64,000 nucleotides of DNA from Natronosalvus rutilus (GTDB taxonomy: Archaea > Halobacteriota > Halobacteria > Halobacteriales > Natrialbaceae). The position numbers and the translations under genes are program-made. Shown piece after piece: positions 1-64,000 of the stretch (positions are counted from its first letter, which is position 1; every line of letters starts with the position of its first letter). The stretch covers positions 1-64,000 of the forward strand of contig NZ_CP100357.1 in the NCBI RefSeq assembly GCF_024204665.1. Direction: 5' to 3'. The notes below the pieces were generated by a model. It saw nothing but the letters and a program-made list of their open reading frames with translations, had not been told where the DNA came from and did no database searches.

Positions 1-83
1 GAACTCATCCACGACTTTTGACGTATTAAGCCTAGTCTTGAGTTGGTATGTTCATGAGTATCTGCGTGTGCATTGGGAACCAC

Positions 84-150
84 ACTGGACAGTATGACCA
101 ATCAGCAACACTGGTCAGTATTACTGAACTGTCTGACTAGTATTTATATA
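84..150 (+). promoter_or_regulatory. parA promoter with operator-like repeats
   Basis: Two copies of ACTGGNCAGTAT lie at 84-95 and 110-121, with a diverged third (ACTGTCTGACTAGTAT) at about 127-142. They stand directly upstream of an A/T box, TATTTATATA, at 141-150. The box is about 26 bp before the ATG at 176, as expected for a leaderless haloarchaeal transcript. The same 12-mer recurs inside the downstream partner gene (1101-1112) and its decayed copy (4204-4215). Operator or centromere function is inferred. Confidence 0.6.
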
Positions 151-175
151 CTAATAGACCATCTGGATAGTCTGT

Positions 176-1045
176 ATGATTCCGTACACGGTGTGGTCTG
201 AGGCTGGTGGCGTCGGGAAGACGACGTTTACCGTCAACCTCGCTCGAGCACACGTCGAACAGGGAAACCGCGTTCTGGCGATCGACATGGACCCCCAGGA
301 TGGCGGGCTTACGCATCACTTCGGCGTCGACGACGACAAAGCCAACAGCGAGGTCGACAATCTCGTACTCCATATGATCGGTAGGCCGCGCGGCCCGTTC
401 GAGGAGATCGTGCGCACCTCCGAAGGCGTCGATATCGTTCCGAGTCACAATATGCTCGGTACGCTCGACGAGCTCCTGACGAAAGCTGCCGATCTCGAGG
501 AGGACACAAACCCAGATCCAAATTACGTCTTTGAGAAAGAGAAACAACTCCGACGCGTGCTCATCGACGCTGGCGTTCCGACCGAGTACGACGTAATTCT
601 CATCGATCCGCCGGCATCGGAGGGGCAGCATCTCTACAACGCAGTTTATGCAACGTCGAACCTTCTCATCCCGTTCGAGCCGTCGCCGAAAGGCGAGAAA
701 AGCGTCGATGGACTGCGTGACGTCATCAAGGGCCTCGAGGCGGAACTCGAGGATATCGACGTTGGCGTTCTCGGCGCCGTCCCGAACAAGGTGAAAGGGA
801 CGAACGTCAATCAGAAGTATATCGCTTTACTCGAAGAGGAGGATATCCCGATCGCCCCGGTCACGATCGGCGAGCGTGGCTCGATGCTCGGCGACGCGTG
901 GGACAACCAAGTCAGTGTCTACGAACTCGACGCGAACGATGACTACCGTGACCTCCGTGACTACGAGCGACCGACGCTCGAGAAGTTCGATGAGCTCGCA
1001 GCATACCTCGAGAAACAGTTCGAGACCACCGAGGTGAAAGCATGA
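176..1045 (+). CDS. parA: ParA/SojA-family partition ATPase
   Basis: This is a 289-residue P-loop ATPase of the MinD/ParA type, expected to drive segregation of the replicon by ATP-dependent assembly on nucleoid DNA. The P-loop is at residues 9-17 (EAGGVGKTT), the Walker A' motif near 37-45 (DMDPQDGGL) and the Walker B strand near 139-148 (YDVILIDPPA). The usual signature lysine of the deviant Walker A box (KGG) is replaced by Glu-Ala, so the dimer-sensing contact may differ. The ATG lies about 26 bp after a good TATA box. The stop overlaps the next start by 4 nt (ATGA), showing an operon with the small partner gene, the arrangement of plasmid parA loci. Confidence 0.9.
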   Translation: MIPYTVWSEAGGVGKTTFTVNLARAHVEQGNRVLAIDMDPQDGGLTHHFGVDDDKANSEVDNLVLHMIGRPRGPFEEIVRTSEGVDIVPSHNMLGTLDELLTKAADLEEDTNPDPNYVFEKEKQLRRVLIDAGVPTEYDVILIDPPASEGQHLYNAVYATSNLLIPFEPSPKGEKSVDGLRDVIKGLEAELEDIDVGVLGAVPNKVKGTNVNQKYIALLEEEDIPIAPVTIGERGSMLGDAWDNQVSVYELDANDDYRDLRDYERPTLEKFDELAAYLEKQFETTEVKA

Positions 1046-1425
1046 AAACTGGTGCTACTGATCCGTTTGCTGACGACGACCAGGACGACGAACCAGACGA
1101 ACTGGCCAGTATGACTGAGCAGTCTGACCCGAAGCCGGAGACAGAAAACCCGGAGCCGTCTGCGAGTAATACCAGTCAGTTTGACCGGTCAGACCTACCA
1201 CTCATACTGACCCGTGATTCTGTGAAGGATGACCGTGATGACGTCCACCAGCTATTCGTCTACGAGCAGACCTCCGAGAAAGAGAAGTCAGCCCGGCGGG
1301 CGCTCGAGGATCGGATCGGCGATGACCTCTACAAGCTCGACGTTCGCGAAGCCATCTACCTCGCCGGGATGCAGAATCTCGATGACGCCGAATCCATCCT
1401 TCGTGAGTGGGGCGCAGATATCTAG
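1042..1425 (+). CDS. Small ParA partner, probable centromere-binding protein
   Basis: This 127-residue acidic protein is translationally coupled to parA. The first 55 residues are low-complexity and rich in Asp, Glu and Ser. The conserved part is residues 55-127, starting LILTRDSVKDDRDDVHQLFVY and ending in a helical NLDDAESILREWGAD segment. I see no canonical ParB CTPase motif. Its position suggests the small DNA-binding partner type found with many plasmid ParA proteins. A decayed paralogue lies at 4089-4460. Copies of the ACTGGNCAGTAT motif fall within its coding sequence (1101-1112, and inverted with one mismatch at 1204-1215), unusual for protein-coding DNA and consistent with in-gene binding sites. 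Function is inferred from context. Confidence 0.7.
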   Translation: MKTGATDPFADDDQDDEPDELASMTEQSDPKPETENPEPSASNTSQFDRSDLPLILTRDSVKDDRDDVHQLFVYEQTSEKEKSARRALEDRIGDDLYKLDVREAIYLAGMQNLDDAESILREWGADI

Positions 1426-1768
1426 CCCGACTTATGGAAGCACATTGAACGGCCAATCTTGGTGATACATCATAGGACAACTTTCTCGCGGTTGAGACAC
1501 TCAAGGTATCTCCTTGTGGTGGTCAAGGTCAAATCAGAAACAGCACGAAGAGTCTCTCTCGCGTACAACCTGGCCGTTAGAATAATATCGGACCAAGCGA
1601 GACTGTCGCTTGCACGGAGAGGGGGACATCGCTAGCCCAGGTGTTGCTGGGGATCCTCCAATCACTAACCATCATTTTCCCGCGTTTGACACACCGACTG
1701 GTGACACCAACGTCTCCAGCCATTGAGGCCGATTTTGAAAACACTACCTCAGTCCACTGTAGCACTGA
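1426..1768. repeat. Non-coding; holds a roughly 100-bp segment repeated at 9964-10067
   Basis: No convincing gene is visible. The stretch 1616-1715 is clearly similar to 9964-10067 (shared blocks include CCCAGGTGTT, AACCATCAT, CCCGCGTTT and ACACCAACGTCT). Each copy lies just downstream, on the minus strand, of one of the two related genes at 1769-2152 and 10117-10500. The similarity therefore belongs to a larger segmental duplication covering gene, flank and neighbouring response regulator. Confidence 0.6.
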
Positions 1769-2152
1769 TTACTCGATACCGACATCAACGACATCGGCAC
1801 ACGCACTCACTAACTCACGAACATCGTCAGCAGCCCCCGCATCAATCGCAGCAGCAATTCCTTGGGTTTCGCCGACGACGAAATGTAGCTCTGTTGCATC
1901 TTCGAAAAATCGTGTGGTTGCGAGTAATCTCCCATGAGCATATAGCGATTCTTGGTGTGGCGTATCGAGCGCTTCTAATCGGTTATCGCGGAAGACTCGC
2001 TGGAGGTCGCCACAGTCATATGCTGACTCAACATCATCTCGAGTGAACAGGAACTCGCTCTCTTCGGGCGTATAGTATCCAACGCTCCGCAGATCGTCGT
2101 CGAACTCCTCCTCCAAGTAGCCATGGAGTTCGCCCGCCGCTTCTCGTACCAT
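1769..2152 (-). CDS. Haloarchaeal protein of unknown function, paired with a response regulator
   Basis: This 127-residue soluble protein has no recognisable catalytic motif. The central part, with the strings RSVGYYTPEESEFLFTRDDV and EALDTPHQESLYAHG, resembles small haloarchaeal proteins found beside signalling genes. No membrane segment or signal peptide is visible. It is divergent from the receiver protein at 2357-2818. A second copy with the same arrangement lies at 10117-10500/10716-11171, where this gene has a nonsense codon. Conserved pairing suggests a role connected with the receiver protein, but this is inference. Confidence 0.65.
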   Translation of the reverse strand: MVREAAGELHGYLEEEFDDDLRSVGYYTPEESEFLFTRDDVESAYDCGDLQRVFRDNRLEALDTPHQESLYAHGRLLATTRFFEDATELHFVVGETQGIAAAIDAGAADDVRELVSACADVVDVGIE

Positions 2153-2356
2153 ATCAAATAAATTGATAGCCTTTGATAATAAGAATGTAGGCTACCCCTG
2201 AGTGATGCCTCTACCCTTTTGAAGGCTGAACCTACAAGAAATCGCATATCACTACCTCATGAATTGGTCGACATATGCGATGGCAAATATTCCACTCAGC
2301 CAAAACATTTGGGAATGATCGGTATCCCCAGCGGGCACATTGCTGAAAGTAGGATT

Positions 2357-2818
2357 GTGACGAATAACGTTCTACAGCGAGATTTTCGTAAATATGATGT
2401 CCTTCTCATTGAGCCTGACCCTGGTAGCGTTTCACGGTTCATCGACTCGTTCGAGGCAACAGAGGTCACTAATAACGTAACTGTTGTCTCGACGGGCAAC
2501 GAAGCGCTCGAGTTTCTGAATCGAAAGGGCGACTATTCGGACGCGCCCCGCCCCGATCTCGTACTCCTCGATCTCCAATTGTCTGGACCGAGCGGAACCG
2601 AGATTCTTGCCGAGCTCAAAAACAGACCTGTGTTACGTCAGATTCCTGTGCTCGTTCTAACCACGTCGGATGCAACAGAAGATATCGTTCAGTCGTACGA
2701 TCTCTATGCGAACGCATACCTGCAAAAACCCGATTCATCAGATGAACTTGATCAACTTGCACAGGTGATTGAAGATTTCTGGCTAAGGACTGTCCGGTTG
2801 CCTCCGAAAGAAAACTAA
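2357..2818 (+). CDS. Single-domain response regulator (receiver)
   Basis: This is a stand-alone CheY/Rcp-like receiver with no output domain. The acidic pocket follows the first strand (YDVLLIEPDP), the phospho-acceptor Asp lies in PDLVLLDLQL, and the conserved Thr/Lys switch residues are in VLVLTTSDA and LQKPDS. An open frame continues upstream to a TTG at 2219 with an ATG at 2315. I chose the GTG at 2357 because similarity with the paralogue at 10716 begins there, so the start is uncertain. It is divergent from the unknown gene at 1769-2152. No kinase adjoins it; the nearest large kinase in the window is at 23215. Confidence 0.8.
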   Translation: MTNNVLQRDFRKYDVLLIEPDPGSVSRFIDSFEATEVTNNVTVVSTGNEALEFLNRKGDYSDAPRPDLVLLDLQLSGPSGTEILAELKNRPVLRQIPVLVLTTSDATEDIVQSYDLYANAYLQKPDSSDELDQLAQVIEDFWLRTVRLPPKEN

Positions 2819-2929
2819 GAGGTGTCTCTATGGATCGGTTGAATTGGTAGTTGCTATGGTTTCGGGAGTTAAGTTTGTGACAATATTGATTAAGGGTTCT
2901 ACAATTGTGAGTGAGATGATGGCCTCTGT

Positions 2930-3274
2930 TTAGGTTTCGTCTGCCTCTTCTGGTTCTTCGATTATCATTGCAATAGTGAGAACGGCGTCAAACTCCTCGG
3001 GGGAACCCTGGGCCTGAATAACCCCTTGTTCTTTGTCGTACTGGATGAACTCCACTTCAGCAGATTTTGGAAGGTGTACATGTTTCAAATCGAGAGCAAT
3101 TTTTTCGAACCGATCTATATCCTCATCTGTCCCCGGTGGGTCGTCTTCCCACGTCTCTATTTTTTCCACCAGTTCAGAAACGGCTACTGGTCCGTCCTTT
3201 TCGTAGAGACAATACAAAACATATCGCCGTCTCTGGTCCTTCAACAATTCAAAGACTTCGTCCAATGTGACCAT
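2930..3274 (-). CDS. Winged-helix protein of the DUF7344 type
   Basis: This 114-residue protein begins with a short winged-helix-like segment, LDEVFELLKDQRRRYVLYCL, typical of haloarchaeal DUF7344 proteins, which are presumed transcription or signalling regulators. The C-terminal half contains IALDLKHVHLPKSAEVEFI, the usual recognition-helix and wing continuation. The ATG at 3274 was preferred over an upstream ATG at 3298 because the family motif starts two residues after it. It stands alone between a response regulator and a HalOD1 gene, in a neighbourhood of signalling genes. Confidence 0.75.
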   Translation of the reverse strand: MVTLDEVFELLKDQRRRYVLYCLYEKDGPVAVSELVEKIETWEDDPPGTDEDIDRFEKIALDLKHVHLPKSAEVEFIQYDKEQGVIQAQGSPEEFDAVLTIAMIIEEPEEADET

Positions 3275-3360
3275 ATTCAATAGTTGCCGTATTAGCATTT
3301 AACGCTCTCTACCGCCACTCCCTTACGTAATTCTCGCACAATTACGGGAATGCAAGGAGA

Positions 3361-3393
3361 AATCCCCGCCCTTCAGGGCGGGGAGGATGTCAA
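3361..3393 (+). mobile_element. Solo right end of an IS200/IS605 (IS1341-type) element
   Basis: A perfect 9-bp stem with a 2-nt loop (CCCCGCCCT-TC-AGGGCGGGG, 3364-3383) is followed by AGGATGTCAA ending at 3393. The same layout, 9-bp stem, 2-nt loop, then GGATGTCAA, closes the tnpB element at 14333-15835 on the opposite strand. No tnpB lies next to this copy, so it is a solo end or short palindrome-associated element left by an IS1341-type transposon. Confidence 0.7.
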
Positions 3394-3465
3394 ATGCAAT
3401 CAATCCACCCCTGCTAAACCGTCTATTTGTCAGGCGTCGAACGATCAAAGAGAAGCAATAGGGGG

Positions 3466-3741
3466 TTATTCATCACTGACTACTACCTCATTTCCTTCAA
3501 TCTGGACTTCGTAATCGTCGACAGAGAAGGCGACCGAAACATGGTCAGAAGAGAAGACCAGTGTATCGAGAGCATCTGGATCGACTTGATCATACAATGT
3601 CATATCGAGAGTGTCCGAAACGTCAGTTATTTCAACGTCTTCAGCATGCGCAACAGCGTTGATTACGGCGATGCTCGGTCTCGTAGCCGACCAATCGTAT
3701 TCATCTCGTATCGAACTGCTGTCGTCATTGTTACCCCCCAT
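3466..3741 (-). CDS. HalOD1 output-domain protein
   Basis: This 91-residue protein is almost only the HalOD1 domain: PSIAVINAVAHAEDVEITDV, then LYDQVDPDALDTLVF, then the beta-rich VSVAFSVDDYEVQIEGNEVVV. HalOD1 is a haloarchaeal output domain usually linked to bacterio-opsin activator-like or sensor proteins. Alone it has no known enzymatic role. An upstream ATG at 3795 is possible, but the segment it adds is unlike the family. A second stand-alone HalOD1 gene is at 20833-21081. Confidence 0.8.
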   Translation of the reverse strand: MGGNNDDSSSIRDEYDWSATRPSIAVINAVAHAEDVEITDVSDTLDMTLYDQVDPDALDTLVFSSDHVSVAFSVDDYEVQIEGNEVVVSDE

Positions 3742-4041
3742 ACACCTCCTTACAATTTGAGAGGGAAATATTTGCTGTAAAACGACAGATATCATGACTC
3801 TCAGCCAGTCTACTACGCATTTTCTCTACAGCACAACTACTACAGACAGTCAACTATCTGTGTTCCCGCTATTGGGAATCTGGTCTGTAGGTTCCCGGTA
3901 GTGTTCGAGGAATGTCTCAAAAGTGTTCAACCGCCCCAGTCAACCACCAGAGGTAGGTGATGTCGGCAGCTGCGTGAAATCACCAGGCCCGGGGAATATC
4001 GTTCAACCGGGATATAGCTAGTCGTCACCGGTCACCCCAAG

Positions 4042-4460
4042 CTAGCACCGTACCTCGAGAAACAGTTCGAGACCACAAAGGTGAAAGTATGGAAACCGGT
4101 GCTACCGATTCGTTTGCTGACAACGAACCAGACGAACCGGCCAGTGTGTCTAAGGATTCTGAGCAGCCAGTACCCGACGAAAATCCAGTGCAGTCTATGG
4201 GTAATACTGACCAGTTTGACCAGTCAGACTTACTGATCATACTGGCCCGTGATTCTGTCAAAGACGACCGCAACGATGTCCATCAGCTATTCGTCTACGA
4301 GGAACCCCCTGAGAAAGAGAAGGTGGCTCGGTGTGCGCTAGAGCGTCGAATCGGTGACAACCTCTATAAGCACGACGTTCGCGAAGCGATCTGCATTGTC
4401 GGATGCAGAACCTCGACGATGCAGAAGACGTCCTTCGCGAATGGGTGCGAACATCTAATC
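4042..4460 (+). pseudogene. Truncated second copy of the partition operon
   Basis: Bases 4048-4090 match the last codons of parA (TACCTCGAGAAACAGTTCGA is identical) and lead directly into an ATG at 4089. That opens a clear paralogue of the partner gene at 1042 (METGATDSFADN, then LIILARDSVKDDRNDVHQLF). After codon REAICIV the reading frame is lost. The expected ending, MQNLDDAEDVLREW, continues in another frame. So the copy has lost nearly all of parA and carries a frameshift in the partner. Operator-like motifs persist at 4204-4215 and 4239-4250. Confidence 0.8.
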
Positions 4461-4463
4461 CGA

Positions 4464-4475
4464 CCCTTTTTAACC
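4464..4475 (+). promoter_or_regulatory. TATA box of the small gene at 4498
   Basis: The A/T-rich run CCTTTTTAACCG lies about 25 bp upstream of the ATG at 4498, the spacing of a leaderless haloarchaeal promoter. It falls inside the decayed tail of the partition gene copy. Confidence 0.45.
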
Positions 4476-4497
4476 GAATACGCGGCCAACGCCGGCG

Positions 4498-4662
4498 ATG
4501 CACTCACAGGACGACCTGCTCATCGTCGAGGCGCTGATCAAATGCGCACGCGAATGCGACCTCCATGACCCCGACCGAAGCGGTCGGGCGCTGACACTCG
4601 CCGAAAGCGTGGCTGGCGAGCACGGGCCGGGGCTCGAGGACGCACTGTTCCAGATTGAATGA
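4498..4662 (+). CDS. Small acidic protein of unknown function (54 aa)
   Basis: This is a 54-residue open frame beginning MHSQDDLLIVEALIKCARE and ending GLEDALFQIE. Predicted content is two amphipathic helices separated by a short loop (HDPDRSGRAL). The composition is acidic and codon use is like the neighbouring real genes, with G/C mostly in third positions. A TATA-like box is correctly spaced upstream. No catalytic or metal-binding motif is seen and I do not recognise the family. Confidence 0.55.
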   Translation: MHSQDDLLIVEALIKCARECDLHDPDRSGRALTLAESVAGEHGPGLEDALFQIE

Positions 4663-5190
4663 CGTGCTAGGCATATACTGTCAGAAATATAATCAAAACC
4701 AAGGTATATAAACAAACGACAAAGAGTCAAGTTACTCAAAAACGGGTTTCTCGCCACAGCGGTCGGAATCACATACATATTGCTTGTTTTTCTATTGAAA
4801 GACCCACAATACGAGATTCTTGCTAGCCGATCCGGAAGAATTGGTATGATAGTTTTGGCAGCCGTGGCGGCCGTGGCTGTGGCCATGACGATAATAGATT
4901 GAACAACCGTATACCCCTCCCTTTCCTATCCGAGTGCTAACAGGCGTCAGACGTTGATATCTGGACGATTCGTATATAGGACTGGGGGTCGGAATTTCCA
5001 TACATCGATAATTGGTTTACAACGGTTCTTAATGAATTGGTGGCCTGTGTTACTTATCTCGGTTGTCTCATCCAGACAAAGATCTTAGCGGTAGTTTTAC
5101 GTGATTGTCAGTTGTGGCGAAACGTACGAGAATGAGAGATTTAGAATTCACCAGGGCCACAGGAAACGGCATTCTCGAGCGGGTGAGGCG
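4663..5190 (+). other. Intergenic; possible remnant of a small membrane protein
   Basis: One frame at about 4732-4903 reads a hydrophobic stretch (ATAVGITYILLVFLL) followed by MIVLAAVAAVAVAMTIID and a stop, which looks like a two-helix membrane protein. I find no ATG, GTG or TTG start before the first helix, so I do not call it a gene. A TATA-like GGTATATAAAC lies at 4703-4713. The rest shows nothing recognisable. Confidence 0.3.
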
Positions 5191-6435
5191 ATGAGCCAGA
5201 GCGATACCATCAACTGGTCGCGGATGTCTCTCGAGGAACTCCAGCACTACTGGAACGCCTACATCGAGCCCGACCTCGCACGGGACGGCCTCGACCTCTC
5301 GACGCGGCCGACCTACGAGGAGATCAGCGAGTCTGGCTACTCCGGAATCGCATACGCGCTTCGCGAACATCACGAGCTCACGTTGAGCCAGTTCCTCGCG
5401 ACGGTCGGCTATCCAGAGCCCAATTCTGAGAACTCCTACACCTGGGGTATTGACGACGAAACCACCACGCAGGAACTCGAGTTGTACCTGACGACTTACC
5501 TCCGCCGGAAAGGAACGTCAGAACAGACGGTCGCCTCCAAGCGTTCACGGCTCGCTCGCTACGTCCGTACCTACGCGGATCACTACGACAGCGCCGATAT
5601 TGTCGTACGGGTCCGGGAGGACACCGTCGTTCGTCGAGACGAACGCCAGCGCGTACGTGGGGTCTTCGACTCGTTCGACGTCGACCTCTCGAGCGCGGAA
5701 TCGAAACATAAGCACTTGACTGACGTGGTGTCGTTTTACGCGTGGCTCGAGGGCGATCGGGACGCCAAATACAACCCGGCACTCGGTGCCCCGCACGACT
5801 ACCGCTGGAAGAACGAGACGCCCGACGCTGAAGAGCGCAACCCGTCAGCGCTCGAGGCACACCATGTCCGGGCGCTCGCAGATGCGTGTGAATCGCTCTC
5901 CGATCGACTCCTGGTCGTCGCGACCTGTGGATGGGGGCTTCGACGCGGTGAGGTGGCAGCCCTCTCGACGAGCCAGACGGAAATCGACGACGGCGACCCC
6001 CGAATCGTCTTCGGAAACGAACGCAAGAACGGCCCGGGGACGGTGACAATACACTACGGCCTCGAGACGCTCGAGGATCGCTGGCTCCAGCTCGACGAGC
6101 GCGACAGCTGGAACGGCCACCTCTTCCCATCGACGAGAGCCGCAAGCGGCCACGTCGCTCCGGATACGATCACGTCTCGATTCAAGCGCCTCGCTGAGCG
6201 CGCAGACGTGACCGTACGCGGCGAGGTACCGACGCCCCAGTATGGGCGACGATTCTGGTACCGAGCGTATCTCGAGGCGGTCCAGCGCCTCTCGAAGGAG
6301 GTCTCAGCGATTGCGAGCGAGCAGGGGAGCAAGGACGCGTCGGTCGTCGTCTCGAATTACCTCGGCGAAGAGGAAGCCCGTCGACGTCGACGAGAGTTCA
6401 TGAAAGAGCAGCTAGCGGATGCGTTCGAACGGTGA
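5191..6435 (+). CDS. Tyrosine recombinase / integrase
   Basis: This 414-residue XerC/D-type site-specific recombinase probably acts in integration, excision or dimer resolution. An N-terminal SAM-like DNA-binding region (residues 90-205; QELELYLTTYLRRKGTSEQTV) precedes the catalytic domain. Candidate catalytic residues are Arg 251/252 in GWGLRRGEVAAL, Lys 279 after the beta-hairpin, Arg 353/354 and 358 in YGRRFWYRAY (replacing the usual HxxR box) and the nucleophile Tyr 390 in VSNYLGEE. The ATG at 5191 was chosen because the 30 upstream codons are basic and unlike the family. A broken nuclease-like gene follows after 6 bp and a ruined second recombinase lies at 7088-8089. No tRNA or clear att site was found nearby. 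Confidence 0.85.
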   Translation: MSQSDTINWSRMSLEELQHYWNAYIEPDLARDGLDLSTRPTYEEISESGYSGIAYALREHHELTLSQFLATVGYPEPNSENSYTWGIDDETTTQELELYLTTYLRRKGTSEQTVASKRSRLARYVRTYADHYDSADIVVRVREDTVVRRDERQRVRGVFDSFDVDLSSAESKHKHLTDVVSFYAWLEGDRDAKYNPALGAPHDYRWKNETPDAEERNPSALEAHHVRALADACESLSDRLLVVATCGWGLRRGEVAALSTSQTEIDDGDPRIVFGNERKNGPGTVTIHYGLETLEDRWLQLDERDSWNGHLFPSTRAASGHVAPDTITSRFKRLAERADVTVRGEVPTPQYGRRFWYRAYLEAVQRLSKEVSAIASEQGSKDASVVVSNYLGEEEARRRRREFMKEQLADAFER

Positions 6436-6441
6436 TTCAAA

Positions 6442-6833
6442 ATGGCAACGATAGAATCTGAGAGGGACTTTCAAGAGCAGTTTGTAGAACGCCTGGAGCG
6501 ATACCACTGGGACGTACGGACAGAAGTGCGGTCGGACAGTGGGGACTGTAGGGCCGACGTGATCGCAGAGCATCGGTCCATTGGAAAATCGGTTTTGAGC
6601 TAAAACTAATGCATGGAAGCACCGGGAGCCCGGCGGCCGAGGCCGTAAAACAGCTGTCGAAATATCAAACCTCCAAATTTAACGGCGAGGCAATTGGTCT
6701 GTGGGCATTAGCAGTACATACGTCAAACTCAGTAACCGAATGGGAGAAACGGCTACTCCAATCGTTATTCAACGACCTCGGGTTTGGATTCGCTCGGGCC
6801 CGGGGAATCTCGAAGATAAGCTTTGCAGTGTGA
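6442..6833 (+). pseudogene. Frameshifted PD-(D/E)XK nuclease-like gene
   Basis: Starting at the ATG at 6442, frame 1 reads DFQEQFVERLERYHWDVRTE, then GDCRADVIAEH, and reaches TAA at 6601. Shifting frame near 6575 continues smoothly as HWKIGFELKL, then AAEAVKQLSKYQTSKFNGEA, to a stop at 6831-6833. Joined, the two parts give the motif order of a PD-(D/E)XK nuclease fold: Glu in the N-terminal helix, Asp in RADVIAEH, then E-x-K in FELK. One base loss near 6573-6580 explains the break. It starts 6 bp after the recombinase stop, so it was probably co-transcribed with it. The biological role (restriction, repair) cannot be told. Confidence 0.55.
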
Positions 6834-6956
6834 AAGAGCTTACCGATGTTGGAGCCCCATTCTATCGGGGAGAGGGAACTGGAACGGATACGGCGGCGAG
6901 TTGAGAAGAAATCGCCGCACTGGATTAAAGAATAACGCCCCACCGCATCAATTGTT

Positions 6957-7190
6957 CTATTCGACCTGCTCGCGAAGTAACTCCAACTCACTCTCGAGCC
7001 GTTCGACTTTGCTCTCGAAGCGCTCCTCGCGCTCAAATCGGTCGTAGAACTCCCAGAATAGATCATCCTCACCAACGTCGCGAAGAATCTCGACCGCGTG
7101 CTCGAGAAGTGGATCGGCTGGTGTGACGATCGTGGCGTCGACACACTCGAGGGCGTGAGCAAGCGAACGATGGGGAACTACGCCGCCCAC
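6957..7190 (-). CDS. Possible small coiled-coil protein (doubtful)
   Basis: The 77-codon frame has a convincing C-terminal half (LFWEFYDRFEREERFESKVE, then LESELELLREQ) that would form a charged coiled coil. Its N-terminal half is antisense to a region that reads as the N-terminal domain of the ruined recombinase (7088-7192). It may therefore be the C-terminal remnant of a minus-strand gene interrupted by the recombinase fragment. Confidence 0.3.
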   Translation of the reverse strand: MGGVVPHRSLAHALECVDATIVTPADPLLEHAVEILRDVGEDDLFWEFYDRFEREERFESKVERLESELELLREQVE

Positions 7191-8089
7191 CTCTAACGGC
7201 GCGTCAAGGCCGGCCAGTCCGAGGACGTCGACGGCGTGGACCTACTACAATCAGGTCTCGGTGTTCCTCTCATGGGAGGTCAAATACGACTACCTCGCGG
7301 AGAACCCTGCCGAGAAACAGGCCGCGAAAGACGACATGCCGCCGCGTCCGTCCTCGAACAGCGGCGATCAACAGTTCTGGATCGTCGAACAGCGCCGGGC
7401 GACCGTGGACTACATCGACGAACGAGTTCGGGAAGCGATCGACGAGAAAGGATTGGACGCTATCGAAGAAGCCCGTGGCCGGGCACTCATCACTGTCCTC
7501 GCGTACTCGGGCGTGCGCGGCGCTGAGATCCTCGCCGATCAGAACGACCCCCGGCGTAACGGCCTCAGATGCCACAGCGTCGACCTCGAGGCCGGTACGA
7601 TCACCGGTCCTGGGGAAGAACCAGCAACGCGAAGAGACGCCGCTCACGTCGAAGGCGGTCCCACCCCTCGAGCGGCTGTACCAGATCGTCGACCCGCCGG
7701 CCGACGGGTGGCCGATCTTCCCTTCTCAGCACCCACCGTCGCTGTATGGGGCGATCGACGGCGCCGGATACGACCGGCCCGACGGAAACCCGTGGGATTA
7801 CGTCCTCGAAAATGACATCGAACCACCGTCGCTCTTGACATCGGGCGTACGCACGCTGTTGAAGCGCTTCTCAGATACGACAGAAATTCCCGATCTTGAA
7901 GATGGTGATTATCTGACGTTGCATGGCACCCGCCGGGGGGTCGGGGAGACACTCTTTCGCGAGCGTGGCGCCGCGACGGCTCAACGGATGCTCCGACACG
8001 CCGATCCGAAGACGACCTCGCAAATGTACTCCCATATCGAGGCGAGCGAGCTGAGCGAAGACGTGAGTGAGGTGTTTGAAAACGAATAG
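7088..8089 (+). pseudogene. Degenerate tyrosine recombinase
   Basis: Pieces of a XerC/D-like recombinase can be followed through several frames. The N-terminal domain starts NLDRVLEKWIGWCDDRGVDT at 7088 and runs to a TAA at 7194. A shift near 7230 leads to WTYYNQVSVFLSWEVKYDYL and the arginine box AYSGVRGAEIL. Another shift near 7600 leads to LGKNQQREETPLTSKAV and the C-terminal HGTRRG, RMLRHADP and the tyrosine in MYSHIEASEL, ending at 8089. At least three disabling changes are present, so it is inactive. Confidence 0.75.
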
Positions 8090-8393
8090 CGCCACGTTGA
8101 GCAGACGGGCGCACTCATGGACCGGACCTAATCCACGTACCGAACCCGTCGAGCCAGCGGCATTCAGGACCCTTTTCCCTCGGAACTCAAGCGAGTGCTC
8201 CCTGAATACGACGGGCAAATCATCTTGCCATTCGGTAGCATACGCTGAAGTGGCCTGATCCCTGTAGCCCCAGGGTACGCAGGCCAGTTTGCATAGCGGC
8301 GCGAACGCGCTGCAACCCCATGGGCGGCCATCTTCACCCGGGTGGCCGTCTTCCCTACTGATTCACGAACCTGGACCTGATTTTGAGGAGTGA
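8090..8393. other. Intergenic with a GC-rich palindromic stretch
   Basis: No gene is seen. The region 8131-8156 is a weak copy of the repeat described at 9034-9060. Bases 8320-8355 hold a repeat-rich GCGGCCATCTTCACCCGGGTGGCCGT-like stretch with matching GGCCATCTTC/GGCCGTCTTC halves that could fold. It might form a 3' end for the minus-strand gene at 8394, but there is no clear T-run. Confidence 0.3.
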
Positions 8394-8624
8394 CTACTCG
8401 TACAGATAGGTAAGGAGATATGCGAGCGCCAGCGGGAAGATGGCCACCGCAACGAACAGGGGTGGGCGACCGCCCATTGCGAGGAAGACAAAAGCGAGTC
8501 CCATGACTCCGACCCCAGCGAGGGCGACCTGAAGGGCTAAGATCGCGGTGACGATGTGGTCTTCATAGTGACCTCCCGAGAACCGTAACTGTAGATCGGG
8601 AGAACCGTCTTGATCGGCTACCAT
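8394..8624 (-). CDS. Two-helix membrane protein (76 aa)
   Basis: A soluble, acidic first 22 residues (SPDLQLRFSGGHYEDHIVTA) lead into two hydrophobic segments, about residues 26-47 and 52-73, ending AYLLTYLYE. It is a paralogue of the gene at 8703-8969: both have an LQLRFSGGHYE / AELRFDLGEYE box before the first helix and end in a Leu-Tyr-Glu motif. Both lie in tandem on the same strand. No enzymatic motif is seen; a membrane anchor or partner role is only a guess. Confidence 0.55.
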   Translation of the reverse strand: MVADQDGSPDLQLRFSGGHYEDHIVTAILALQVALAGVGVMGLAFVFLAMGGRPPLFVAVAIFPLALAYLLTYLYE

Positions 8625-8702
8625 AGGCGAGACTGTGAGCGGGGTTCCAATAGTTGTTGGGAATTTTACTGATCTACGTACCGGAACCCTCGAGACACGG
8701 TC

Positions 8703-8969
8703 TTACTCGTACAACTTCCCGAGGAGATACACAGTAGCCCCCATCACGAAAATAGCTGGAAGCCATCCGAAAAGGTAGGTGACCGGCCGGGACCCAAACA
8801 CGGAGTTAGCGGTGATGAGCGTCCAGATCAAAAGGGTCAAAATGAGCGCTATAGCGGTGAGTCCTCGGACGAGGAGAATCAATGACAACACGGTCTCTTC
8901 GTACTCTCCCAAATCGAACCGGAGCTCGGCATCAGGGAGTTCGATCCCATCTGGTTCTGGCTCATTCAT
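8703..8969 (-). CDS. Two-helix membrane protein (88 aa), paralogue of the gene at 8394
   Basis: The acidic N-terminus (NEPEPDGIELPDAELRFDLG) is followed by a hydrophobic segment at about residues 27-52 and a second at about 62-83, ending LLGKLYE. The overall plan matches the neighbouring paralogue. The 78-bp gap between the two holds a copy of a repeated 3'-end sequence (8672-8697). The family is unknown to me. Confidence 0.55.
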   Translation of the reverse strand: MNEPEPDGIELPDAELRFDLGEYEETVLSLILLVRGLTAIALILTLLIWTLITANSVFGSRPVTYLFGWLPAIFVMGATVYLLGKLYE

Positions 8970-9033
8970 TCCCGTACTGGCAATCGACCTGTAAACAATT
9001 TAAGTGTTATCGGTGGTTCGGCGTAAACTACGT

Positions 9034-9060
9034 ATCCACGTACCGGAACCCTCGAGTCAC
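9034..9060 (-). repeat. Repeated gene-end fragment (VTRGFRYVD)
   Basis: Read on the minus strand, this segment encodes VTRGFRYVDT and a stop. Related copies are at 8672-8697 (VSRGFRYVD), 21739-21763 (diverged) and 8131-8156 (weak). The copies at 9034 and 21739 share further similarity over about 60 bp on their higher-coordinate side (CTCGAGTGGCTCGAACC-type sequence). They look like leftover 3' ends of one gene or element family; the parent gene is not in the window. Confidence 0.45.
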
Positions 9061-9209
9061 CGGTTTACACGGCATCTCTTCTTCGCAGGGCTCGAGTGGC
9101 TCGAACCAGAGACGCCCGTGCTCGACCATCTCACTGAGCGCCCCTAGTCCTGGATTGACGTTGCCTGTGCTACGAGTAGGGCTATTAAAGTGGCTAACGA
9201 ACAAGCTGC

Positions 9210-9353
9210 ATGACGTACCCAACCCATCTTCACGTCTGTGACAACTGCCAAGTCGCTTATGGCACGAGCTCAGTTTCTTCACCAGATATGTGTGCTGTGT
9301 GCGGAGAAGAGACGTTTACGGAGTTCGATTCGGACGATTTACTCGGGCGGTGA
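9210..9353 (+). CDS. Zinc-ribbon microprotein (47 aa)
   Basis: The 47-residue product has two CxxC knuckles, HVCDNCQVAY (Cys 10 and 13) and DMCAVCGEE (Cys 28 and 31), the spacing of a compact zinc ribbon, followed by an acidic tail. Such tiny zinc-finger proteins are common in haloarchaea, and several have regulatory roles in biofilm or swarming. Nothing here shows the specific target. A TATA-like ATTAAAG at about 9184-9190 lies some 22 bp before the ATG. Confidence 0.6.
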   Translation: MTYPTHLHVCDNCQVAYGTSSVSSPDMCAVCGEETFTEFDSDDLLGR

Positions 9354-9418
9354 ATCGAAGTCGATGATCAGCAGTCCGGGAGTAAATAGAATATCAATAC
9401 TGAAGGTACATCGCTCGT

Positions 9419-9625
9419 TTAATCACAGTTATTCTCGTCAGCACGCTCAGCAATCGCGTCAATATCGAGTTGGTGGATAGGGATATCTTCTCCAATCGTA
9501 TACTCCGACATTTGCCCGCACTCGTAGCATTCTAGAACAATATCGGTCCGATAGGCCATCATCTTCACATCATCCCGTTCGTCACAGACCGGACACGATA
9601 GCCACTTCCAGAATGAGCACGCCAT
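9419..9625 (-). CDS. Small zinc-ribbon protein (68 aa)
   Basis: Two CxxC pairs are visible, LSCPVCDER near residues 10-15 and LECYECGQM near 31-36, giving a four-Cys zinc site, followed by a charged helix (DIDAIAERADENN). The ATG at 9625 was chosen over a TTG three codons earlier. It could bind nucleic acid or a protein partner; no further assignment is possible. It is convergent with the zinc microprotein at 9210. Confidence 0.55.
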   Translation of the reverse strand: MACSFWKWLSCPVCDERDDVKMMAYRTDIVLECYECGQMSEYTIGEDIPIHQLDIDAIAERADENNCD

Positions 9626-10116
9626 GCCACTCAATGGTACCCGCTTGTTATAGTGATTGGGACTAAGTGAGAATCGTCCCCCTCGAAGAACTCTCGAACA
9701 GCGGCAACTCGAGTTCGAATCCAGAGTTCAAGGCCTATCGTCGACGGAGAGATGAGCTGATAGTCTCACAGTAGGCGGCCTCACAGTACTATAAGCGGGG
9801 CGTTATCTGTCGTTGCCGACAGATCTGAGCAATCCTTTTCATCGCCCCGATTTTAATTGCGCCGGTTGCGCTTGGTAATGTATTGCGAAAAGTCGTAATG
9901 AGGACTTCTCACGCGCGTTTTGGCCGATAGAATAACGTAGATCTGCACAAGAGGGTTAACTGCGCGGGGCGGGGGAGATCGCCTACCCAGGTGTTAGCTT
10001 ATCCTCCAGTCACCAACCATCATCATTCCCCGCGTTTTGACACACCCGCTGACACCACCAACGTCTCGGTCTTACGGCCGATTCGACTATTGGATGGTGT
10101 TGTACCATACTTTGAC
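9626..10116. other. Non-coding; hairpin and duplicated flank
   Basis: A perfect 8-bp stem with a 4-nt loop (ATCTGTCG-TTGC-CGACAGAT) is at 9805-9824. Bases 9964-10067 are a diverged copy of 1616-1715. No gene is seen. Confidence 0.5.
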
Positions 10117-10500
10117 TTACGCGCTACCAGATTTGACGACATTTGCACACTCACACACTAGCTCGCGAACATCGTCGGCAGTACCCGCATCGATCGAGGC
10201 GACGATCCCTTCGGTTTCGTCGATGACGAAATGGAGTTATGTCGCGTGTTCAAAAAATCGAGCGGTCGCGATCAAATTACCGTGATTATACAGCGACTCC
10301 TGGTGTGGGGTATCGAGCGCTTCTAATCGGTAATCGCGAAACACGCGCTGGAGTTGGCTACAGTCGTAGGCTGACTCGACATCTTCACGGGCGTAGAGAA
10401 ACTCGATGTCTTCCGGAGTATAGTAGCCGACACTGCGGACATCATCACCGAACTGCTCATCCAGAAAATCGGTCAATTGAGCTGCAGTCTCTTGAACCAT
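10117..10500 (-). pseudogene. Second copy of the unknown gene at 1769, with an internal stop
   Basis: From an ATG at 10500 the product aligns throughout with the 1769-2152 protein (RSVGYYTPEDIEFLYAREDV, then EALDTPHQESLY), up to RFFEHAT. A TAA codon at 10237-10239 occurs where the paralogue has GAG (Glu); GAA to TAA would be a single change. The same frame continues LHFVIDETEGIVASIDAG, then ADDVRELVCECANVV, to the natural stop at 10117. So the gene is intact apart from one nonsense codon, suggesting recent inactivation. Confidence 0.8.
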
Positions 10501-10715
10501 CACAAATAGCTTGACAGTCGCTAAAGATAATATTATAGACTGTCTTAACCATCCCTTGTCTCGCATTTTCGCCTACTAAATCCTTCAGGAAGGTACATTT
10601 TCCACCTGTAATCTTCTTTGTAGAATACTGCTGCAAATACCGGCGAATTTGACCCCGGATCAAAATAGTTGGGAACAAACAGTATCCTCGTTGGATACTT
10701 TGCTAAGAGCAAATC

Positions 10716-11171
10716 GTGAGGGAAGATTTCAAATCGCGAGAAAGTCGGGCATATGATGTGCTTCTCATCGAATCAGATCCAAATAGTATCTCAAGTTTTA
10801 TCGAGTCGTTCGAGTCGACAGAGGCTACCAATAATGTGGACGTTGTCTCCACCGGAGACCAGGCACTCGAGTACCTGAATCGATCTGGCGACTATACAGA
10901 AGCTCCCCGTCCAGATCTCGTCCTCCTTGACCTCCATCTGCCTGGACTGACCGGTACTGAGATTCTTTCCGAACTCAAAGGCGACCTCCAGCTACAACAG
11001 ATACCCGTGCTCGTTCTGACAGCGTCAAATACAAGAGAAGACGTGATCCAGTCGTACGAACCCCACGCAAACGCATACCTACTAAAGCCGGACTCGCCGG
11101 ATGAACTCGACGAGCTCGCACAAGCGGTCGAAGACTTCTGGCTCAAACTTGTCCACTTACCTCCAAAGTAG
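10716..11171 (+). CDS. Single-domain response regulator, paralogue of 2357
   Basis: This 151-residue CheY-like receiver starts at GTG 10716. Its phospho-acceptor Asp is in PDLVLLDLHLPG, the acidic pair is in LLIESDPNS, and switch residues are in VLVLTASNT and LLKPDSPDE. It is closely related to the receiver at 2357-2818 and has the same divergent neighbour, here inactivated. No output domain is present, so it probably acts through protein contacts or as a phosphate sink. Confidence 0.8.
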   Translation: MREDFKSRESRAYDVLLIESDPNSISSFIESFESTEATNNVDVVSTGDQALEYLNRSGDYTEAPRPDLVLLDLHLPGLTGTEILSELKGDLQLQQIPVLVLTASNTREDVIQSYEPHANAYLLKPDSPDELDELAQAVEDFWLKLVHLPPK

Positions 11172-11354
11172 AACTGGGGGTTATCTGAAGCGGACGAAGC
11201 TGGCGATGGCGTAGAGACAATCACATTTTGTGGATCTCGAGTTTGGAGACCAAACTGATGGAAAGTCCTGAAATCATAACCAGAACAAGGGCAGGAATCA
11301 TGATCGAGAGTGACGTCCCCTATAGCCAGCAGAGGCAGACAGATCCGGATTGTC

Positions 11355-11395
11355 TTAACCAACAAAATTATGGTTTGTTGTTCCTTGTTGGTTAA
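11355..11395. promoter_or_regulatory. Long-spaced inverted repeat, copy 1
   Basis: The half-sites TTAACCAACA (11355-11364) and TGTTGGTTAA (11386-11395) form a perfect inverted repeat with a 21-nt spacer. It ends 15 bp before the ATG of the broken DUF6788-like copy at 11411. The same half-sites occur at 17537, 20108, 56143 and 62974 with spacers of 20-23 nt. It is a probable operator for a dimeric or tetrameric regulator. Confidence 0.6.
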
Positions 11396-11410
11396 CACAA
11401 GAATTGCCGA

Positions 11411-11550
11411 TGTCCTACGAACCACCGCCCCCACCGGCACACCTCTCGACGGAGATAGTCAACAGCCTCAACGAGTCTACACCGGACCACCTCTGAGACA
11501 TCGCCCGCTACGCCGAGGAGCTGGCCGAACACAAGGAGCGTGAGGGGCCC
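11411..11550 (+). pseudogene. Broken copy of the DUF6788-like gene
   Basis: The ATG at 11411 opens SYEPPPPPAHLSTEIVNSL, clearly related to the start of the gene at 17201-17524 (SYEPPTPPADLSTDVIDTL). An in-frame TGA follows DHL. The frame continues DIARYAEELAEHKERE before similarity ends near 11550. The upstream inverted repeat is conserved, so promoter and N-terminus were duplicated together. Confidence 0.75.
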
Positions 11551-11710
11551 TCGCTCACGAAGGGTCGAGACCTACGATGCCTCGTACTACGAGACGCAGT
11601 TCGTCCGAGCTGTCGAAAGCATACTTTCTTCTCTTGGTTGGGATCGCAAGGACATTCGACGAAAGCTCAATGGAACACGTGTAGTCGGTATCACGGACTG
11701 GACCTGACAA

Positions 11711-11739
11711 ACCCCCTCCCCCCTTTTTCGAGTTGTAAG
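11711..11739 (-). other. Origin recognition box, inverted copy
   Basis: On the minus strand this reads TTACAACTCGAAAAAGG followed by a G-rich tract. It is an exact 28-bp inverted match to 12074-12101. Together they bracket an AT-rich stretch, the layout of an archaeal origin with opposed Orc1/Cdc6 sites. Confidence 0.75.
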
Positions 11740-11879
11740 TCGCTGGGGCACAGACCACTCAAGACGGAAGGAATGAAAGTCGAGAAATTGAAAACGGGCA
11801 GAGAGGCTCTAAAACATCAAGATACACCGGAAAAGACCCCAAACGAGATTGGAGAGTCCGTGTTCCCTCTACGATCTTG

Positions 11880-12060
11880 ATCATATAGCTTGGCTAGATG
11901 ATCCGGTTTCCTATGACCTATTACGGTTATGGTTAGTGAATATGTGATATAAACTTTCGCATTGCAAGATTTATATTACAGAATCTGGTTTTCAGACCTT
12001 CTATTTCGTGTATCCAGTACAATTGGCTGTTTGATTACTTCTTTTGCTGTTCACCCCTCC
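11880..12060. other. AT-rich probable duplex-unwinding element
   Basis: This is the most AT-rich segment of the locus, with runs such as GTGATATAAACTTT and GATTTATATTACAG. It lies between the inverted recognition boxes at 11711 and 12074. Its position suggests the site where the origin melts. It has no coding potential. Confidence 0.6.
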
Positions 12061-12073
12061 CACCGTCACGAGT

Positions 12074-12582
12074 TTACAACTCGAAAAAGGGGGGAGGGGG
12101 TAGAACATTCAAGATCAACAAACCGGCTCTATGATTATCGTGCTTGTAAGTCAATATTACTGTCACTCGTGAACTGGTGCCGCAAGCATCGTCCCTTCAC
12201 AACAATCCTGGTTCTTACAACTCGAAAACGGGGGGTGTGAAACGAATCTTATCACTCAGAGCATCATTCACAAAATCCAAATCATGTAGGTTTTGTCTTC
12301 ATACTCGATTCGATCCACTTGCACTTACAACTCGAAAATGGGGAGGGTGGGAGAATCGTGCCAGATATGTTACCGTTTCTCAAAGACTTACAACTCGAAA
12401 ACGGGGCGGGGGGGGGGGGGGGCTAGTCACGATAGGATTCCGATGGCGAATATCCTTGAGGATTCGTTACAACTCGACAACGGAGGGTGATAGATTCCGA
12501 AGACGGTATCTAGTTCACTTCGAGAATGTACGACTGTAGTTGTTAGATCGTCTGATTTCGCCCGGTTACAACTCCACAAAGG
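12074..12582 (+). other. Origin recognition box array, upstream set
   Basis: Direct copies of TTACAACTCGAAAACGGGG start at 12074, 12215, 12325 and 12388, with degenerate ones at 12467 (CGACAACGGAGGG) and 12566 (CCACAAAGG). The copy at 12388 runs into 15 consecutive G (12408-12422). The motif has the layout of haloarchaeal origin boxes: a conserved core followed by a G string. The last degenerate copy lies just upstream of the orc promoter, so initiator binding could also regulate its own gene. Confidence 0.75.
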
Positions 12583-12586
12583 TCCA

Positions 12587-12597
12587 TATTTTTATAC
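12587..12597 (+). promoter_or_regulatory. orc1/cdc6 promoter
   Basis: ATTTTTATACC lies about 25 bp before the ATG at 12620 and directly after a degenerate recognition box (12566-12582). Confidence 0.55.
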
Positions 12598-12619
12598 CCG
12601 GAGTTCGAGGGGATTCATA

Positions 12620-14119
12620 ATGGGACGAGAGGGACGTAGAACAGAATCGGATCATCCGGAAGATGAGAAGGGTCATGAATCCTCCTCTGTTGATCCAGAA
12701 AATCTTGAATCGACGGGCCAGGATGCAGATTCCCCCGATACGTCACAAATGACGTTCGAGAATGAATCGGATTCTATCGATTACTCTCAAGAGGCAACAA
12801 ACGGCGACGATGGCGGCATCTCAATTCGGGATCGACTACAAACCGAATCATCCGGTGGAGTCTTCGCGAACAAAGACCTCGTCCGGTCAGATACCATCAT
12901 CGACGAGGATCGTATTGTCGGTCGTGATGACCAGCTAGGTCGAGTCGTCGACAATCTAAAACCGGTGCTCCAGAACGAAGGCATCCCGGATATGCTCCTG
13001 AGCGGCCCATCTGGAACTGGAAAGTCACTCATTATTCATGCGGTCTGTAAACAGATTGTCGAGCTGTGTGAATCACAAGGCAAGACCTTCGGGGTCCTCT
13101 CTATCAACTGTGAGGGGCCGAAGACTGCAGATCGGGCTGTCTATCGGTTAGTTCGAGCTGCTGCTGACGACCTCGGTGTTGATCCTGGTGTCCCCCAAAC
13201 TGGCGTCTCAACGGACCAGAAACTCGAGCGACTGTACGAACTGATGCGCGAGTACTACGACGGTGTCATCTTCATCCTTGATGAGATCGATATGCTTGAA
13301 GGGCCGTATCAGGAGGCAGAGTTCAATTCTCTCATCTACCAGCTTTCACGAGCTAGAAAACTCGCCGACTTTGATGGTCCGATATCACTCACGACTATCA
13401 CGAACTATGCCGATTTCATGAAGGATCTCAACAGCCGTGCACAGAGTTCCTACAATCCTGACGATATCTTCTTCGACGATTACGATGCGACGCAGCTTCG
13501 TAGTATTCTTCAAAACCGGCGAGACGCCTTCAAACCGGAATCTCTTGCAGATGATGTCATCCCGCTTGTTGCCGCGTTCGGATCTCAAACGCACGGGGAT
13601 GCGCGGAAAGCGATTGATCTCCTCAGGTGGGCTGGCGAATTAGCCGAACGACGTGGTGCTGACTCGGTTACTGAGACTGATGTCCGTGAAGCCCAGGAGA
13701 AATACACTGAAAATCGCAAACTTCGACACATTAGCGGGATCTCGACTCAAAAGAAACTCTCCATCTACGCTGTGGCGGCTACTGCCCACTACGCAAGAGA
13801 ACATCCTGAGTGGATACCCGCTGGACCCGCGTTCAAGACGTACCAGTTCATTGCTGATGCGATGGATGCGGATCAGTACAGCCGCGAGACTTTCGTAAAC
13901 CATGTGACTGAGCAGAGCACGTACGGAGTGTTGGACTTCGAGCGCCGAGGAAAGGGTCGTGGGAGAGGAGTGCATATGTACTTCTCCCTCTCTGAGGATG
14001 CGGAAACGATCATGGAGACGATCCGCGAAGATTCGCGGTTCGAAGATCTGTCTCGCGAAGAGGCGACCATTAGTGCAGTTGTCCGGGAACGACTGAAGCA
14101 GTTCCGGAGCAAGAATTAA
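12620..14119 (+). CDS. orc: Orc1/Cdc6 replication initiator
   Basis: This 499-residue AAA+ initiator is expected to bind the flanking recognition boxes and load the MCM helicase. The first 75 residues or so are an acidic, Ser/Asp-rich extension not needed by the family. IVGRDDQLGRVVDNL starts the AAA+ domain. Walker A is GPSGTGKS (about residue 128), Walker B FILDEIDML (about 215-223), and sensor II lies in HGDARKAIDLL (about 318-328). A C-terminal winged helix begins near residue 370 (KLSIYAVAATAHYAREH) and should read the box core. It sits inside an array of its presumed binding sites on both sides, the standard arrangement of haloarchaeal plasmid origins. Confidence 0.93.
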   Translation: MGREGRRTESDHPEDEKGHESSSVDPENLESTGQDADSPDTSQMTFENESDSIDYSQEATNGDDGGISIRDRLQTESSGGVFANKDLVRSDTIIDEDRIVGRDDQLGRVVDNLKPVLQNEGIPDMLLSGPSGTGKSLIIHAVCKQIVELCESQGKTFGVLSINCEGPKTADRAVYRLVRAAADDLGVDPGVPQTGVSTDQKLERLYELMREYYDGVIFILDEIDMLEGPYQEAEFNSLIYQLSRARKLADFDGPISLTTITNYADFMKDLNSRAQSSYNPDDIFFDDYDATQLRSILQNRRDAFKPESLADDVIPLVAAFGSQTHGDARKAIDLLRWAGELAERRGADSVTETDVREAQEKYTENRKLRHISGISTQKKLSIYAVAATAHYAREHPEWIPAGPAFKTYQFIADAMDADQYSRETFVNHVTEQSTYGVLDFERRGKGRGRGVHMYFSLSEDAETIMETIREDSRFEDLSREEATISAVVRERLKQFRSKN

Positions 14120-14141
14120 TCTCGACTTGTTCACGCCCGAT

Positions 14142-14300
14142 TTACTACTCGAAAACGGGGTGTGTTCTCGATCTGAGGGAGGCGTTACAACTCGAAAACG
14201 GGGGGGGGGGGGGGGTCATTCGCCGATTTTTCTCGTTACTACTCGAAAATGGGGGGTGTCATTCACCAGTTTTCTCGTTACTACTCGAAAACGGGGGGTG
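14142..14300 (+). other. Origin recognition box array, downstream set
   Basis: Four direct copies follow the orc gene: 14142 (TTACTACTCGAAAACGGGG), 14185 (TTACAACTCGAAAACG plus 16 G at 14200-14215), 14236 and 14278. The last two belong to a 42-bp tandem unit that also repeats the preceding TTTCTCG. Orientation matches the upstream direct set. Confidence 0.7.
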
Positions 14301-14332
14301 GGTGATCTGAGAGATGCGACGTTCCACTACAT

Positions 14333-14400
14333 TTGACATCCACCCACGACTGAAGTCGTGGGATTCCTCTCGTGGGAGTCTCAGTCGTCTGAGTCCCCGA
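14333..14400 (-). ncRNA. Putative 3' omega RNA / right-end RNA of the TnpB element
   Basis: In characterised IS605/IS1341 elements the RNA guide of TnpB is made from the tnpB 3' end and the right-end hairpin, with the guide taken from flanking DNA past the end. Here the corresponding parts are the last tnpB codons and the 9-bp hairpin at 14343-14362, with the boundary near 14333. The flank below 14333 would be the guide. The RNA itself is inferred from architecture. Confidence 0.45.
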
Positions 14401-15709
14401 GAGCGACATTCCCGCGTGGTGCGGTACTCTGGTTTGTGTACGCCTCGTTGGCCATTGTCTCCGCAATGGAGGGCGGGCTGTGGTGTTCCCGCCAGTCGTG
14501 ATTGTTCCACTTGAGGTACACGGGTCGTGCCATCGACCCGACTGCTGTTTGCCGTCTCAGGAACGATTCCGACGCGCCGAGGTCGGCGTGTCCTTCGAAC
14601 CCACACGGACACGTCAGCGAGTCCTCGTGGCGAAGTGTATTGTCGCGTTCACCGCATACAGGACATTCCTGACTCGTCCACGCTTCGGATTCTTCCTTGA
14701 CTGTGATGCCGTATTCTTCGCACACGTCTTCGAGGCGGTTGATGAACCGCCGGTACGCCCAGAAGGTGTGCGTCTTCTCGTTCACACGCGCCGACCAGTG
14801 CGTTGAGAGAACGCCCTTGATGTCCCCGACGTACAGCATCGAAACGCCCTCGCCATACAGGCGTTCAACGAGGTCTCGGACAAGGCTGTCTTGTGCGTGG
14901 TTACGGCGGTTCGTGCGCTTTCGATACAAGCGGTCGATGCGCTTGCTGGACTTGCGTTGGTCTTCGAGGAGCGACTGATAGTGCGCGATTCGTTCGGTGG
15001 TTTCGCGGAACTCCTTGAACAAATTGCGTCCGTCGTACAGGTATTGGGAGCCGGTTGTCGTCGTGCAGGCGACGAGGTTGTTCGCGCCAACGTCCAGAGC
15101 GGCTTCTTCCGAAGCCAGTGGTGAATCCAGTCGAGAACTGTCGATGGTGACTGGTTGGAAAGCCCTGAACGTATCTTCGAGTTCGTCGTACACGAGTTCG
15201 AGTCGGCCCTGCTCACCGTTCCACTTCGGGTCGCCCGCAACCTCAACACGAAGGCGCTGATTCCGATTCAGCCCGAGTTCGTCTTTGAGGTCAGAGCCAA
15301 TCGGTATTTCGAGGCGAGATCGGTCACCGAACTCAAGGGTGTACTGGTCGTTGCGGACGTACGTGCGAAGCACGCGTCCGTCCTCCTTGTTGCCCCAGTA
15401 CCCCGGTGGCGACGGGCGTGCATCGAGTTTCCCGGCGTGGTACGTCTCGTTACTGGAAAAAAACGACCGCCACGCCTTCGAGTTCTTCCGAATGAGTTGT
15501 TGGGCAACCGAACTACTGAGAACGCCCTTGTATTTGCCTTCGAGCCTGCCGGTGTCGACGTCCCAGACACTTTCGTCTGTGAGGAAGGCTTCACGGCGAG
15601 CGTAGTTCGTCCCGTTCCAGAGACTCGCAGAAGCGTCCAACCAGCGAACGAACACCTCGCGCTCCTTCTTGGAACGAGGGCGAACGTCGAACTGGTTGGT
15701 TCGCTTCAT
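14381..15709 (-). CDS. tnpB: TnpB RNA-guided nuclease-like protein
   Basis: This 442-residue protein of the IS1341/OrfB group is full-length for the family. An N-terminal helix-turn-helix/wedge region (residues 1-190) precedes the RuvC core: Asp 207 in [11 protein letters not shown], a second acid at Asp 297 in [13 protein letters not shown] (most studied TnpB proteins have Glu here), and Asp 377 in GHADLGAS (numbered from the ATG at 15712). The zinc finger uses CPVCGERDN and CPCGFEG. TnpB proteins cut DNA guided by an RNA from the element's right end and help retain the transposon. The ATG at 15709 was chosen from two adjacent Met codons. No tnpA partner is present, so the element would need transposase in trans. 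Confidence 0.88.
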
Positions 15710-15878
15710 CACTACGTGCTACGTAATATTGGTTCGTAAGCGTATGGATTAGCGTGGGAGACTCGGGCCTGCTATTGAGAGGGGTTAGTGGAGTGGAGTG
15801 TCGGATTCATCCCACGACTAAAGTCGTGGGCTTTCTCCTTGACTTCGTGTAATATGTCTTCTCCTCGCCCTCTCCCAT

Positions 15879-15901
15879 TTACAACTCGAAAACGGGGAGT
15901 G
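15879..15901 (+). other. Isolated origin recognition box
   Basis: TTACAACTCGAAAACGGGG plus AGTG is a near-consensus box separated from the rest of the array by the TnpB element. It shows the array extended further before insertion. Confidence 0.65.
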
Positions 15902-16004
15902 TGTCTTACGATTTTCTCGTCGTCGGTGCTATTGATGATGAGGACGTCGTGGAGAAACGACGGAAACGTGGGGGTATGAGTTACCGATTCGTCTCTATCT
16001 ACGG

Positions 16005-16595
16005 TTATTCTTGGCTACTCAGGAGAGCCTCGGCACACTCGACGAGGTCGTCTTCAGTCGCCCACCGACAGAGACGCCCACCATCATCAAGCATCTCGAA
16101 GATTGCCGTCTGCATTCCGCTATACGGGTTGTTGGTATCGATGCCCGTGTCGATTGCGTCCGCATCCAACGAGTCATACTCGCGCTTGAACACGTGGGTC
16201 TTTGCGAAGTACTCCTCGAGGGCAGTGAAGTAGCCCTGTTCGACGAGGAAGCCGCCCTGAGCGTGTTCGGCGACGCCCACGATGACGTCCGTGTAATCGG
16301 CGAGCAGTCGGAACTTGAGGTAGGTATTCGTCCACTCGCTTCGGATATCGACCATCAGGAATGCGTATGCTCCAGGCTGCCTGTTGAGGCGATCTTTCAC
16401 TAATTGGAGACGGCGGATTTCCGGTCGCCCGTAGCTCCCGAGAACGAAGTACGAACGCTCTGCCGAAAAAATCGGCGTGAGTTCGGCGACGCTCTGTTTG
16501 AGCGATTCGTACTCCTTCGGAGTAAGTGAGGCTTCGTGGAGATACCTGTCAGCCTTCTTGGCGAGTTCATCAACAGTAACTGAGTCCTCACTCAT
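16005..16595 (-). CDS. Protein of unknown function, possible Rossmann-like fold
   Basis: This is a 196-residue soluble protein. An N-terminal helical part (VDELAKKADRYLHEASLTPK) precedes an alternating alpha/beta stretch: YFVLGSYGRP, then AYAFLMVDI, then DYTDVIVGVAEHAQGGFLVE, and QTAIFEMLDDGGRLCRW. The order of a Gly-rich first strand, a hydrophobic second strand and a conserved Gly-Gly-x-x-x-E resembles TIR-like or nucleoside deoxyribosyltransferase-like folds, but I see no certain catalytic motif. It is divergent from a winged-helix regulator at 16717 across 121 bp, so the two may share control. Confidence 0.6.
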   Translation of the reverse strand: MSEDSVTVDELAKKADRYLHEASLTPKEYESLKQSVAELTPIFSAERSYFVLGSYGRPEIRRLQLVKDRLNRQPGAYAFLMVDIRSEWTNTYLKFRLLADYTDVIVGVAEHAQGGFLVEQGYFTALEEYFAKTHVFKREYDSLDADAIDTGIDTNNPYSGMQTAIFEMLDDGGRLCRWATEDDLVECAEALLSSQE

Positions 16596-16716
16596 CTGGT
16601 CGGGCGTTCTCGTGTGCGCTGCTTTAATGTTGCGACCACATCAGCAACTGTATCGCCTTAGAACGATTCGCATTTGAGCGAAACGCTTTTGCACGCACCA
16701 CTCGAACAACGAGGTA

Positions 16717-17127
16717 ATGAGTACGTCCGATCACCCGCCAAGTGACCTGGAGTCCGTACGGAAGCGGCTCAACGTCGTCACCCAGGAGACGCGGTTCGCG
16801 CTCCTCCAGGACATTCTCGGGCATCCGTCGGAACTGCCGACGCTGAAGGAACTCGACTACGTCAACCCGAGCAAGAGCCAGACGACGATTCGTCAGCACC
16901 TCCAGCAGCTCGTCGATACTGGGATCGTCGAGGAAGTCCTCTTGTCGGAGGACCGTCGACAGAACGACCTCCCGTACAAGTTCTACGGGATCAGTGAGAG
17001 CGGTCGGCAGTTCCTCGAGGAGCACAAACTCCTCCGAGCGCAGGAGACACTCCGAGAGATCTACGATCGAGTGGAGAAGACCGACGACATCAAACGATAT
17101 GAGACTGCTCCACGACCCGAGCGCTAA
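16717..17127 (+). CDS. Winged-helix transcriptional regulator
   Basis: The 136-residue protein has a central winged helix: ETRFALLQDILGHPSELPTL (helix 1-2), SKSQTTIRQHLQQLVDTGIV (recognition helix) and a wing around LPYKFYGISESGRQFL. A C-terminal helix (ALRAQETLREIYDRV-like) may dimerise. This ArsR/PadR-like layout is common on haloarchaeal plasmids. It lies next to the plasmid block controlled by the long-spaced inverted repeats, so it is one candidate for their binding protein, though nothing shows this directly. Confidence 0.8.
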   Translation: MSTSDHPPSDLESVRKRLNVVTQETRFALLQDILGHPSELPTLKELDYVNPSKSQTTIRQHLQQLVDTGIVEEVLLSEDRRQNDLPYKFYGISESGRQFLEEHKLLRAQETLREIYDRVEKTDDIKRYETAPRPER

Positions 17128-17200
17128 CTGCTTCTGTCTTTCACTTCGCAGACGGGGCCCCTCCGAACACCTGGTCATCCGACTGGGGGTGCTAGTTCGT

Positions 17201-17524
17201 CTACTCGTCTGAATTCACTGGGGACTTGTACTTTGACTTGATGCGATCTCCATCCCGCCACTGCCAGTAGTAGTATCGGTTGTCGTTGATCTCTTTGATC
17301 GTGAGTGTCGCTTTCGAAGGGACGTCATCGGGAAGATTGTCGGGGTGCTCGTTGAGTTCGTCTTCCTCGTCTGCTTCGGCAAGGCGGGCCTCGCGCTCGC
17401 GATACTCGGCGAGTTCCTCGGCATAGCGGGCAACGCGCCGGAGTTGCTCGAGCGAGTAGTCGTCGAGTGTGTCGATGACGTCGGTGGAGAGGTCCGCTGG
17501 GGGCGTCGGTGGCTCGTAGGACAT
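17201..17524 (-). CDS. DUF6788-like plasmid protein
   Basis: In the 107-residue protein the first half is a helical, charged segment (LEQLRRVARYAEELAEYRER). The second half, KATLTIKEINDNRYYYWQWR followed by GDRIKSKYKSPV, is the short beta-rich domain typical of DUF6788, which resembles small DNA-binding domains of integrase-like proteins. The ATG lies 12 bp from an inverted repeat (17537-17577). A broken copy with the same operator is at 11411. The molecular role is unknown. Confidence 0.75.
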   Translation of the reverse strand: MSYEPPTPPADLSTDVIDTLDDYSLEQLRRVARYAEELAEYREREARLAEADEEDELNEHPDNLPDDVPSKATLTIKEINDNRYYYWQWRDGDRIKSKYKSPVNSDE

Positions 17525-17536
17525 AGCCGATCTGTG

Positions 17537-17577
17537 TTAACCAACACAGACACAAGGGGCATAGTTTTGTTGGTTAA
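17537..17577. promoter_or_regulatory. Long-spaced inverted repeat, copy 2
   Basis: TTAACCAACA (17537-17546) and TGTTGGTTAA (17568-17577) are separated by 21 nt. The element fills most of the 70-bp gap between the ArdC-like gene and the DUF6788-like gene, over the promoter position of the latter. Confidence 0.65.
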
Positions 17578-17594
17578 TTCCGGGGACGGTGTCT

Positions 17595-18524
17595 TCAGTC
17601 CTCGGCGATCGTCTCGATAATCTCCTGAGCGGTCGAACTAATCCGCCCGAGTCGATCCTGGATCGCCTCAGGATCGTGGCCGTGCCACGCAGCGAGGTAG
17701 AACGCCGACCCGCTCGTATCCAGTCCGAAAAACCGACCAACGATGTACGCGACGGCTTCCGCTTCGAATTCGCGCTTTGACCGTTCGGCCTCGTCGTCGA
17801 CATCGAAATGGAGCAACGCGTGAGCGAACTCGTGAACCAGCGTAACCGCGAGGTCGGCTTGTTTCGTCCGTGCTTTCGCCTCCACGATCGGCGTGAAATC
17901 GTGGATATCCCGCTGTTTGCAGACGCCCTTCGCGTCGCCGTGCGCCCACTCATCAGCGCCGACGATGCGAACTGTCACGCCGAGTTCGTCTGCTGCCCCT
18001 CTGAGTACACTGACGAGGTCCTCGGCGTCGCCCATTGCTTCTGTCTCTAACTCGGGAAGCGGTTCTCCCTCGGTCTGCGAGACGTCGAAGACAGCGGCCG
18101 GCTTGAATCCCACGAGCCCTTTCGACCACTCCTCGGGTGGCGTTTCGTCGTATTCACAGTCGCTGTCCACGTGGTAGCTGGGTGAGTTCTCGCACTCCGG
18201 GCATTGCTTCGTAATAATTGGCGCCCAGATCCAGATGGCCTGTTCGCCCTCCTGAACGTGCCGGTCGAACTCGTTCCGCCAGGTGTTGAAGCCGGCGACC
18301 TTCGTCGCCTCGGGACACTGGAGGTTGATGAGCAACGTGTTGCGATGCGAGTAGTCGTGGAACCGACTTTGGACGTCGAGCCACTCTTGGAACTCATCAC
18401 TGGCGTGTGCCGCATCAACGTCGTCGACGAGTTCGTCGATCCACTGTTCGATCGTACTGTGCATCTCATCTTTTCGCGTGTCGGTCTCCTCGAAGGAGGC
18501 CGACGAATCACTGGTCGTAGCCAT
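17595..18524 (-). CDS. ArdC-like protein with ImmA/IrrE metallopeptidase motif
   Basis: This 309-residue protein has an N-terminal ArdC-type ssDNA-binding-like domain (residues 20-120; FHDYSHRNTLLINLQ and ATKVAGFNTWRNEF are characteristic) interrupted by a CPEC zinc-type loop. A metallopeptidase-like domain contains the HEFAHALLH motif near residue 231 and the downstream acid in EFEAEAVAYIVG. ArdC proteins are carried by plasmids and protect incoming DNA or bind ssDNA during transfer; ImmA/IrrE-type peptidases cleave regulators. Gene order places it in a minus-strand block with the next two genes. Confidence 0.8.
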   Translation of the reverse strand: MATTSDSSASFEETDTRKDEMHSTIEQWIDELVDDVDAAHASDEFQEWLDVQSRFHDYSHRNTLLINLQCPEATKVAGFNTWRNEFDRHVQEGEQAIWIWAPIITKQCPECENSPSYHVDSDCEYDETPPEEWSKGLVGFKPAAVFDVSQTEGEPLPELETEAMGDAEDLVSVLRGAADELGVTVRIVGADEWAHGDAKGVCKQRDIHDFTPIVEAKARTKQADLAVTLVHEFAHALLHFDVDDEAERSKREFEAEAVAYIVGRFFGLDTSGSAFYLAAWHGHDPEAIQDRLGRISSTAQEIIETIAED

Positions 18525-18612
18525 AATTGTCGAGAATTCATGTTACTGCGATCGCTTCAATTCAGCCCGCGCTGCACCCCTCACGGCGCACAAAAACAAC
18601 TCGCGTCAGCGT

Positions 18613-18960
18613 TCACCGGAGTTCGTATTTCTCATCAGTGAAGCCGACTGTAACGAGATACTCGAGGAACTCGTCGAACCGCTCGACGTCACTGGGCCTG
18701 TCGGTTGCGAGGTGGCGTACCCACTCGATGGCCCACCGGAACGCGGGGTCGGTTCCACCCTTTCCATGGATATACCACCAGCGGGCTGCCTTCAGGACGA
18801 CGAGCGGGTTCGTCGGTGGCTGTTCACTCGCGAGTGCCCGGGTGAGCGATGTGATCTTCTCGGGCACTTCGGCGGGATCCACCTCTCCTGATTGGGTGTT
18901 CGCTACGTCGACTGGAATCGCATCAATCGAGCTGTCGGTCGGACGCTGTTGTTGACTCAC
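18613..18960 (-). CDS. Plasmid protein of unknown function (115 aa)
   Basis: This soluble protein has a disordered first 30 residues and a helical core (PEKITSLTRALASEQPPTNP, then VVLKAARWWYIHGKGG, then AFRWAIEWVRHLATDRPSDV). No known motif is seen. It lies between the ArdC-like and DUF6610-like genes on the same strand, so it is probably part of one transcription unit. Confidence 0.6.
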   Translation of the reverse strand: MSQQQRPTDSSIDAIPVDVANTQSGEVDPAEVPEKITSLTRALASEQPPTNPLVVLKAARWWYIHGKGGTDPAFRWAIEWVRHLATDRPSDVERFDEFLEYLVTVGFTDEKYELR

Positions 18961-19034
18961 GGAAAATCACCTTCTCGGAGGTCTCTCTGGATCGAGCCCT
19001 CGCCCTCTCTAGGGCGCGAAAAACACTCGTAGCG

Positions 19035-20042
19035 TCACGCGGGCGGGAAGTAGACACTCTGATCGCCGGCGATTTCCTCGAGGTGGTTTCGATGGCGGTG
19101 CAAGAAGTAGCACTCGTAGCTGCAGTAGCCACAGAGATCGCCAGTATCGTATTCGGCGACGAAGGGACCGCGGCGAGTCGTCCAGACGTTCGCTCCACAT
19201 TCGGTACAGGCAGCATCGTCGAGATCGGTCGGTGACGGGCCCTTATACTCGATTTCGAAGGTGTTGGCATGTGGTGGCGAGTCGGGCCAGACGCCCTGAG
19301 ACTGCCAGAACATTTTGAGACGAGCGAGCCCATGCCGGACTGTCTCCCGGACCGTAACGTGGTCCGCGTCGCGACCGCTGTCGTCCCAGCCGTCGGCTGT
19401 CCAGAACTCACCGAACTGCGCGCCGCGATGCAGCCCATTCCAGTCGAGGCCGACGATGTCGGCCGGCGGCTCCCCTGTCAGCGTTGGCTGAGTGAGCTGC
19501 TCCACGACCTCGAGTTGCTTGGGTGGGCTCCCACCGAGGATGTGGACGCGACGGCCTCGCCAGTCAACGGGATCAGAGAACTCGTGGGCAAGTGTGTCCG
19601 CATAGCCTCGCGAGTAGCCGAGTACAATATCGTCGGGAATTGCCTCAATGGCGGCTTGGCATTTCGGGACAATGATGAACTCCGTCTCGGGCAGACTCTC
19701 CTGGAGCTCTCGAATCGTGTCGACGTACACCTGTGCTTCCGTAGCGTCGTAGGCGTCACCGATGACACCCACGTCGGGCTCGTACTCGAGTGCCCGATCG
19801 ACGTATCGGTCGAGGTCGGGATTCCGAAAATCGTTATCGAGCATTCCGACTGGACACTCGAGAGTATCGAATTGCGACTGCTGGTACGTACAATCCTCCC
19901 GAAACCCAGGCAGGAAGCCAAGCGTCAAAGCATCGATTGCAAACGGAACCCGATGGAGGAACGCCACGTACGCCGCCTGTCGGGCGTCAGTGTGTGTTTC
20001 AGTGGGGCTATTGCTAACTGGATTTGTGCTGTCGTGAATGGC
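19035..20042 (-). CDS. DUF6610-like protein, TGT/DpdA-like barrel suspected
   Basis: In this 335-residue protein the N-terminal part has HRVPFAIDALTLGFLPGF and VGMLDNDFRNPD. The middle reads as repeated beta-alpha units: DVGVIGDAYDATEAQVYVDT, TEFIIVPKCQAAI, IVLGYSRGYADTLAHEF, RRVHILGGSPPKQLEVVEQL and DIVGLDWNGLHRGAQFG. This order resembles tRNA-guanine transglycosylase-like barrels, including the DpdA enzymes that place 7-deazaguanine bases in DNA; the relation is inferred. A C-terminal Cys cluster (CTECGANVW and CGYCSYECYFLHRHR) should bind zinc. The ATG at 20042 fits the family; an upstream ATG at 20108 falls inside the inverted repeat. Confidence 0.65.
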   Translation of the reverse strand, partial: AIHDSTNPVSNSPTETHTDARQAAYVAFLHRVPFAIDALTLGFLPGFREDCTYQQSQFDTLECPVGMLDNDFRNPDLDRYVDRALEYEPDVGVIGDAYDATEAQVYVDTIRELQESLPETEFIIVPKCQAAIEAIPDDIVLGYSRGYADTLAHEFSDPVDWRGRRVHILGGSPPKQLEVVEQLTQPTLTGEPPADIVGLDWNGLHRGAQFGEFWTADGWDDSGRDADHVTVRETVRHGLARLKMFWQSQGVWPDSPPHANTFEIEYKGPSPTDLDDAACTECGANVWTTRRGPFVAEYDTGDLCGYCSYECYFLHRHRNHLEEIAGDQSVYFPPA

Positions 20043-20107
20043 CATGAGGTGTCTCCTGCGGGACTCAGTCGCCCCGCAGTGCTCCACAGGGCACGACAGA
20101 CCCACCA

Positions 20108-20148
20108 TTAACCAACAATAGTGGGGAAGGAGGGCGGTTGTTGGTTAA
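20108..20148. promoter_or_regulatory. Long-spaced inverted repeat, copy 3
   Basis: TTAACCAACA (20108-20117) and TGTTGGTTAA (20139-20148) have a 21-nt spacer. It lies 66 bp upstream of the DUF6610-like start and overlaps the stop codon of the broken gene at 20145-20440. Confidence 0.65.
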
Positions 20149-20440
20149 CCGTCGAACAGGCACTGCATCGCTGCCTCGTCACCTGTAAGCGTCTGCTGGT
20201 CGGCGTCCGTATCCGCAAAGAGCGTGGACTGATCTCCCTCGGATGCTTGCTCTACTTCCGGCCGGTCATCGACGCCGAACTCACTGGCTTCGGGGCGATC
20301 GAGTCGTGAATCCCAATCGCGGTGATCGACGTCTGCGCCGAAGTCCTCGAGCGAGGTTTCGACGCTCGTCTCGGTTACTTCGAGTTGGCCATCGTCTCCG
20401 AACGCGGTCTATCGCTGAATTTTGACCTCGGGTCGGTCGC
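20145..20440 (-). pseudogene. Small acidic plasmid gene with an amber stop
   Basis: From the ATG at 20440 the frame reads MSDRPEVKIQR, then TAG, then continues without further stops for 85 codons (TAFGDDGQLEVTETSVETSL, then EDFGADVDHRDWDS) to TAA at 20145-20147, ending DEAAMQCLFDG. The coherent acidic sequence on both sides of the TAG shows one gene interrupted by a single nonsense codon. No good restart codon follows the stop. It lies between the gene at 20499 and the DUF6610-like gene on the same strand. Confidence 0.65.
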
Positions 20441-20498
20441 TCATCTATTTCGAGCCTCCACCCATGACGGCGCCGACAAACAGCCCGCGAGCATCCCT

Positions 20499-20720
20499 TC
20501 AGGTATCTTCTGAGCGGATCTGGTTAGCTCGATTTTCGAGTTGACGGAGAATCTGGACGCGCTGCTGGTTTGCGTTCTCGTAGGCGACGCATGCCCGCAG
20601 CGTCTTCATGTCGTGAATCGTCGCGATACAAGCGTTGATAAGTCGGGTGTTTGTCGGTTCGAGACGCTGCTCTGGTGTGAGACCACTTGAGTCGGTAGGT
20701 AAATCTGACGAGTTAGCCAC
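20499..20720 (-). CDS. Small helical plasmid protein (73 aa)
   Basis: The product is mainly helical, with GLTPEQRLEPTNTRLINA and then YENANQQRVQILRQLENRA. No motif is recognised. It is the first gene of the minus-strand plasmid block that runs down to 17201. Expression may depend on a promoter between 20721 and 20760, where only weak A/T runs are seen. Confidence 0.55.
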   Translation of the reverse strand: MANSSDLPTDSSGLTPEQRLEPTNTRLINACIATIHDMKTLRACVAYENANQQRVQILRQLENRANQIRSEDT

Positions 20721-20832
20721 TTGTGTTCGCCTCCGCTCTCTGGAGGCGTCGATAAACAGCGGCCAGGTTACTTCCTGTGCGGTTTGATTTCAGTGACGGC
20801 TACTATAGACAGCGTCGAGGCTTCACCTGTTT

Positions 20833-21081
20833 TCACTCGATTCTAACAACCGGCTCTTCCTTAAACTCTACAATAATCGTGTAATCTGCGTATGGGAATT
20901 CTACTCGACCAACTCGGGTAGTCCCACCATGGGTTGGAGAAAATATCGACTCCAGTGCGTCAGGTTCGACGGCGTCATAGAGTGGAGGAAGCTCTAGCGG
21001 GTCCCTATCCTCAAGAGCTGCTACTTCGTCTATGATCTGTTCGTGTATCTCATTGCTCTCGTTCGTAAGAGACTGAGTCAT
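20833..21081 (-). CDS. HalOD1 output-domain protein
   Basis: The 82-residue product contains EQIIDEVAALEDRDPLELPP, LYDAVEPDALESIF and a final beta section VEFPYADYTIIVEFKEEPVV, the three blocks of HalOD1. The ATG at 21081 is preferred to one at 21099. Like the gene at 3466 it lacks a receiver or sensor domain and probably acts as a small accessory in gene regulation. Confidence 0.8.
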   Translation of the reverse strand: MTQSLTNESNEIHEQIIDEVAALEDRDPLELPPLYDAVEPDALESIFSPTHGGTTRVGRVEFPYADYTIIVEFKEEPVVRIE

Positions 21082-21348
21082 TGATATTCTATGACACACT
21101 CTCTTGGTAATACTTTTCGATCATATTGTTACCAGTGGTAATTGGCCTTGGAGTAAATCCACTTTGGGTGGTATTGGAACGAGATCTGTTGGAAGTGATG
21201 CGCTATCTCGATTTGTTCAGCTGTTGCTATTTCCCCCGATGGACGATAGTCTCATAATATGCTGACGGTTCTGTCGATCGTTCAGTCACAATGGACTCCA
21301 GGGCTGTGACTTCGTGAAGTACACGAACTACTACGAGGTCTCCGTCAG

Positions 21349-21621
21349 CTAATCGACGTACTGCGATTCCCACGCTCGTCTCTCCTCAATTGCTTGCTCT
21401 CCGGATTCCGTGATCGCGTAGTAATTCGTCCTTCGGTCTAGCTGCCCCTTTTCGACTAACTCTTTGTTGACTATCGTATCGAGGTTGGGATACAGCCGCC
21501 CATGGTTGATGTCGGCGCTGTAGTACTGCTCCACCTCTTCTTTGACAGTTCGGCCAGACGGTTGATCGGCACTGGCAATGACGTATAGGAGGTCTCGTTG
21601 GAATCCTGTGAGGTCGTCCAT
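21349..21621 (-). CDS. PadR-family transcriptional regulator
   Basis: This 90-residue winged helix starts DLTGFQRDLLYVIASADQPS, with the recognition part VKEEVEQYYSADINHGRLYP and the wing RRTNYYAITESGEQAIEERR. It is a close paralogue of the gene at 59365-59646. These small PadR proteins are abundant in haloarchaea and usually repress an adjacent gene or themselves. No linked target is evident. Confidence 0.85.
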   Translation of the reverse strand: MDDLTGFQRDLLYVIASADQPSGRTVKEEVEQYYSADINHGRLYPNLDTIVNKELVEKGQLDRRTNYYAITESGEQAIEERRAWESQYVD

Positions 21622-21855
21622 CTCATAGGACAGTCCAATACAGGATATGTTTGTTATACCCGTCGTATGGGTTGTTAGGGAAACTGGGCGCTCTTCTCAA
21701 TAAGTGTTGGATGGGCTTAATCGTACATCTTACCGAGAGACATACCGAAACCCCCGAGTCACCGACCTACACGCCACGGCCTCCTCTAAGGGCTCAAGTA
21801 TGGCTACTCTGGGAACGAGAAAGCAGCGTCAATCGACATTCAGAACGAACATGCG
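21622..21855. repeat. Intergenic with a copy of the 9034 repeat
   Basis: Bases 21739-21800 resemble 9039-9100 (CCGAGTCACCG... then GGGCTCAAGT). No gene is visible. Confidence 0.4.
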
Positions 21856-23037
21856 CTAACATATCTGTCGATAATACGGCGATTCGGCAAAGTCATCGCT
21901 GAGTTGCGATGCGACAGCCGGATGCAGAGCTTCATTCTTCGGGAGATCCCGTTCATGTTCGACTATTCCGAGCCATCCCTGCTTCGAGTGCTTCGGGTCA
22001 TTCGGTGCATGTGAACCGTTAATTGGGCCGACAACGTTGTGAAGCAGTTCGTGTGTAATCGTTCGTACTCGGGAGCCGTATTCGGTAGACGAGTAGCGTG
22101 TGTTCTCATGATCGACATACGTCGCTAGTCCCGGCCCATCGCCCCACCCTCCGACATTGACCGACTCGCGGTTTTCAATCTCACCTAAGATGACGAGGTG
22201 ATAGACGCTACAGCCGTTGTCGATATACTCATCATAGGTGTCGGCTAACTCACTCGAGTGGGACACGTTCTCGGGATATTGTCTCGAGAACTCATGTTGG
22301 GCGCGGCGTTCCTCGACGATGTGGAGATTGATTCCCGATTCGCCGTTAGGGTTCGAGACGTTCATCGATCCCCAAATACTCCGCAGTTGGCGTTTCTCGG
22401 TGTCTGTGAGTCTTTCTGAATCGTTACTATAGAAGAAAACGACGTAGAGGTCCTTCTGAGTAGGGTCGGCGTTTGAGAGTATTGCGCCGTCGAACACTTT
22501 CTCATTCTCCGCATCGTCCGGAATTCGGTCGCCGTCCGAATCAATACTAGGGCCAGACACGCCCGTTTTATCGTTGCCAGTCATCGTCTCGAGGTCACCA
22601 TTCTCATCGAGGGTGACCGTCCCCCCGTTCGGTGTGGGTATGCCTGGCCCCACTACCGTCATGAGTGCGAAAAAAGCGATCATGCATATCGCGAGATTCT
22701 CCAGCGTAGCGGTCCGCCGCAACTGCCGCGCCGGGACTGATTGTGTGAGCCATCGAATACCGAGCCATCCGGGACGCCAACCACAGCGCCGACAGCGCGG
22801 TATCCATTCGTCGCGAGAGCGCCGCACAGTATGCCCGCAGTTCACGCAGGGCATCTCCTTTCGCCCTGGTCGGCCGATTGAGTACCACGTCAGGTCTACC
22901 GTCGTTATTGTCCATCTGACGATAAAATATGTAGGGACCCCCATGAGCCCTGCTCCCATCCACCCACGTCGGGTAAAATTCAAATAGCCGACTCCAGCGG
23001 CAACAACGAGCGCTGGGAGTATGTGTCGCCAGTTCAT
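21856..23037 (-). CDS. Membrane-anchored zinc metallopeptidase-like protein
   Basis: In this 393-residue protein the N-terminal hydrophobic segments (about residues 6-20 and 28-45) and a further helix near 113-131 (LAICMIAFFALMTVVGPGI) anchor it, with a four-Cys zinc ribbon between them (CVNCGHTV and CRRCGWRP). After the last helix comes an acidic Ca-binding-type loop, DSDGDRIPDDAE, then a domain with the zinc-protease motif ITHELLHNVVG near residue 330 and a downstream His in NGSHAPNDPKH. The topology suggests the catalytic part faces outside. The substrate is unknown; maturation or killing functions are possible but unsupported. No partner gene is adjacent. Confidence 0.65.
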   Translation of the reverse strand: MNWRHILPALVVAAGVGYLNFTRRGWMGAGLMGVPTYFIVRWTITTVDLTWYSIGRPGRKEMPCVNCGHTVRRSRDEWIPRCRRCGWRPGWLGIRWLTQSVPARQLRRTATLENLAICMIAFFALMTVVGPGIPTPNGGTVTLDENGDLETMTGNDKTGVSGPSIDSDGDRIPDDAENEKVFDGAILSNADPTQKDLYVVFFYSNDSERLTDTEKRQLRSIWGSMNVSNPNGESGINLHIVEERRAQHEFSRQYPENVSHSSELADTYDEYIDNGCSVYHLVILGEIENRESVNVGGWGDGPGLATYVDHENTRYSSTEYGSRVRTITHELLHNVVGPINGSHAPNDPKHSKQGWLGIVEHERDLPKNEALHPAVASQLSDDFAESPYYRQIC

Positions 23038-23214
23038 TGTGTCTGTCGTAACGTACCACTTACAAGAGATTACTGGATGTCAGGAAGCGTGAATCCCCTC
23101 CTCAATGAGCCAGCGCTGGTTTCCGAGGACGTCTATCTAACAGCTTTACCACTCAGTATAGTATCTAAATAATGGCCCCCACTTTTGTTATATCACTCTG
23201 TCAATCCGAATGCT

Positions 23215-25941
23215 ATGAGAATGCTCCTGCGTACCAAATCCTGGCGACAATGGTCAGTGGCCGGACTTGGTGCGCTTCTATGTGGGGTCGTTATCGGCGT
23301 GGTAATTATCAGTCACCCTGAATGGAACACATTACATCTCCTCCAGATCGGCATTCCAATCCTTCTCGCGCTCGGTCTTGCTACATATGGAGGATGGCTC
23401 GCCAGGTCCGACCTGGCCCCTACACGGATATTCCGGATTGCATTTTGGAGTCTTGCCGGCGCCATCATTCTCGGTACGTTTGCAGCCTGGGAGATGTCTA
23501 CCCACATCCTCGAAGGCGAGCCCTTCGTCGAGACGCTCCACGAACTTCTACTTGGTGTGTCAGAAGGTGCTACCGTCGGCGGAGTGGTCGGGTACTACGA
23601 CGCCCGCCGACGGGATCAGTATTTGGAGGCCGAACAAGCTCGACAGGCCATCTCTACGTCGATGGATGGAATCGCCATCCTCGACGAGGATGGGACGTAC
23701 GAAGCGGTCAATCAGGCCTACGTGGACATCTACGACTACGATGATTCGGATGCCTTCATTGGAGAGACATGGCAGTTTTGCTATACTGAGGAAGAAGCCA
23801 CACGCATTGAGGAGGAGCTTATGCCTCCACTCTACGAGGAGGGAGAATGGCGGGGAGAACTCACCGGCCAGCGTCGTGACGGGAGTCACTTCCCACAGGA
23901 AATCACACTTTCCGTACGTCCGAATGGTGGCCTGGCTTGCATCGTCCGCGACATTACCGAGCGAAAGCGACATGAGGGCCGACTCGAAGCACTGCACAGT
24001 GTTACCCGCGGGTTTCTGGCCGCGGAGACGTCTGAAGAGATTGTTACCGAGCTGGTATCGGTTGCAGGCGGCATGCTTGGCTACCCACTGACGGCCGTCT
24101 GGGAGTACGACGCCGACGCCGACCGACTCGTCCCGTTGACGGCGACCGAGTCCGCACAGCAGTTTGCCGCACAGGCAGGGTTAGAGACGCTCCCCGTGCT
24201 CGAATCTGGGGCTGCTGAAATGGGAATCTTTCAGGGGAACGAAGCCGTCCTCGTTGAGGACTATCAAACGCTCGAAGATCGCCAGGTATCGGAGATTCCG
24301 CTCGGTGCAGTACTCTTCATCCCACTCGGGGAGCATGGGCTGGTCAGTATCGGCTCTCCTGAACCGGGAGCGATCGACGCAACTGATCGGTTCCTGGGAG
24401 AAGTGCTCGTCTCGAACGCTCGCGCAGCGATCGACCGCCTTGAGCGCGAACAGGAACTCGCCACCCGCGAGCACCGGCTCCGCACGATCGTCGAGAACGT
24501 GCCAGTCATCCTGTTCGCAGTCAACCCGGATCGTGAAATCACGCTTCAGGTGGGCCAAGGTCTCGAGGAAGTCGGCATCGAGCAGAATCAGATGGTCGGT
24601 GCGACTGTTGATGAAATGTTCAAAGGGGCACCCACCGTTATCGATGCAGTCGGCCAGGCTCTCGATGGTGAATCCGTGACTGTCACGACCGATCTCTGGG
24701 GCCGGGCCTACCAGGTCTGGTATCAACCAATCGAAACCGATGATGAGGTGACGGGCGTGATCGGCGTCGCGATGGACGTCACCGAGCGTCATAGGCGCGA
24801 GCGCGGCATTCGAGCGCTACACGACGCGACCCGCGAGATGATGCAGGAGATTGACCAGGAGACGATCTGCCGGATCGCAGTTGAGACCGCACAGCAATCG
24901 CTGAATCTCCCGATGTCAGCCATCTGGCTTCGAGCGGGCGATCAACAACGGCTAGAACCGATCGTTTGGTCGGACCGCGCCGAGGAGTTGTTCGGTGAAC
25001 TGCCGGTATTCGAACCGGGCAACAGCATTTCCTGGCAGGTCTTCCAGAACAATGAGCTCCGCATCTTCGAAGACGTCAGTACGATTGATGATCGTCTCAC
25101 TCCGAAGACAGAGATGCGGAGTGAACTGATCGTTCCGATCGGTGAGTACGGCGTGTTGAACAGTGGCTCGACCACTGCCGGCCAGTTCGACGAGACAGAT
25201 GTCGCCCTAGCGCAATTGCTGGCAGCCAACACCCGAGCTGCACTTGAACGAGCCGAACGTGAGGAGGCACTCCAGCGTCAGACTGACCAGATGGAGTTTT
25301 TCCACTCGATTCTCCGCCACGACGTCCTCAACGGAATTACAGTCATTCGCTCGCGGGCAGAGTTCCTGGCTGACGAACTCGATGGCGAGCAGCTGCGAGA
25401 CTCGGAAACGATTGTAACGTGGAGTAACAATATCGTGGAGATCGTCCAGCGGGTGCGAACCGTTCTCGAGACGCTCACTGGAGAGAGTGACACCCAGCTC
25501 GAACCCATGGATCTGGCGCCATCGCTACGCAACGAAATCGAGCGGGCTCGGGCGACGTATCACACGGTCACTTTCGAGACAGCGATTCCAAACACAGTGC
25601 CGGTGCTGGCTAACGAACTGCTCGGTGACGTGCTGGGCAACATCATATCCAACGCCGTCGATCACAACGATACCGACGGACTCCAAGTATCGATTACCGT
25701 CGAAGCTGACGACGAGACCGTAACTGTTCGCATTCATGACAATGGACAGGGTGTATCTGACGACCGCAAGGAGGTTGTGTTCCGCCGTGGTGAGACCGGA
25801 CACGCAAAATCGACGGGCTCGGGCTTCGGCCTCTTTTTCGTTGATTCGATGATGGCCGAATATGGTGGCGATGTGTGGGTAACGGATAACGACGCTGGCG
25901 GCGCGACGTTCGTGCTCCAATTCCATGCCCCAACAGTGTAA
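23215..25941 (+). CDS. Sensor histidine kinase with PAS and GAF domains
   Basis: In this 908-residue kinase, four hydrophobic segments within residues 12-135 form a membrane sensor. PAS (about 140-255, with EEDGTYEAVNQAYVDIYDYD-like sequence), GAF (260-415), a second PAS (420-530) and a second GAF (535-690) follow. The phospho-accepting His 702 lies in ILRHDVLNGI. The HATPase domain has the N box NIISNAVDHND, G1 IHDNGQGV and G2 GSGFGLFFV. The ATG at 23215 was chosen; another at 23221 and an upstream open frame to 23185 exist. TTATAT at about 23192 could be its TATA box. A HalX response regulator 417 bp downstream is a plausible partner. Confidence 0.9.
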   Translation: MRMLLRTKSWRQWSVAGLGALLCGVVIGVVIISHPEWNTLHLLQIGIPILLALGLATYGGWLARSDLAPTRIFRIAFWSLAGAIILGTFAAWEMSTHILEGEPFVETLHELLLGVSEGATVGGVVGYYDARRRDQYLEAEQARQAISTSMDGIAILDEDGTYEAVNQAYVDIYDYDDSDAFIGETWQFCYTEEEATRIEEELMPPLYEEGEWRGELTGQRRDGSHFPQEITLSVRPNGGLACIVRDITERKRHEGRLEALHSVTRGFLAAETSEEIVTELVSVAGGMLGYPLTAVWEYDADADRLVPLTATESAQQFAAQAGLETLPVLESGAAEMGIFQGNEAVLVEDYQTLEDRQVSEIPLGAVLFIPLGEHGLVSIGSPEPGAIDATDRFLGEVLVSNARAAIDRLEREQELATREHRLRTIVENVPVILFAVNPDREITLQVGQGLEEVGIEQNQMVGATVDEMFKGAPTVIDAVGQALDGESVTVTTDLWGRAYQVWYQPIETDDEVTGVIGVAMDVTERHRRERGIRALHDATREMMQEIDQETICRIAVETAQQSLNLPMSAIWLRAGDQQRLEPIVWSDRAEELFGELPVFEPGNSISWQVFQNNELRIFEDVSTIDDRLTPKTEMRSELIVPIGEYGVLNSGSTTAGQFDETDVALAQLLAANTRAALERAEREEALQRQTDQMEFFHSILRHDVLNGITVIRSRAEFLADELDGEQLRDSETIVTWSNNIVEIVQRVRTVLETLTGESDTQLEPMDLAPSLRNEIERARATYHTVTFETAIPNTVPVLANELLGDVLGNIISNAVDHNDTDGLQVSITVEADDETVTVRIHDNGQGVSDDRKEVVFRRGETGHAKSTGSGFGLFFVDSMMAEYGGDVWVTDNDAGGATFVLQFHAPTV

Positions 25942-26357
25942 CCACAAGGTAACCGACACTACCCTACTTCGCTCGCCCAGATGGGCTCGCTCGTGGAGGG
26001 AGGGGCATTGATGTGGTTCTCGTCCTCAATTGATGCGGCGGGGCGTTGTTTGCACCGTGCCTACCGAACACCCTTTGAAGTCCCCGAACCCACCATTTGG
26101 GACCGGGCTACTGTGGCCCGTTCTGTGCGAAACTTGTGCCAGCACAGCACTACGTGACAGTACGGATCATGCTACGGTAATGGTTTTGCTCAGCTCCGCA
26201 GCACTCTTCCCATCCCTACTCGCGGCTTCGCCGCTCATTGAGGAAGGGGGCTCCGCGCTTCCCGCTTTAGCTGAACCACTCCGCAGACAGATCCTTGCGC
26301 ATGCTCTCATCGAATTAAGGGGAACTATCAATATGATGGGGAGTCACAATTCGAATC
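25942..26357. other. Intergenic with a repeated hairpin-like stretch
   Basis: Bases 26205-26260 (CCCATCCCTACTCGCGGCTT then CGCCGCTCATTGAGGAAGGG) resemble 30848-30885 (CCCTCCCTGCTCGC then GCTCGCTGAGGAAGGGGG), so a short palindromic element occurs twice. The long open frame here is poor in coding character and I do not call it. Confidence 0.4.
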
Positions 26358-26978
26358 ATGAATTCAGACAACTCCCCTGTGGTTCTCATCGTTGAGGATG
26401 AACCGGACGTCGCGGAGACTTACAAACGATGGCTCCGTTCCGAGTACGATGTTCGTGTTGCCGCAAGCGGAAGTGAAGCGCTCGATCAACTCGACGGCAC
26501 GGTCGACGTCGTCTTGCTCGATCGAATGATGCCGGAGATGTCCGGGAGTGAGGTCCTTGAGGAGATCCGGAATCAAGGGATCGACTGTCGTGTAGCGATG
26601 GTCACCGCTGTCGACCCCGATTTCGATATTATCGAGATGGGGTTCGACGAGTATGTTACCAAGCCTCCCGATCGAGATGAGTTAGAAGCGACTGTCGAGC
26701 GACTGCTTGAGCGAGCGTCGCTGGATGATGCACTCCAAGAGTATTACTCGCTAGTCGCCCGACGGAGTGCACTCCAAGCCGAAAAATCGACCGGTGAGTT
26801 AGCGTCGAATGACGAATACGACGAGTTAATCAATAAAATAGACACTATGCGTGAGACAGTTGATGCTAGCCTCGGGGATATGGCCTCAAATACCGACTTC
26901 GTCGGTGCGGTACGTGAGATTATGGGCGACGAAGAACTGTCCACGGGTGATACTGAAACAAAGGAGAATCAAGAATGA
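26358..26978 (+). CDS. HalX-domain response regulator
   Basis: In this 206-residue protein a receiver (residues 1-120) has the acidic pair in LIVEDEPDV, the phospho-acceptor Asp in VVLLDRMMPEMSG and Lys in YVTKPPDRDE. It is followed by a helical HalX domain (about 125-190; EYYSLVARRSALQAEKSTGE). HalX is a haloarchaeal output domain of unsettled function. The gene overlaps the next start by 4 nt, the frequent HalX-RR plus KaiC-like (DUF7504) arrangement. The kinase at 23215 may phosphorylate it. Confidence 0.88.
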   Translation: MNSDNSPVVLIVEDEPDVAETYKRWLRSEYDVRVAASGSEALDQLDGTVDVVLLDRMMPEMSGSEVLEEIRNQGIDCRVAMVTAVDPDFDIIEMGFDEYVTKPPDRDELEATVERLLERASLDDALQEYYSLVARRSALQAEKSTGELASNDEYDELINKIDTMRETVDASLGDMASNTDFVGAVREIMGDEELSTGDTETKENQE

Positions 26979-27205
26979 GTACACCGTACAATATTACGGG
27001 TATTCTACCGGATGAAACACTCGGTGAACTCCCACCAGGGACGAGTGGGCTGATTAGCGGGCCTGCGATGATCGGGAAACGAGAGATGGCTATTCAGTTG
27101 CTGGCGGCCGGCCACGAGGAAGACGACGGCATCCTCCGTGTGACAACGAATGTTAATATCCTCCCCGCGCTGAAGCGCGAGGGTTCCCGAGCATTGGGAT
27201 ATTAG
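26975..27205 (+). pseudogene. Truncated KaiC-like (DUF7504-type) protein
   Basis: The 76-residue product has the start of a RecA/KaiC-like ATPase: PGTSGLISGPAMIGKREMAI corresponds to the P-loop region, followed by EEDDGILRVTTNVN. Full proteins of this kind are two to three times longer and include a Walker B strand and C-terminal part, both absent here. After RALGY the sequence becomes non-coding. It is coupled to the HalX regulator, so the output of this signalling pair is probably lost. Confidence 0.65.
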
Positions 27206-27478
27206 GATTTACAGTCTACCACTTGTTCCCTCGATGAGAATCCGTGGGACAAGTCGTGAAGGTAGACTCCGGGCTGTGCCAACCAGCCGGTACTCCTATC
27301 TTCGTCCAAGCAGGCCGAAGACTCGGAGTTACTTATGTCGTTTTAGTTCACCCTGAATAGTATCGTTTGCCAGGTTCTCCTTCAGGTCCCAGTGGCGATC
27401 GTCTATCTGCAGGTTTCGTTCTATCGCGGACCCCGACTATAATCCGGTTCTTTCTCACTGCAATAGTATTGGGTGCTA
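27206..27478. other. Intergenic, probably debris after a truncation
   Basis: Nothing coding is seen. The stretch 27260-27345 holds two related blocks (GTAGACTCCGGGCTG and GAAGACTCGGAGTTAC) that could be one end of an insertion element. The boundary at 27205 coincides with loss of the KaiC-like coding sequence. Confidence 0.3.
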
Positions 27479-28501
27479 CTACCGTAGTTGCCAGAACGAT
27501 TTGTCGCCGTTAATCCACATATTGAACTCGAATACCCAGTACAGCGGGCTCAGGTCTTCTTCAACCTGGTATACGACCTTCCCACGACGGGTTTCACCAT
27601 CTTCTATCGGACTCGATTCATCGAATTCTTGGTCCAGTTCTGTAGTAGCAGCCCAATCCTCTTGATAACTATAGCCCTTTTTGTCCTTTACCAACATCTG
27701 TAGTAGTGTCGAGACACGCTGCTCTTCGCCTGTTTCGTTTGTGATTGAAATATCAATCACAGCGTATTCATTGCCCGGGTCAGGCTTGGCGAATCGACCA
27801 AGGTTGTCCTCGAATTCGACGCTGTTGATCGCGACCTCAGTCCCTCCATATTCGATTTCCTGGCCGGCGCTGTAGATCTCTACCTGGAGGTCTTGCTCAA
27901 GGGTGTGAACATTGGTCTCCAATTCGAGATCGATGTGGGCTTGGTTGACATCGCCAAAGGCTGAGACATCAAAATCAAATTGGAGTTCAAGTCCGCTTGC
28001 GTCTTCCGGTACCTCGAAGACAATTATGCCACGGCCGACTTCTCCAGGGACGAACTGGCCATCGTTGAATGTCGGCTCTTTACCTCCAACGAACGTTCTG
28101 TTGTATGAAGAATCCTTACTGTCACGGAGGCTGGCCTGTAGCAGGTTCGATACCTCGAGGAACCCATCGGAGACGTTCTTCATTGCCAGTGAAATGACAA
28201 CGAATTCGTTTCCCTCGTCAGCCTCGAAAAAACCGCCCAGTTCTGTTCGATGGGCTACGTCTTCAACGACTAGGTGCATCTGATCGCCATCGACCAGTGC
28301 ACCAATCACTTTCTCCGTATCCTCCGCTTCGGTTTCTTCGGCTGTATTGTCGCCGCCATCGCTCTTCTCGTTTCCATTACTATTTTCGGTATCATCGCCA
28401 TCAACCGGACTCGGTTCCTCATCGTCTTCGCTTGAACTACAGCCCGCAAGAATCGTCCCACACGCTGTTGCGCCAACTACCAGTAGTTTTCGTCGTTGCA
28501 T
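27479..28501 (-). CDS. Secreted lipoprotein with two DUF4352-like domains
   Basis: In the 340-residue protein the signal peptide begins MQRRKLLVVGATACGTILAG with the lipobox Cys directly after (LAGC), so it is lipid-anchored outside the membrane. An acidic Asp/Glu/Asn linker (about residues 25-65) follows. Two beta-sandwich repeats each contain an N-E-F/Y-V/A-V-I-x-I/L motif (NEFVVISLAMKN and NEYAVIDISITN) and E-V-G-R-G / E-T-R-R-G turns. DUF4352 domains often bind at the cell surface without catalysis. The ATG at 28501 fits the signal peptide. It is on the same strand as the beta-helix protein upstream. Confidence 0.78.
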   Translation of the reverse strand: MQRRKLLVVGATACGTILAGCSSSEDDEEPSPVDGDDTENSNGNEKSDGGDNTAEETEAEDTEKVIGALVDGDQMHLVVEDVAHRTELGGFFEADEGNEFVVISLAMKNVSDGFLEVSNLLQASLRDSKDSSYNRTFVGGKEPTFNDGQFVPGEVGRGIIVFEVPEDASGLELQFDFDVSAFGDVNQAHIDLELETNVHTLEQDLQVEIYSAGQEIEYGGTEVAINSVEFEDNLGRFAKPDPGNEYAVIDISITNETGEEQRVSTLLQMLVKDKKGYSYQEDWAATTELDQEFDESSPIEDGETRRGKVVYQVEEDLSPLYWVFEFNMWINGDKSFWQLR

Positions 28502-28583
28502 GTATTTTTCAAAACAGTCCTTTATAAACCAGGTCAGAAAGCGCGACAATCGGTCGCTTTATCAGTATATTCTATATGAGAGA

Positions 28584-30215
28584 TTACGCGGTCGTGTTGT
28601 TCGACAGCTCGAGGCTCGAGGAGCCGAGGTCGCGCACGCCCTTGATCATCCGACTGTTGCGGATAGAGATATTGCTACTCTGATCGTACAGGCAGGCTGC
28701 CTGTTTGCCGCCGGTCGACTCGGCGTCGACTTCCAGGTAGAGCGACTCAGAACCGAGTTCGACGATGGGGTACTGGTTCGCGCGAAGGGTACTCTTCCAG
28801 ACCGTCAGGTCGTCGGCAGTCGACGTGATCGCGTTTCGGGTGGCGCCACTGCGCGCGGACTGGTTGACCTCGGTCACGTTGAACCGGCAGTTGTCTCGCT
28901 CGACGCGGATGCCGTCGCGGAATCCGGAGGCATCGCCTGCCTCGCCGGTGATCGTGAGGTATTCGGCGAGCACACGATCGGTCGCGTTCGTGTTGCGGAT
29001 CCACAGCGGGTAGCCGCCGGCCGTCTCGTGGTTGATCTGCGTCTCGACGATGGTGACCTCCCCGCAGTTGGGCGAGATGACGATGCCGTGATTGACGTCG
29101 TTGCCCTGCAGATCGAGGCGGACGCGCTCGATTCGAGTGCTGTCACAGGTGGGCATCACCGAGATCGCGTGGCTGGTCGGCATCGGCGAGGTGATTTCGA
29201 CGGCTGCCCCTTTGATATGCAGGTTTTTGCCGTTCTCGATTCGGATCCCGCGCTGGGTCACGTCCTCCGGGCGGGTGTCGTCGATTTTGACGCTTGGCCA
29301 GTTGATCTCGCTGCCGTTACCGCCGACGCGGATGTTCGCGCCGTTGCTGTTCCGGTAGGTGCCGCCGCTGACGATGATCTTTCCGGTGCCGCCGGCGGCG
29401 TAGAGGCCGTTGTCGGGGAACGCGCCGAGCGTACAGTGTTTAAACTCGAGGGTGCCGGCGTTCTGGTTGGCCAGGATGCCGGTCGGACCGCGCCATCGCT
29501 CGCCGGCGGTCGGGGTGTTGTCGATCCACTCGCCACCCTGAGGGGCGCGGAAGCGCTCGACGATGCCGTAACCGCTCGAATCAGTGACGTTGAACAGGCC
29601 TGGCCCCCACGTTCCGCTGTCGTGTTGCCCGCGGACGTTGATGTCGCGCACTTCGAGGTGATCGGAGACGTGGGCTTCGATGACGCGAATCCCCGTGTCG
29701 GGGGCCGTCTGGTCGACGTCGAAGCCCTCGAACCGCAGGCGGCGTCCTGGTCTGTAGCCGACGCCGAGACGGAAGAGCCGGTACTGCGGGCCGTCGAAGT
29801 TGTAGTAGTTCGCGGGCACGAGCGTCGCGTCGTCGCCGATGAAGGCGACATTGTCGAAGCCAGTAAACCGGAGCTGGCTGTCCATCGCATAGCGCCCAGG
29901 TGGGAAGTAAAACAGCGTGTTGTCGTTCCGAATGTTCCTGAGCACGGGAGTGATCGATCGCTCCCCGGTGTTGTCGGCGCCGGCTTCGACGACGTTGACG
30001 ACGTGTCGGTACTCGCCGTCGTACTTCGTGTACGAGCCCGAGGCCGCGGCGGTCGAAGAGAGACCGAGCGCAGAGATACCCGCAATGGCCGCACCCTTCA
30101 CGAATGTCCGTCTCGAGGACTGGCAGGAAGCACAGCTGCTCAGTTTCTCGTTGGCGTGTTCAGTGCTAGTAGAAGAGTTAGAATCGTTTTCAGTACCGTT
30201 CATTAGTTCATTCAT
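28584..30215 (-). CDS. Tat-exported right-handed beta-helix protein
   Basis: In this 543-residue protein a twin-arginine signal (SSRRTFVKGAAIAGISALGL) ends with an Ala-Ala-Ala-Ser cleavage region near residue 58. The mature part opens with VVNVVEAGADNTGERSITPV, then FYFPPGRYAM, the entry of pectate-lyase-type beta helices, and continues with many short strands rich in Asn, Gly and Ile (NGANIRVGGNGSEINWPSVK). Such proteins bind or cleave polysaccharides or act as surface structures. No catalytic residues can be assigned, so substrate and activity are open. Confidence 0.8.
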   Translation of the reverse strand: MNELMNGTENDSNSSTSTEHANEKLSSCASCQSSRRTFVKGAAIAGISALGLSSTAAASGSYTKYDGEYRHVVNVVEAGADNTGERSITPVLRNIRNDNTLFYFPPGRYAMDSQLRFTGFDNVAFIGDDATLVPANYYNFDGPQYRLFRLGVGYRPGRRLRFEGFDVDQTAPDTGIRVIEAHVSDHLEVRDINVRGQHDSGTWGPGLFNVTDSSGYGIVERFRAPQGGEWIDNTPTAGERWRGPTGILANQNAGTLEFKHCTLGAFPDNGLYAAGGTGKIIVSGGTYRNSNGANIRVGGNGSEINWPSVKIDDTRPEDVTQRGIRIENGKNLHIKGAAVEITSPMPTSHAISVMPTCDSTRIERVRLDLQGNDVNHGIVISPNCGEVTIVETQINHETAGGYPLWIRNTNATDRVLAEYLTITGEAGDASGFRDGIRVERDNCRFNVTEVNQSARSGATRNAITSTADDLTVWKSTLRANQYPIVELGSESLYLEVDAESTGGKQAACLYDQSSNISIRNSRMIKGVRDLGSSSLELSNNTTA

Positions 30216-30511
30216 GAATTATACAAATACCTACACACGGTATCGAAAAAGCCAGAATAGCTAGCCTTGGAGCAGTGTGATACGTTGCCAATGGCTAGAA
30301 TAGCAAAATTAATCTGATGAGACTGATTCTGCTGTAAGACAAGTTCGAAGAAGATTCGCTATACGGCATGGAGTTAGTCTTCGTTAAAAGTTAGATCATT
30401 CCATGGCAGTTGCAGTACTCCTCAGGCTCGAGTACGCGGAAAGACCGATATCATAGGAAAATGGTGATTTTAGGCTCAGCCCTTTACTCCGACTATGTTG
30501 TATAGTGTCCT
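30216..30511. other. Intergenic, no feature recognised
   Basis: The region is A/T-rich and carries the promoter of the beta-helix gene (minus strand) in its left part. No ORF or repeat of note is seen. Confidence 0.3.
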
Positions 30512-30843
30512 ATGACCTTGATACTCGTCCAAACTACTCCAACCCAGCGGATGGATGAACTTGTACGACTTCCGGGTAGCACCTGGCTCCTTGCAATAGG
30601 TGTACTTGTGGTCGCTTGGTACGGTTCCAAACTCCTTACACGATTCATCCGACCAAATGTCGCTCGACACTTCCGACGACGAAGTGTCACAGATATCGTT
30701 CTTCGGCTTCTTCGTGTGGAAACCATGGTTGCCGCCGTTCTTTTCGCTTTGAGAATGCTCGGCGTCGAGGTTACTGGTCTCTTCCTCTCTGTTACCGTCC
30801 TCTCTGCCATTCTAGCAGTCATTTTAGCTGTGGTTGAGGGCGC
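30512..30843 (+). pseudogene. Truncated mechanosensitive-channel-like (MscS) protein
   Basis: The product has three hydrophobic segments (LLAIGVLVVAWYGSKLL; ETMVAAVLFALRMLGV; LFLSVTVLSAILAVILAVVE) with RRRSVTDIVLRLLR between the first two, as in the N-terminal helices of small MscS channels. The pore-lining Gly/Ala helix and the cytosolic beta domain are missing. Coding similarity stops at an inverted repeat at 30824-30908, so truncation by insertion or rearrangement is likely. Confidence 0.55.
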
Positions 30844-30908
30844 TGTATCCCCTCCCTGCTCGCTTCGCTCGCTGAGGAAGGGGGCTTAGCGCCCTCAACC
30901 ACAGCTAA
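30824..30908. repeat. Perfect 21-bp inverted repeat with structured loop
   Basis: The arm at 30824-30844 (beginning TTAGCTGTGGTTGAG) is exactly repeated in reverse complement at 30888-30908. The 43-nt interior itself contains opposed CTCGC/GCTCGC and CCCTCC/GGAAGGG blocks. The left arm is part of the truncated channel gene. The right arm is outside it, so the arm was copied in inverted orientation. Confidence 0.75.
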
Positions 30909-31272
30909 GTCAAAGAACTCTCTCGCAGGAGTTCATCGGCATTGTCTGCCCCTTCTCGAACGCTCTGCGATTCCTCTCGAATCGTATCATATACCCGTTC
31001 CAGAACGCGTCGAGCGGCGTACGAATCAGACTCCGGCCAGCGTATCCGGCCCACTCGGCGGGTTCGTCGAATGGATTCTGTGTTGGCAGTTCCACGACGT
31101 AGACTTGCACGATCCGATCACGGACGTTCGACTTGTCTGTTCTGGGATTCGGTTCGACTCGTTGGACGAATCGAGTTGACTCCGTGTTGACATCGATACT
31201 CTCCGGCGCGCGTGCGCCGGTGCCCCTTACTGGCGCAACAACAACGATCTCACAATCGCTGAGGAATCGAAT
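30905..31272 (-). pseudogene. Decayed gene fragment
   Basis: Two frames look coding in succession on the minus strand. SDCEIVVVAPVRGTGARAPE, then RDRIVQVYVVELPTQNPF, then DEPAEW, is followed after a shift near 31040 by ESDSYAARRVLERVYDTIRE, then GADNADELLRESSLT and a stop at 30905. The parts probably belonged to one protein, which I do not recognise. The final codons overlap the inverted repeat. Confidence 0.4.
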
Positions 31273-31276
31273 TCCG

Positions 31277-31672
31277 CTACGCCAGATGCGACACCTCTTC
31301 TGGCTCATTGGCATCGTCGAGCTCACCACGTTCGACCGCCTCCCATTCGTCACCCGGCTCCGGACTCCGCCAATCGACCTCGTAGGCGCACGGCGCGCCG
31401 AGAATCTTCACCCGGGCGGATCCATCGGGAAGGTCGCGACGCAACTTCTCGTCGATCTGGAGATTCCAGGTCGTATCGGTATCGAAGCAGGCGAGAACGG
31501 CATCTTCGTAGCTGCGATCCTCCATAGCCTCCTGGAATTCGACCAGCGTGTTGCAGTTCTTGCAGAACACTCCTTCGAAGGGAATGTGACTGAACACGTC
31601 GTGTCCGCAGACTGGACACCAGAGGAATTCGAACAGTGCTCTGCTGTGGCGGTCAATGATTTCAAGACTCAT
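31277..31672 (-). CDS. DUF7567-like zinc-binding plasmid protein
   Basis: The 131-residue protein opens with a four-Cys zinc ribbon, FLWCPVCGHDVFSHIPFEGV then FCKNCNTLVE. A mixed domain follows with ACFDTDTTWNLQIDEKLRRD and RVKILGAPCAYEVDW, ending EEVSHLA. I recognise this pattern as a family repeatedly found on haloarchaeal plasmids. It pairs with the gene at 31749, also a zinc protein. Function is unknown; DNA or protein binding by the ribbon is likely. Confidence 0.7.
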   Translation of the reverse strand: MSLEIIDRHSRALFEFLWCPVCGHDVFSHIPFEGVFCKNCNTLVEFQEAMEDRSYEDAVLACFDTDTTWNLQIDEKLRRDLPDGSARVKILGAPCAYEVDWRSPEPGDEWEAVERGELDDANEPEEVSHLA

Positions 31673-31748
31673 CTGTGAACCTGGCCCATGTGACTCGGGC
31701 CACCCCTTCCTACCCCAGAAAAAATACTATCTTGGATGTTCTGGGACC

Positions 31749-32114
31749 TCACCGTTCAGCGCCGTAGACGATCCTTGAGCGGGCTTCGTAGCCACAGTCG
31801 GTGCAGTCGAACCATCGCTGTACGTTCGCTCCGTCAGCTGACTTCTCGCCGACGAGAACGTCGTCGTTTGGACATTCAGGGCAGCTCAACTCAGGGGTGG
31901 GTTTATCTCGAAGAGCATCCTGAAAGACTGTCGCTTGCTTCGTTTCGAAGCCACGCGACTCGACCGGATAGCCGTCGACGAGGAGTGCACCACGCCACTT
32001 ATACCGGTATGAGTCGGGAGCACGATGGAGAACGGTTCGGGCTCCAGTCTCGGTGTTTCGATACACGAGCGACGGTGTGCGACGTTCTCGCGTCCAGTTG
32101 GTGATTCGGGGCAT
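31749..32114 (-). CDS. DUF7568-like zinc-binding plasmid protein
   Basis: In the 121-residue protein the N-terminal beta section (SLVYRNTETGARTVLHRAP, then YRYKWRGALLVDGYPVE) is followed by a zinc ribbon, LSCPECPNDDVLVG and FDCTDCGYEARS, ending RIVYGAER. It lies 76 bp upstream of the DUF7567-like gene on the same strand; the two families commonly travel together. Possibly a nucleic-acid-binding accessory of the plasmid. Confidence 0.7.
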   Translation of the reverse strand: MPRITNWTRERRTPSLVYRNTETGARTVLHRAPDSYRYKWRGALLVDGYPVESRGFETKQATVFQDALRDKPTPELSCPECPNDDVLVGEKSADGANVQRWFDCTDCGYEARSRIVYGAER

Positions 32115-32368
32115 CGTTTAGAAGTGGACGTCGGCGGGGACGATTCAGAGATCCTCGCTCTCTTCGAGGAGTCGATTCAGTTACTCGCGATGGTGGATAT
32201 CCAACGTATACTGGGTCTCTACAGGAACACCGAAGGACCGTCGTACGCGCCGACCTGATGGAACGCGTGCCGAGCGAGATCCTTTATCGTAATCTCGAGG
32301 GTTCGAGGATGGTAGCGACGAGTCTCAGTTCCAACGTTTTAACCTACACAGGGGTTCATCTGAATCGA

Positions 32369-33373
32369 TTAACTTTCGAGTGAGGATTCAGTTATCGCTT
32401 CTGCGATATTAATCCCATTTTCGGCAGTTCGGTGTACCAGCTGTAATACCTTTCCATATTGGTACGCTTTCGGCTCTTTCCGGTCATACAGTTCTTGATC
32501 GATCTGGTTGACCGTCTCATGAACGGAGGAGAGTGTTTCGTGAGCCTGTTCAAGTTCGCCTGCCAGCGCCAGTTCGATGACAGACCGTGTATCGGCTCCG
32601 ATTGTTTCGAGCTGATCAGCAAATACCTGATCTGGCGAATCCGACTGTCGTGTCGTTTCCCTTGCGATCCCCTCAGCATGATCAGCGATCCGTTCGAGCT
32701 GCTGGGCGATACGATAATTACGAAACATGGACGGGCGATCCGTTCCGAGCCGGTCAATCTCGTGGACATCCTCGAGCCCACGATTGATTCCGTGTTTGAC
32801 AAACGAGAACAGCCGATCGACATCGTCGTCTCGATCGATTACCCGTCGCGCAAGGTCAGCATCATTCGTCACGAAGGCATCAATCGCATCCTCGTGCAAT
32901 TCTAGCGCGAGTTGCTGTGCCTGGGAAACTGTCTGTGGAAGCGATATCTCGCTACTGTCAAGCAGATTTACGATGGTTAATCGGTCATCAGTATCTGTCC
33001 GGATCGCAGCCCCAGTGAGCTGATTGACCGTTTGCTGGATCGACCGCCGGAGTTGTAGGTTGGTTTCATCGAGTCCGATCACGGTAATTCGATCACAGCC
33101 ACCTGTGTACGCCGCCTCGATACGCCGTGTTACTGCCTCTTCACTGAAAGCATCAGCGTCAACGGCCACCGTTCGATCTTGCGTTGACACTGGTTCGGTC
33201 GCGGCGACCAGTCGATCCTCGTGTGGATAGAGTGACATGGACATCCCGGGCTCGAGGCCCTGTTCGAGTGCCCACTCTTTCGGAAGGGAAATGACGAACG
33301 TCGAGTTCCCGGCGAACTGTACCTTTCGTTCGATCGGATCGAACGAGCTAGTCGACAGCTGATTCCAACTCAT
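32369..33373 (-). CDS. AbrB-PhoU phosphate-response regulator (operon 1)
   Basis: This 334-residue protein has an N-terminal SpoVT/AbrB swapped-hairpin DNA-binding domain (residues 15-58; FAGNSTFVISLPKEWALEQG) fused to PhoU-type helical bundles. The second bundle contains [20 protein letters not shown], the metal-coordinating E-x-x-x-D-H motif of PhoU. In haloarchaea such fusions lie beside pst genes and are thought to adjust phosphate uptake. It is 124 bp downstream of pstB1 on the same strand. Two further paralogues are at 42142 and 49350. Confidence 0.88.
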   Translation of the reverse strand: MSWNQLSTSSFDPIERKVQFAGNSTFVISLPKEWALEQGLEPGMSMSLYPHEDRLVAATEPVSTQDRTVAVDADAFSEEAVTRRIEAAYTGGCDRITVIGLDETNLQLRRSIQQTVNQLTGAAIRTDTDDRLTIVNLLDSSEISLPQTVSQAQQLALELHEDAIDAFVTNDADLARRVIDRDDDVDRLFSFVKHGINRGLEDVHEIDRLGTDRPSMFRNYRIAQQLERIADHAEGIARETTRQSDSPDQVFADQLETIGADTRSVIELALAGELEQAHETLSSVHETVNQIDQELYDRKEPKAYQYGKVLQLVHRTAENGINIAEAITESSLES

Positions 33374-33497
33374 GTGTGGGTCAGTCTGTTTGTTTTAATC
33401 ATGTGCACTGCTCGAGCCACAGCAGGCGACGCCGATCAGTGTGAAGATACCATTGCGCAGATGCACCATCGAAAGGGATTGTGGTCCCCCAATATCA

Positions 33498-34424
33498 CTA
33501 CCCGAATTTTCCGGTGATGTAGTCTTCAACGCGATCGTGTTCGGGGTTTTCGAAGATCTTGGAAGTGTCGTCGTACTCGACGAGCTTTCCCCCGGTGAGG
33601 AAGACAGCAGTTTTATCCGAAATTCTCGCAGCCTGTTGCATATTATGGGTGACGATCACGACCGTATACTCCTCGGCGAGGTCGTCGATGAGATCCTCAA
33701 TTTTCGAAGTTGCGACCGGATCCAGCGCCGAGGCCGGTTCGTCCATCAGGAGGACTTCTGGGTCAGTGGCGATTGCGCGGGCGATACAGAGGCGCTGTTG
33801 CTGGCCGCCTGAGAGTTCGAGTGCCGACTTGTCGAGCTGATCTGCTACTTCGTCCCACAACGCCGCGTTCTTCAATGCACGCTCGACGGCAGCATCGAGG
33901 TCAACCTCATCAGCAAGACCCTGGACACGAAGACCGTAGGCAACGTTATCGTAGATCGATTTTGGGAACGGGTTTGGCTTCTGAAATACCATCCCAATCT
34001 TGCGGCGCAGGGCAACAGGATCCACATTCTCGTCATAGACGTTTTTGCCCTGGAATTCGACCTCGCCCTCAACCCGAGCAAGGTCAATGAGATCGTTCAT
34101 TCGATTGATCGACCGCAAGAACGTCGATTTACCACACCCCGAGGGACCGATCAGCGCTGTGACCCGTTTTTCCTGAATGGTCATTTCGACGCTCTGGAGT
34201 GCCTGCTCGTCGCCATAATAGACATCAAGGTCGTGAGTCTCGATAATTGGCACAGTATCATTTGTAGATTGACCATGATCAGCTGTCCCAATCGATGACT
34301 TGAGTAGTGAGTCGCTTTCGACGGTCGTGTAGGTTGACTCAGCCGTATCCTGCTTGGCATTCTCGTTGCTCTCAGGCTGCGATTCGGTACTGGTATCGGT
34401 GTTGGATGTGGTATTGTGGCTCAT
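33498..34424 (-). CDS. pstB: Phosphate ABC transporter ATPase
   Basis: In this 308-residue protein, Walker [10 protein letters not shown], signature LSGGQQQR, Walker [13 protein letters not shown] and the switch His in [10 protein letters not shown] are all present. It powers the PstCA channel from the cytoplasmic side. The first 60 residues are a Ser/Thr/Glu-rich extension (typical PstB is about 250 residues). It follows pstA after 4 bp. A paralogue is at 43896-44768. Confidence 0.95.
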
Positions 34425-34428
34425 TATC

Positions 34429-36147
34429 TTACTCTTGGCGCTGGTACTTGTTTCGCAGGACGATGGCGGTTCCGTTCAGCATCAACAGCACGACGAGAAG
34501 CGTGACGACTCCTGCCGCGAGGACGCCGTATCGGAAGTCGGCGTCGATCAGTCGCGACCAGGAGTAGATCTGTCGCGGCATCGCGCTGAACAGGCTGAAG
34601 AACGTGTCCGGCGGAACGCGAACGACCGCTGCGGCTCCGATCATCAGCAGCGGAGCAGTCTCGCCGATCGCACGGCCGAGCGCGAGGATCGTTCCCGTCA
34701 GGATACCGGGCATCGCCCTGGGGAGTACGACATTGCGAACGGTCTGCCACTTCGTGGCACCCATGCCGTACGAGGCCTGGCGCATTGAGTCCGGCACGCC
34801 GCGGATCGCCTCCTGTGCAGAGACGATGACGATCGGCAGGATCAGCAACGCAATCGTCAATCCACCAACGACGACGATCCCAGCCTGCATTCCGATTCCA
34901 CGGACGAACAATGCGAGCCCGAGCACACCATAGACGACTGACGGAACGCCAGCGAGGTTCGCAATGTTGATCTCGATGAGTTCCACGACCGAACTAAGGT
35001 GTCCCTGACTCGGGGCGTACTCCTCGAGATAGACTGCGGCGCCGACGCCAATTGGGAACGCCGCCACGGAGACGACGATTAGCATCATCACTGAACCAAC
35101 AAGTGCAGGGTAGATCCCCGCCTCCCGCGGCGTCGTGTTGTGACCGCTCATCAGGAAACTCCAGTCGAGCCAGAGGTTCGGTCCGGCAAAGCCGAGCGTC
35201 TCGACGACGGCGAACGCGAGCGCCGCCCCGAAGGCAATGACGACCGGGAACGCCAGTCCAGTAACACCCTCGCGCCGCCGGAAGACGGATTCAACATACA
35301 GTCCAACCGGAATGCCGACGACGGTTGTCATGACGACCCATGCGGTGGTCGGGAGGCCAACTAGCGGCGCGGCAATGAGGCCGAGGCCGGCAACGGCGAC
35401 GGTCGCCCCGCCGGCGATGGCCGCGTCGCGGTCACATTCCCGGACGCGTCGGATATGCCAGGCGGCTGCCGCGGCGATCGGAATCGTGAACGCCAGCAGG
35501 AGAGACAATGGCGGGATCGGCAGGGCAGGTTGTGCGAGGATTAATCCTCGAAGGCTCGGAACGAGGGAGGGTACCGAAACCGAGAGGGTAAACAATTCCT
35601 GTCCGAGCAGCGGTGTCTGGATCGAACGGTCCACGCTGAATCCTGGCACGCCAATAATTGCAAGGACCGGTACAAGCACGGCAATTGCGGCTCGTTCGAG
35701 GGCGGTAGCCGAGTTGCTCCGTACTCGACGGTGGAGCGCAACAACCGCGTACGCAATGGCGGCAGCTACAACAAATGCGAGCCACTCGTGGGCGGTGATG
35801 ATGTCTCTGAAGACGATGAGGACACCGCCGGCGAGGAGCGTCGTCACGATGGGCAACCCGAACGCAGTGTACGCGACCTCGCCTGCTCTGGTATCGCGCC
35901 GATAATAGTATACCGCGAGAGCAGCCGCAGGAAGAACGGTTGCTCCACCAACCGTGAGGAGCCAGCCTGTATCAGCCGAGGCCGGTCGGATGGCGTCGTT
36001 GAACACGTACAACAGGAACACGAACACGAGCCCAAGGGCCAGCAGCGTTGCACCGAGACAGGATAGCTTGAACAGGGTCCCTCGGAGCTGGCTAACTTGG
36101 CCGTCAGCCCCGAACCAGTGTCCGGTTCCGTCGTCAGTAGTTGCCAT
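34429..36147 (-). CDS. pstA: Phosphate ABC transporter permease PstA
   Basis: The 572-residue protein is about twice the usual PstA length. The first 280 residues hold extra hydrophobic segments (for example [20 protein letters not shown], then [12 protein letters not shown]). The BPD_transp_1 core starts near residue 350 ([20 protein letters not shown]) and contains the EAA-type loop, [20 protein letters not shown], that contacts PstB. The long N-terminus is usual for haloarchaeal PstA. Together with PstC it forms the membrane pore for phosphate. Confidence 0.93.
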
Positions 36148-36202
36148 CAGTTGTTCACCTCTATGGCGGTCATTGATCCTGTGGCGGTCAATTGAGCGAA
36201 CT

Positions 36203-37138
36203 TCATTGGTACTCCTCCCGGTAGCGTGCGGCGATTCGGTTACTCAACAGGTTCATAGCGAACGTGATGAAAAACAGCGTCAATCCGATCGCGAACATCG
36301 AGTAGAACTCCGGCGTTCCACCGGTCGCGTCGCTCGTGACGGCGTGGACCATCGCGGCGGTCATCGTCTGACCAGAGCTGAAGAGGTTCGCGAAGGGGTT
36401 CGTTACGTCCAGCATTCGCGCCTGCATTCCGCCGGCCATCACGACGATCATCGTCTCGCCGATCGCTCGCGAGAGCGCGAGGATGTACGAGGAGAGGATA
36501 CCAGAGACTGCAGCCGGAATGACGACACCAGTCGAGACTTCAAACTTCGTTGCACCAAGCCCATATCCGGCTTCTCGCAGGGAGTCAGGGACTGCACTCA
36601 TAGCGTCCTCGCTGATCGAAGAGACCATTGGAATAATCATGATCCCGACCATGATCGACGCGCTCAGCAGATTGAACAGGCTCAACTCGAGCCCAGCTGT
36701 GCGTAGCCACGGCGTCAGGTACACTAATGCAAGATAACCGTAGACAACTGTCGGGATCCCTGCGAGGATCTCAAGGGCCGGCTTTAGCACCGATCGCGCC
36801 CGGTCACTAGCGTACTCACTCAGATAGACTGCAGCCGCGGTTCCGATCGGGATAGCGACCAGCGCCGAGATAACCGTGACGATCAGCGTTGCAGTCACCA
36901 GCGGCAGGACGCCGAACGTGTCTCGGCTCGATTCCCACTCTGTTCCGGTGAGAAAGGCGACAACGTTGACCTGACGGAAAAACGTGATCGCGTCCACCGC
37001 CAGCGTTACGACGATACTGCCGGTGACGATAACCGTCAGTGCAGCACAACCGAACAGCAGCCAGTGGTACAGCCGTTCTTTGGCTATTCGTCCATCAACT
37101 GACCCGGTAAGGTCAGCAGCTATTGAATCAGTACTCAT
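36203..37138 (-). CDS. pstC: Phosphate ABC transporter permease PstC
   Basis: The 311-residue permease has an N-terminal hydrophobic anchor (LFGCAALTVIVTGSIVVTLA), the transport core (ATLIVTVISALVAIPIGTAA, then ILAGIPTVVYGYLALVYLTP) and the coupling loop EAGYGLGATKFEVSTGVVIP. It lies 46 bp after pstS and 55 bp before pstA. Paralogue at 46550-47515. Confidence 0.95.
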   Translation of the reverse strand: MSTDSIAADLTGSVDGRIAKERLYHWLLFGCAALTVIVTGSIVVTLAVDAITFFRQVNVVAFLTGTEWESSRDTFGVLPLVTATLIVTVISALVAIPIGTAAAVYLSEYASDRARSVLKPALEILAGIPTVVYGYLALVYLTPWLRTAGLELSLFNLLSASIMVGIMIIPMVSSISEDAMSAVPDSLREAGYGLGATKFEVSTGVVIPAAVSGILSSYILALSRAIGETMIVVMAGGMQARMLDVTNPFANLFSSGQTMTAAMVHAVTSDATGGTPEFYSMFAIGLTLFFITFAMNLLSNRIAARYREEYQ

Positions 37139-37184
37139 TGAAATTTGACACCGAGGTTACCAATTGTATTCGCGACTAACGCTG

Positions 37185-38174
37185 CTAGTTCCCTGCCGCG
37201 TCCTCGAGTGTGCCCATGTTCTCGTCGACGATATCCTGGTTTGCTGGCACGTATCCGATTTCGTCGGCGATCCAGTCGGCCGACGAGTTCTCGATGTAAA
37301 ACTCCATGAATGCGTAGACCTCTTCTTTTTCAAGTGCCTCCTCGGACGGATAGACGAACAGGGGACGAGCCAGCGGATACGTTCCCTCTTTCGCCGCATC
37401 TAGGCTCGGTTCAGCGCACTCGTCGTCGTTGGACTCTTTGACCTCGAGTGCCTTTACGCGGTCCTCGTTCTCGGCGTAGTAAGCGTAGCCAAAGTAGCCG
37501 ATTGCGTATTGGTCGTCCTCAATCCCTTCGACGATGATGTTGTCGTCTTCCGTCGGCTCGTAGTCGGTCCGGTGGCTCTCACCATCGAGGACGTTCTCGG
37601 AGAACCAGTCGAACGTTCCTGAAGTTGTATCAGGGCCATAGAGTACGAACTCCTCGTCGGGCCAGTCCTCGTTGATGTCTTGCCAGGTTTCGGCACCGCC
37701 TTCCTGCCAGATTTGTGCCATCTCATCGAAGGATAGACAGTCGACCCAATCGTTTTCCGGGCTAACTGCCATCGTTACCGCGTCACCGGCGATCTGCATC
37801 TCGACTGGCGTGACATCGTTCTCTGCACAGTGGTCTTCTTCTTCAGGCTTGATCAGCCTTGATGCACCGTTGATGTCCGCATCGCCGGGGCAGAAGTGGT
37901 TCTCGAAGCCGCCGCCGCTTCCCGTCGAGTCGACGGTGACATTGACGCCTTGATTCTCCTCCATGAATCGCTGGGCCATCACGTCCGAAATTGGGAATAC
38001 CGTACTCGATCCTTTGACAATGACTTCACCAGAGAGACCATTACCGCCTTCGCCGTTTCCACTGTTCGTTTCGGAACAACCCGCTATCACAGCCGCCCCT
38101 ACGGAACCGGCTGCGCCGAGGAACTTCCGTCGGGAAACTGTACTCCCTAAACGCCCAGACTGGCTGTCTACCAT
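37185..38174 (-). CDS. pstS: Phosphate-binding lipoprotein PstS (operon 1)
   Basis: In this 329-residue protein a twin-arginine signal, SRRKFLGAAGSVGAAVIAGC, ends in a lipobox Cys, so the protein is Tat-exported and lipid-anchored. Phosphate-contact motifs are KGSSTVFPISD, the glycine-rich DSTGSGGGFE, NGASR and TTSGTFDWF. It delivers phosphate to PstCA and begins the pstSCAB operon. The ATG at 38174 or the one directly before it may serve as start. Paralogue at 47546-48619. Confidence 0.94.
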   Translation of the reverse strand: MVDSQSGRLGSTVSRRKFLGAAGSVGAAVIAGCSETNSGNGEGGNGLSGEVIVKGSSTVFPISDVMAQRFMEENQGVNVTVDSTGSGGGFENHFCPGDADINGASRLIKPEEEDHCAENDVTPVEMQIAGDAVTMAVSPENDWVDCLSFDEMAQIWQEGGAETWQDINEDWPDEEFVLYGPDTTSGTFDWFSENVLDGESHRTDYEPTEDDNIIVEGIEDDQYAIGYFGYAYYAENEDRVKALEVKESNDDECAEPSLDAAKEGTYPLARPLFVYPSEEALEKEEVYAFMEFYIENSSADWIADEIGYVPANQDIVDENMGTLEDAAGN

Positions 38175-38198
38175 CACGTGGACGAGAGAGTTGACTAC

Positions 38199-38235
38199 CT
38201 AAATACGGTGCTAATTGCTATATATGCCATATATG
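38199..38235 (-). promoter_or_regulatory. pstS1 promoter region
   Basis: On the minus strand, CCGTATTTAGG (38199-38209) lies about 25-35 bp before the start and can serve as TATA box. Just upstream are two direct half-repeats in GCTATATATGCCATATATG. The block GCTATATATGC (38217-38227) also occurs upstream of phoX at 52989-52999, though at a different distance. Confidence 0.45.
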
Positions 38236-38906
38236 AGTGTCCCATATCGGGGCATACTACTATATAGGTCTCTATACCCCTGTTGGGTAGCTGTCTCATC
38301 TTACAACATGCTAATGTGGTGCTATTGAAATCCCCAGAGAAATACAAATTCGCCCGATAATTTGGCTGAATGCAGCCCTTCCCAAAGTCGCGGCTACTCC
38401 GGTTTTTTGAGTAAGTGGTGCACTTGGTTCGGCGAGTGACAGCTCGCTCCTCCTCAAAATTCTCGAAACGATGGTACACCAGTACATCGTCTTACTTTGT
38501 CTCAAGATACGGAAGAGTACGACGTACCGGATGCTTCTTGACGAACGAAGAGCGTGTCATAGAACTCTTCTCGTACCCTTCGAAGTGACCGAATAGATAC
38601 AGACGAAGGCGTTACCAGAGCAGTTACCCACCTCTCGAATAGACGTCAGAAACGGCCTGCTGAATATAGAGGATAAGTGCAGCACGACAACATCGTTTAT
38701 TACACAGCTATTCAAGTAAATTATCCTATCTACACATACGAACTGATTTCCGAGAGTCTCTCAGAGAGATACTGTTCGATCGCTCAGGTAGGATACATGC
38801 TATGGATTCGGACCGCCCGAAGGCTGGTTAGTCGAGGATACTGATTGATCCGTAGAGTCAGTCGGCGACGAGCTCAGTGTACGATTGACTCCACAGTTCA
38901 AGTCGA
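38236..38906. other. Non-coding region with an IS-end fragment
   Basis: The stretch 38655-38715 (GGCCTGCTGAATATAGAGGA, then AAGTGCAGCACGACAACATC) is similar to 63101-63150 and less so to 53942-53985, and appears to be an insertion-element end. The rest has scattered stops in all frames and no recognisable gene. Confidence 0.5.
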
Positions 38907-39950
38907 TCATCCGGAGATTGCCGTCTTAATAATCCTTGGAACTCGGTTATAGATTGTGGAGACTGTGTGCGTTTTCGTTGATGCCCAACGGATGTGGAAT
39001 AGCGATCTCGGTTTCGGATTGAACTTCATCTTGTATTCGTAGACACCATCTGCCATCGCACCGAGGAAATCGAATCGTTCGAGACCTTGTTTGATTCCGT
39101 TCTGCATCGCCACCCAGTCAAGCGCATCGTTTATCGGTAACTCAATACCACCAGCAGTGCCACCGATCCACGTGTACATTGTATCTCCTTCTACAATGTT
39201 GAGCGTACCCCCCACGAAATTGTTGTTCACGTAGCATACGTAGGGTTGGACAACTGACGATCCGAGCGAGTCGTATAGATTGAGAATAATCTCTGCCGGA
39301 ACCTTCTGAAGAAGCCCTTTCTCCTGATATCGGGAGTTTGACTGCGTGATGAGACGTTTTACGTCTTCTCTGTTACCGATGTGAATATCTAATTCCGAAT
39401 TCTGGTAAGCCCTGATGTTTCGACGTGCATCGTTGGTGAACGAACGAAGTAATTCCTCCTCGCTACGTCCAAGGTTGATTATGTATGTGAAATTGGGTGA
39501 GATCGTAAAGTCGTAATCGTGCCAACGGAACGGTCGAACGTCGCCATATCGATCGCCGCAAAGAACACTGATCAAGTCTGGTTTTATCTCGGCATCTATC
39601 CAACTGAGACACTGTTCAATAAATCGCCGGTTATCTTTTTGCTTTCGCTGCTGGCTACACCGTTCGAAGTTGAGTCGAAGCGGACCGAGGTGAATTGGAG
39701 TGGACCCAAATACGTTCGGTGGCGATCGGACAGCCGTTATCGGGCCGACAACTGACTTGAATACTGGAAAGAGACCGATCGGTTCTTCACCCTTGTATCC
39801 GACGAGTGTGTGGAGTTTCGCGTCACTCTGTGCTGCCAGCACGTCAAGCGCTGCGTATCTGTGAAAGGGTGACCGATACGGAGATCGTTCCACGTATGTA
39901 TCCCATTGCTCGCACTCATCTTCCGCTATTTCAACGACCTCGACACCCAT
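38907..39950 (-). CDS. FemAB/GNAT-type acyltransferase
   Basis: This 347-residue protein has two tandem GNAT-like halves as in the FemAB family. YTYIINLGRS-like sequence and SFTNDARRNIRAYQNSELDI mark the first half's core. The second has VVQPYVCYVNNNFVGGTLNI and the acyl-binding area WIGGTAGGIELPINDALDWV, with FDFLGAMADGVYEYKMKFNP near the end. Related enzymes add amino acids or acyl groups to cell-envelope sugars or exopolysaccharide. It lies with the methyltransferase at 40354 in a stretch of lower GC between the two pst operons, suggesting a separate origin. Confidence 0.78.
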   Translation of the reverse strand: MGVEVVEIAEDECEQWDTYVERSPYRSPFHRYAALDVLAAQSDAKLHTLVGYKGEEPIGLFPVFKSVVGPITAVRSPPNVFGSTPIHLGPLRLNFERCSQQRKQKDNRRFIEQCLSWIDAEIKPDLISVLCGDRYGDVRPFRWHDYDFTISPNFTYIINLGRSEEELLRSFTNDARRNIRAYQNSELDIHIGNREDVKRLITQSNSRYQEKGLLQKVPAEIILNLYDSLGSSVVQPYVCYVNNNFVGGTLNIVEGDTMYTWIGGTAGGIELPINDALDWVAMQNGIKQGLERFDFLGAMADGVYEYKMKFNPKPRSLFHIRWASTKTHTVSTIYNRVPRIIKTAISG

Positions 39951-40353
39951 ACATTGGTGACCACCAACACGACTTATAGTCCTATCTCACCTGTTGAATA
40001 CTATCTTTCTTAAGAGCGTATGGTTTGCCGTGTGTAATCGCATCATCTATCCCTGTGTGCCGTCGCAATTGGTTGCTTTTTCTTTAGGTTCTCGCTGGCT
40101 TTGTTCACTCGAGTTGCTCGCTTCGCTCACGGCTACTGATGACGCTCAACGCTTTACCCTTATTGAGCGACACAGACTCTCGTAAGATTCCTCTCACCTC
40201 GTACGACATCCGGCTCTCTATTCAGCAGACGAGATCAGTCCTGGCGAATTGTTGGTAAGAACTGCCTGCTGAAAATAGAGGTTGACTTCGTCAAACTGGC
40301 TCTGTCAGTACGTGTTCGGCCCACGACTGACTGATCGACAGAATTTCCACCGT
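39951..40353. other. Intergenic with IS-like debris
   Basis: 40250-40285 contains AACTGCCTGCTGAAAATAGAGG, related to the repeat at 38655. CACTCGAGTTGCTCGCTTCG at 40109-40128 resembles the palindromic element at 30848. No gene is seen. Confidence 0.35.
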
Positions 40354-41103
40354 TCAGATATTTGTGCCCTCGTGATGTCCTATATGTTTAATTTTACGGG
40401 CAACATAGTACTGTACTTCTTCAAAAAACCGAAGCATTGACTCCCGTTTCCCACTAATGTGTTCGGTTTTGAATCCGTACCGGTGAAGGTCCAAAAGATT
40501 ACGTGGTTGTGTCCCGAAATATGTTCTCAAATTCCATTCGTCTGGATCTTTTTTGTATACTCTGAATATTCGCTTGTAATTCTCATTTCTCACATAAAAT
40601 CGGAACAGATGGCTGGGTTTTCTACGGAGCAGCGCTGGGATCACATGCAGACTATTTCCAGTGCCAAAAATAAGACGCCCACCTTTTTTCAGAACTCGGT
40701 TTAGTTCTCGAAGTGATTGAAGCCGCTGCTCTCTCGGATAGAGATAGTCGATATTCATGTATGAAAAAAGAATGAAATCGAACGATTCGTCCGGGAACGG
40801 GAGATCGGCAGCGTCACCGACACGGAAGTCGAGTTCAGGGAATAATAAATTCGCTTTCGAAATCATCTCCTCACTAATATCAATGCCGACGACATCGTAA
40901 CCCATCTTCGCGAGGGGCTTCGTTGTCCGACCGGCACCACAGGCGACATCAAGAACTCGCGCAGAACGAGGTTGAAAGTATCGCTTCACAAGCCTTTCTT
41001 CCACATCGTAGAAACCGAGTTCGTTTAGGTCCTCATATTTATTCAGAGCCTCATCGGACGAGTATGCACGTTTGACTTCGGTCGGCTCATTTCTCTTTGT
41101 CAT
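40354..41103 (-). CDS. Class I SAM-dependent methyltransferase
   Basis: In this 249-residue protein, motif I is VLDVACGAGRTTKPLA (near residue 50), the acidic ribose-binding position is in VVGIDISEEMI, motif II is DLPFPDESFDFILFSYMNID and motif III LKKGGRLIFG. This is the methyltransf_11/25 fold. The C-terminal part (TYFGTQPRNLLDLHRYGFKT) would select substrate, which is unknown. Proximity to the FemAB-like gene suggests envelope glycan or lipid modification. Start chosen at the second of two Met codons. Confidence 0.85.
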   Translation of the reverse strand: MTKRNEPTEVKRAYSSDEALNKYEDLNELGFYDVEERLVKRYFQPRSARVLDVACGAGRTTKPLAKMGYDVVGIDISEEMISKANLLFPELDFRVGDAADLPFPDESFDFILFSYMNIDYLYPREQRLQSLRELNRVLKKGGRLIFGTGNSLHVIPALLRRKPSHLFRFYVRNENYKRIFRVYKKDPDEWNLRTYFGTQPRNLLDLHRYGFKTEHISGKRESMLRFFEEVQYYVARKIKHIGHHEGTNI

Positions 41104-41227
41104 CATAGACTTCGCCTCCCATTCCAGGCCATATAAATAGCTTCCCGATGCTGCTGATGATGTTAATTAATTCCAGTTGCTGCCCGCTGTTTGTCATAGC
41201 CGGACTGCCGTACAGATTGAGTAAAGC

Positions 41228-41261
41228 CTTGTACGACATTCGCGCTCTGTATCTTGCACGG
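41228..41261. repeat. 34-bp repeat, copy 1
   Basis: The sequence beginning CTTGTACGACATTCGCGCT is repeated at 41659-41692 with 2 mismatches in 34 bases. The copies flank the zinc-ribbon microgene at 41484 in direct orientation, as might be left by an insertion event. Confidence 0.6.
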
Positions 41262-41483
41262 GTGTTCGAACCACTCATTTTCTGTCAGGAGTGGCGTGAC
41301 CGTTCAATGGATGGGTTCAGCACGTCAGACTGGTTCTGGAAAGTGGCTTTGGCTGAGTTCGCTACTCAATACTCGAAATTCCCTGCCCGTTCATGATGTC
41401 GTGAATGTTGGCTAACACTAATTAGGGGGTCTGTAGTACTTTCAGTTATATTGATGGGAAAAACCAGAAATGTAGTCATCGCT

Positions 41484-41609
41484 ATGTGTACTCGGTGCGG
41501 AAAAGTGCATTCAGGCAAACGGCTGGTTGATGGACCCATTAAACTCTCTGGAAGAAGTGGCTGTACCTGTGGAGGATCGGGTTTCAAGGCGATTGAAAGC
41601 CTAGAGTGA
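41484..41609 (+). CDS. Zinc-ribbon microprotein (41 aa)
   Basis: The product reads MCTRCGKVHSG, then SGRSGCTCGGSGFKAIESLE. The two Cys pairs (CTRC and CTC) can form a zinc site. TTATAT at 41445-41450 fits a promoter for the ATG at 41484; an in-frame ATG at 41454 is too close to that box. Similar CxxC/CxC microproteins are frequent in haloarchaea, but I cannot assign a role. Direct repeats flank the gene. Confidence 0.55.
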   Translation: MCTRCGKVHSGKRLVDGPIKLSGRSGCTCGGSGFKAIESLE

Positions 41610-41658
41610 CCAGTCCCGCCACTGTATTGAACAATCACTACTTCCCAACTGGGCCGGT

Positions 41659-41692
41659 CTTGTACTACATTCGCGCTGTGTATCTTGCACGG
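41659..41692. repeat. 34-bp repeat, copy 2
   Basis: Direct repeat of 41228-41261 with 2 mismatches, sharing the end GTATCTTGCACGG. Confidence 0.6.
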
Positions 41693-42141
41693 CAGCGGGA
41701 ACATATATTGGAACTGATAGAATATTCAGCGGAAAGCACGCACGCTCTATCTAACAGCTGGTTCGTTGACGGCCAGGGTGAAAACAATCCTGTGGGGACA
41801 ATTCTATGACATGCTCGCTATATAGGTGGTCGAGCTGAGTGGCTATTTCGCGCACCTACATAACGGCTATTTCAGCGGGAAAGTCATCGAGGCAATAGGA
41901 TTTCAACAGAGATAACTATTCCATCTATACAGATGAGCAACGAGAAGACGCACTCTAAGTCCAGGATCTGAGTCGGTTCGATTGGTGCCGAAAGAAAGGT
42001 ACGTCTCGACTTGATTCTCGAATGCCGTGACGGAATCGGTATGTTGGAAATCGTTTCGGAGAGCGATCCTAAGCTGATACGCTTTGCATAGATAGCGCAT
42101 TCGGCAGGACTCAACCCTGTTGGCGTAGTCTGAGCCGGCTG
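41693..42141. other. Intergenic, no gene recognised
   Basis: Only short open frames without coding character are seen. GCTATATAGGTGG at 41816-41828 and TTTGCATAGATAGCGC at about 42081-42096 are isolated A/T-rich spots. Confidence 0.3.
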
Positions 42142-43209
42142 TCATCCTCCAGTTGAGACGTGAGACTCCTGAGTCGGGTCGTGCCTGTCTGTGGTCTCTT
42201 GCGATGGTTCTATCCGTTTACCGTGACGAATACCGTGTCGGAGCCCGAACTCTGCAATGTTTCCCCCGTGTTCAGCTGTCCGTCGCAACCTATCGAGAAT
42301 TGGTCTGAGCTGAGCACCTACGTTCGACGACTCTGCCAACCGACACTCGAATGTGGTAATATCCTCGCGGAGCTGATCACGGGCAGTCAACGCCTGTTGC
42401 GCGGTTTCGACATCCGCATCACCGATTATCACACTCACTGCGTCCGTTATAATCTCACGTGCCCTCTGGGAAATTTCACGGAGTTCGTCCGTGGTTGGTT
42501 CGCCTATAGAGTTATCGATCTCGGTGGCGACAGTTGCTATGCCTTCGGCGTGGTCAGCAACGCGCTCTAGCTCCCGGGTCGTCCCCCACAGTTCAAATAA
42601 CTCCGAGCGGGTCAATTCCAACGCATCAACCACGTCGAGACGTGCGAGTCCTTGAGCAAAGGACCGGTCGATCATCGCGTAGAGACGATCGGCCTGATCA
42701 TCACGATCGGCTAGATTTCCGGGAGGGGTATCTCCAGTCACTACATCTGTTGCATCGCGGTGCATCGATAGTGCGACGAACTTGAGCTGACGTACCGACT
42801 GTCGAACCGACACTTCCTCAGTATCGAGGAGCGTTCGAACCGTGATCTTCGATTCGGACTCCTCAGTAACGGACACCCCCGGTAGGTTTCTGGCGACCAG
42901 GTCAATGACTCGCCGTTGGCCGGTTGTAAAACCGTCCGCTGCATCGAGTCTTACTTCCTTCGCACCCACTGCGTAGGCCGCCCGCAGCGTTCGTTCGAGT
43001 GGCTCAGCGTCGGCGTGAGCAACTTCGACGGCGATCTGTCTCGTAGCGTCATCTTCGCATTCTCGTGCCTGGAGGACGAGCGTTCCGTCGATATGTGTAT
43101 GCAAATTTACGCTATCGCCTGCGGTAATGTCCTCTGATTCGGCCCACTCTTTGGGCAGTGATACGGTGTAGGTCCCGCCGCCGACCATCTGAATTTTGCG
43201 TGTCTCCAT
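42142..43209 (-). CDS. AbrB-PhoU phosphate-response regulator (operon 2)
   Basis: In this 355-residue protein an AbrB-type N-terminus (IQMVGGGTYTVSLPKEWAES) is followed by PhoU bundles with TRELERVADHAEGIATVATE. A polar tail of about 25 residues ends it. It follows phoU with a 3-bp gap and closes the second pst operon, so it is co-transcribed with the transporter. In family terms it would tune transporter expression or activity to phosphate. Confidence 0.88.
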   Translation of the reverse strand: METRKIQMVGGGTYTVSLPKEWAESEDITAGDSVNLHTHIDGTLVLQARECEDDATRQIAVEVAHADAEPLERTLRAAYAVGAKEVRLDAADGFTTGQRRVIDLVARNLPGVSVTEESESKITVRTLLDTEEVSVRQSVRQLKFVALSMHRDATDVVTGDTPPGNLADRDDQADRLYAMIDRSFAQGLARLDVVDALELTRSELFELWGTTRELERVADHAEGIATVATEIDNSIGEPTTDELREISQRAREIITDAVSVIIGDADVETAQQALTARDQLREDITTFECRLAESSNVGAQLRPILDRLRRTAEHGGNIAEFGLRHGIRHGKRIEPSQETTDRHDPTQESHVSTGG

Positions 43210-43212
43210 TTG

Positions 43213-43899
43213 TCAATAGATAAGTGAAGGATCGTTCTCGGCCATGTACAGGGTCCGGGCTGCGATGTTCACGGCATGGTCGGCAATCCGTTCGAGATCG
43301 CGAATCGTCAACAGCACGCGCGAGACGTCGTCGAGTAATTGCTCAATCGCCCATGAATCGTCGCTGTCTGCCTTGCGCTCGATCAAGTCCCGCACAACGG
43401 TTTCGCTCGCCCGCTGACAGAGAGCGTCGATGTCGTCATCGCTGCCTGCGATCTCCCAACATACGTCGACGTCTTCGATTGCGTACGCTTCGAGACTTCG
43501 CGTGAGGAGGGCCTTTGCGTCGCGACCGATGTCGTCGATAGCGACTTCAGGTGTGAGATCGCGCTTCGCTGTCAATGCGTACTGCGCGAGATTGGCTGCT
43601 AAATCTCCAACGCGTTCGAGGTCCGTGATGATTTTGAACGAGGCCGCAATGAAGCGGAGATCACCCGCCACGGGCTGCTGGAGCGCAAATAGGTCGACAC
43701 ACTGGTTTTCCAGTGTGAGGTACGTCTCGTTTATGTCTGAATCTCCCTCAATGACTTCCAGAGGCAGTGATTCATCCGTGTTGACTAAACTCTCCAGCCC
43801 CATCTCGAACCGTTTGACGACGAGGTGTCCCATCTCGAGTACATCGTCCCGGAGGTCATCCAGCGATTGTTGGTATGTCTCTCGCGTCACGCCAGTCAC
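43213..43899 (-). CDS. phoU: PhoU phosphate uptake regulator
   Basis: The 228-residue protein has two three-helix PhoU repeats: [20 protein letters not shown], then [20 protein letters not shown] and [20 protein letters not shown]. Each repeat has the E/D-x-x-x-D metal motif. The GTG at 43899 overlaps the pstB stop (GTGA), giving tight coupling. PhoU represses Pst transport and the Pho response when phosphate is plentiful. Operon 1 lacks this stand-alone PhoU. Confidence 0.9.
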
Positions 43900-44768
43900 C
43901 CGAACTTGCCGGTGATGTAGTCCTCGACGCGCTGACTCTCGGGGTTCTCGAAGATTTTGGTGGTGTCGTCGAACTCGACGAGCTCCCCGCCGGTGAGGAA
44001 GACGGCCGTCTTGTCCGAGATGCGGGCGGCCTGTTGCATATTGTGGGTGACGATGACAACCGTGTAGTCCTCCGCGAGCTGCTCGATCAGGTCCTCGATC
44101 TTCGAGGTCGCCACTGGGTCGAGCGCGCTCGCAGGTTCGTCCATGAGGATCACCTCGGGATCGACTGCAATCGCGCGAGCGATGCAGAGCCGCTGCTGCT
44201 GGCCACCGGATAGATCCAGCCCCGACGACTCGAGTTTGTCGGCGACCTCTTCCCAAAGGGCGGCTTCTCGGAGCGCACACTCAACAGCCTGGTCGAGATC
44301 TATGTTGTCGGCCTTCCCCTGAACGCGGAGGCCGTAGGCAACGTTGTCGTAGATCGACTTCGGGAACGGGTTCGGCGACTGGAACACCATGCCGATGCGT
44401 CGGCGGAGCGCCACTGGATCGACGTTGCCGTCGTAGACGTTCTTGCCCCCCAGCTTGACCCGTCCCTCGACGCGAGCAGCGTCAATGAGATCGTTCATTC
44501 GGTTCAACGACCGGAGGAACGTCGACTTCCCACACCCCGATGGACCGATGAGCGCGGTCACGCGCTTTTCTAGAACCGCCATGTCCACGGAGCGTAACGC
44601 CTGCTCGTCGTCATAGTACACGCTCAGATCGTCGACTTCGATGACGTTCGACTCGGGTGTACGCCGCGGATCCGAGCGCTCTGCCTCAACTGCCGTCTCG
44701 ATCAACAACTCGTCGGTGTAGTTCGTACTTCCGGTCAGTTCTTCCTCATTCGAATCTGGCTGTGACAT
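43896..44768 (-). CDS. pstB: Phosphate ABC transporter ATPase (operon 2)
   Basis: In this 290-residue protein, Walker [10 protein letters not shown], signature LSGGQQQR, Walker [13 protein letters not shown] and His switch [10 protein letters not shown] are intact. The C-terminal [17 protein letters not shown] is nearly the same as in operon 1. It starts 2 bp after pstA. Confidence 0.95.
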
Positions 44769-44770
44769 GA

Positions 44771-46489
44771 TTAGTTACTCCGTTGGTACCGGTTCCGCAG
44801 GACGATCGCCGTCCCGTTCATAATAAGCAGGACGGCTACGAGGACGATCACCCCGGCTGCGAGCACACCGAAGCGGAACTCCGGCTGGATCTCCGAGGAC
44901 CACGAGAAAATCTGCCGCGGCATCGCCCCCGTCTTCGAAAAGAATCCGGAGGGTGGCGACCGGACGCTCGAGGCTATCCCGATCATGAGCAGCGGCGCCG
45001 TCTCGCCGATGGCGCGGCCGAGCGCGAGAATCGTCCCGGTGAGGATTCCCGGCAGCGCCTCGGGGAGTACGACGTTCCGGGTCGTCTGCCACCGCGTCGC
45101 GCCCATCCCGTAGGAGGCCTGTCGCCGCGAATCGGGGACTGCGCGCACGGCCTCCTGAGCCGAGATGATGACGATGGGTAAGATCAGCAAGCCCACGGTG
45201 AGGCCGCCGACGATCACGATACCGCTCCGGAGGCCGATCCCCTGGACGAACAGCGCCAGACCGAGCAGGCCGTAAACGATGGAGGGAACGCCAGCGAGGT
45301 TCCCAATGTTGATCTCGACGAGCTCGACAAGCCGGGCGAGCCGACCCGAACTCGGCGCGTACTCCTCCAAATAGATCGCGGCGCCGACGCCCACTGGAAA
45401 CGCCGTCAGCGCGATGACGAGGACGATCAGGACCGAGCCCACGAGTGCGGGGTAGATGCCTGCATCGGCCGGGTTCCGCGAGGTAGCGCTGGTAAGGAAG
45501 CCCCAGTCGAGCCACGGATCCGGGCCGGCGAACCCCAACGTGCCTGTGATCGCCACGCCGGCGACCCCTCCGAGAACGACGGCGACCGGGAACAGCAGAC
45601 CGAGCAGTCCCTCATCTCGACGGACGACGCCCTCGAGGTACGCTGCAGATGGCACGAGGACTGCGGTCGCGAGCAGCACACCGTTCTCGGGGGTGACTCC
45701 CACCAGCGGGGCCACGAGCGCGACGACAGTCGCGACGACGACTGTGCCGCCGACCAGTTCGTATCGACCCCGGCCGTCGTCGCGGCGGGAGACGACGAAC
45801 CGGCCGTACGCGAACGAGACGGGGACCGTCACGGTACCGACGAGGAGCATCCAGTCGACCGGCAGGACGGGGATTAGGAACACTAGGTCGCGGACGCTCG
45901 GGAGGAGTCGTGGCGTTGCGAACGTCACCGCGAACAACTTGGTCCCTGAAAGCGGCAATGCGACCGTGTGTTCGACCGATATCGCCGGAACACCGAGGAC
46001 GGCGAGGAGGGGTGCGAGGATTGACACGACCAGGCGTTCGAGTGCGGCCGCCGGGCGGAGACGGGCGTGAATGATGATCGCACCGGCTCCGACGCCGAGC
46101 GCTACGACCAGCGCGAGCCACTTGACGGGCGTGGCGAGTTCTCGAAACAGGATGACGAATCCCCCGGCGGTGATCAGTCCCACCGCCAGAACGCCGGTCG
46201 TCTCATAGGCCACCCGCCCTGCGGCCCGATCCCGCGTAAGGTAGTAGGCTGCCAGGGCCACCATCGGGAGGCCGAGGGTCGCGGCGAAAGTGAGGCCCCA
46301 TCCAAGATCGGCCGAAGACGGCCGGAGAGCGTCGTTGGCGACGTAGAGGAGCAATCCGGCGACCACCGTGATACCGAAGACGGTCGCGGCAGCGGAGACC
46401 CACTTGAACACCCGCCCCCGGAGCCGGCTGACGTCCGCCGTAGTCTCTCGTTCCTCTACGACGTCCGCACCCGCGGGTTCACTGGCCAT
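44771..46489 (-). CDS. pstA: Phosphate ABC transporter permease PstA (operon 2)
   Basis: This 572-residue protein has exactly the length of the paralogue in operon 1, with the same long hydrophobic N-terminal half. The permease core holds [20 protein letters not shown] and the coupling loop [20 protein letters not shown]. It is more GC-rich than the operon 1 copy, so the two operons probably diverged before meeting on this replicon. Confidence 0.93.
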
Positions 46490-46549
46490 CGGTAATCCAC
46501 CTCCGAACGACCGATATGCCTCTTTGACGCTCCGGTGCGTTATTCGGTC

Positions 46550-47515
46550 TCATTGGTATTCCTCCCGGTAGCGCTTCGAGAGTCGGTTGCTTGCGTAATT
46601 CATCGCAAAGGTAATGGCAAAGAGGGTCAGCCCGAGAGCGAACATGCTCTTGTAGGTGGGTGACGCCGCGCTGACGTCGGTCGTGACCGCCTGGACCATC
46701 GCCGAGGTCATCGTCTGACCCGAGCTGCCGACCGTCTCGATCGGGGCGAGGTAGGGGATGCCGAAGAGCCCCTCCTTGACGGCTGGCATCCGCGGCCGGA
46801 GCCCCATAGCCATCGCCACGACCATCGTCTCGCCGATGGCTCGCGAAAGTGCGAGGATGAACGAGGCGAAGATGCCCGAGGCCGCCGCCGGGATGACCAC
46901 GCCGGTCGTGACATCGAACTTCGTCGCGCCGAGGCCGTAGCCGGCCTGGCGAAGCTCGTCCGGGACCGCCGACATGGCGTCTTCCGACAGCGAGGAGACT
47001 ATCGGGATGATGAGAATACCTACCATCAGCGACGCGCTCAGGATGTTGAACGTCCCCAGACCGAGCCCCGTAACCTGCCGGAGGAAGGGAGTAAGGTAGA
47101 CGAGCGCGAGGTAGCCGTAGACTACTGTCGGAATGCCTGCGAGGATCTCCAGTCCCGGTTTGAGGTACGCCCTGGTGCGGGTGCTCGCGTACTCGCTCAG
47201 GTACGCGGCCGCCAGTACGCCGGTTGGGATGGCGACAAGGGCGGAGATTGCGGTCACCGCGAGCGTCCCGAAGATGATCGGGACCGCCCCAAACTCATCT
47301 CGAGGTGGGACCCACGACGTCGTTGTGAAGAACTCTCGTGGCGACACGAGTTCGAAGAACAGTACAGCATCGAACGCGAGTGCGAAGACAATACTGACCG
47401 TTACGACGATCGACACGGCCGCACACAGAAGCAATAGCCAGCGGTACAGTCGCTCGCGGACCCGCTTGCTCTGTTGTGCTCCGGTGAGCTGGAGCGCGTT
47501 TGTTTCGGGGCTCAT
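46550..47515 (-). CDS. pstC: Phosphate ABC transporter permease PstC (operon 2)
   Basis: In this 321-residue protein an N-terminal membrane anchor (LLLLCAAVSIVVTVSIVFAL), core AISALVAIPTGVLAAAYLSE, ILAGIPTVVYGYLALVYLTP and coupling loop QAGYGLGATKFDVTTGVVIP are all present. A 30-bp gap separates it from pstS2 and 60 bp from pstA2. Confidence 0.95.
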   Translation of the reverse strand: MSPETNALQLTGAQQSKRVRERLYRWLLLLCAAVSIVVTVSIVFALAFDAVLFFELVSPREFFTTTSWVPPRDEFGAVPIIFGTLAVTAISALVAIPTGVLAAAYLSEYASTRTRAYLKPGLEILAGIPTVVYGYLALVYLTPFLRQVTGLGLGTFNILSASLMVGILIIPIVSSLSEDAMSAVPDELRQAGYGLGATKFDVTTGVVIPAAASGIFASFILALSRAIGETMVVAMAMGLRPRMPAVKEGLFGIPYLAPIETVGSSGQTMTSAMVQAVTTDVSAASPTYKSMFALGLTLFAITFAMNYASNRLSKRYREEYQ

Positions 47516-47545
47516 AAAAGAATATGGCTAAATGTCCGCTCTCGC

Positions 47546-48619
47546 TTACGCGTACTCTTCCAGCTTCGAGAGGTTCTCCTCCACTAGATCGCTCCCGGAG
47601 GGGACGTAGCCGATCTCGTCCGCGATGACGTCGGTTCCCGCCTCTTCGAGGTAGAACTCCATAAACGCGTAAACTTCCTCGCGGCCCAGCGCCTCCTCGT
47701 TGGGATAGACGAACAGCGGGCGAGCCATCGGATAGGTACCTTCCGCGGCCGCCTTGAGGCCGGGGGCGCCACACTCGTCGTCTTCAGACTCCCGCACCGA
47801 CACCGCCTTCACCGCGTCCTGGTTTTCGCTGTAGTAGGCGTACCCGAAGTAGCCGATCCCACCAACGTTGTCCTGGATGCCCTGCACGATGAGGTTGTCT
47901 TCTTCGGTCGGTTCGTGCTCGGCGGTGTGGTTGCGGTCAGCACCATCGTAGTTGATGACGTTCGCGAGGAACCAGTCGTATGTTCCCGACGTTGAGGCCG
48001 GGCCGAACATCTCGATGGGTTCGTCCGGGAATCCGTCGCGCACCTCCGACCAATTGTCGACGCCGTCCTCGCGCCAGATCATTGACATCTCTTCGAAAGT
48101 CAGGCAGTCGACCCAGTCGTTGTCGTTGTTGACCGCCATCGTCAGCGCGTCGCCGGCGACCTGGAACTCGACGGGTTCGACACCGTTGGACTGGCAATTT
48201 TCGACCTCTTCATCTTTGACCGGCCTTGAGGCGCCGTTGATGTCGGAGTTGCCCGGACAGAAGTGGTTCTCGAACCCGCCGCCGCTCCCCGTGGAGTCAA
48301 CGGTGACGTTCACGTCGGGGTGTTCCTCCATGAATTGCTCGGCCATATAGTCCGTGATCGGAAACACCGTACTGCTACCGGTGTTGACAATCTCGCCCGA
48401 GAGGCTATCGCCACCATCAGAATTACCGCCACTACCGCTGTTAGAGTTACCGTCACTACCTCCGTTGGAATTGTCGTTGCTACCTCCGTTGGAATTTCCG
48501 TCACTCCCCTCGTTTTCCTGGATACAGCCTGCTAGAGCTATCGCGCCCACAGCCCCCGACGTGTACAGAAATTTACGTCGCGATACTAGGTCAGACAGAC
48601 GCTCTGAGTCTTGCGTCAT
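47546..48619 (-). CDS. pstS: Phosphate-binding lipoprotein PstS (operon 2)
   Basis: In this 357-residue protein the Tat/lipobox signal is SRRKFLYTSGAVGAIALAGC. A long Gly/Asn/Ser/Asp linker of about 45 residues follows, much longer than in the operon 1 protein, perhaps spanning the S-layer space. Ligand motifs are NTGSSTVFPITD, DSTGSGGGFE, NGASR and STSGTYDWF. A Met codon directly upstream (48622) is an alternative start. Confidence 0.94.
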   Translation of the reverse strand: MTQDSERLSDLVSRRKFLYTSGAVGAIALAGCIQENEGSDGNSNGGSNDNSNGGSDGNSNSGSGGNSDGGDSLSGEIVNTGSSTVFPITDYMAEQFMEEHPDVNVTVDSTGSGGGFENHFCPGNSDINGASRPVKDEEVENCQSNGVEPVEFQVAGDALTMAVNNDNDWVDCLTFEEMSMIWREDGVDNWSEVRDGFPDEPIEMFGPASTSGTYDWFLANVINYDGADRNHTAEHEPTEEDNLIVQGIQDNVGGIGYFGYAYYSENQDAVKAVSVRESEDDECGAPGLKAAAEGTYPMARPLFVYPNEEALGREEVYAFMEFYLEEAGTDVIADEIGYVPSGSDLVEENLSKLEEYA

Positions 48620-48650
48620 CACCTGAAGACGGACAGTTCACTACTAAAGC

Positions 48651-48720
48651 GGTTTATAATAGGGGTACAATCGAGTACCGACGAGTACAAATTGGCCTGG
48701 TCGGGTCAGAGGAGTACAGG
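48651..48720 (-). promoter_or_regulatory. pstS2 promoter with repeated GRGTAC upstream
   Basis: The plus-strand sequence GGTTTATAATAGG (48651-48663; CCTATTATAAACC on the coding strand) is a TATA box about 30 bp before pstS2. The identical 13-mer lies 33 bp before phoX (52946-52958). Four copies of GRGTAC follow upstream at 48662-48667, 48674-48679, 48684-48689 and 48713-48718, a likely binding region for a phosphate-response activator. Confidence 0.6.
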
Positions 48721-48884
48721 CAAGAACAGAGGGCTACGTATCACTAAATGTTCCTCTTTTCAGAGCACGAACCCAGGTAGGCCAGGTTACATCTTGATTT
48801 GAACATTTCTTCAGCATAGCGTTACAAGAGACAATTAGCAGCGGCTTTGTCGGTGATGCAGGACTGAATACGTGAGTCATGACA
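48721..48884. other. Intergenic between divergent genes
   Basis: Contains the upstream regions of pstS2 and of the DUF7511-like gene; no other feature was recognised. Confidence 0.3.
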
Positions 48885-49133
48885 ATGAGTGAATCCTCTC
48901 ATACTTCCAGTAATCGAGACCGGTCCCAGGAAGACCAGACCAACACGAGTCGGGAGATGTCGTCACAAGCGGAGAGAGAAAGAAGACCAGCCCTACAGTT
49001 GGCCATTGTTTCATACGACGATAGTCCCGATCGCGGGACGATTCACCCACCGGATATGACCGGGATCGAACGGATGGAAACGTGGATATCAGTAGATCTG
49101 TCCGTGGTTGTTGATCTCTCGATGTGGCGGTAG
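48885..49133 (+). CDS. DUF7511-like small protein
   Basis: In this 82-residue protein a polar, disordered N-terminus is followed by the conserved block LQLAIVSYDDSPDRGTIHPP, DMTGIERMETWISVDLSVVV and DLSMWR, which is the short DUF7511 domain of haloarchaea. No function is established for it. The ATG at 48885 follows another at 48879. It lies between pstS2 and the third AbrB-PhoU gene. Confidence 0.65.
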   Translation: MSESSHTSSNRDRSQEDQTNTSREMSSQAERERRPALQLAIVSYDDSPDRGTIHPPDMTGIERMETWISVDLSVVVDLSMWR

Positions 49134-49349
49134 CGACATAGATACTACGAGCATCGCTAATCAATTTAGAAGTCTAATGGCCAATTCCACTGTTTAGCTA
49201 CGTATCACTATATATCCGTCAGTACCGATCATACAAATCATAGTAGCAATTAACTCAGGAGGCTAGCGTTCTCCGTATGTATTCCAAATCTACACCATAT
49301 AGAGGAAAGCCAAGAAATGAGTGCACACATCCCATCCTGTCAATAACCC
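49134..49349. other. Upstream region of the third AbrB-PhoU gene
   Basis: CACTATATATCC at 49207-49218 and ACACCATATAGAGG at about 49291-49304 are A/T-rich; the latter is 45-60 bp before the ATG. No gene is seen. Confidence 0.35.
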
Positions 49350-50345
49350 ATGGAAACACGAAAAGCACAGCTCACGGGCGGATCCACGTTCACAGTTTCG
49401 CTCCCGAAAGAGTGGGCGAACGAAATTGATCTAGAAACGGGCGATACGCTTCGCCTCTATCCGCGCAAGCGAACGATTATTATTGAATCGGCGGAGGACG
49501 ACGACTACTGGGAGACGAACGTCGATATTGACCATTTTTCGGAAACCCAAGTTCGACGAACGATCCAAGCACTGTATACGACCGGCTTCAACCGGCTCAC
49601 GCTCTCTGCCTCCACGGATTTGAGCCAGAACCGGAGAGTGATCTCTGCGACAGCTCGAGAATTCATCGGGCTCGAAACGCTCGAATCCACGGATACACAG
49701 GTCAAGCTGCAGAGTCTCCTTGACTCAGCGACGGTTTCCGTCGAACAATCGACGGTCCAAATTCAGCAGGTGGCTCTCTCCATGCACGAGGATGCAGTCA
49801 CTACTCTTATTGAACAAGACGATGCTCTTGCGGAGCATGTCATCGAACAGGATGATCAAGTTGATCGATTATATGCAATGATTTCACGACACTTCCAGCG
49901 ATCCCTGGTTCGTCTACGAGAAACCGAAGAACTCGATTTAGACCAATCCGATCTCTATGATTATCAGACTACAGCCCGGCAACTTGAACGGGTCGCCGAC
50001 CACGCCGAAAAAATCGCGAATCTCGCGGCCCGATTTAAAAACCCACTGCCCGATGACTTTGTTGACGAAATCGAGACGAACGCTGAAGCATCCAGGCGTA
50101 TTGTCGAACAGGCCACAAGTACGATTATTGGAGATGCGGATATCGAAACAGCTCACAGGGCACTGGACAATCGAGACGAGCTCGCCGCGGAGCTCGAAGA
50201 TCTCGAACGCGAACTTCACGAACGAGATATCCCTGAAAGCCACCTGATCGCACTGACACTGGATAGTCTCACGAGGACGGCAGAATACGGTGGCAATATC
50301 GCCGAAACCGCACTCCAAACTGCTGCGCGAGAGAAACAACTGTGA
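49350..50345 (+). CDS. AbrB-PhoU phosphate-response regulator, third copy
   Basis: In this 331-residue protein the AbrB part is AQLTGGSTFTVSLPKEWANE and the PhoU part has ARQLERVADHAEKIANLAAR. It stands alone on the plus strand, divergent from operon 2, so it is likely to be expressed independently of the transporters. Sequence spacing matches the paralogues at 32369 and 42142. A separate promoter would allow it to act as master regulator of the island; this is inference. Confidence 0.87.
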   Translation: METRKAQLTGGSTFTVSLPKEWANEIDLETGDTLRLYPRKRTIIIESAEDDDYWETNVDIDHFSETQVRRTIQALYTTGFNRLTLSASTDLSQNRRVISATAREFIGLETLESTDTQVKLQSLLDSATVSVEQSTVQIQQVALSMHEDAVTTLIEQDDALAEHVIEQDDQVDRLYAMISRHFQRSLVRLRETEELDLDQSDLYDYQTTARQLERVADHAEKIANLAARFKNPLPDDFVDEIETNAEASRRIVEQATSTIIGDADIETAHRALDNRDELAAELEDLERELHERDIPESHLIALTLDSLTRTAEYGGNIAETALQTAAREKQL

Positions 50346-50637
50346 AGATAAAAATGCGCCATCCGCTGAGAGACGACTGGGTGCTGTCAGTCAACGTCCT
50401 CCCATTTATCGCGCCTTTCCAATCGTCGTGGTCGCAGCATTCGGCGTCGGCACCGATTCGACGAACACGAGGTCCTGTCTGTCGCTGACCCCGAATACCG
50501 AGTGGTGAGGAACGACCGGCTTCTTCGGCGCGTTCGTCGTCTCCACCCTCGTCGCTCTGCTCATCTTCGCCTGTTTCCATCGCGGTACCTTGCGAGACGC
50601 CGATCTTACCGATTCGACGGTGGCCGGGACCGAGTGA
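50346..50637 (+). pseudogene. Possible remnant of a membrane protein C-terminus
   Basis: After a TGA at 50506-50508, one frame reads GTTGFFGAFVVSTLVALLIF, then ACFHRGTLRDADLTDSTVAG and a stop near 50635. That looks like the last helix and cytosolic tail of a transporter. The preceding frame, YRAFPIVVVAAFGVG, may be part of the same gene. No start codon or family can be named. Confidence 0.3.
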
Positions 50638-50762
50638 TCGTCGTGGAACACACTGACGCGGAGGGCTGAAAAAAGCTGTTCAGAGACGCGGCCCGATTAA
50701 CGCGTCGACCGCTTACCGATCCGACAGTGACCGACCCTTGCTAGACCATCACAGTAACGACT

Positions 50763-52913
50763 CTATCGACCGCTGTCACGGCCCGGCGGGTCGTTGCGTC
50801 CCGGCGGATCGCCGCCTGGCGGTCCGCGCCGCTCGGTTTCCTCGGGTTCATATACGTAGAGCGCGTCGTTGGGGTAGCTGCGATTCCCACCCCGCCAGCC
50901 GTCCTCGCAAAGGAGGACGCGACCGTCGCGCATCGCATAGACGTTATCGACGTTGCGCAGTGAATCGTCGACGTCCTTCATCGCCTCCTCGCTTGTGAAG
51001 TCGGGCCCGACGACGACCGGCTCGAGCGTCGAGACGTCGTATCGGGGGCCGAGTTCTGCCCGGTATACCACACCGCCGTCGACGCGGTCAAGCGCAATGT
51101 CGCCGCCGTCGTCGGGCGCCTGGTTGTCCATGTCGTCGTTGAACTCGGAAATGCCGAAATAGATGTAGTCACCAGGTCTAGCGTCGTCCTTGCTGTCGAC
51201 GCCCTCGGCTTTGTTGAACTCGATGGAGGCGCCGATCTCCTTGGCCGCGGCGCGCGTCTCGAGGAAGGGGACCCGCCGGAGTTCCTCGTCGACGCAGTTC
51301 GGACCCTGTTTTTCGTACTGCTCGGCCCACTCGACGATCGCCTCGTCGGAGATGTAGTCGCTGTTGCCGTTTTCGATGACCTCGAGATCGGCCTCCTTGA
51401 GGACCTCTTCAGTGACCTTGTCGCCCTCGCTCCAGTTGGTGTGGCTCTCAAGGTAGTCGACCTGGGTGACGTCGTCATACTCGGTGATCCAGGATTCGAT
51501 CTCGACGTTGCTCGCGTGGCCTAATTCCCACCACTCGATTTCGAGGGGAACTTCAGCCGGCGATTTCCCGGAGGCGGCCTCGTCGTTGGTAATCTTCGGA
51601 GCGTAGAGCGTCCCGGCGACATCCATCGGATCCTGGTAACTCGAGATCGGCCGATCCGCGACGAACTTATAGATACCCTTGCTGTCACCGTCGGAACAGC
51701 CGTAGACGGTGCGCTCGTCGGGCAGGATGTCCGGCGCCTCCCAGGCGGCTCGGCCCATGACGTAGTACTTGACTGGTTGTGGCTCGTCTGCCGTCGGCTC
51801 GCGGATGTCGACGTGATAGCCGTAGCGGTAGGGGTTGGGGTAGACGTCGCCGATGGGATCGATCGGGTTCCCATCCCCGGACTCCACGGGATCCGCGCCG
51901 AGGTAGTAGGCGAGGTGCTCCACGCCGGTCATGTTCCAGTAGCCCTGGACGGACCAGCCGTCGACCTCGTCGTATTCATTGATGGCGGTCTGGATCTCGG
52001 AGGGGTTCGGCCGGTTCCAGAAGTAAGCCGCCCCCCGCAGGCCTTCGCCGTCGCCGGCCTCGATAATATCGCTGATCGTCCCCGTGAGGTTCGCTCGTGG
52101 GTGGGCATAGTTCTCCTCGGAGGAGATCATTGTCTCCCACGGACTCAGGTCGCCGTAGCAGTTGATGCGCGTGCCGCCGATCTCGCGGAAAGCGTTCGTG
52201 TTGACTGTGTTGATCGCATTCTCGGGATCAGCCTCCCACTCGTCGTCCTCGGTTTTCCTGAGCGGCGTCCGCATGACGTTGCCGGGGCTGTTCTCGTCGT
52301 TGGTGAATAGGTAGCCCTCAGTTCCATCGTCGTTTGTGGCGACGAACTGGTTACAGTCCATGTTGTACCCGGGGTCGCCGTAGGTCGTCCCCGCGAAGTT
52401 CTCCGGTGTGACCTCCCGTCCGTCCGGCGTTTCGACGATCCCCCAGCGTTCGGTACCGCCGTTGATCGGGTCACCCTCCTGGATCAGGTATTCGAACTTG
52501 GCGTCGGCCGCCCAGACGGTGTCCTGTTGCTCTTCGACTGGTGCCGGTGACTCCGTGAAGTCATCGTTCGTCCCTTCGAACTCGAACTGGAAGCCCCGGT
52601 AGTACCCCACACCGCCCTTGTCATAGGGTGCGGGATTGTTCCGGCTCGGATGCTGGACGCTGATCAGCAGCGTCCCATCCTCGAAGACGAACGGCCCGGT
52701 CATCTCCGCGCCGAAGGCGGTCGTCGAGAATCGCTTCAGGTCACCGACGACGCTCGGTGCTCCCTCGGTCAGTGTGTCGTCATCGTCCGTCGAGTCGTCG
52801 GGGCTATATCCGCGGTAGCTATCCCCGGCACCGCTGGCGACGCCCGCGACGCCTGCGCCGACCAGGGTGGCGATGGAGGCTTTCATCAGGTTGCGTTTTG
52901 GTTGATCAACCAT
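50763..52913 (-). CDS. phoX: PhoX-type secreted phosphatase
   Basis: In this 716-residue protein an N-terminal export signal with a Lys-Arg pair (KRNLMKASIATLVGAG) ends in an Ala/Gly-rich region. The body is the DUF839/PhoX beta-propeller: GPFVFEDGTLLISVQHPSRN, YNMDCNQFVATNDDGTEGYL, SPWETMISSEENYAHP, GDSKGIYKFVADRP and DNVYAMRDGRVLLCEDGW. PhoX enzymes are Ca/Fe-dependent alkaline phosphatases releasing phosphate from organic esters outside the cell. The C-terminal 20 residues are a Gly/Pro/Arg/Asp tail. It completes the phosphate island and shares a promoter 13-mer with pstS2. Confidence 0.88.
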   Translation of the reverse strand: MVDQPKRNLMKASIATLVGAGVAGVASGAGDSYRGYSPDDSTDDDDTLTEGAPSVVGDLKRFSTTAFGAEMTGPFVFEDGTLLISVQHPSRNNPAPYDKGGVGYYRGFQFEFEGTNDDFTESPAPVEEQQDTVWAADAKFEYLIQEGDPINGGTERWGIVETPDGREVTPENFAGTTYGDPGYNMDCNQFVATNDDGTEGYLFTNDENSPGNVMRTPLRKTEDDEWEADPENAINTVNTNAFREIGGTRINCYGDLSPWETMISSEENYAHPRANLTGTISDIIEAGDGEGLRGAAYFWNRPNPSEIQTAINEYDEVDGWSVQGYWNMTGVEHLAYYLGADPVESGDGNPIDPIGDVYPNPYRYGYHVDIREPTADEPQPVKYYVMGRAAWEAPDILPDERTVYGCSDGDSKGIYKFVADRPISSYQDPMDVAGTLYAPKITNDEAASGKSPAEVPLEIEWWELGHASNVEIESWITEYDDVTQVDYLESHTNWSEGDKVTEEVLKEADLEVIENGNSDYISDEAIVEWAEQYEKQGPNCVDEELRRVPFLETRAAAKEIGASIEFNKAEGVDSKDDARPGDYIYFGISEFNDDMDNQAPDDGGDIALDRVDGGVVYRAELGPRYDVSTLEPVVVGPDFTSEEAMKDVDDSLRNVDNVYAMRDGRVLLCEDGWRGGNRSYPNDALYVYEPEETERRGPPGGDPPGRNDPPGRDSGR

Positions 52914-52945
52914 GCAAGTACGAAATTCAGGTCGTGCATGAAGTT

Positions 52946-52958
52946 GGTTTATAATAGG
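52946..52958 (-). promoter_or_regulatory. phoX promoter core
   Basis: GGTTTATAATAGG on the plus strand (CCTATTATAAACC on the coding strand) is identical to the pstS2 core at 48651-48663 and similarly placed. Further upstream, GCTATATATGC at 52989-52999 is shared with the pstS1 region. Confidence 0.6.
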
Positions 52959-53171
52959 TCAACAGCCCTGTTCAGAACGATTATTGTCGCTATATATGCG
53001 ACGGAACTGATGTGACCCAGAATAGATCCCTCGGGTAGGGTGTGAGGTCGTCCATATTCCTATTATGTAGGCCGGCCAAAAACCGGCCCGCCATGGTGAA
53101 ATTTTGCGGTGCTGGCCGTCTACCTTGGAAGAATCAACACATACTGCCGAAAACTGATCGCGCCGTCCGTC

Positions 53172-53534
53172 TCAGGGTTCGGTCTCCCCGTCGTCGATCG
53201 CAGCGGCCTTCCGGCGGATGTTGGTCGCTCGCTTTTGGACACGCGAGACGTACCGTTCAATCTTCCCGGGCTGGACGCCCATGAACGAACCGACCCACTG
53301 ACGGTCATTGTATGGCTGGGTGAGGAGGTACGCCGCGAGCGTATCCCGACCGGCCTGGATGATGATTGGAGGGATGCCCCGCTCGCCGGTACCGGCCTCC
53401 TCGAAGCCGTTGACGTCGAAGTAGATATCGGCGTACAACTCGGCGGTCTCGGCGTCGTCAAATTCAATCCCCTCGTGATGCGGCGCTTCGAACCGGTAAC
53501 GGCCGTCGTCTAGTTCGACGATGCGAACGTCCAT
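53172..53534 (-). CDS. Haloarchaeal protein of unknown function, possible HTH
   Basis: In this 120-residue protein a beta-rich start (DVRIVELDDGRYRFEAPHHE) is followed by helices including IIQAGRDTLAAYLLTQPY and DRQWVGSFMGVQPGKIERYV, the latter resembling a helix-turn-helix. The ATG at 53534 fits the beginning of the folded part better than 53591. No partner gene is adjacent; it follows phoX at a distance on the same strand. Confidence 0.55.
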   Translation of the reverse strand: MDVRIVELDDGRYRFEAPHHEGIEFDDAETAELYADIYFDVNGFEEAGTGERGIPPIIIQAGRDTLAAYLLTQPYNDRQWVGSFMGVQPGKIERYVSRVQKRATNIRRKAAAIDDGETEP

Positions 53535-53591
53535 GATGTACTCCTGGTGGATCCCGATCGATTCCCTATCGATCCGCTCTGTCACGACCAT

Positions 53592-53904
53592 GTGCGCGAC
53601 TCCGTCACGACTAGCAATGAATCTAAGTAATAGACGTTTATAGCTGTCAAGAGGTCTTTATCCGAATACGTAGCTATCCGAAGCACGATTGAGGCGGTGC
53701 AAAGTGGGTGTTCTCGGAAACGGTTTTCGAATAGATGTGGCGTCGAAACCGAACCATGTACAACGGTCGAAGGTTGTGCGGTGGTGCGGAACGAGATCAG
53801 TGACAGTTCGGATAATTCTCGCTCTCGATCGCCGGTCATCGATTCTCTATACCGCTCGCAATCCCTGCCCAGTTCCCTGGCCAATAATCAGAATAGAAGT
53901 ATCT
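53592..53904. other. Intergenic, nothing recognised
   Basis: Short open frames occur on both strands, but none has coding character or a plausible family. Confidence 0.3.
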
Positions 53905-53907
53905 GTG

Positions 53908-54020
53908 CGGCTCTGTTGAAGTCCTCAGTGGGTGATAGGTTCGAATTGCTGTGCTGCATACAGAGGATATATTCAGCACGATTGCTGTGTTTGTTTCACG
54001 TTGAGAAAGTTGGACCACCC
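53908..54020. repeat. Insertion-element end fragment, copy A
   Basis: CTCTGTTGAAGTCCTCAGTG, then GGGTGATAGGTTCGAATTGC, then CAGAGGAT, aligns with 63070-63130 over about 60 bp and again around the GGACCACCC/GAACCACCCC region. Such TGTTGAA-start sequences are typical of insertion-sequence ends, but no transposase remains. Confidence 0.5.
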
Positions 54021-54081
54021 GCTCACTTCGCTTGCGAATCAACCACCGGTATTCATACAGCTACCTTTGTAGGAGTCAAAC

Positions 54082-54600
54082 ATGAGTACATACTTGTTCT
54101 TGGTACCGTCCCTTATCGCAGTCGTAATTCTATTGTCATTGAGTGCATTCTTTTCCAGCAGTGAGTCAGCGATCTTTTCGCTCCCGGATGAATGGGTGGA
54201 GACTACTCCCGAGGACAGTACACGAGATAGTCGCACGCTCCAACAACTCCGTGCGAACCCGCATCGACTCCTCGTCACACTGCTAGTTGGGAACAACCTC
54301 GTTAACATCGCCATCACCAGCATCATCACACTTCTTGTTGCACGGTTCGTTCCCCCTGGGTTCGCCGTCGTAATAGCAACACTCAGCGTCAGCGTTCTAA
54401 TCCTCGTCTTCGGAGAAATCGTGCCGAAATCCTACGGGCTCGGCCATGCAGAGTCCTGGAGTCTCCGCGTCGCCCGCCCGATTTCGTACGTCGAAAGCGC
54501 ACTGGGTCCACTCGTTGCGTTGTTCGATACCGTCACTCGGTGGCTGACGACGCTTATTGGGGGCGACCCACATGTTGAGAAACCATATCTTGACGACTGA
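54082..54600 (+). CDS. CNNM (DUF21) domain protein, truncated
   Basis: The 172-residue product has the DUF21 membrane domain: ALLLSLSAFFSSSESAIFSL-like start, RLLVTLLVGNNLVNIAITSI, and VSVLILVFGEIVPKSYGLGH, whose P-K-S is a CNNM/CorC ion-binding signature. The protein stops after HVEKPYLDD, where relatives continue with two CBS domains and a CorC domain. It may be a natural membrane-only form or a truncated gene. It precedes arsR by 172 bp on the same strand. Confidence 0.65.
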   Translation: MSTYLFLVPSLIAVVILLSLSAFFSSSESAIFSLPDEWVETTPEDSTRDSRTLQQLRANPHRLLVTLLVGNNLVNIAITSIITLLVARFVPPGFAVVIATLSVSVLILVFGEIVPKSYGLGHAESWSLRVARPISYVESALGPLVALFDTVTRWLTTLIGGDPHVEKPYLDD

Positions 54601-54738
54601 GCGGCCAAACTCTCCACAGGTTGTATCGCCGCTTCTCACTGAACGAGGAGTGACCGATTCGCGCCCTGTACTCAGCACGCAGTTCTTGCCAGGCCCGGAG
54701 GATTTCAACAGAGCCATATGTGCTATTTTCGGTCCGAT

Positions 54739-54748
54739 ACTGTTATAT
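54739..54748 (+). promoter_or_regulatory. arsR promoter
   Basis: CTGTTATATG is centred 28 bp before the ATG at 54773, fitting a leaderless transcript for arsR-arsC. Confidence 0.5.
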
Positions 54749-54772
54749 GAAGAGTTGCTCAATTACTCAATC

Positions 54773-55174
54773 ATGGCTCAACAGCCGGAGCGGTTGGAGC
54801 GACTCCTCGAACGAGAGGTAGGCGAGTGTTGTGATGCGGATGTCCAAAACCGAATCGAGACGCTTAGCCAGCATGTGATGAATCTCCCTTCGAATTCCGA
54901 CTCTGACCTAACCGCGTTGAAAACATTGGGGAACGAGACTCGATACACAATCGTTCACCTGCTTGCGGCTGCTGATCAAGAACTGTGTGTCTGTGAAATC
55001 ACACCGGTAGTCGACGTCAGCGAGAGTGCGATCAGTCACGCTCTCTCCGACCTCTACGAGACGGGGCTCGTTACCCGCCGCAAGGATGGTACCTGGCGGT
55101 ACTACGAAGCAACCGAACGGGCAAGAGCAGTGCTCGATGCACTCGACACGACACGAGGGCAGACCAATGAGTGA
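54773..55174 (+). CDS. arsR: ArsR-family metalloid-responsive repressor
   Basis: In this 133-residue protein the winged helix LKTLGNETRYTIVHLLAAAD has the arsenite-type thiol motif ELCVCEI, then VDVSESAISHALSDLYETGL (recognition helix) and VTRRKDGTWRYYEATERARA (wing). A further Cys pair in GECCDADV may join the metal site. It should release DNA on binding As(III). It overlaps arsC by 8 bp. Confidence 0.88.
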   Translation: MAQQPERLERLLEREVGECCDADVQNRIETLSQHVMNLPSNSDSDLTALKTLGNETRYTIVHLLAAADQELCVCEITPVVDVSESAISHALSDLYETGLVTRRKDGTWRYYEATERARAVLDALDTTRGQTNE

Positions 55175-55616
55175 CGAACAGATCCGTGTCGCGTTCATGT
55201 GCGTTCAGAACGCCGGGCGCAGTCAGATGGCCACTGCGTACGCCGAACGGGAACGTGACCGGCGAGGTCTCGGTGATGCAGTAGAGATTCTCACCGGCGG
55301 TACGCACCCCGCCGATCAGGTTCACGACGAAGTTGTCGACATAATGCAGGAGGACGGCTTCGATCTCTCGACTCGCGTCCCCCGAGAAATCACGACCACG
55401 GACCTCGAGTCGTGCGACTACATCGCGACTATGGGGTGTTCCACGCTCGACCTCGACACAGAGGCCACCGGAGTAGACGTTCGAGACTGGGCACTCACTG
55501 ATCCGGCTGGAAAACCGCTCGACCGAGTCAGTGAAATCCGCGATGAAATCAACCAGCTTGTCCACTCTCTGTTCGACGACATCGAGAACGCGCTCGAAGG
55601 ACAGCCCGAGCAATAA
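55167..55616 (+). CDS. arsC: Arsenate reductase, low-molecular-weight phosphatase type
   Basis: In this 149-residue protein the phosphate-binding loop is CVQNAGRSQ (CX5R) near residue 12, with the catalytic acid region in VRDWALTDPAG. Cys residues in ESCDYIATMGCST can act as the resolving thiols of thioredoxin-coupled ArsC. It reduces arsenate to arsenite for export. The ATG at 55167 lies inside the end of arsR. The expected efflux gene downstream is only a fragment. Confidence 0.88.
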   Translation: MSDEQIRVAFMCVQNAGRSQMATAYAERERDRRGLGDAVEILTGGTHPADQVHDEVVDIMQEDGFDLSTRVPREITTTDLESCDYIATMGCSTLDLDTEATGVDVRDWALTDPAGKPLDRVSEIRDEINQLVHSLFDDIENALEGQPEQ

Positions 55617-55634
55617 CTACTCTCACGTACTCTC

Positions 55635-55890
55635 ATGAGCGACACTGGCAGCACACACCATCTGAGATGGTCTCCGCGTGGGTTGTCAGCGCTCGGAGCA
55701 GCGAGATGGAGATTCCGATCACTATTGGAGGAGGGGTCTATCGGTGCCGTTCTCTGACCCGTAGGCACTCGAGATGGTGCTGGCGGTGTTCGTTGGCGGT
55801 GCGTTCGGTGCCGCTATCGGTGCGCTGCCATTGTTCTCCCTGGCCGGCTTGATGATCACTCATCGGCGAGCTCTACAAACTCGCTGGCCG
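55635..55890 (+). pseudogene. Fragment of a membrane permease
   Basis: One frame contains MVLAVFVGGAFGAAIGALPL then FSLAGLMIT, a helix-turn typical of permeases that export metals or metalloids, starting at 55774 without the expected upstream helices. Stops interrupt the sequence before and after. It lies where an arsenite efflux gene would be expected after arsC. Confidence 0.35.
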
Positions 55891-55894
55891 AACC

Positions 55895-56089
55895 ATGAGT
55901 GTCGAAACCCTACCAATCGACCTCACGGACTCATTCGGATTCGGCGTCGCACTGGATCCACACTCGCAATTGAAGGCGGGTGCCGCTACACTTCTGTACG
56001 GAGACGTGTTGAGTGTTGCTGAGCGTGCGATGCAGTCGGTGGCCAGGTGTGTCTCGTGGGTCCATTTCCGTGCCCTCGCCGACTCCTAG
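55895..56089 (+). CDS. Short open frame of doubtful status (64 aa)
   Basis: The frame reads MSVETLPIDLTDSFGFGVAL, then DPHSQLKAGAATLLYGDVLS, with acceptable codon use for the first 45 codons and weak afterwards. It may be the N-terminal part of a gene cut off near the inverted repeat at 56143. The family is not recognised. Confidence 0.3.
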   Translation: MSVETLPIDLTDSFGFGVALDPHSQLKAGAATLLYGDVLSVAERAMQSVARCVSWVHFRALADS

Positions 56090-56142
56090 CGCAGAGAAAT
56101 GAGGCGGGTGCGCTGATGTCCTTCGCCAAGCCCTGCCCACAC

Positions 56143-56182
56143 TTAACCAACAGTTCGGGTATCTGCATTGTTTGTTGGTTAA
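56143..56182. promoter_or_regulatory. Long-spaced inverted repeat, copy 4
   Basis: TTAACCAACA (56143-56152) and TGTTGGTTAA (56173-56182) have a 20-nt spacer. Unlike the other copies it lies just past the 3' end of a minus-strand gene (56204), with no intact gene on its other side, so it may mark the lost promoter of a deleted gene. Confidence 0.6.
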
Positions 56183-56203
56183 GGTGGTATTCTACTGAGT
56201 ATT

Positions 56204-57085
56204 TCAGCGGGGATTTGGTCCGTGACGGGGCGACTGACACACCTGACACTCCCACATCGGCTGGCCAGACCACGTCTCATCTTGGAAAGACTCGAACTCC
56301 TGAAACTGATGCTCAGTCTTTCGACCGCACGTGCGACATTCAAGCCGCGTCTTCGACGGAACTCTAGGTTGACAATTCTTGGAGTGCTCGTCGTCGGCGG
56401 CACGCTGGAGCGCAATTGCTGGTACCAACCAGACATCGTTCTCGGGGCTCTCGAGTAGGCATGTAAGTCGAGCTTCGCCACGAACGCCGTGTCCTTTCTC
56501 GTCGTACAGATACGTCGCGTGTGCTTCCCCACTTGACGACGGCGTCGTCTCGGTCCAGATAGTCCGCTTCCGAGCTACCGAAAGCAGCTGTTCACCACGT
56601 TCGGAGGTCGCCCGTACGGCGTCGGGAAGGGAGGGCCACTGGTCGGTCAACTGCGCGGCAGGCGCGTCGTCGAGATCGTAGATCAGCTGACAGTCGTCGA
56701 CGGCGGGATCCCTGTCGGGCTTCGCGAGGAGGGTCGCTGCCGCAGCACCCTTCGCGAGGGCGTGATAATCGGTCGAGGCCTCGATGAGCAGATGGACGAC
56801 GTGAAGGAGTGTCCACTCGAGGTCTGCGGGCTGCTTGTCGGTGGACTCTCCAAGATGATTCGTGAGGCAGAACTGGCACTTGGTCTGGCTGGCAGGGATC
56901 GACGCGCCACAGGAAGCACACTCGTTCATTGTAGCGGTTGAGTCGTCTGGATATCCCACGAGCATCTCCCCAGTTTGATCTCTGGATGGGTCGAGACAAC
57001 CGTCTCTGGTGAGTTCACGGTCGGGAATCTGTGTCACCTCGCCAAGCGGTCGGAGTTCCTCAAGATCAGCGTAACGATCGGTCAT
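56204..57085 (-). CDS. Zinc-ribbon plasmid protein of unknown function
   Basis: In this 293-residue protein a first zinc knuckle pair CASCGASIPASQTKCQFC lies near residues 55-72. A helical centre follows with LEWTLLHVVHLLIEASTDYH and AKGAAAATLLAKPD. The C-terminal part has a beta-rich region with HATYLYDEKGHGVRGEARLT and a second zinc ribbon (CRTCGRKTEHQ and CQVCQSP). The ATG at 57085 is about 30 bp after TTTAAAAGTAAAG at about 57112-57124, so it was preferred to 57103. It is upstream-adjacent to tfb. A nucleic-acid-binding role is likely but unproven. Confidence 0.7.
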   Translation of the reverse strand: MTDRYADLEELRPLGEVTQIPDRELTRDGCLDPSRDQTGEMLVGYPDDSTATMNECASCGASIPASQTKCQFCLTNHLGESTDKQPADLEWTLLHVVHLLIEASTDYHALAKGAAAATLLAKPDRDPAVDDCQLIYDLDDAPAAQLTDQWPSLPDAVRATSERGEQLLSVARKRTIWTETTPSSSGEAHATYLYDEKGHGVRGEARLTCLLESPENDVWLVPAIALQRAADDEHSKNCQPRVPSKTRLECRTCGRKTEHQFQEFESFQDETWSGQPMWECQVCQSPRHGPNPR

Positions 57086-57173
57086 AGAGACGTCTACCAG
57101 CACGTTCCTTCGTCTTTACTTTTAAACATCAGCCCCACACTCAGTACAGACTGAACGTTTCGAGTCAGACGCT

Positions 57174-58100
57174 TCAGAGGGCCAGTTCAGCAAGTGAGTC
57201 TTGATGTGACCGGATGGTTGACGGAGTGACGTTCGCAGCCTCCGCGACCTCCGTCTGCGTTAGCCACTGACCTTCGTCGCGCCCGGCTTTGTAGAGACAG
57301 GCCGCTGCAAATCCTGAGGGCCGGACGCCCGTTGTGGCACTTGCCGATTCAGCTTTTGCGGCCAACCGTCGAGCTCGCTGTCGAATGGAGTCAGAGACGT
57401 CGAGTTCCGACGCAAGTCGGGGAATGAATTCGCTCGGACGAACGGGCTGGGCCGGGAGTCCGAGTTCTCTGTTCACCGTCTTGTAGGCGCTCTTGACTCT
57501 CGACTGCTTGACCCGTGCCACGTCGGCGATGTCCTCGAGCGTTCGTGAGAGACCGTTACAGCGACAGACACCGTAAACGCTCGCTGCCGCTATCGCCTCG
57601 ATCGATCGGCCTCGAAGCAGGTCTTCAGTTTGAGCGCTCCGGAACAGGTGACAGGCCTGGTCGCAAACCGACTCTGTGAATTCGAGAACGCTCGCGATTC
57701 TTCGGACTTCACCCAGGCCGTGTGCGAGGTTTCGCTCGGCTTTCGACTGGAATCGCCCACGAGATTGCTCACGGCGCATTCGGGCTAGCCGCTGACGCTT
57801 TCGCCCGGAGAGTTCGTTCCCGTTTGCATCGGTCCTCCGACCGATCTCCGTCGACAGCCCTCGATCATGACGTGTCGCAGTCAGTGGAGCCCCTGTCCGC
57901 TTTCGCTGGTTCTGATCGTGGGTTCTCCATTCTGGACCGTGATCGATCCGTTGCTCGTCGATGACGATCCCACAGTCCTCACAGATAGTTTCGATAGCGT
58001 TGGTCGTGACCCGACCGTCGCACTCGGGACACTGGTTCGATTCAGTCTCGGTCTGGACATCTTCGTCGAACGTCGACTCGTAAATCTCTCTAGTTGCCAT
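57174..58100 (-). CDS. tfb: Transcription factor B (TFIIB homologue)
   Basis: In this 308-residue protein an N-terminal zinc ribbon, QCPECDGRVTTNAIETICED then CG, and the B-finger/linker region (GPEWRTHDQNQRKRTGAPLT) are followed by two cyclin repeats. The first has AERNLAHGLGEVRRIASVLE and the second FIPRLASELDVSDSIRQRAR, with LTQTEVAEAANVTPSTIRSH as the DNA-binding end. Haloarchaea keep several TFBs for alternative promoter use; a plasmid-borne copy could favour plasmid promoters. The ATG at 58100 follows another at 58109. Confidence 0.92.
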   Translation of the reverse strand: MATREIYESTFDEDVQTETESNQCPECDGRVTTNAIETICEDCGIVIDEQRIDHGPEWRTHDQNQRKRTGAPLTATRHDRGLSTEIGRRTDANGNELSGRKRQRLARMRREQSRGRFQSKAERNLAHGLGEVRRIASVLEFTESVCDQACHLFRSAQTEDLLRGRSIEAIAAASVYGVCRCNGLSRTLEDIADVARVKQSRVKSAYKTVNRELGLPAQPVRPSEFIPRLASELDVSDSIRQRARRLAAKAESASATTGVRPSGFAAACLYKAGRDEGQWLTQTEVAEAANVTPSTIRSHQDSLAELAL

Positions 58101-58191
58101 GATGCTCACGAGGGGACGACGCGTTACTCGAGACGCCCCTCAGCCACTCCGGGCGAACAAACACCACACGAAACGGCGACGTCACGGACCT

Positions 58192-58440
58192 ATGGGGTGG
58201 CGAAAGCCCGGCAGCGAAACGGCGCCTCGAGCGCCGTGAGCCGCCCGGACCGTGGAGGTGGTGGGAGGTGGCGGTGACCGCTACACACCAGCAAAAAAGA
58301 GGCGTCGACCCGGCTATTCCCACCACCGACTGCACTCATCAGGTCGTTCCCACCGACTACGGCCTCACTCAGTCGCCGGCCAATCGCCGCTCACGACCAG
58401 CTATCCTGCTTTCGGCCAGCCGCATCGACAGTAGCTCTCG
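58192..58440. repeat. Partial, internally deleted copy of 59710-60258
   Basis: Bases 58205-58320 match 59717-59835 (GCGAAAGCCCGGCAGCG, then AGCCCGGACCGTGGAGGTGG, then ACCGCTAC and CAGCAAAAAAG). Bases 58328-58436 match 60163-60258 (CGCACTCATCAGGTC, then TTCGGCCAGCCGCATCGAC). The intervening 330 bp are missing here, so this is an old duplicate of the 3' flank and part of the OB-fold gene with a large deletion. It has no coding function. Confidence 0.75.
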
Positions 58441-58463
58441 TTTTCTAAAGCGAGTAACTAGTT

Positions 58464-58859
58464 CTATTCCTCAACGGGAACCTCGATCTCGAGTTCGACG
58501 AGTAACCCGTCCTGAGCGAGCTGCTGTGGCCCGAGGAGCGTGAGACATGGATACGGTGGATCGGCGAATACCTCGTTCCACACCTCGAAGAACCCGTCTC
58601 GGTTCGTTTGGAGCTCGACGACGTGCGCCGTCACTTTCGTCACATCAGCCAGTGATCGATCGATGTCTTCGAGGAGTATCTCGACGTTCTCGAACGCTTT
58701 GAGCGTCTGGCTTGTAATATCCTCTCCCGCGAGTTCGAATTCCTCGTTCCAACCGACTTGACCGGACATAAAGAGGGTGCCATCTACGACGATGCCATGA
58801 TTGTAGCCGATACTCGAGGCATCGATGAGTCCGTCTGGAGCGATCTGTTTCCGTGCCAT
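58464..58859 (-). CDS. RidA (YjgF/YER057c/UK114) family protein
   Basis: This 131-residue protein shows the RidA chorismate-mutase-like fold: IGYNHGIVVDGTLFMSGQVG, then DITSQTLKAFENVEILLEDI, then VTKVTAHVVEL and a C-terminal LLVELEIEVPVEE. The usual active-site Arg position falls in PYPCLTLLGPQQLAQDGLLV, where Arg is replaced, so imine-deaminase activity is uncertain. No metabolic neighbour indicates a substrate. Confidence 0.85.
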   Translation of the reverse strand: MARKQIAPDGLIDASSIGYNHGIVVDGTLFMSGQVGWNEEFELAGEDITSQTLKAFENVEILLEDIDRSLADVTKVTAHVVELQTNRDGFFEVWNEVFADPPYPCLTLLGPQQLAQDGLLVELEIEVPVEE

Positions 58860-58940
58860 GACAAGCAGTCGGTGTGGGACTCGATGTAGATGCCGGTCAA
58901 TGTGCTGTCGATCGTTTTGGAAACGTGGGGCACGTCAGCA

Positions 58941-59099
58941 TCAGCGCTTGCAGGCGTGATGTACTACTGTTCTGGTGTCGCGGTCGATCACCAGGACCTC
59001 GTCGTTCTCGAGGCGCGAATCCGGATGGATGAGAGAAGGGTCCGAGGTGGTGGTTGGTTCCTCTGGCTTGTCTGGGAAGGTTGGACCCGTTTCACTCAT
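58941..59099 (-). CDS. Small protein of unknown function (52 aa)
   Basis: The product reads MSETGPTFPDKPEEPTTTSD, then ENDEVLVIDRDTRTVVHHAC and KR, with a Pro/Thr-rich start and a short beta hairpin. The longer frame upstream to 59420 has poor coding character, so the ATG at 59099 was chosen. No motif is known. Confidence 0.4.
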   Translation of the reverse strand: MSETGPTFPDKPEEPTTTSDPSLIHPDSRLENDEVLVIDRDTRTVVHHACKR

Positions 59100-59364
59100 T
59101 TCCTGTTGGGATAATGAATGAACCGCTTCCCTCAATATTTCGCCTTCGCGAGCGTCCTCGTGACTCTCTTTGGGCGATTCGAGACGGCCACGAATCGGTT
59201 CCTCTAGTTTGTGAACGTTGGATCGACCATTGATGTTGTGCCGAAGTACGGGAGAAGACCGCTGGCCATAGTGGGTCTCACAAAGCGACTGCATGGTCAG
59301 CGTTGAGGTGGCGGATAGGTAATGAAGATAACTCGGTAGCTTTGTTGAACGGGCTTCATTGAGG
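59100..59364. other. Intergenic, nothing recognised
   Basis: An open frame exists on the minus strand but its composition is unlike the neighbours. No repeat or promoter stands out. Confidence 0.3.
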
Positions 59365-59646
59365 TCACAGAAGGTCTCCAACGTACTGGTCTTCCCAGTG
59401 TCGTCGATCTTCGATCTCACGACGTCCCCGGCGCGTCACGGAATAAATGTTCGTTCGACGATCGGCCTCACCTTTCTCGATCAGTCCTTTGTCGACGAGG
59501 GTATCAAGATTCGGGTAGAGACGACCGTGGTGGATCTCTTTCTCGTAGTAGTTCTCGAGTTCGTCTTTGATTGCGAGTCCATGCGGTTCGTCTAGTCCAG
59601 CGGCCACATACAAGAGGTCACGCTGGAACCCGGTCAGGTCGTACAT
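59365..59646 (-). CDS. PadR-family transcriptional regulator
   Basis: This 93-residue winged helix, DLTGFQRDLLYVAAGLDEPH, then IKDELENYYEKEIHHGRLYP and RRTNIYSVTRRGRREIEDRR, is the paralogue of the gene at 21349. A TATA-like TTTAATTATCTATT lies close upstream at about 59660-59675. Probably a small autoregulated repressor. Confidence 0.85.
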   Translation of the reverse strand: MYDLTGFQRDLLYVAAGLDEPHGLAIKDELENYYEKEIHHGRLYPNLDTLVDKGLIEKGEADRRTNIYSVTRRGRREIEDRRHWEDQYVGDLL

Positions 59647-59824
59647 TGTCGATACTTTGTAGAATAGATAATTAAAGACTTGGAATGCTGAATACCCTTG
59701 CCACGGACAGATTCAGCGAAAGCCCGGCAGCGTAACGGCCATTGGCCGTGAGCAGCCCGGACCGTGGAGGTGGTGGGAGGTGGCGGTGACCGCTACTCAT
59801 CAGCAAAAAAGGGTGTTGCTCTGG

Positions 59825-60721
59825 CTACTCCCACCAGCGGCCGCGCTCAGGGAAATGAAGGGTTGACCACCCAGTGAGTGCTACTGAGACGCGCCCGTTG
59901 TACCAGTTCTTCGCCGCGCCGTGAATGCGAACGCGCTCGCTTTCTTCGATCCAGGGTTGATTCGATTTCTCCCAGACCGTCAGCTTCGTTTTCCCACTTT
60001 CGTCCTCGATGAGTCCGACCTGTTGAATGGCCGGGCTCGATGGCTCCCAAAGCACCTCGACACGACCCTCGATGCTCACCTCTTTGCGATTGATCTCTTC
60101 GAGCTTTCCGATGGGAACCACCTGTCCCGGCGCCGTTTCCAGCTCCTCGTACACCCCGACGACCGCACTCATCAGGTCTTTCCCACCAACGACGGCTTCG
60201 GCCAAACGCCGCCCGATTGCCGCTCGCGACCATCCATCCAGCTTCTCGGCCAGCCGCATCGACTGTCTGTTCACCGCCGCCAGCTGCTCCTGGGTGAACT
60301 CTGCACGAGGATCGCCCCGTTCCGGGTTCGCCCATGGGTCCACGCTTGCTGCCCGCTTCTGGAACGCAGCACGCCGCTCAGCACTGCGCTTCGTCGCGAC
60401 CTCTCGCGTCCGTTGCTCCCGACCGTTCTGCATCCCGAGTTCGGCCTGGGCACTGATCCGCTCCAGTTCGGCCTCCCGCGCCCGAATGCGCTCTTCCTGC
60501 TCGAGGCTCACACCGTAGATCCGCTCGTCACTGGTGTCGACCATCCCGTCCGGGTGGTTGGCATCCACCTTCGCCTGCACCTCCATCTGCACCGTCGCCT
60601 GGAACTCGGGTGTCTCGTCGACGACCTCGAAGCCATCTTCATCGACCTCCGCTTCGTCCGTGTTTTCGAATGCCTGTTCATCGACCGAAACTACATTACT
60701 GGTAACGTTCTTACTTGACAT
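59825..60721 (-). CDS. OB-fold single-stranded DNA-binding-like plasmid protein
   Basis: In this 298-residue protein the acidic N-terminus is followed by a coiled, Arg/Glu-rich middle (EQEERIRAREAELERISAQA). A C-terminal OB-fold has EVSIEGRVEVLWEPSSPAIQ, then VGLIEDESGKTKLTVWEKSN, then ERVRIHGAAKNWYNGRVSVA, ending in an acidic/aromatic tip (RGRWWE), typical of RPA/SSB-type proteins. It is probably involved in plasmid replication or transfer. A deleted duplicate of its 3' part is at 58192-58440. Confidence 0.8.
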   Translation of the reverse strand: MSSKNVTSNVVSVDEQAFENTDEAEVDEDGFEVVDETPEFQATVQMEVQAKVDANHPDGMVDTSDERIYGVSLEQEERIRAREAELERISAQAELGMQNGREQRTREVATKRSAERRAAFQKRAASVDPWANPERGDPRAEFTQEQLAAVNRQSMRLAEKLDGWSRAAIGRRLAEAVVGGKDLMSAVVGVYEELETAPGQVVPIGKLEEINRKEVSIEGRVEVLWEPSSPAIQQVGLIEDESGKTKLTVWEKSNQPWIEESERVRIHGAAKNWYNGRVSVALTGWSTLHFPERGRWWE

Positions 60722-61443
60722 TGGATCTCACTGATCCGAAGGCGCTCACGCGCCGCCACCGCGATGCTGCTACATCGCGGTTTTCCGACGACACCGACCG
60801 ACAGAACCATCTGCGCGCTCTCGCTCGCGCCTTCGTGAGCGCCCCCTGGGCGCGAGCGAGAGCGCACCTGAGGCGGACAATCATCCAGCACCGCGCGACG
60901 ACCCGCCCGGAGCGAGCGGCCAGCGCATTCCCCGTTCGCCGCGACGCAACAACGTCCGTCGCGGTCGGCGGAGCCGAGGTCCGGGGGACCCGAACGGGTG
61001 AAGCGCTGGCGTCGAGACCAGATTCATTTTAGCCCGGCAGCCCGCCCGCTACTGCAGGCAGGCAGCCCGGAATGGTCGGTCGCGAGCGACGCGGAGGGCG
61101 GAATGCGGCGAGCGGGGCGGGCCGGTGCGTACACTGGTCAAACGGCTTCATCGCTCGGCGAACCAACCACGCCCTGGTGGACTCAGAAAGGGCGAGGCCG
61201 TCTCGGTCGTCCCCCGACCCCGTAAGCACCGCAAGAATGAGGCGCGCAGCGTGGGTCGCGGGATGCCGAGCGGCGGAGGGCTTTCGAAGATGATGCTATC
61301 AGTCGCCTCTTACAGTCAAGATTTTCAGAAACTAGTCAGCGGGCGTCCCAAGACGAACACCGTTGACCAACACGCGATCAAGATTCTCAGTCACCACTCT
61401 GAAGCCGCGCGGAGCGTCGGCCCATTCGTGATCCGGTCAGTCG
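60722..61443. other. GC-rich non-coding region with palindromes
   Basis: No gene is supported. It contains the strong palindrome at 60815-60865. GCCCGGCAGC at 61032-61041 is also present in the flanks at 58210 and 59724. The open frames here are long only because of high GC. Confidence 0.45.
60815..60865. repeat. Perfect 17-bp inverted repeat
   Basis: GCGCTCTCGCTCGCGCC (60815-60831) is exactly complementary in reverse to 60849-60865, with a 17-nt loop. It lies about 95 bp upstream of the OB-fold gene start. It may be an operator, an RNA structure in the 5' region or a recombination site. Confidence 0.7.
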
Positions 61444-61788
61444 CTACTGAGTGTCGGCTGGCGGGTCGAGATACGTTTCCAGCTCGTCGATGACGGTCTG
61501 GACGAACGATTCATCGAGACGACCCTGTCGACGGATGAGTGCAGCGTGCTTCGGTGACGAAACCGACCAGGGCGAGGCGTAGCTCTGGCGTGGCATTCCA
61601 CCCTCCACCCAGTCGGAATCCTCGATTGGGACCGTTTCGTCGTGAGGAGTGGTCGTCAGCGTGACCGTCATGTACTGTTCGTCGCCGAACGGGTGCGTGT
61701 CGTTGTTCAGGATCAGCCACGGACGCGGGTTCTCACCCGACTTGAACGGATCCGGTCCCCAGACGACGTCCCCGCGCTGATAGCTCAT
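61444..61788 (-). CDS. PemK/MazF-like toxin
   Basis: In this 114-residue protein YQRGDVVWGPDPFKSGENPR and PWLILNNDTHPFGDEQYMTV are the SH3-like barrel start of the PemK/MazF fold, followed by WVEGGMPRQSYASPWSVSSP, the position of the conserved Ser/Thr and Pro. Such proteins are RNA endonucleases that cut at defined sites. It overlaps the wHTH gene by 4 bp, forming a likely toxin-antitoxin pair. Confidence 0.75.
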   Translation of the reverse strand: MSYQRGDVVWGPDPFKSGENPRPWLILNNDTHPFGDEQYMTVTLTTTPHDETVPIEDSDWVEGGMPRQSYASPWSVSSPKHAALIRRQGRLDESFVQTVIDELETYLDPPADTQ

Positions 61789-62150
61789 TCAGTCGCCTCG
61801 TCCTCGTCGTCGACCGCGTGCTCCAACCACTCGTCCATGTCCTCCTCGCCGAAGCGGTCATTGGCCGCCCGCGTACTCTCGAGCATGCTAATGTGCGCCG
61901 CGACGTCGTCATCTTCACCGAGTGCCCAATAGGTGCCCTTGTGCCGGACAAGTCCCCGATCCTCGAGTCGGGAGAGGACGACGCTGATGCTCCCCGCTTT
62001 GACGTCGGTCGCATCCCGAATCTCGCTCTGGGTGAACGCCTGATCGGGATGGGCGGCGAGAAACCGCATGACGCAATCGGCGTTCGTCTCTCCGGAGTGC
62101 TGGAGGCGGTCCTCGGGAGAGGATTCGAACGTCTCGATGTCGATTGGCAT
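61785..62150 (-). CDS. Winged-helix protein, probable antitoxin
   Basis: In this 121-residue protein a MarR-like winged helix (ADCVMRFLAAHPDQAFTQSE, then IRDATDVKAGSISVVLSRLE and DRGLVRHKGTYWALG) is followed by an acidic C-terminal helix (FGEEDMDEWLEHAVDDEDEA) that could cover the toxin. It is upstream of the PemK-like gene with ATGA overlap. AT-rich ATACATAAAGGG at about 62161-62172 (minus strand) could be its promoter. Autoregulation is expected by analogy. Confidence 0.7.
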   Translation of the reverse strand: MPIDIETFESSPEDRLQHSGETNADCVMRFLAAHPDQAFTQSEIRDATDVKAGSISVVLSRLEDRGLVRHKGTYWALGEDDDVAAHISMLESTRAANDRFGEEDMDEWLEHAVDDEDEATE

Positions 62151-62245
62151 ATGTATTGCTTTGTCCCTTTATGTATTAGATATATCGGCGTATTCCTGAG
62201 CCGGTTCGGGCTCGCTGATTTACCGGGAGTGATAGGCTGGTCGGG

Positions 62246-62572
62246 CTATTCATCGACGACATGTGTCTCGAGGTCCCGCGTCCAGTACGTCGCGGGGCCA
62301 GTGGGGCTACAGTGAGCACACAGTTGCAACGACCCCTCGAGATGCCCGAGTTCGACACGAAATCGCGTAAGTGCAGTGAGCGTGTCGACGACGAGTCCAC
62401 AGCTATCACAGGCGTGGTGATCACGCTCGCTGGGATCGGGATGCTCCTGGACGGCACAGTCGACGCAGATCGGGTGGGTGACTCGCTCGTCTTTTCCCCA
62501 CGTATACGCTGTGCCTGCCGCAGACCCGGGTACTGCCTCACAGAAGGCACAGCCCGAAAGCGTCTGCTGCAT
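62246..62572 (-). CDS. DUF7558-like zinc-ribbon protein
   Basis: In this 108-residue protein several Cys pairs are visible: SGCAFCEAVPG, HPICVDCAVQ, HACDSCGLVV and LQLCAHCSP, enough for two zinc sites. The rest is short strands and a helix (LTALTRFRVELGHLEGSLQL). The start codon overlaps the preceding gene's stop (ATGA). A plasmid-borne family of unknown function; nucleic-acid binding is plausible. Confidence 0.7.
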   Translation of the reverse strand: MQQTLSGCAFCEAVPGSAAGTAYTWGKDERVTHPICVDCAVQEHPDPSERDHHACDSCGLVVDTLTALTRFRVELGHLEGSLQLCAHCSPTGPATYWTRDLETHVVDE

Positions 62573-62862
62573 CACTCGTCCGCCTCACCAGCGTCACGGG
62601 CCGCCGACCAGCCGCGATGGAAGATGGCGAGTTGTTGAATTGAGTTGAAGGCTTCGCCACTTGGCTCGTGGACCAGCACTCGTTGTTCGGCGACTGCCGT
62701 CACGATCCCGTCGTCGACGAGGTCACTGACGAGGTGTCGCACCGCCGTCTCGTCGACGTCCGCCGTCGAGACCCGGGCTGCATCCCGATCCTGTGCGAGA
62801 AGTTCGCTTTCGAATCGCTCGTGATCGTCTGATCTGTCGTCAAGGATGTCTGAATCAGTCAT
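62572..62862 (-). CDS. Small acidic plasmid protein, winged-helix-like
   Basis: The 96-residue product has an acidic N-terminus and a segment TADVDETAVRHLVSDLVDDG then VTAVAEQRVLVHEPSGEAFN that resembles a winged helix, ending QLAIFHRGWSAARDAGE. The ATG at 62862 was chosen over 62907 because the earlier part is basic and unlike the rest. It is coupled to the zinc-ribbon gene. An inverted repeat (62974-63016) lies about 110 bp upstream. Confidence 0.6.
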   Translation of the reverse strand: MTDSDILDDRSDDHERFESELLAQDRDAARVSTADVDETAVRHLVSDLVDDGIVTAVAEQRVLVHEPSGEAFNSIQQLAIFHRGWSAARDAGEADE

Positions 62863-62973
62863 GGAACTCACATCTCGGCACGCTCTGGAGCGCGCCTCGC
62901 GCCTCACGGCGCCGACAAACGCATCGTCAGGAACAGGTGAGGAGGGTGAATCAGGACTCTGAACTCAAGAACT

Positions 62974-63016
62974 TAACCAACGGTTTGGGATCATCTCGCG
63001 AGGTTTGTTGGTTAAA
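62974..63016. promoter_or_regulatory. Long-spaced inverted repeat, copy 5
   Basis: TTAACCAACG (62974-62983, one base different) and TGTTGGTTAA (63007-63016) have a 23-nt spacer, upstream of the 62862 gene pair. Confidence 0.55.
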
Positions 63017-63065
63017 TCAGTCGCCGTGTCTGCAGAACTGCAGAAGATAACACAAACCCCGAAGA

Positions 63066-63180
63066 AAGGTTCTGTTGAAACCCTCTGTGAGTGATAGGTT
63101 CGAACCGCTGTGCTGAATACAGAGGATGAGTGCAGCACAACGACATCATTTATTTCGCGCCGACGCTGATGAACCACCCC
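63066..63180. repeat. Insertion-element end fragment, copy B
   Basis: GGTTCTGTTGAAACCCTCTG, then GAGTGATAGGTTCGAACCGC, then TGCTGAATACAGAGGATGAG, aligns with 53908-54000 and in part with 38655-38715. There is no transposase gene nearby. Confidence 0.5.
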
Positions 63181-63319
63181 ACTTACTATAGCTGCGCACT
63201 TGGCATGTGATGTAGGAATTTTCTCGATTGTCAGACTAATAATATGGGTTTGAAGAAGATCTAAGAAAGCCTCGTGTAGCCGCCATTTGCGTCCACGAAG
63301 AACTCCCAGCAACCAACAG
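63181..63319. other. Intergenic, nothing recognised
   Basis: A short A/T-rich spacer past the 3' end of the beta-propeller gene. Confidence 0.3.
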
Positions 63320-64000
63320 TTACGGTGAGGAGACCAGTCTGTGAAACCCGTCAGCAGCCTGAATGTACACGGTTTCGTCGCCTGGGGTAAGACCGGTAAC
63401 GAACTGCGAGACCGTGTCTGACCCCCGCACTTCATCGGTCGTGTGCTTCCAGAGTCGATTCCCGCTTTCGGCGTCGTACGCGTACACTCGCCCATCTTTC
63501 GTCGCGTAGAGCACGTCTCCGGCGCGAGCGACTGGGACGCCGCTGCCGAACCTCGTCGCCACCGTCCCGTCGGCGCGATCGAGCGCCACGAGTCCCTCGT
63601 CTGTGGTCGCGTAGACGAAATCCTCGGCCACGACCGGCGCGCTTCCGAAACGCGCCAGTCCGTCTGCGACAGCCGTTCGCCAGCGAACCGTTCCGTCTGC
63701 CGTCTCGACTGCGACGAGTTCCTTCTCGTGGTCGTGATCCGCCGTCACCGCGTACACGAGGTCCGCCGTGGCGGCTGGCGACGACCAATCCGAAAGGGGC
63801 TCGGGGAGGACGAACCGTTCGTCCCCCGATTCGGCGTCGATGGAATGCAACCCGTCTTGGCCGCTGACGTACACCGTCCCGTCGGCGACCGCCGGTGTCG
63901 AACGACCGTCCGCATCGTACTGCCAGCGTTCGTCCCCCGAAGCGACATCGAACGCCCGAACACGAGTTCCATCGTAATCGTTGGCCCCGCCACCGTGGAC
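63320..64000 (-). CDS. PQQ-type beta-propeller repeat protein (partial)
   Basis: The frame is open to the right edge of the window, so the N-terminus is missing; at least 226 codons are seen. Repeated blades of about 40 residues carry the tryptophan-docking pattern: AFDVASGDERWQYDADGRST, AVETADGTVRWRTAVADGLA, ALDRADGTVATRFG and AYDAESGNRLWKHTTDEV. Haloarchaeal proteins of this kind are usually exported and bind or scaffold at the surface; enzymatic PQQ use is not shown. Confidence 0.8.
   Translation of the reverse strand, partial: VHGGGANDYDGTRVRAFDVASGDERWQYDADGRSTPAVADGTVYVSGQDGLHSIDAESGDERFVLPEPLSDWSSPAATADLVYAVTADHDHEKELVAVETADGTVRWRTAVADGLARFGSAPVVAEDFVYATTDEGLVALDRADGTVATRFGSGVPVARAGDVLYATKDGRVYAYDAESGNRLWKHTTDEVRGSDTVSQFVTGLTPGDETVYIQAADGFHRLVSSP

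What the first reader, a model, noticed from the sequence alone, without database searches (positions are those of the whole stretch)
11711..14300. Replication origin with initiator gene embedded in its own box array
Twelve copies of a TTACAACTCGAAAACGGGG-type motif flank orc1/cdc6. An exact 28-bp inverted pair (11711 and 12074) brackets an AT-rich stretch, while the other copies are all direct. The motif differs from the usual archaeal ORB consensus, suggesting a replicon-specific initiator-box pair.
Basis: partly seen in the sequence, partly recalled or inferred. Interest (0 to 1): 0.65.

Follow-up and report, generated by a model that had tools for sequence, protein, structure and literature searches.

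The report
Plasmid replication origin with flippable core
This is the replication start site of a salt-loving archaeon's plasmid, made of one initiator gene and twelve copies of its private binding sequence; comparison with about 90 related plasmids shows that the two sites bracketing the opening region sit whole DNA turns apart and that the stretch between them has repeatedly flipped, neither of which I found described for archaeal origins.

Summary
Eleven boxes lie at 11,711-14,300 and a twelfth at 15,879, split off by a TnpB element. Eleven of the 12 genome-wide matches to the 19-mer are in this array. The gene is an Orc1/Cdc6 initiator, the only one on this 126.7-kb replicon. The most AT-rich 150 bp of the replicon lies between the exact inverted arms. 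Orthologous loci on more than 40 plasmids keep the layout, including seven plasmids where this is the only Orc found. Each neighbouring Orc with detectable boxes has its own box type. So it is a replicon-specific Orc1-ORB origin: a new member of a known kind, with a titration-type downstream cluster like Haloarcula hispanica oriC2.

Three things go beyond the finding and are, to my knowledge, undescribed. (1) Arm spacing is quantised at about 333, 345, 356 and 366 bp (one helical turn) in this family and in a sister Orc family with a different box. (2) The segment between the arms occurs in both orientations relative to orc1 (at least 8 flips), mainly where the arms are near-perfect. (3) A covarying 10-11-bp dyad sits about 172 bp from one arm and 119, 130 or 140 bp from the other. 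I infer a helically phased Orc1 synapsis across the unwinding region. Nothing was tested experimentally.

The parts
11558..11701 (+). 3' remnant (about 48 codons) of a family-B DNA polymerase gene that is complete at this place in several relatives
   Evidence: 77% identity to residues 670-717 of the PolB of Haloarcula sp. JP-L23; intact PolB in L089, L090, L097-L099
11711..11738 (-). Left arm box, head inward, G-string outward (TTACAACTCGAAAAAGGGGGGAGGGGGT)
   Evidence: 98% mean column conservation over 25 plasmids
11739..12073 (.). Inter-arm segment (unwinding region); inverted relative to orc1 when compared with Natronosalvus caseinilyticus (forward identity 0.56, reverse 0.88)
11879..11903 (.). 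Central dyad GATCATATAGC(TTG)GCTAGATGATC, 140 nt from the left arm and 170 nt from the right
11901..12050 (.). Most AT-rich 150 bp of the whole replicon (probable duplex unwinding element)
12047..12061 (-). G-rich element (GGGAGGGGTGAACAG on the - strand) just inside the arm on the 172-nt side; resembles the oriC1 enhancer GGGGAGGGGG
   Evidence: conserved in the oriented consensus; PMC3936714
12074..12101 (+). Right arm box, exact inverse of the left arm
   Evidence: 99% mean column conservation
12215..12233 (+). Direct box (relatives: about -392 from the Orc start)
12325..12343 (+). Direct box (relatives: about -283)
12388..12406 (+). Direct box followed by a long, expanded G run (relatives: about -220)
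12467..12485 (+). Variant direct box TTACAACTCGACAACGGAG (relatives: -153)
12566..12584 (+). Degenerate promoter box TTACAACTCCACAAAGGTC at -54, directly upstream of the TATA box; its departures from the consensus are themselves conserved
   Evidence: 97% mean conservation of 12566-12602
12589..12596 (+). TATA box TTTTTATA centred 27 nt before the ATG, as expected for a leaderless haloarchaeal transcript
   Evidence: Sequence; conserved; spacing rule from general knowledge
12620..14119 (+). orc1/cdc6 initiator gene, 499 aa (AAA+ core, Cdc6 lid, winged helix)
   Evidence: TIGR02928 E 4e-105, PF22703, PF09079; matches 2qby and 2v1u chains
14142..14160 (+). Downstream cluster box 1
14185..14203 (+). 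Downstream cluster box 2, followed by an expanded G run
14236..14254 (+). Downstream cluster box 3
14278..14296 (+). Downstream cluster box 4
14381..15712 (-). TnpB gene (IS605 type) inserted inside the downstream cluster; related hairpin ends near 14345 and 15815
   Evidence: NF040570 E 5e-42; insertion seen by comparing flanks with L088, L090, L091, L095, L097
15879..15897 (+). Downstream cluster box 5, displaced by the TnpB element (relatives: about +198 from the Orc stop)

Best explanation
It is the Orc1-dependent replication origin of a 126.7-kb haloarchaeal plasmid. Orc1, made from the gene inside the array, binds only its own box type. Two high-affinity boxes (arms), exact inverted repeats with heads facing inward, flank an AT-rich region with a central dyad. 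Orc1 on both arms recruits the MCM helicase into that region (inferred from Sulfolobus and haloarchaeal precedents). The arms lie a whole number of helical turns apart, so I propose that the two Orc1-bound arms must face the same way, probably touching across a loop, before the region opens (inferred from the spacing statistics). That synapsis, together with the perfect repeat, lets the segment between them invert by recombination now and then; inversion leaves a symmetric origin working. The degenerate box abutting the TATA box probably lets Orc1 repress its own gene (inferred). The downstream cluster probably titrates Orc1 to limit copy number, as shown for oriC2D of H. hispanica (inferred). 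Shown here: sequence anatomy, conservation, sole-Orc status, box specificity by linkage, spacing quantisation, inversion between species. Not shown: binding, firing, looping, repression, titration.
For: Orc1 family and domains; only Orc on the replicon; box type confined to this locus; AT minimum of the replicon between the arms. Same layout in over 40 orthologous loci, seven of them on plasmids of 52-165 kb where no other Orc place was found. Arms 98-99% conserved against 69% for spacers. Other Orcs of this genome with detectable boxes have different ones, and the sister Orc on one Natronosalvus caseinilyticus plasmid has only its own type. Arm spacing phased at about 10.9 bp in two Orc families, with at least 17 class changes on trees of the segment itself. 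Both orientations of the segment with unchanged flanks. Promoter box conserved next to TATA.
Against: No experiment. Cumulative GC skew of the replicon has no turn near 12 kb. Non-Orc initiators elsewhere on C3 were not searched for exhaustively. One unrelated Orc family of the same order shows neither constant spacing nor phasing, so phasing is not a general rule. Some spacings fall between classes (348, 351, 359), and one sub-branch sits at 315-317.
Confidence: 0.8

Rival explanations
1. It is a decayed or dormant origin: boxes and gene persist, but the lost polymerase gene and the TnpB insertion mark a non-functional copy, and C3 replicates from something else.
For: PolB reduced to a remnant; TnpB inside the cluster; dormant Orc origins are known in Haloferax mediterranei (PMC4595724); an orphan arm pair without Orc exists on Natrialba magadii pNMAG02.
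Against: Orc1 is intact and it is the only Orc on the replicon. Most relatives also lack an intact PolB next to the origin yet keep everything else. The TnpB lies outside the arm-DUE-arm core.
Confidence: 0.1
2. The boxes are operators: the Orc homologue is a transcriptional regulator (like Sulfolobus Orc1-2) and the array controls its own expression, not replication.
For: A box abuts the TATA box; a non-initiator Orc1-2 regulator is known (PMC9738581, abstract).
Against: A regulator does not need inverted arms around the AT minimum of the replicon with helically phased spacing. The boxes do not occur elsewhere as regulon sites. In the sister family the arm pair sits downstream of the gene.
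Confidence: 0.04
3. The spacing classes reflect a few ancestral segment lengths spread by recombination, or a mutational unit of 10-11 bp, not selection on helical phase.
For: Spacing is phylogenetically clustered to some degree; plasmids exchange DNA often.
Against: Several 333 and 345 alleles of family A (L089, L090, L094, L118, L136) are closer to a 355/356 allele than to their own class. Whole-turn differences are sums of several gaps (for example 16+4+1+1 or 15+4+2+1+1+1), not one repeat unit. The same phases appear in two families with about 50% identical Orcs and opposite gene order.
Confidence: 0.25

Closest known systems
Haloarcula hispanica oriC2-cdc6E with oriC2D (PMC3936714)
   Same: Origin upstream of its own orc/cdc6 gene, with a cluster of the same ORBs downstream; there the cluster lowers origin activity, probably by titrating Cdc6
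   Different: Here plasmid-borne, another box sequence, five downstream boxes (relatives mostly at a 43-nt period) instead of eleven; no function tested; arms exact and phased
Haloarcula hispanica / haloarchaeal oriC1 (PMC3936714)
   Same: Inverted ORBs with G-strings flank an AT-rich region; a GGGGAGGGGG element occurs inside the ORBs
   Different: Here the G-rich element is on one side only and GGGGGGAGGGGG is also fused to the arm boxes; different ORB core and Orc
orc/cdc6-adjacent origin families of Wu et al. 2012 (PMC3528665)
   Same: Orc-linked, family-specific ORBs; ORBs upstream, downstream or on both sides of the gene
   Different: Among the species of that study, only members of the sister family at about 50% identity were seen here (pNRC200, pHALXA02); no close relative of this Orc was. 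The one N. magadii copy has no Orc beside it and would have been missed by their method
Sulfolobus oriC1 ORB3-DUE-ORB2 with central ucm/UBP (PMC12141716)
   Same: Two inverted ORBs and an extra element between them
   Different: ORBs within about 130 bp there, 333-366 bp here; ucm is a sequence motif bound by UBP, here the element is a covarying dyad with unknown partner
Invertible L segment of halovirus PhiH (PMC6210493)
   Same: An origin-bearing haloarchaeal DNA segment that inverts
   Different: 11-12 kb with RepH, flanked by IS elements; here 335 bp inside the origin, flanked by the initiator's own boxes

Membership tests
Archaeal Orc1/Cdc6-ORB origin | Adjacent intact orc1/cdc6 gene with AAA+, lid and winged-helix domains | tested here: met
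Archaeal Orc1/Cdc6-ORB origin | Inverted repeats of one box flanking an AT-rich region | tested here: met
Archaeal Orc1/Cdc6-ORB origin | Halophile-type G-string at the box end | tested here: met
   definition from PMC3528665
Archaeal Orc1/Cdc6-ORB origin | Binding of the Orc to the boxes | not testable with these tools
   Needs EMSA, footprint or ChIP
Archaeal Orc1/Cdc6-ORB origin | Autonomous replication and a marker-frequency peak | not testable with these tools
   GC skew, a weak proxy, gave nothing
oriC2/oriC2D type (downstream titration cluster) | Cluster of cognate ORBs directly downstream of the gene | tested here: met
   Five boxes, conserved in relatives
oriC2/oriC2D type (downstream titration cluster) | Cluster lowers origin activity | not testable with these tools
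   Shown only for H. hispanica (PMC3936714)
Conserved haloarchaeal oriC1 family | Membership of the curated ORC1-type equivalog families | tested here: not met
   NF001625: 226 bits against a cut-off of 501; NF001624, NF001626, NF001623 also below their cut-offs. That these equivalogs stand for oriC1-type Orcs is my assumption
Helically phased origin (proposed here) | Arm spacing restricted to whole turns across independent lineages | tested here: met
   Maximum R 0.73 against 0.18 in smoothed nulls, p = 2.5e-4 or less (the floor of the simulation), 36 segment clusters at 70% identity; significance is lost only when single linkage at 60% collapses nearly everything

The most novel reading that the evidence does not exclude
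Initiation here requires Orc1 molecules on two boxes about 33 helical turns apart to synapse on one face of the DNA, with a central dyad (cruciform or factor site) fixed in phase with them; and the unwinding region is a natural invertible element that flips within cells by recombination between the initiator's own boxes.
Probability: 0.35. Interest if true: 0.8.

Novelty: new variant of a known kind. Interest (0 to 1): 0.6.

Why it matters
How archaeal Orc1 proteins bound at separate ORBs cooperate to open DNA and load MCM is unresolved, and ORB spacing has mostly been treated as loose. A natural collection of about 90 plasmid origins whose arm spacing moves in whole helical turns, in two Orc families with different boxes, gives a direct handle: half-turn against whole-turn insertions should separate a looped, face-to-face complex from independent binding. 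A segment that flips between the initiator's own boxes also suggests that such an origin can stay functional in either orientation. For plasmid biology, the locus defines a widespread family found in several haloarchaeal families, annotated in public records mostly only as 'AAA family ATPase'.

Tried and rejected
Cumulative GC skew of C3: no origin signal. Viral contigs: three single-box hits, none with Orc or an arm pair in the stretch held; phage records hold only about 25% identical Orcs. A same-plasmid inversion between duplicate copies was looked for: the duplicates in Halorientalis marina and Natrinema hispanicum have the same orientation, and the two N. versiforme copies are too diverged. 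Generality of phasing: the ATACAGCGG family does not show it, and the AACACTCGACAC family search gave too few usable pairs. Papers with 'helical phase' or 'helical turn' together with archaeal origins: none matched those terms. The first dyad count mixed registers and was repeated with the register anchored on CTAG. A parS-like partition role was considered and dropped, because the boxes track Orc, not ParA. Structure prediction was not run; the domains were already clear.

Full report
WHAT IS THERE. The window is contig 3 (126,734 bp) of a 4.31-Mb haloarchaeal genome with four contigs; its closest relatives are plasmids of Natronosalvus. The 28-bp inverted pair is exact. Counting boxes with up to four mismatches gives eleven in the stated interval and a twelfth at 15879, beyond a TnpB gene. 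Comparison with five relatives shows that the TnpB element sits between downstream boxes 4 and 5 of one ancestral cluster. Eleven of 12 genome-wide matches to the 19-mer lie here and the reversed control has none.

WHY IT IS AN ORIGIN. The 499-aa product matches the orc1/cdc6 family TIGR02928 (E 4e-105), the Cdc6 lid and the Cdc6 winged helix, and by sequence the solved archaeal initiators 2qby and 2v1u. It is the only Orc on this contig; the others lie on contigs 1 and 2. The AT minimum of the entire replicon lies between the arms. Proteins 87-97% identical occur across several haloarchaeal families, mostly on plasmid-like contigs. On seven plasmids of 52-165 kb no other Orc place was found (H3, H6, H8, H10, H13, H14, H16); the listed genes of the 52.6-kb one, a partial table, name no other initiator. 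Upstream of the gene, box columns are 92% conserved on average against 69% outside; the arms reach 98-99% and the promoter box plus TATA 97%. GC skew does not help.

BOX SPECIFICITY. The other Orc genes of this genome that have detectable boxes carry different ones: AACACTCGACACGGTGGGG (contig 1), ATACAGCGGCAATGAGGGG and ACACTCGTGAAATGTGGGG (contig 2). A sister Orc family, about 50% identical, uses TTACACWTCGATNACGGGG; N. caseinilyticus carries both Orcs on one plasmid and each has only its own box type beside it. This linkage is the known haloarchaeal pattern (PMC3528665, PMC3936714), so the replicon-specific pair is real but not new in kind.

LAYOUT IN RELATIVES. Boxes stand at nearly constant places relative to the gene: arms about 355 apart, then -392, -283, -220, -153 and -54, and downstream mostly +27, +70, +113 and +198. 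The -54 box is degenerate in the same way in nearly every plasmid (TTACAACTCCACAAGGGTCCA) and runs into TTTTTATA, centred 27 nt before the ATG. I infer a weak operator for self-repression. The downstream cluster matches oriC2D of H. hispanica, which negatively controls its origin, probably by titration (PMC3936714); I infer the same role.

HELICAL PHASING. Start-to-start distances of the arm boxes cluster at 332-336, 343-348, 353-359 and 365-366, with few values between, in this family (n = 49 distinct segments) and in the sister family (n = 60, with a few others at 213-317). After merging segments at least 70% identical (36 clusters in range), the best vector length for periods of 10-11.5 bp is 0.73, against 0.18 in smoothed nulls; none of 4000 simulations reached it. 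Clusters outside the main class still fall in phase (p 5e-5 at 70%, 5e-4 at 65% merging). At 60% nearly all merge and the test has no power. On an Orc tree of 92 loci the spacing class changes at least 24 times; on trees of the segment itself at least 9 and 8 times. The classes are broad, so the counts show repeated shifts; the phase itself rests on the gaps between classes. Close relatives differ by one or two turns through several unequal gaps, which argues against a simple repeat unit. In all family-A loci the pair is upstream of the gene and in the sister family downstream. An unrelated family with variable spacing shows no phasing.

CENTRAL DYAD. Most family-A segments hold a 10-11-bp inverted repeat with a 3-5-nt loop, for example AATCGTCTAGC-TCCG-GCTAGACGATT, starting 171-173 nt from one arm and mostly 139-143, 130-131 or 118-120 nt from the other. 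It is far above shuffled segments. With the register fixed, halves pair within a plasmid more than when dealt between plasmids (4.17 against 2.75 of 6, p 2e-4). The 65%-identical branch has another sequence (GATACGTAAG-N4-CTTACGTATC) at the same place. Symmetry conserved while sequence changes suggests a structure, or a dimeric factor that has coevolved. In the sister family a weaker dyad lies near 129 and 181 nt in some plasmids. The window's own dyad has one mismatch.

INVERSION. Once oriented by the orc1 gene, the inter-arm segment of this window matches N. caseinilyticus in reverse (0.88) and not forward (0.56), while both flanks match forward (0.92, 0.89). Halobaculum magnesiiphilum and Halobacterium sp. 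KA-4, whose Orcs are identical over the matched stretch, differ the same way (reverse 0.96). In family A 35 segments lie one way and 11 the other, with at least 8 changes among confident calls and no clustering on the tree. In the sister family, whose arm tails often differ between the two arms, the confident calls need only two changes. Breakpoints lie at the arms, so recombination between them is the simplest cause. The window's genome has four contigs and the N. caseinilyticus plasmid is a complete circle, and 28-bp repeats are short, so mis-assembly is unlikely. Whether flipping goes on within a culture is unknown.

POLYMERASE NEIGHBOUR. Several relatives have a family-B DNA polymerase gene ending at the left arm; this window and many relatives keep only its 3' end. 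It is not needed for the layout.

VERDICT. As such it is a new member of a known kind. The phased arms, dyad and invertible core make it a new variant, and the phase test is simple to run.

Noticed in passing
14340-15840: A TnpB-only IS605-type element with related hairpin ends (CCCACGACTGAAGTCGTGGG and CCCACGACTAAAGTCGTGGG) interrupts the downstream box cluster; relatives lack it.
   Followed up: yes
11407-11550: Degenerate fragment of a second copy of the small gene at 17201-17524, next to the PolB remnant; suggests that a rearrangement removed polB.
   Followed up: partly
12402-12423 and 14199-14215: G runs following two boxes have expanded to about 16-17 G here, against about 6 in relatives; possible slippage or quadruplex sites.
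   Followed up: no
L143:5114-5486 (Natrialba magadii pNMAG02 233113-233485): Orphan arm pair with 354-bp spacing and dyad but no Orc nearby: a natural initiator-less copy.
   Followed up: partly
L089:2953-5109 and neighbours: In relatives polB follows two small genes, with an SOS-response-associated peptidase and an AAA ATPase nearby (L089); may be a plasmid replication or repair module.
   Followed up: no
L116/L132, L127/L137, G078:C3: Some plasmids carry two copies of this whole origin-initiator unit, although such copies might be expected to be incompatible.
   Followed up: partly
12620-14119 and relatives H2-H24: Public annotation calls this Orc1 family 'AAA family ATPase', and some records start it about 31 codons late; the conserved TATA supports the ATG at 12620.
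   Followed up: yes
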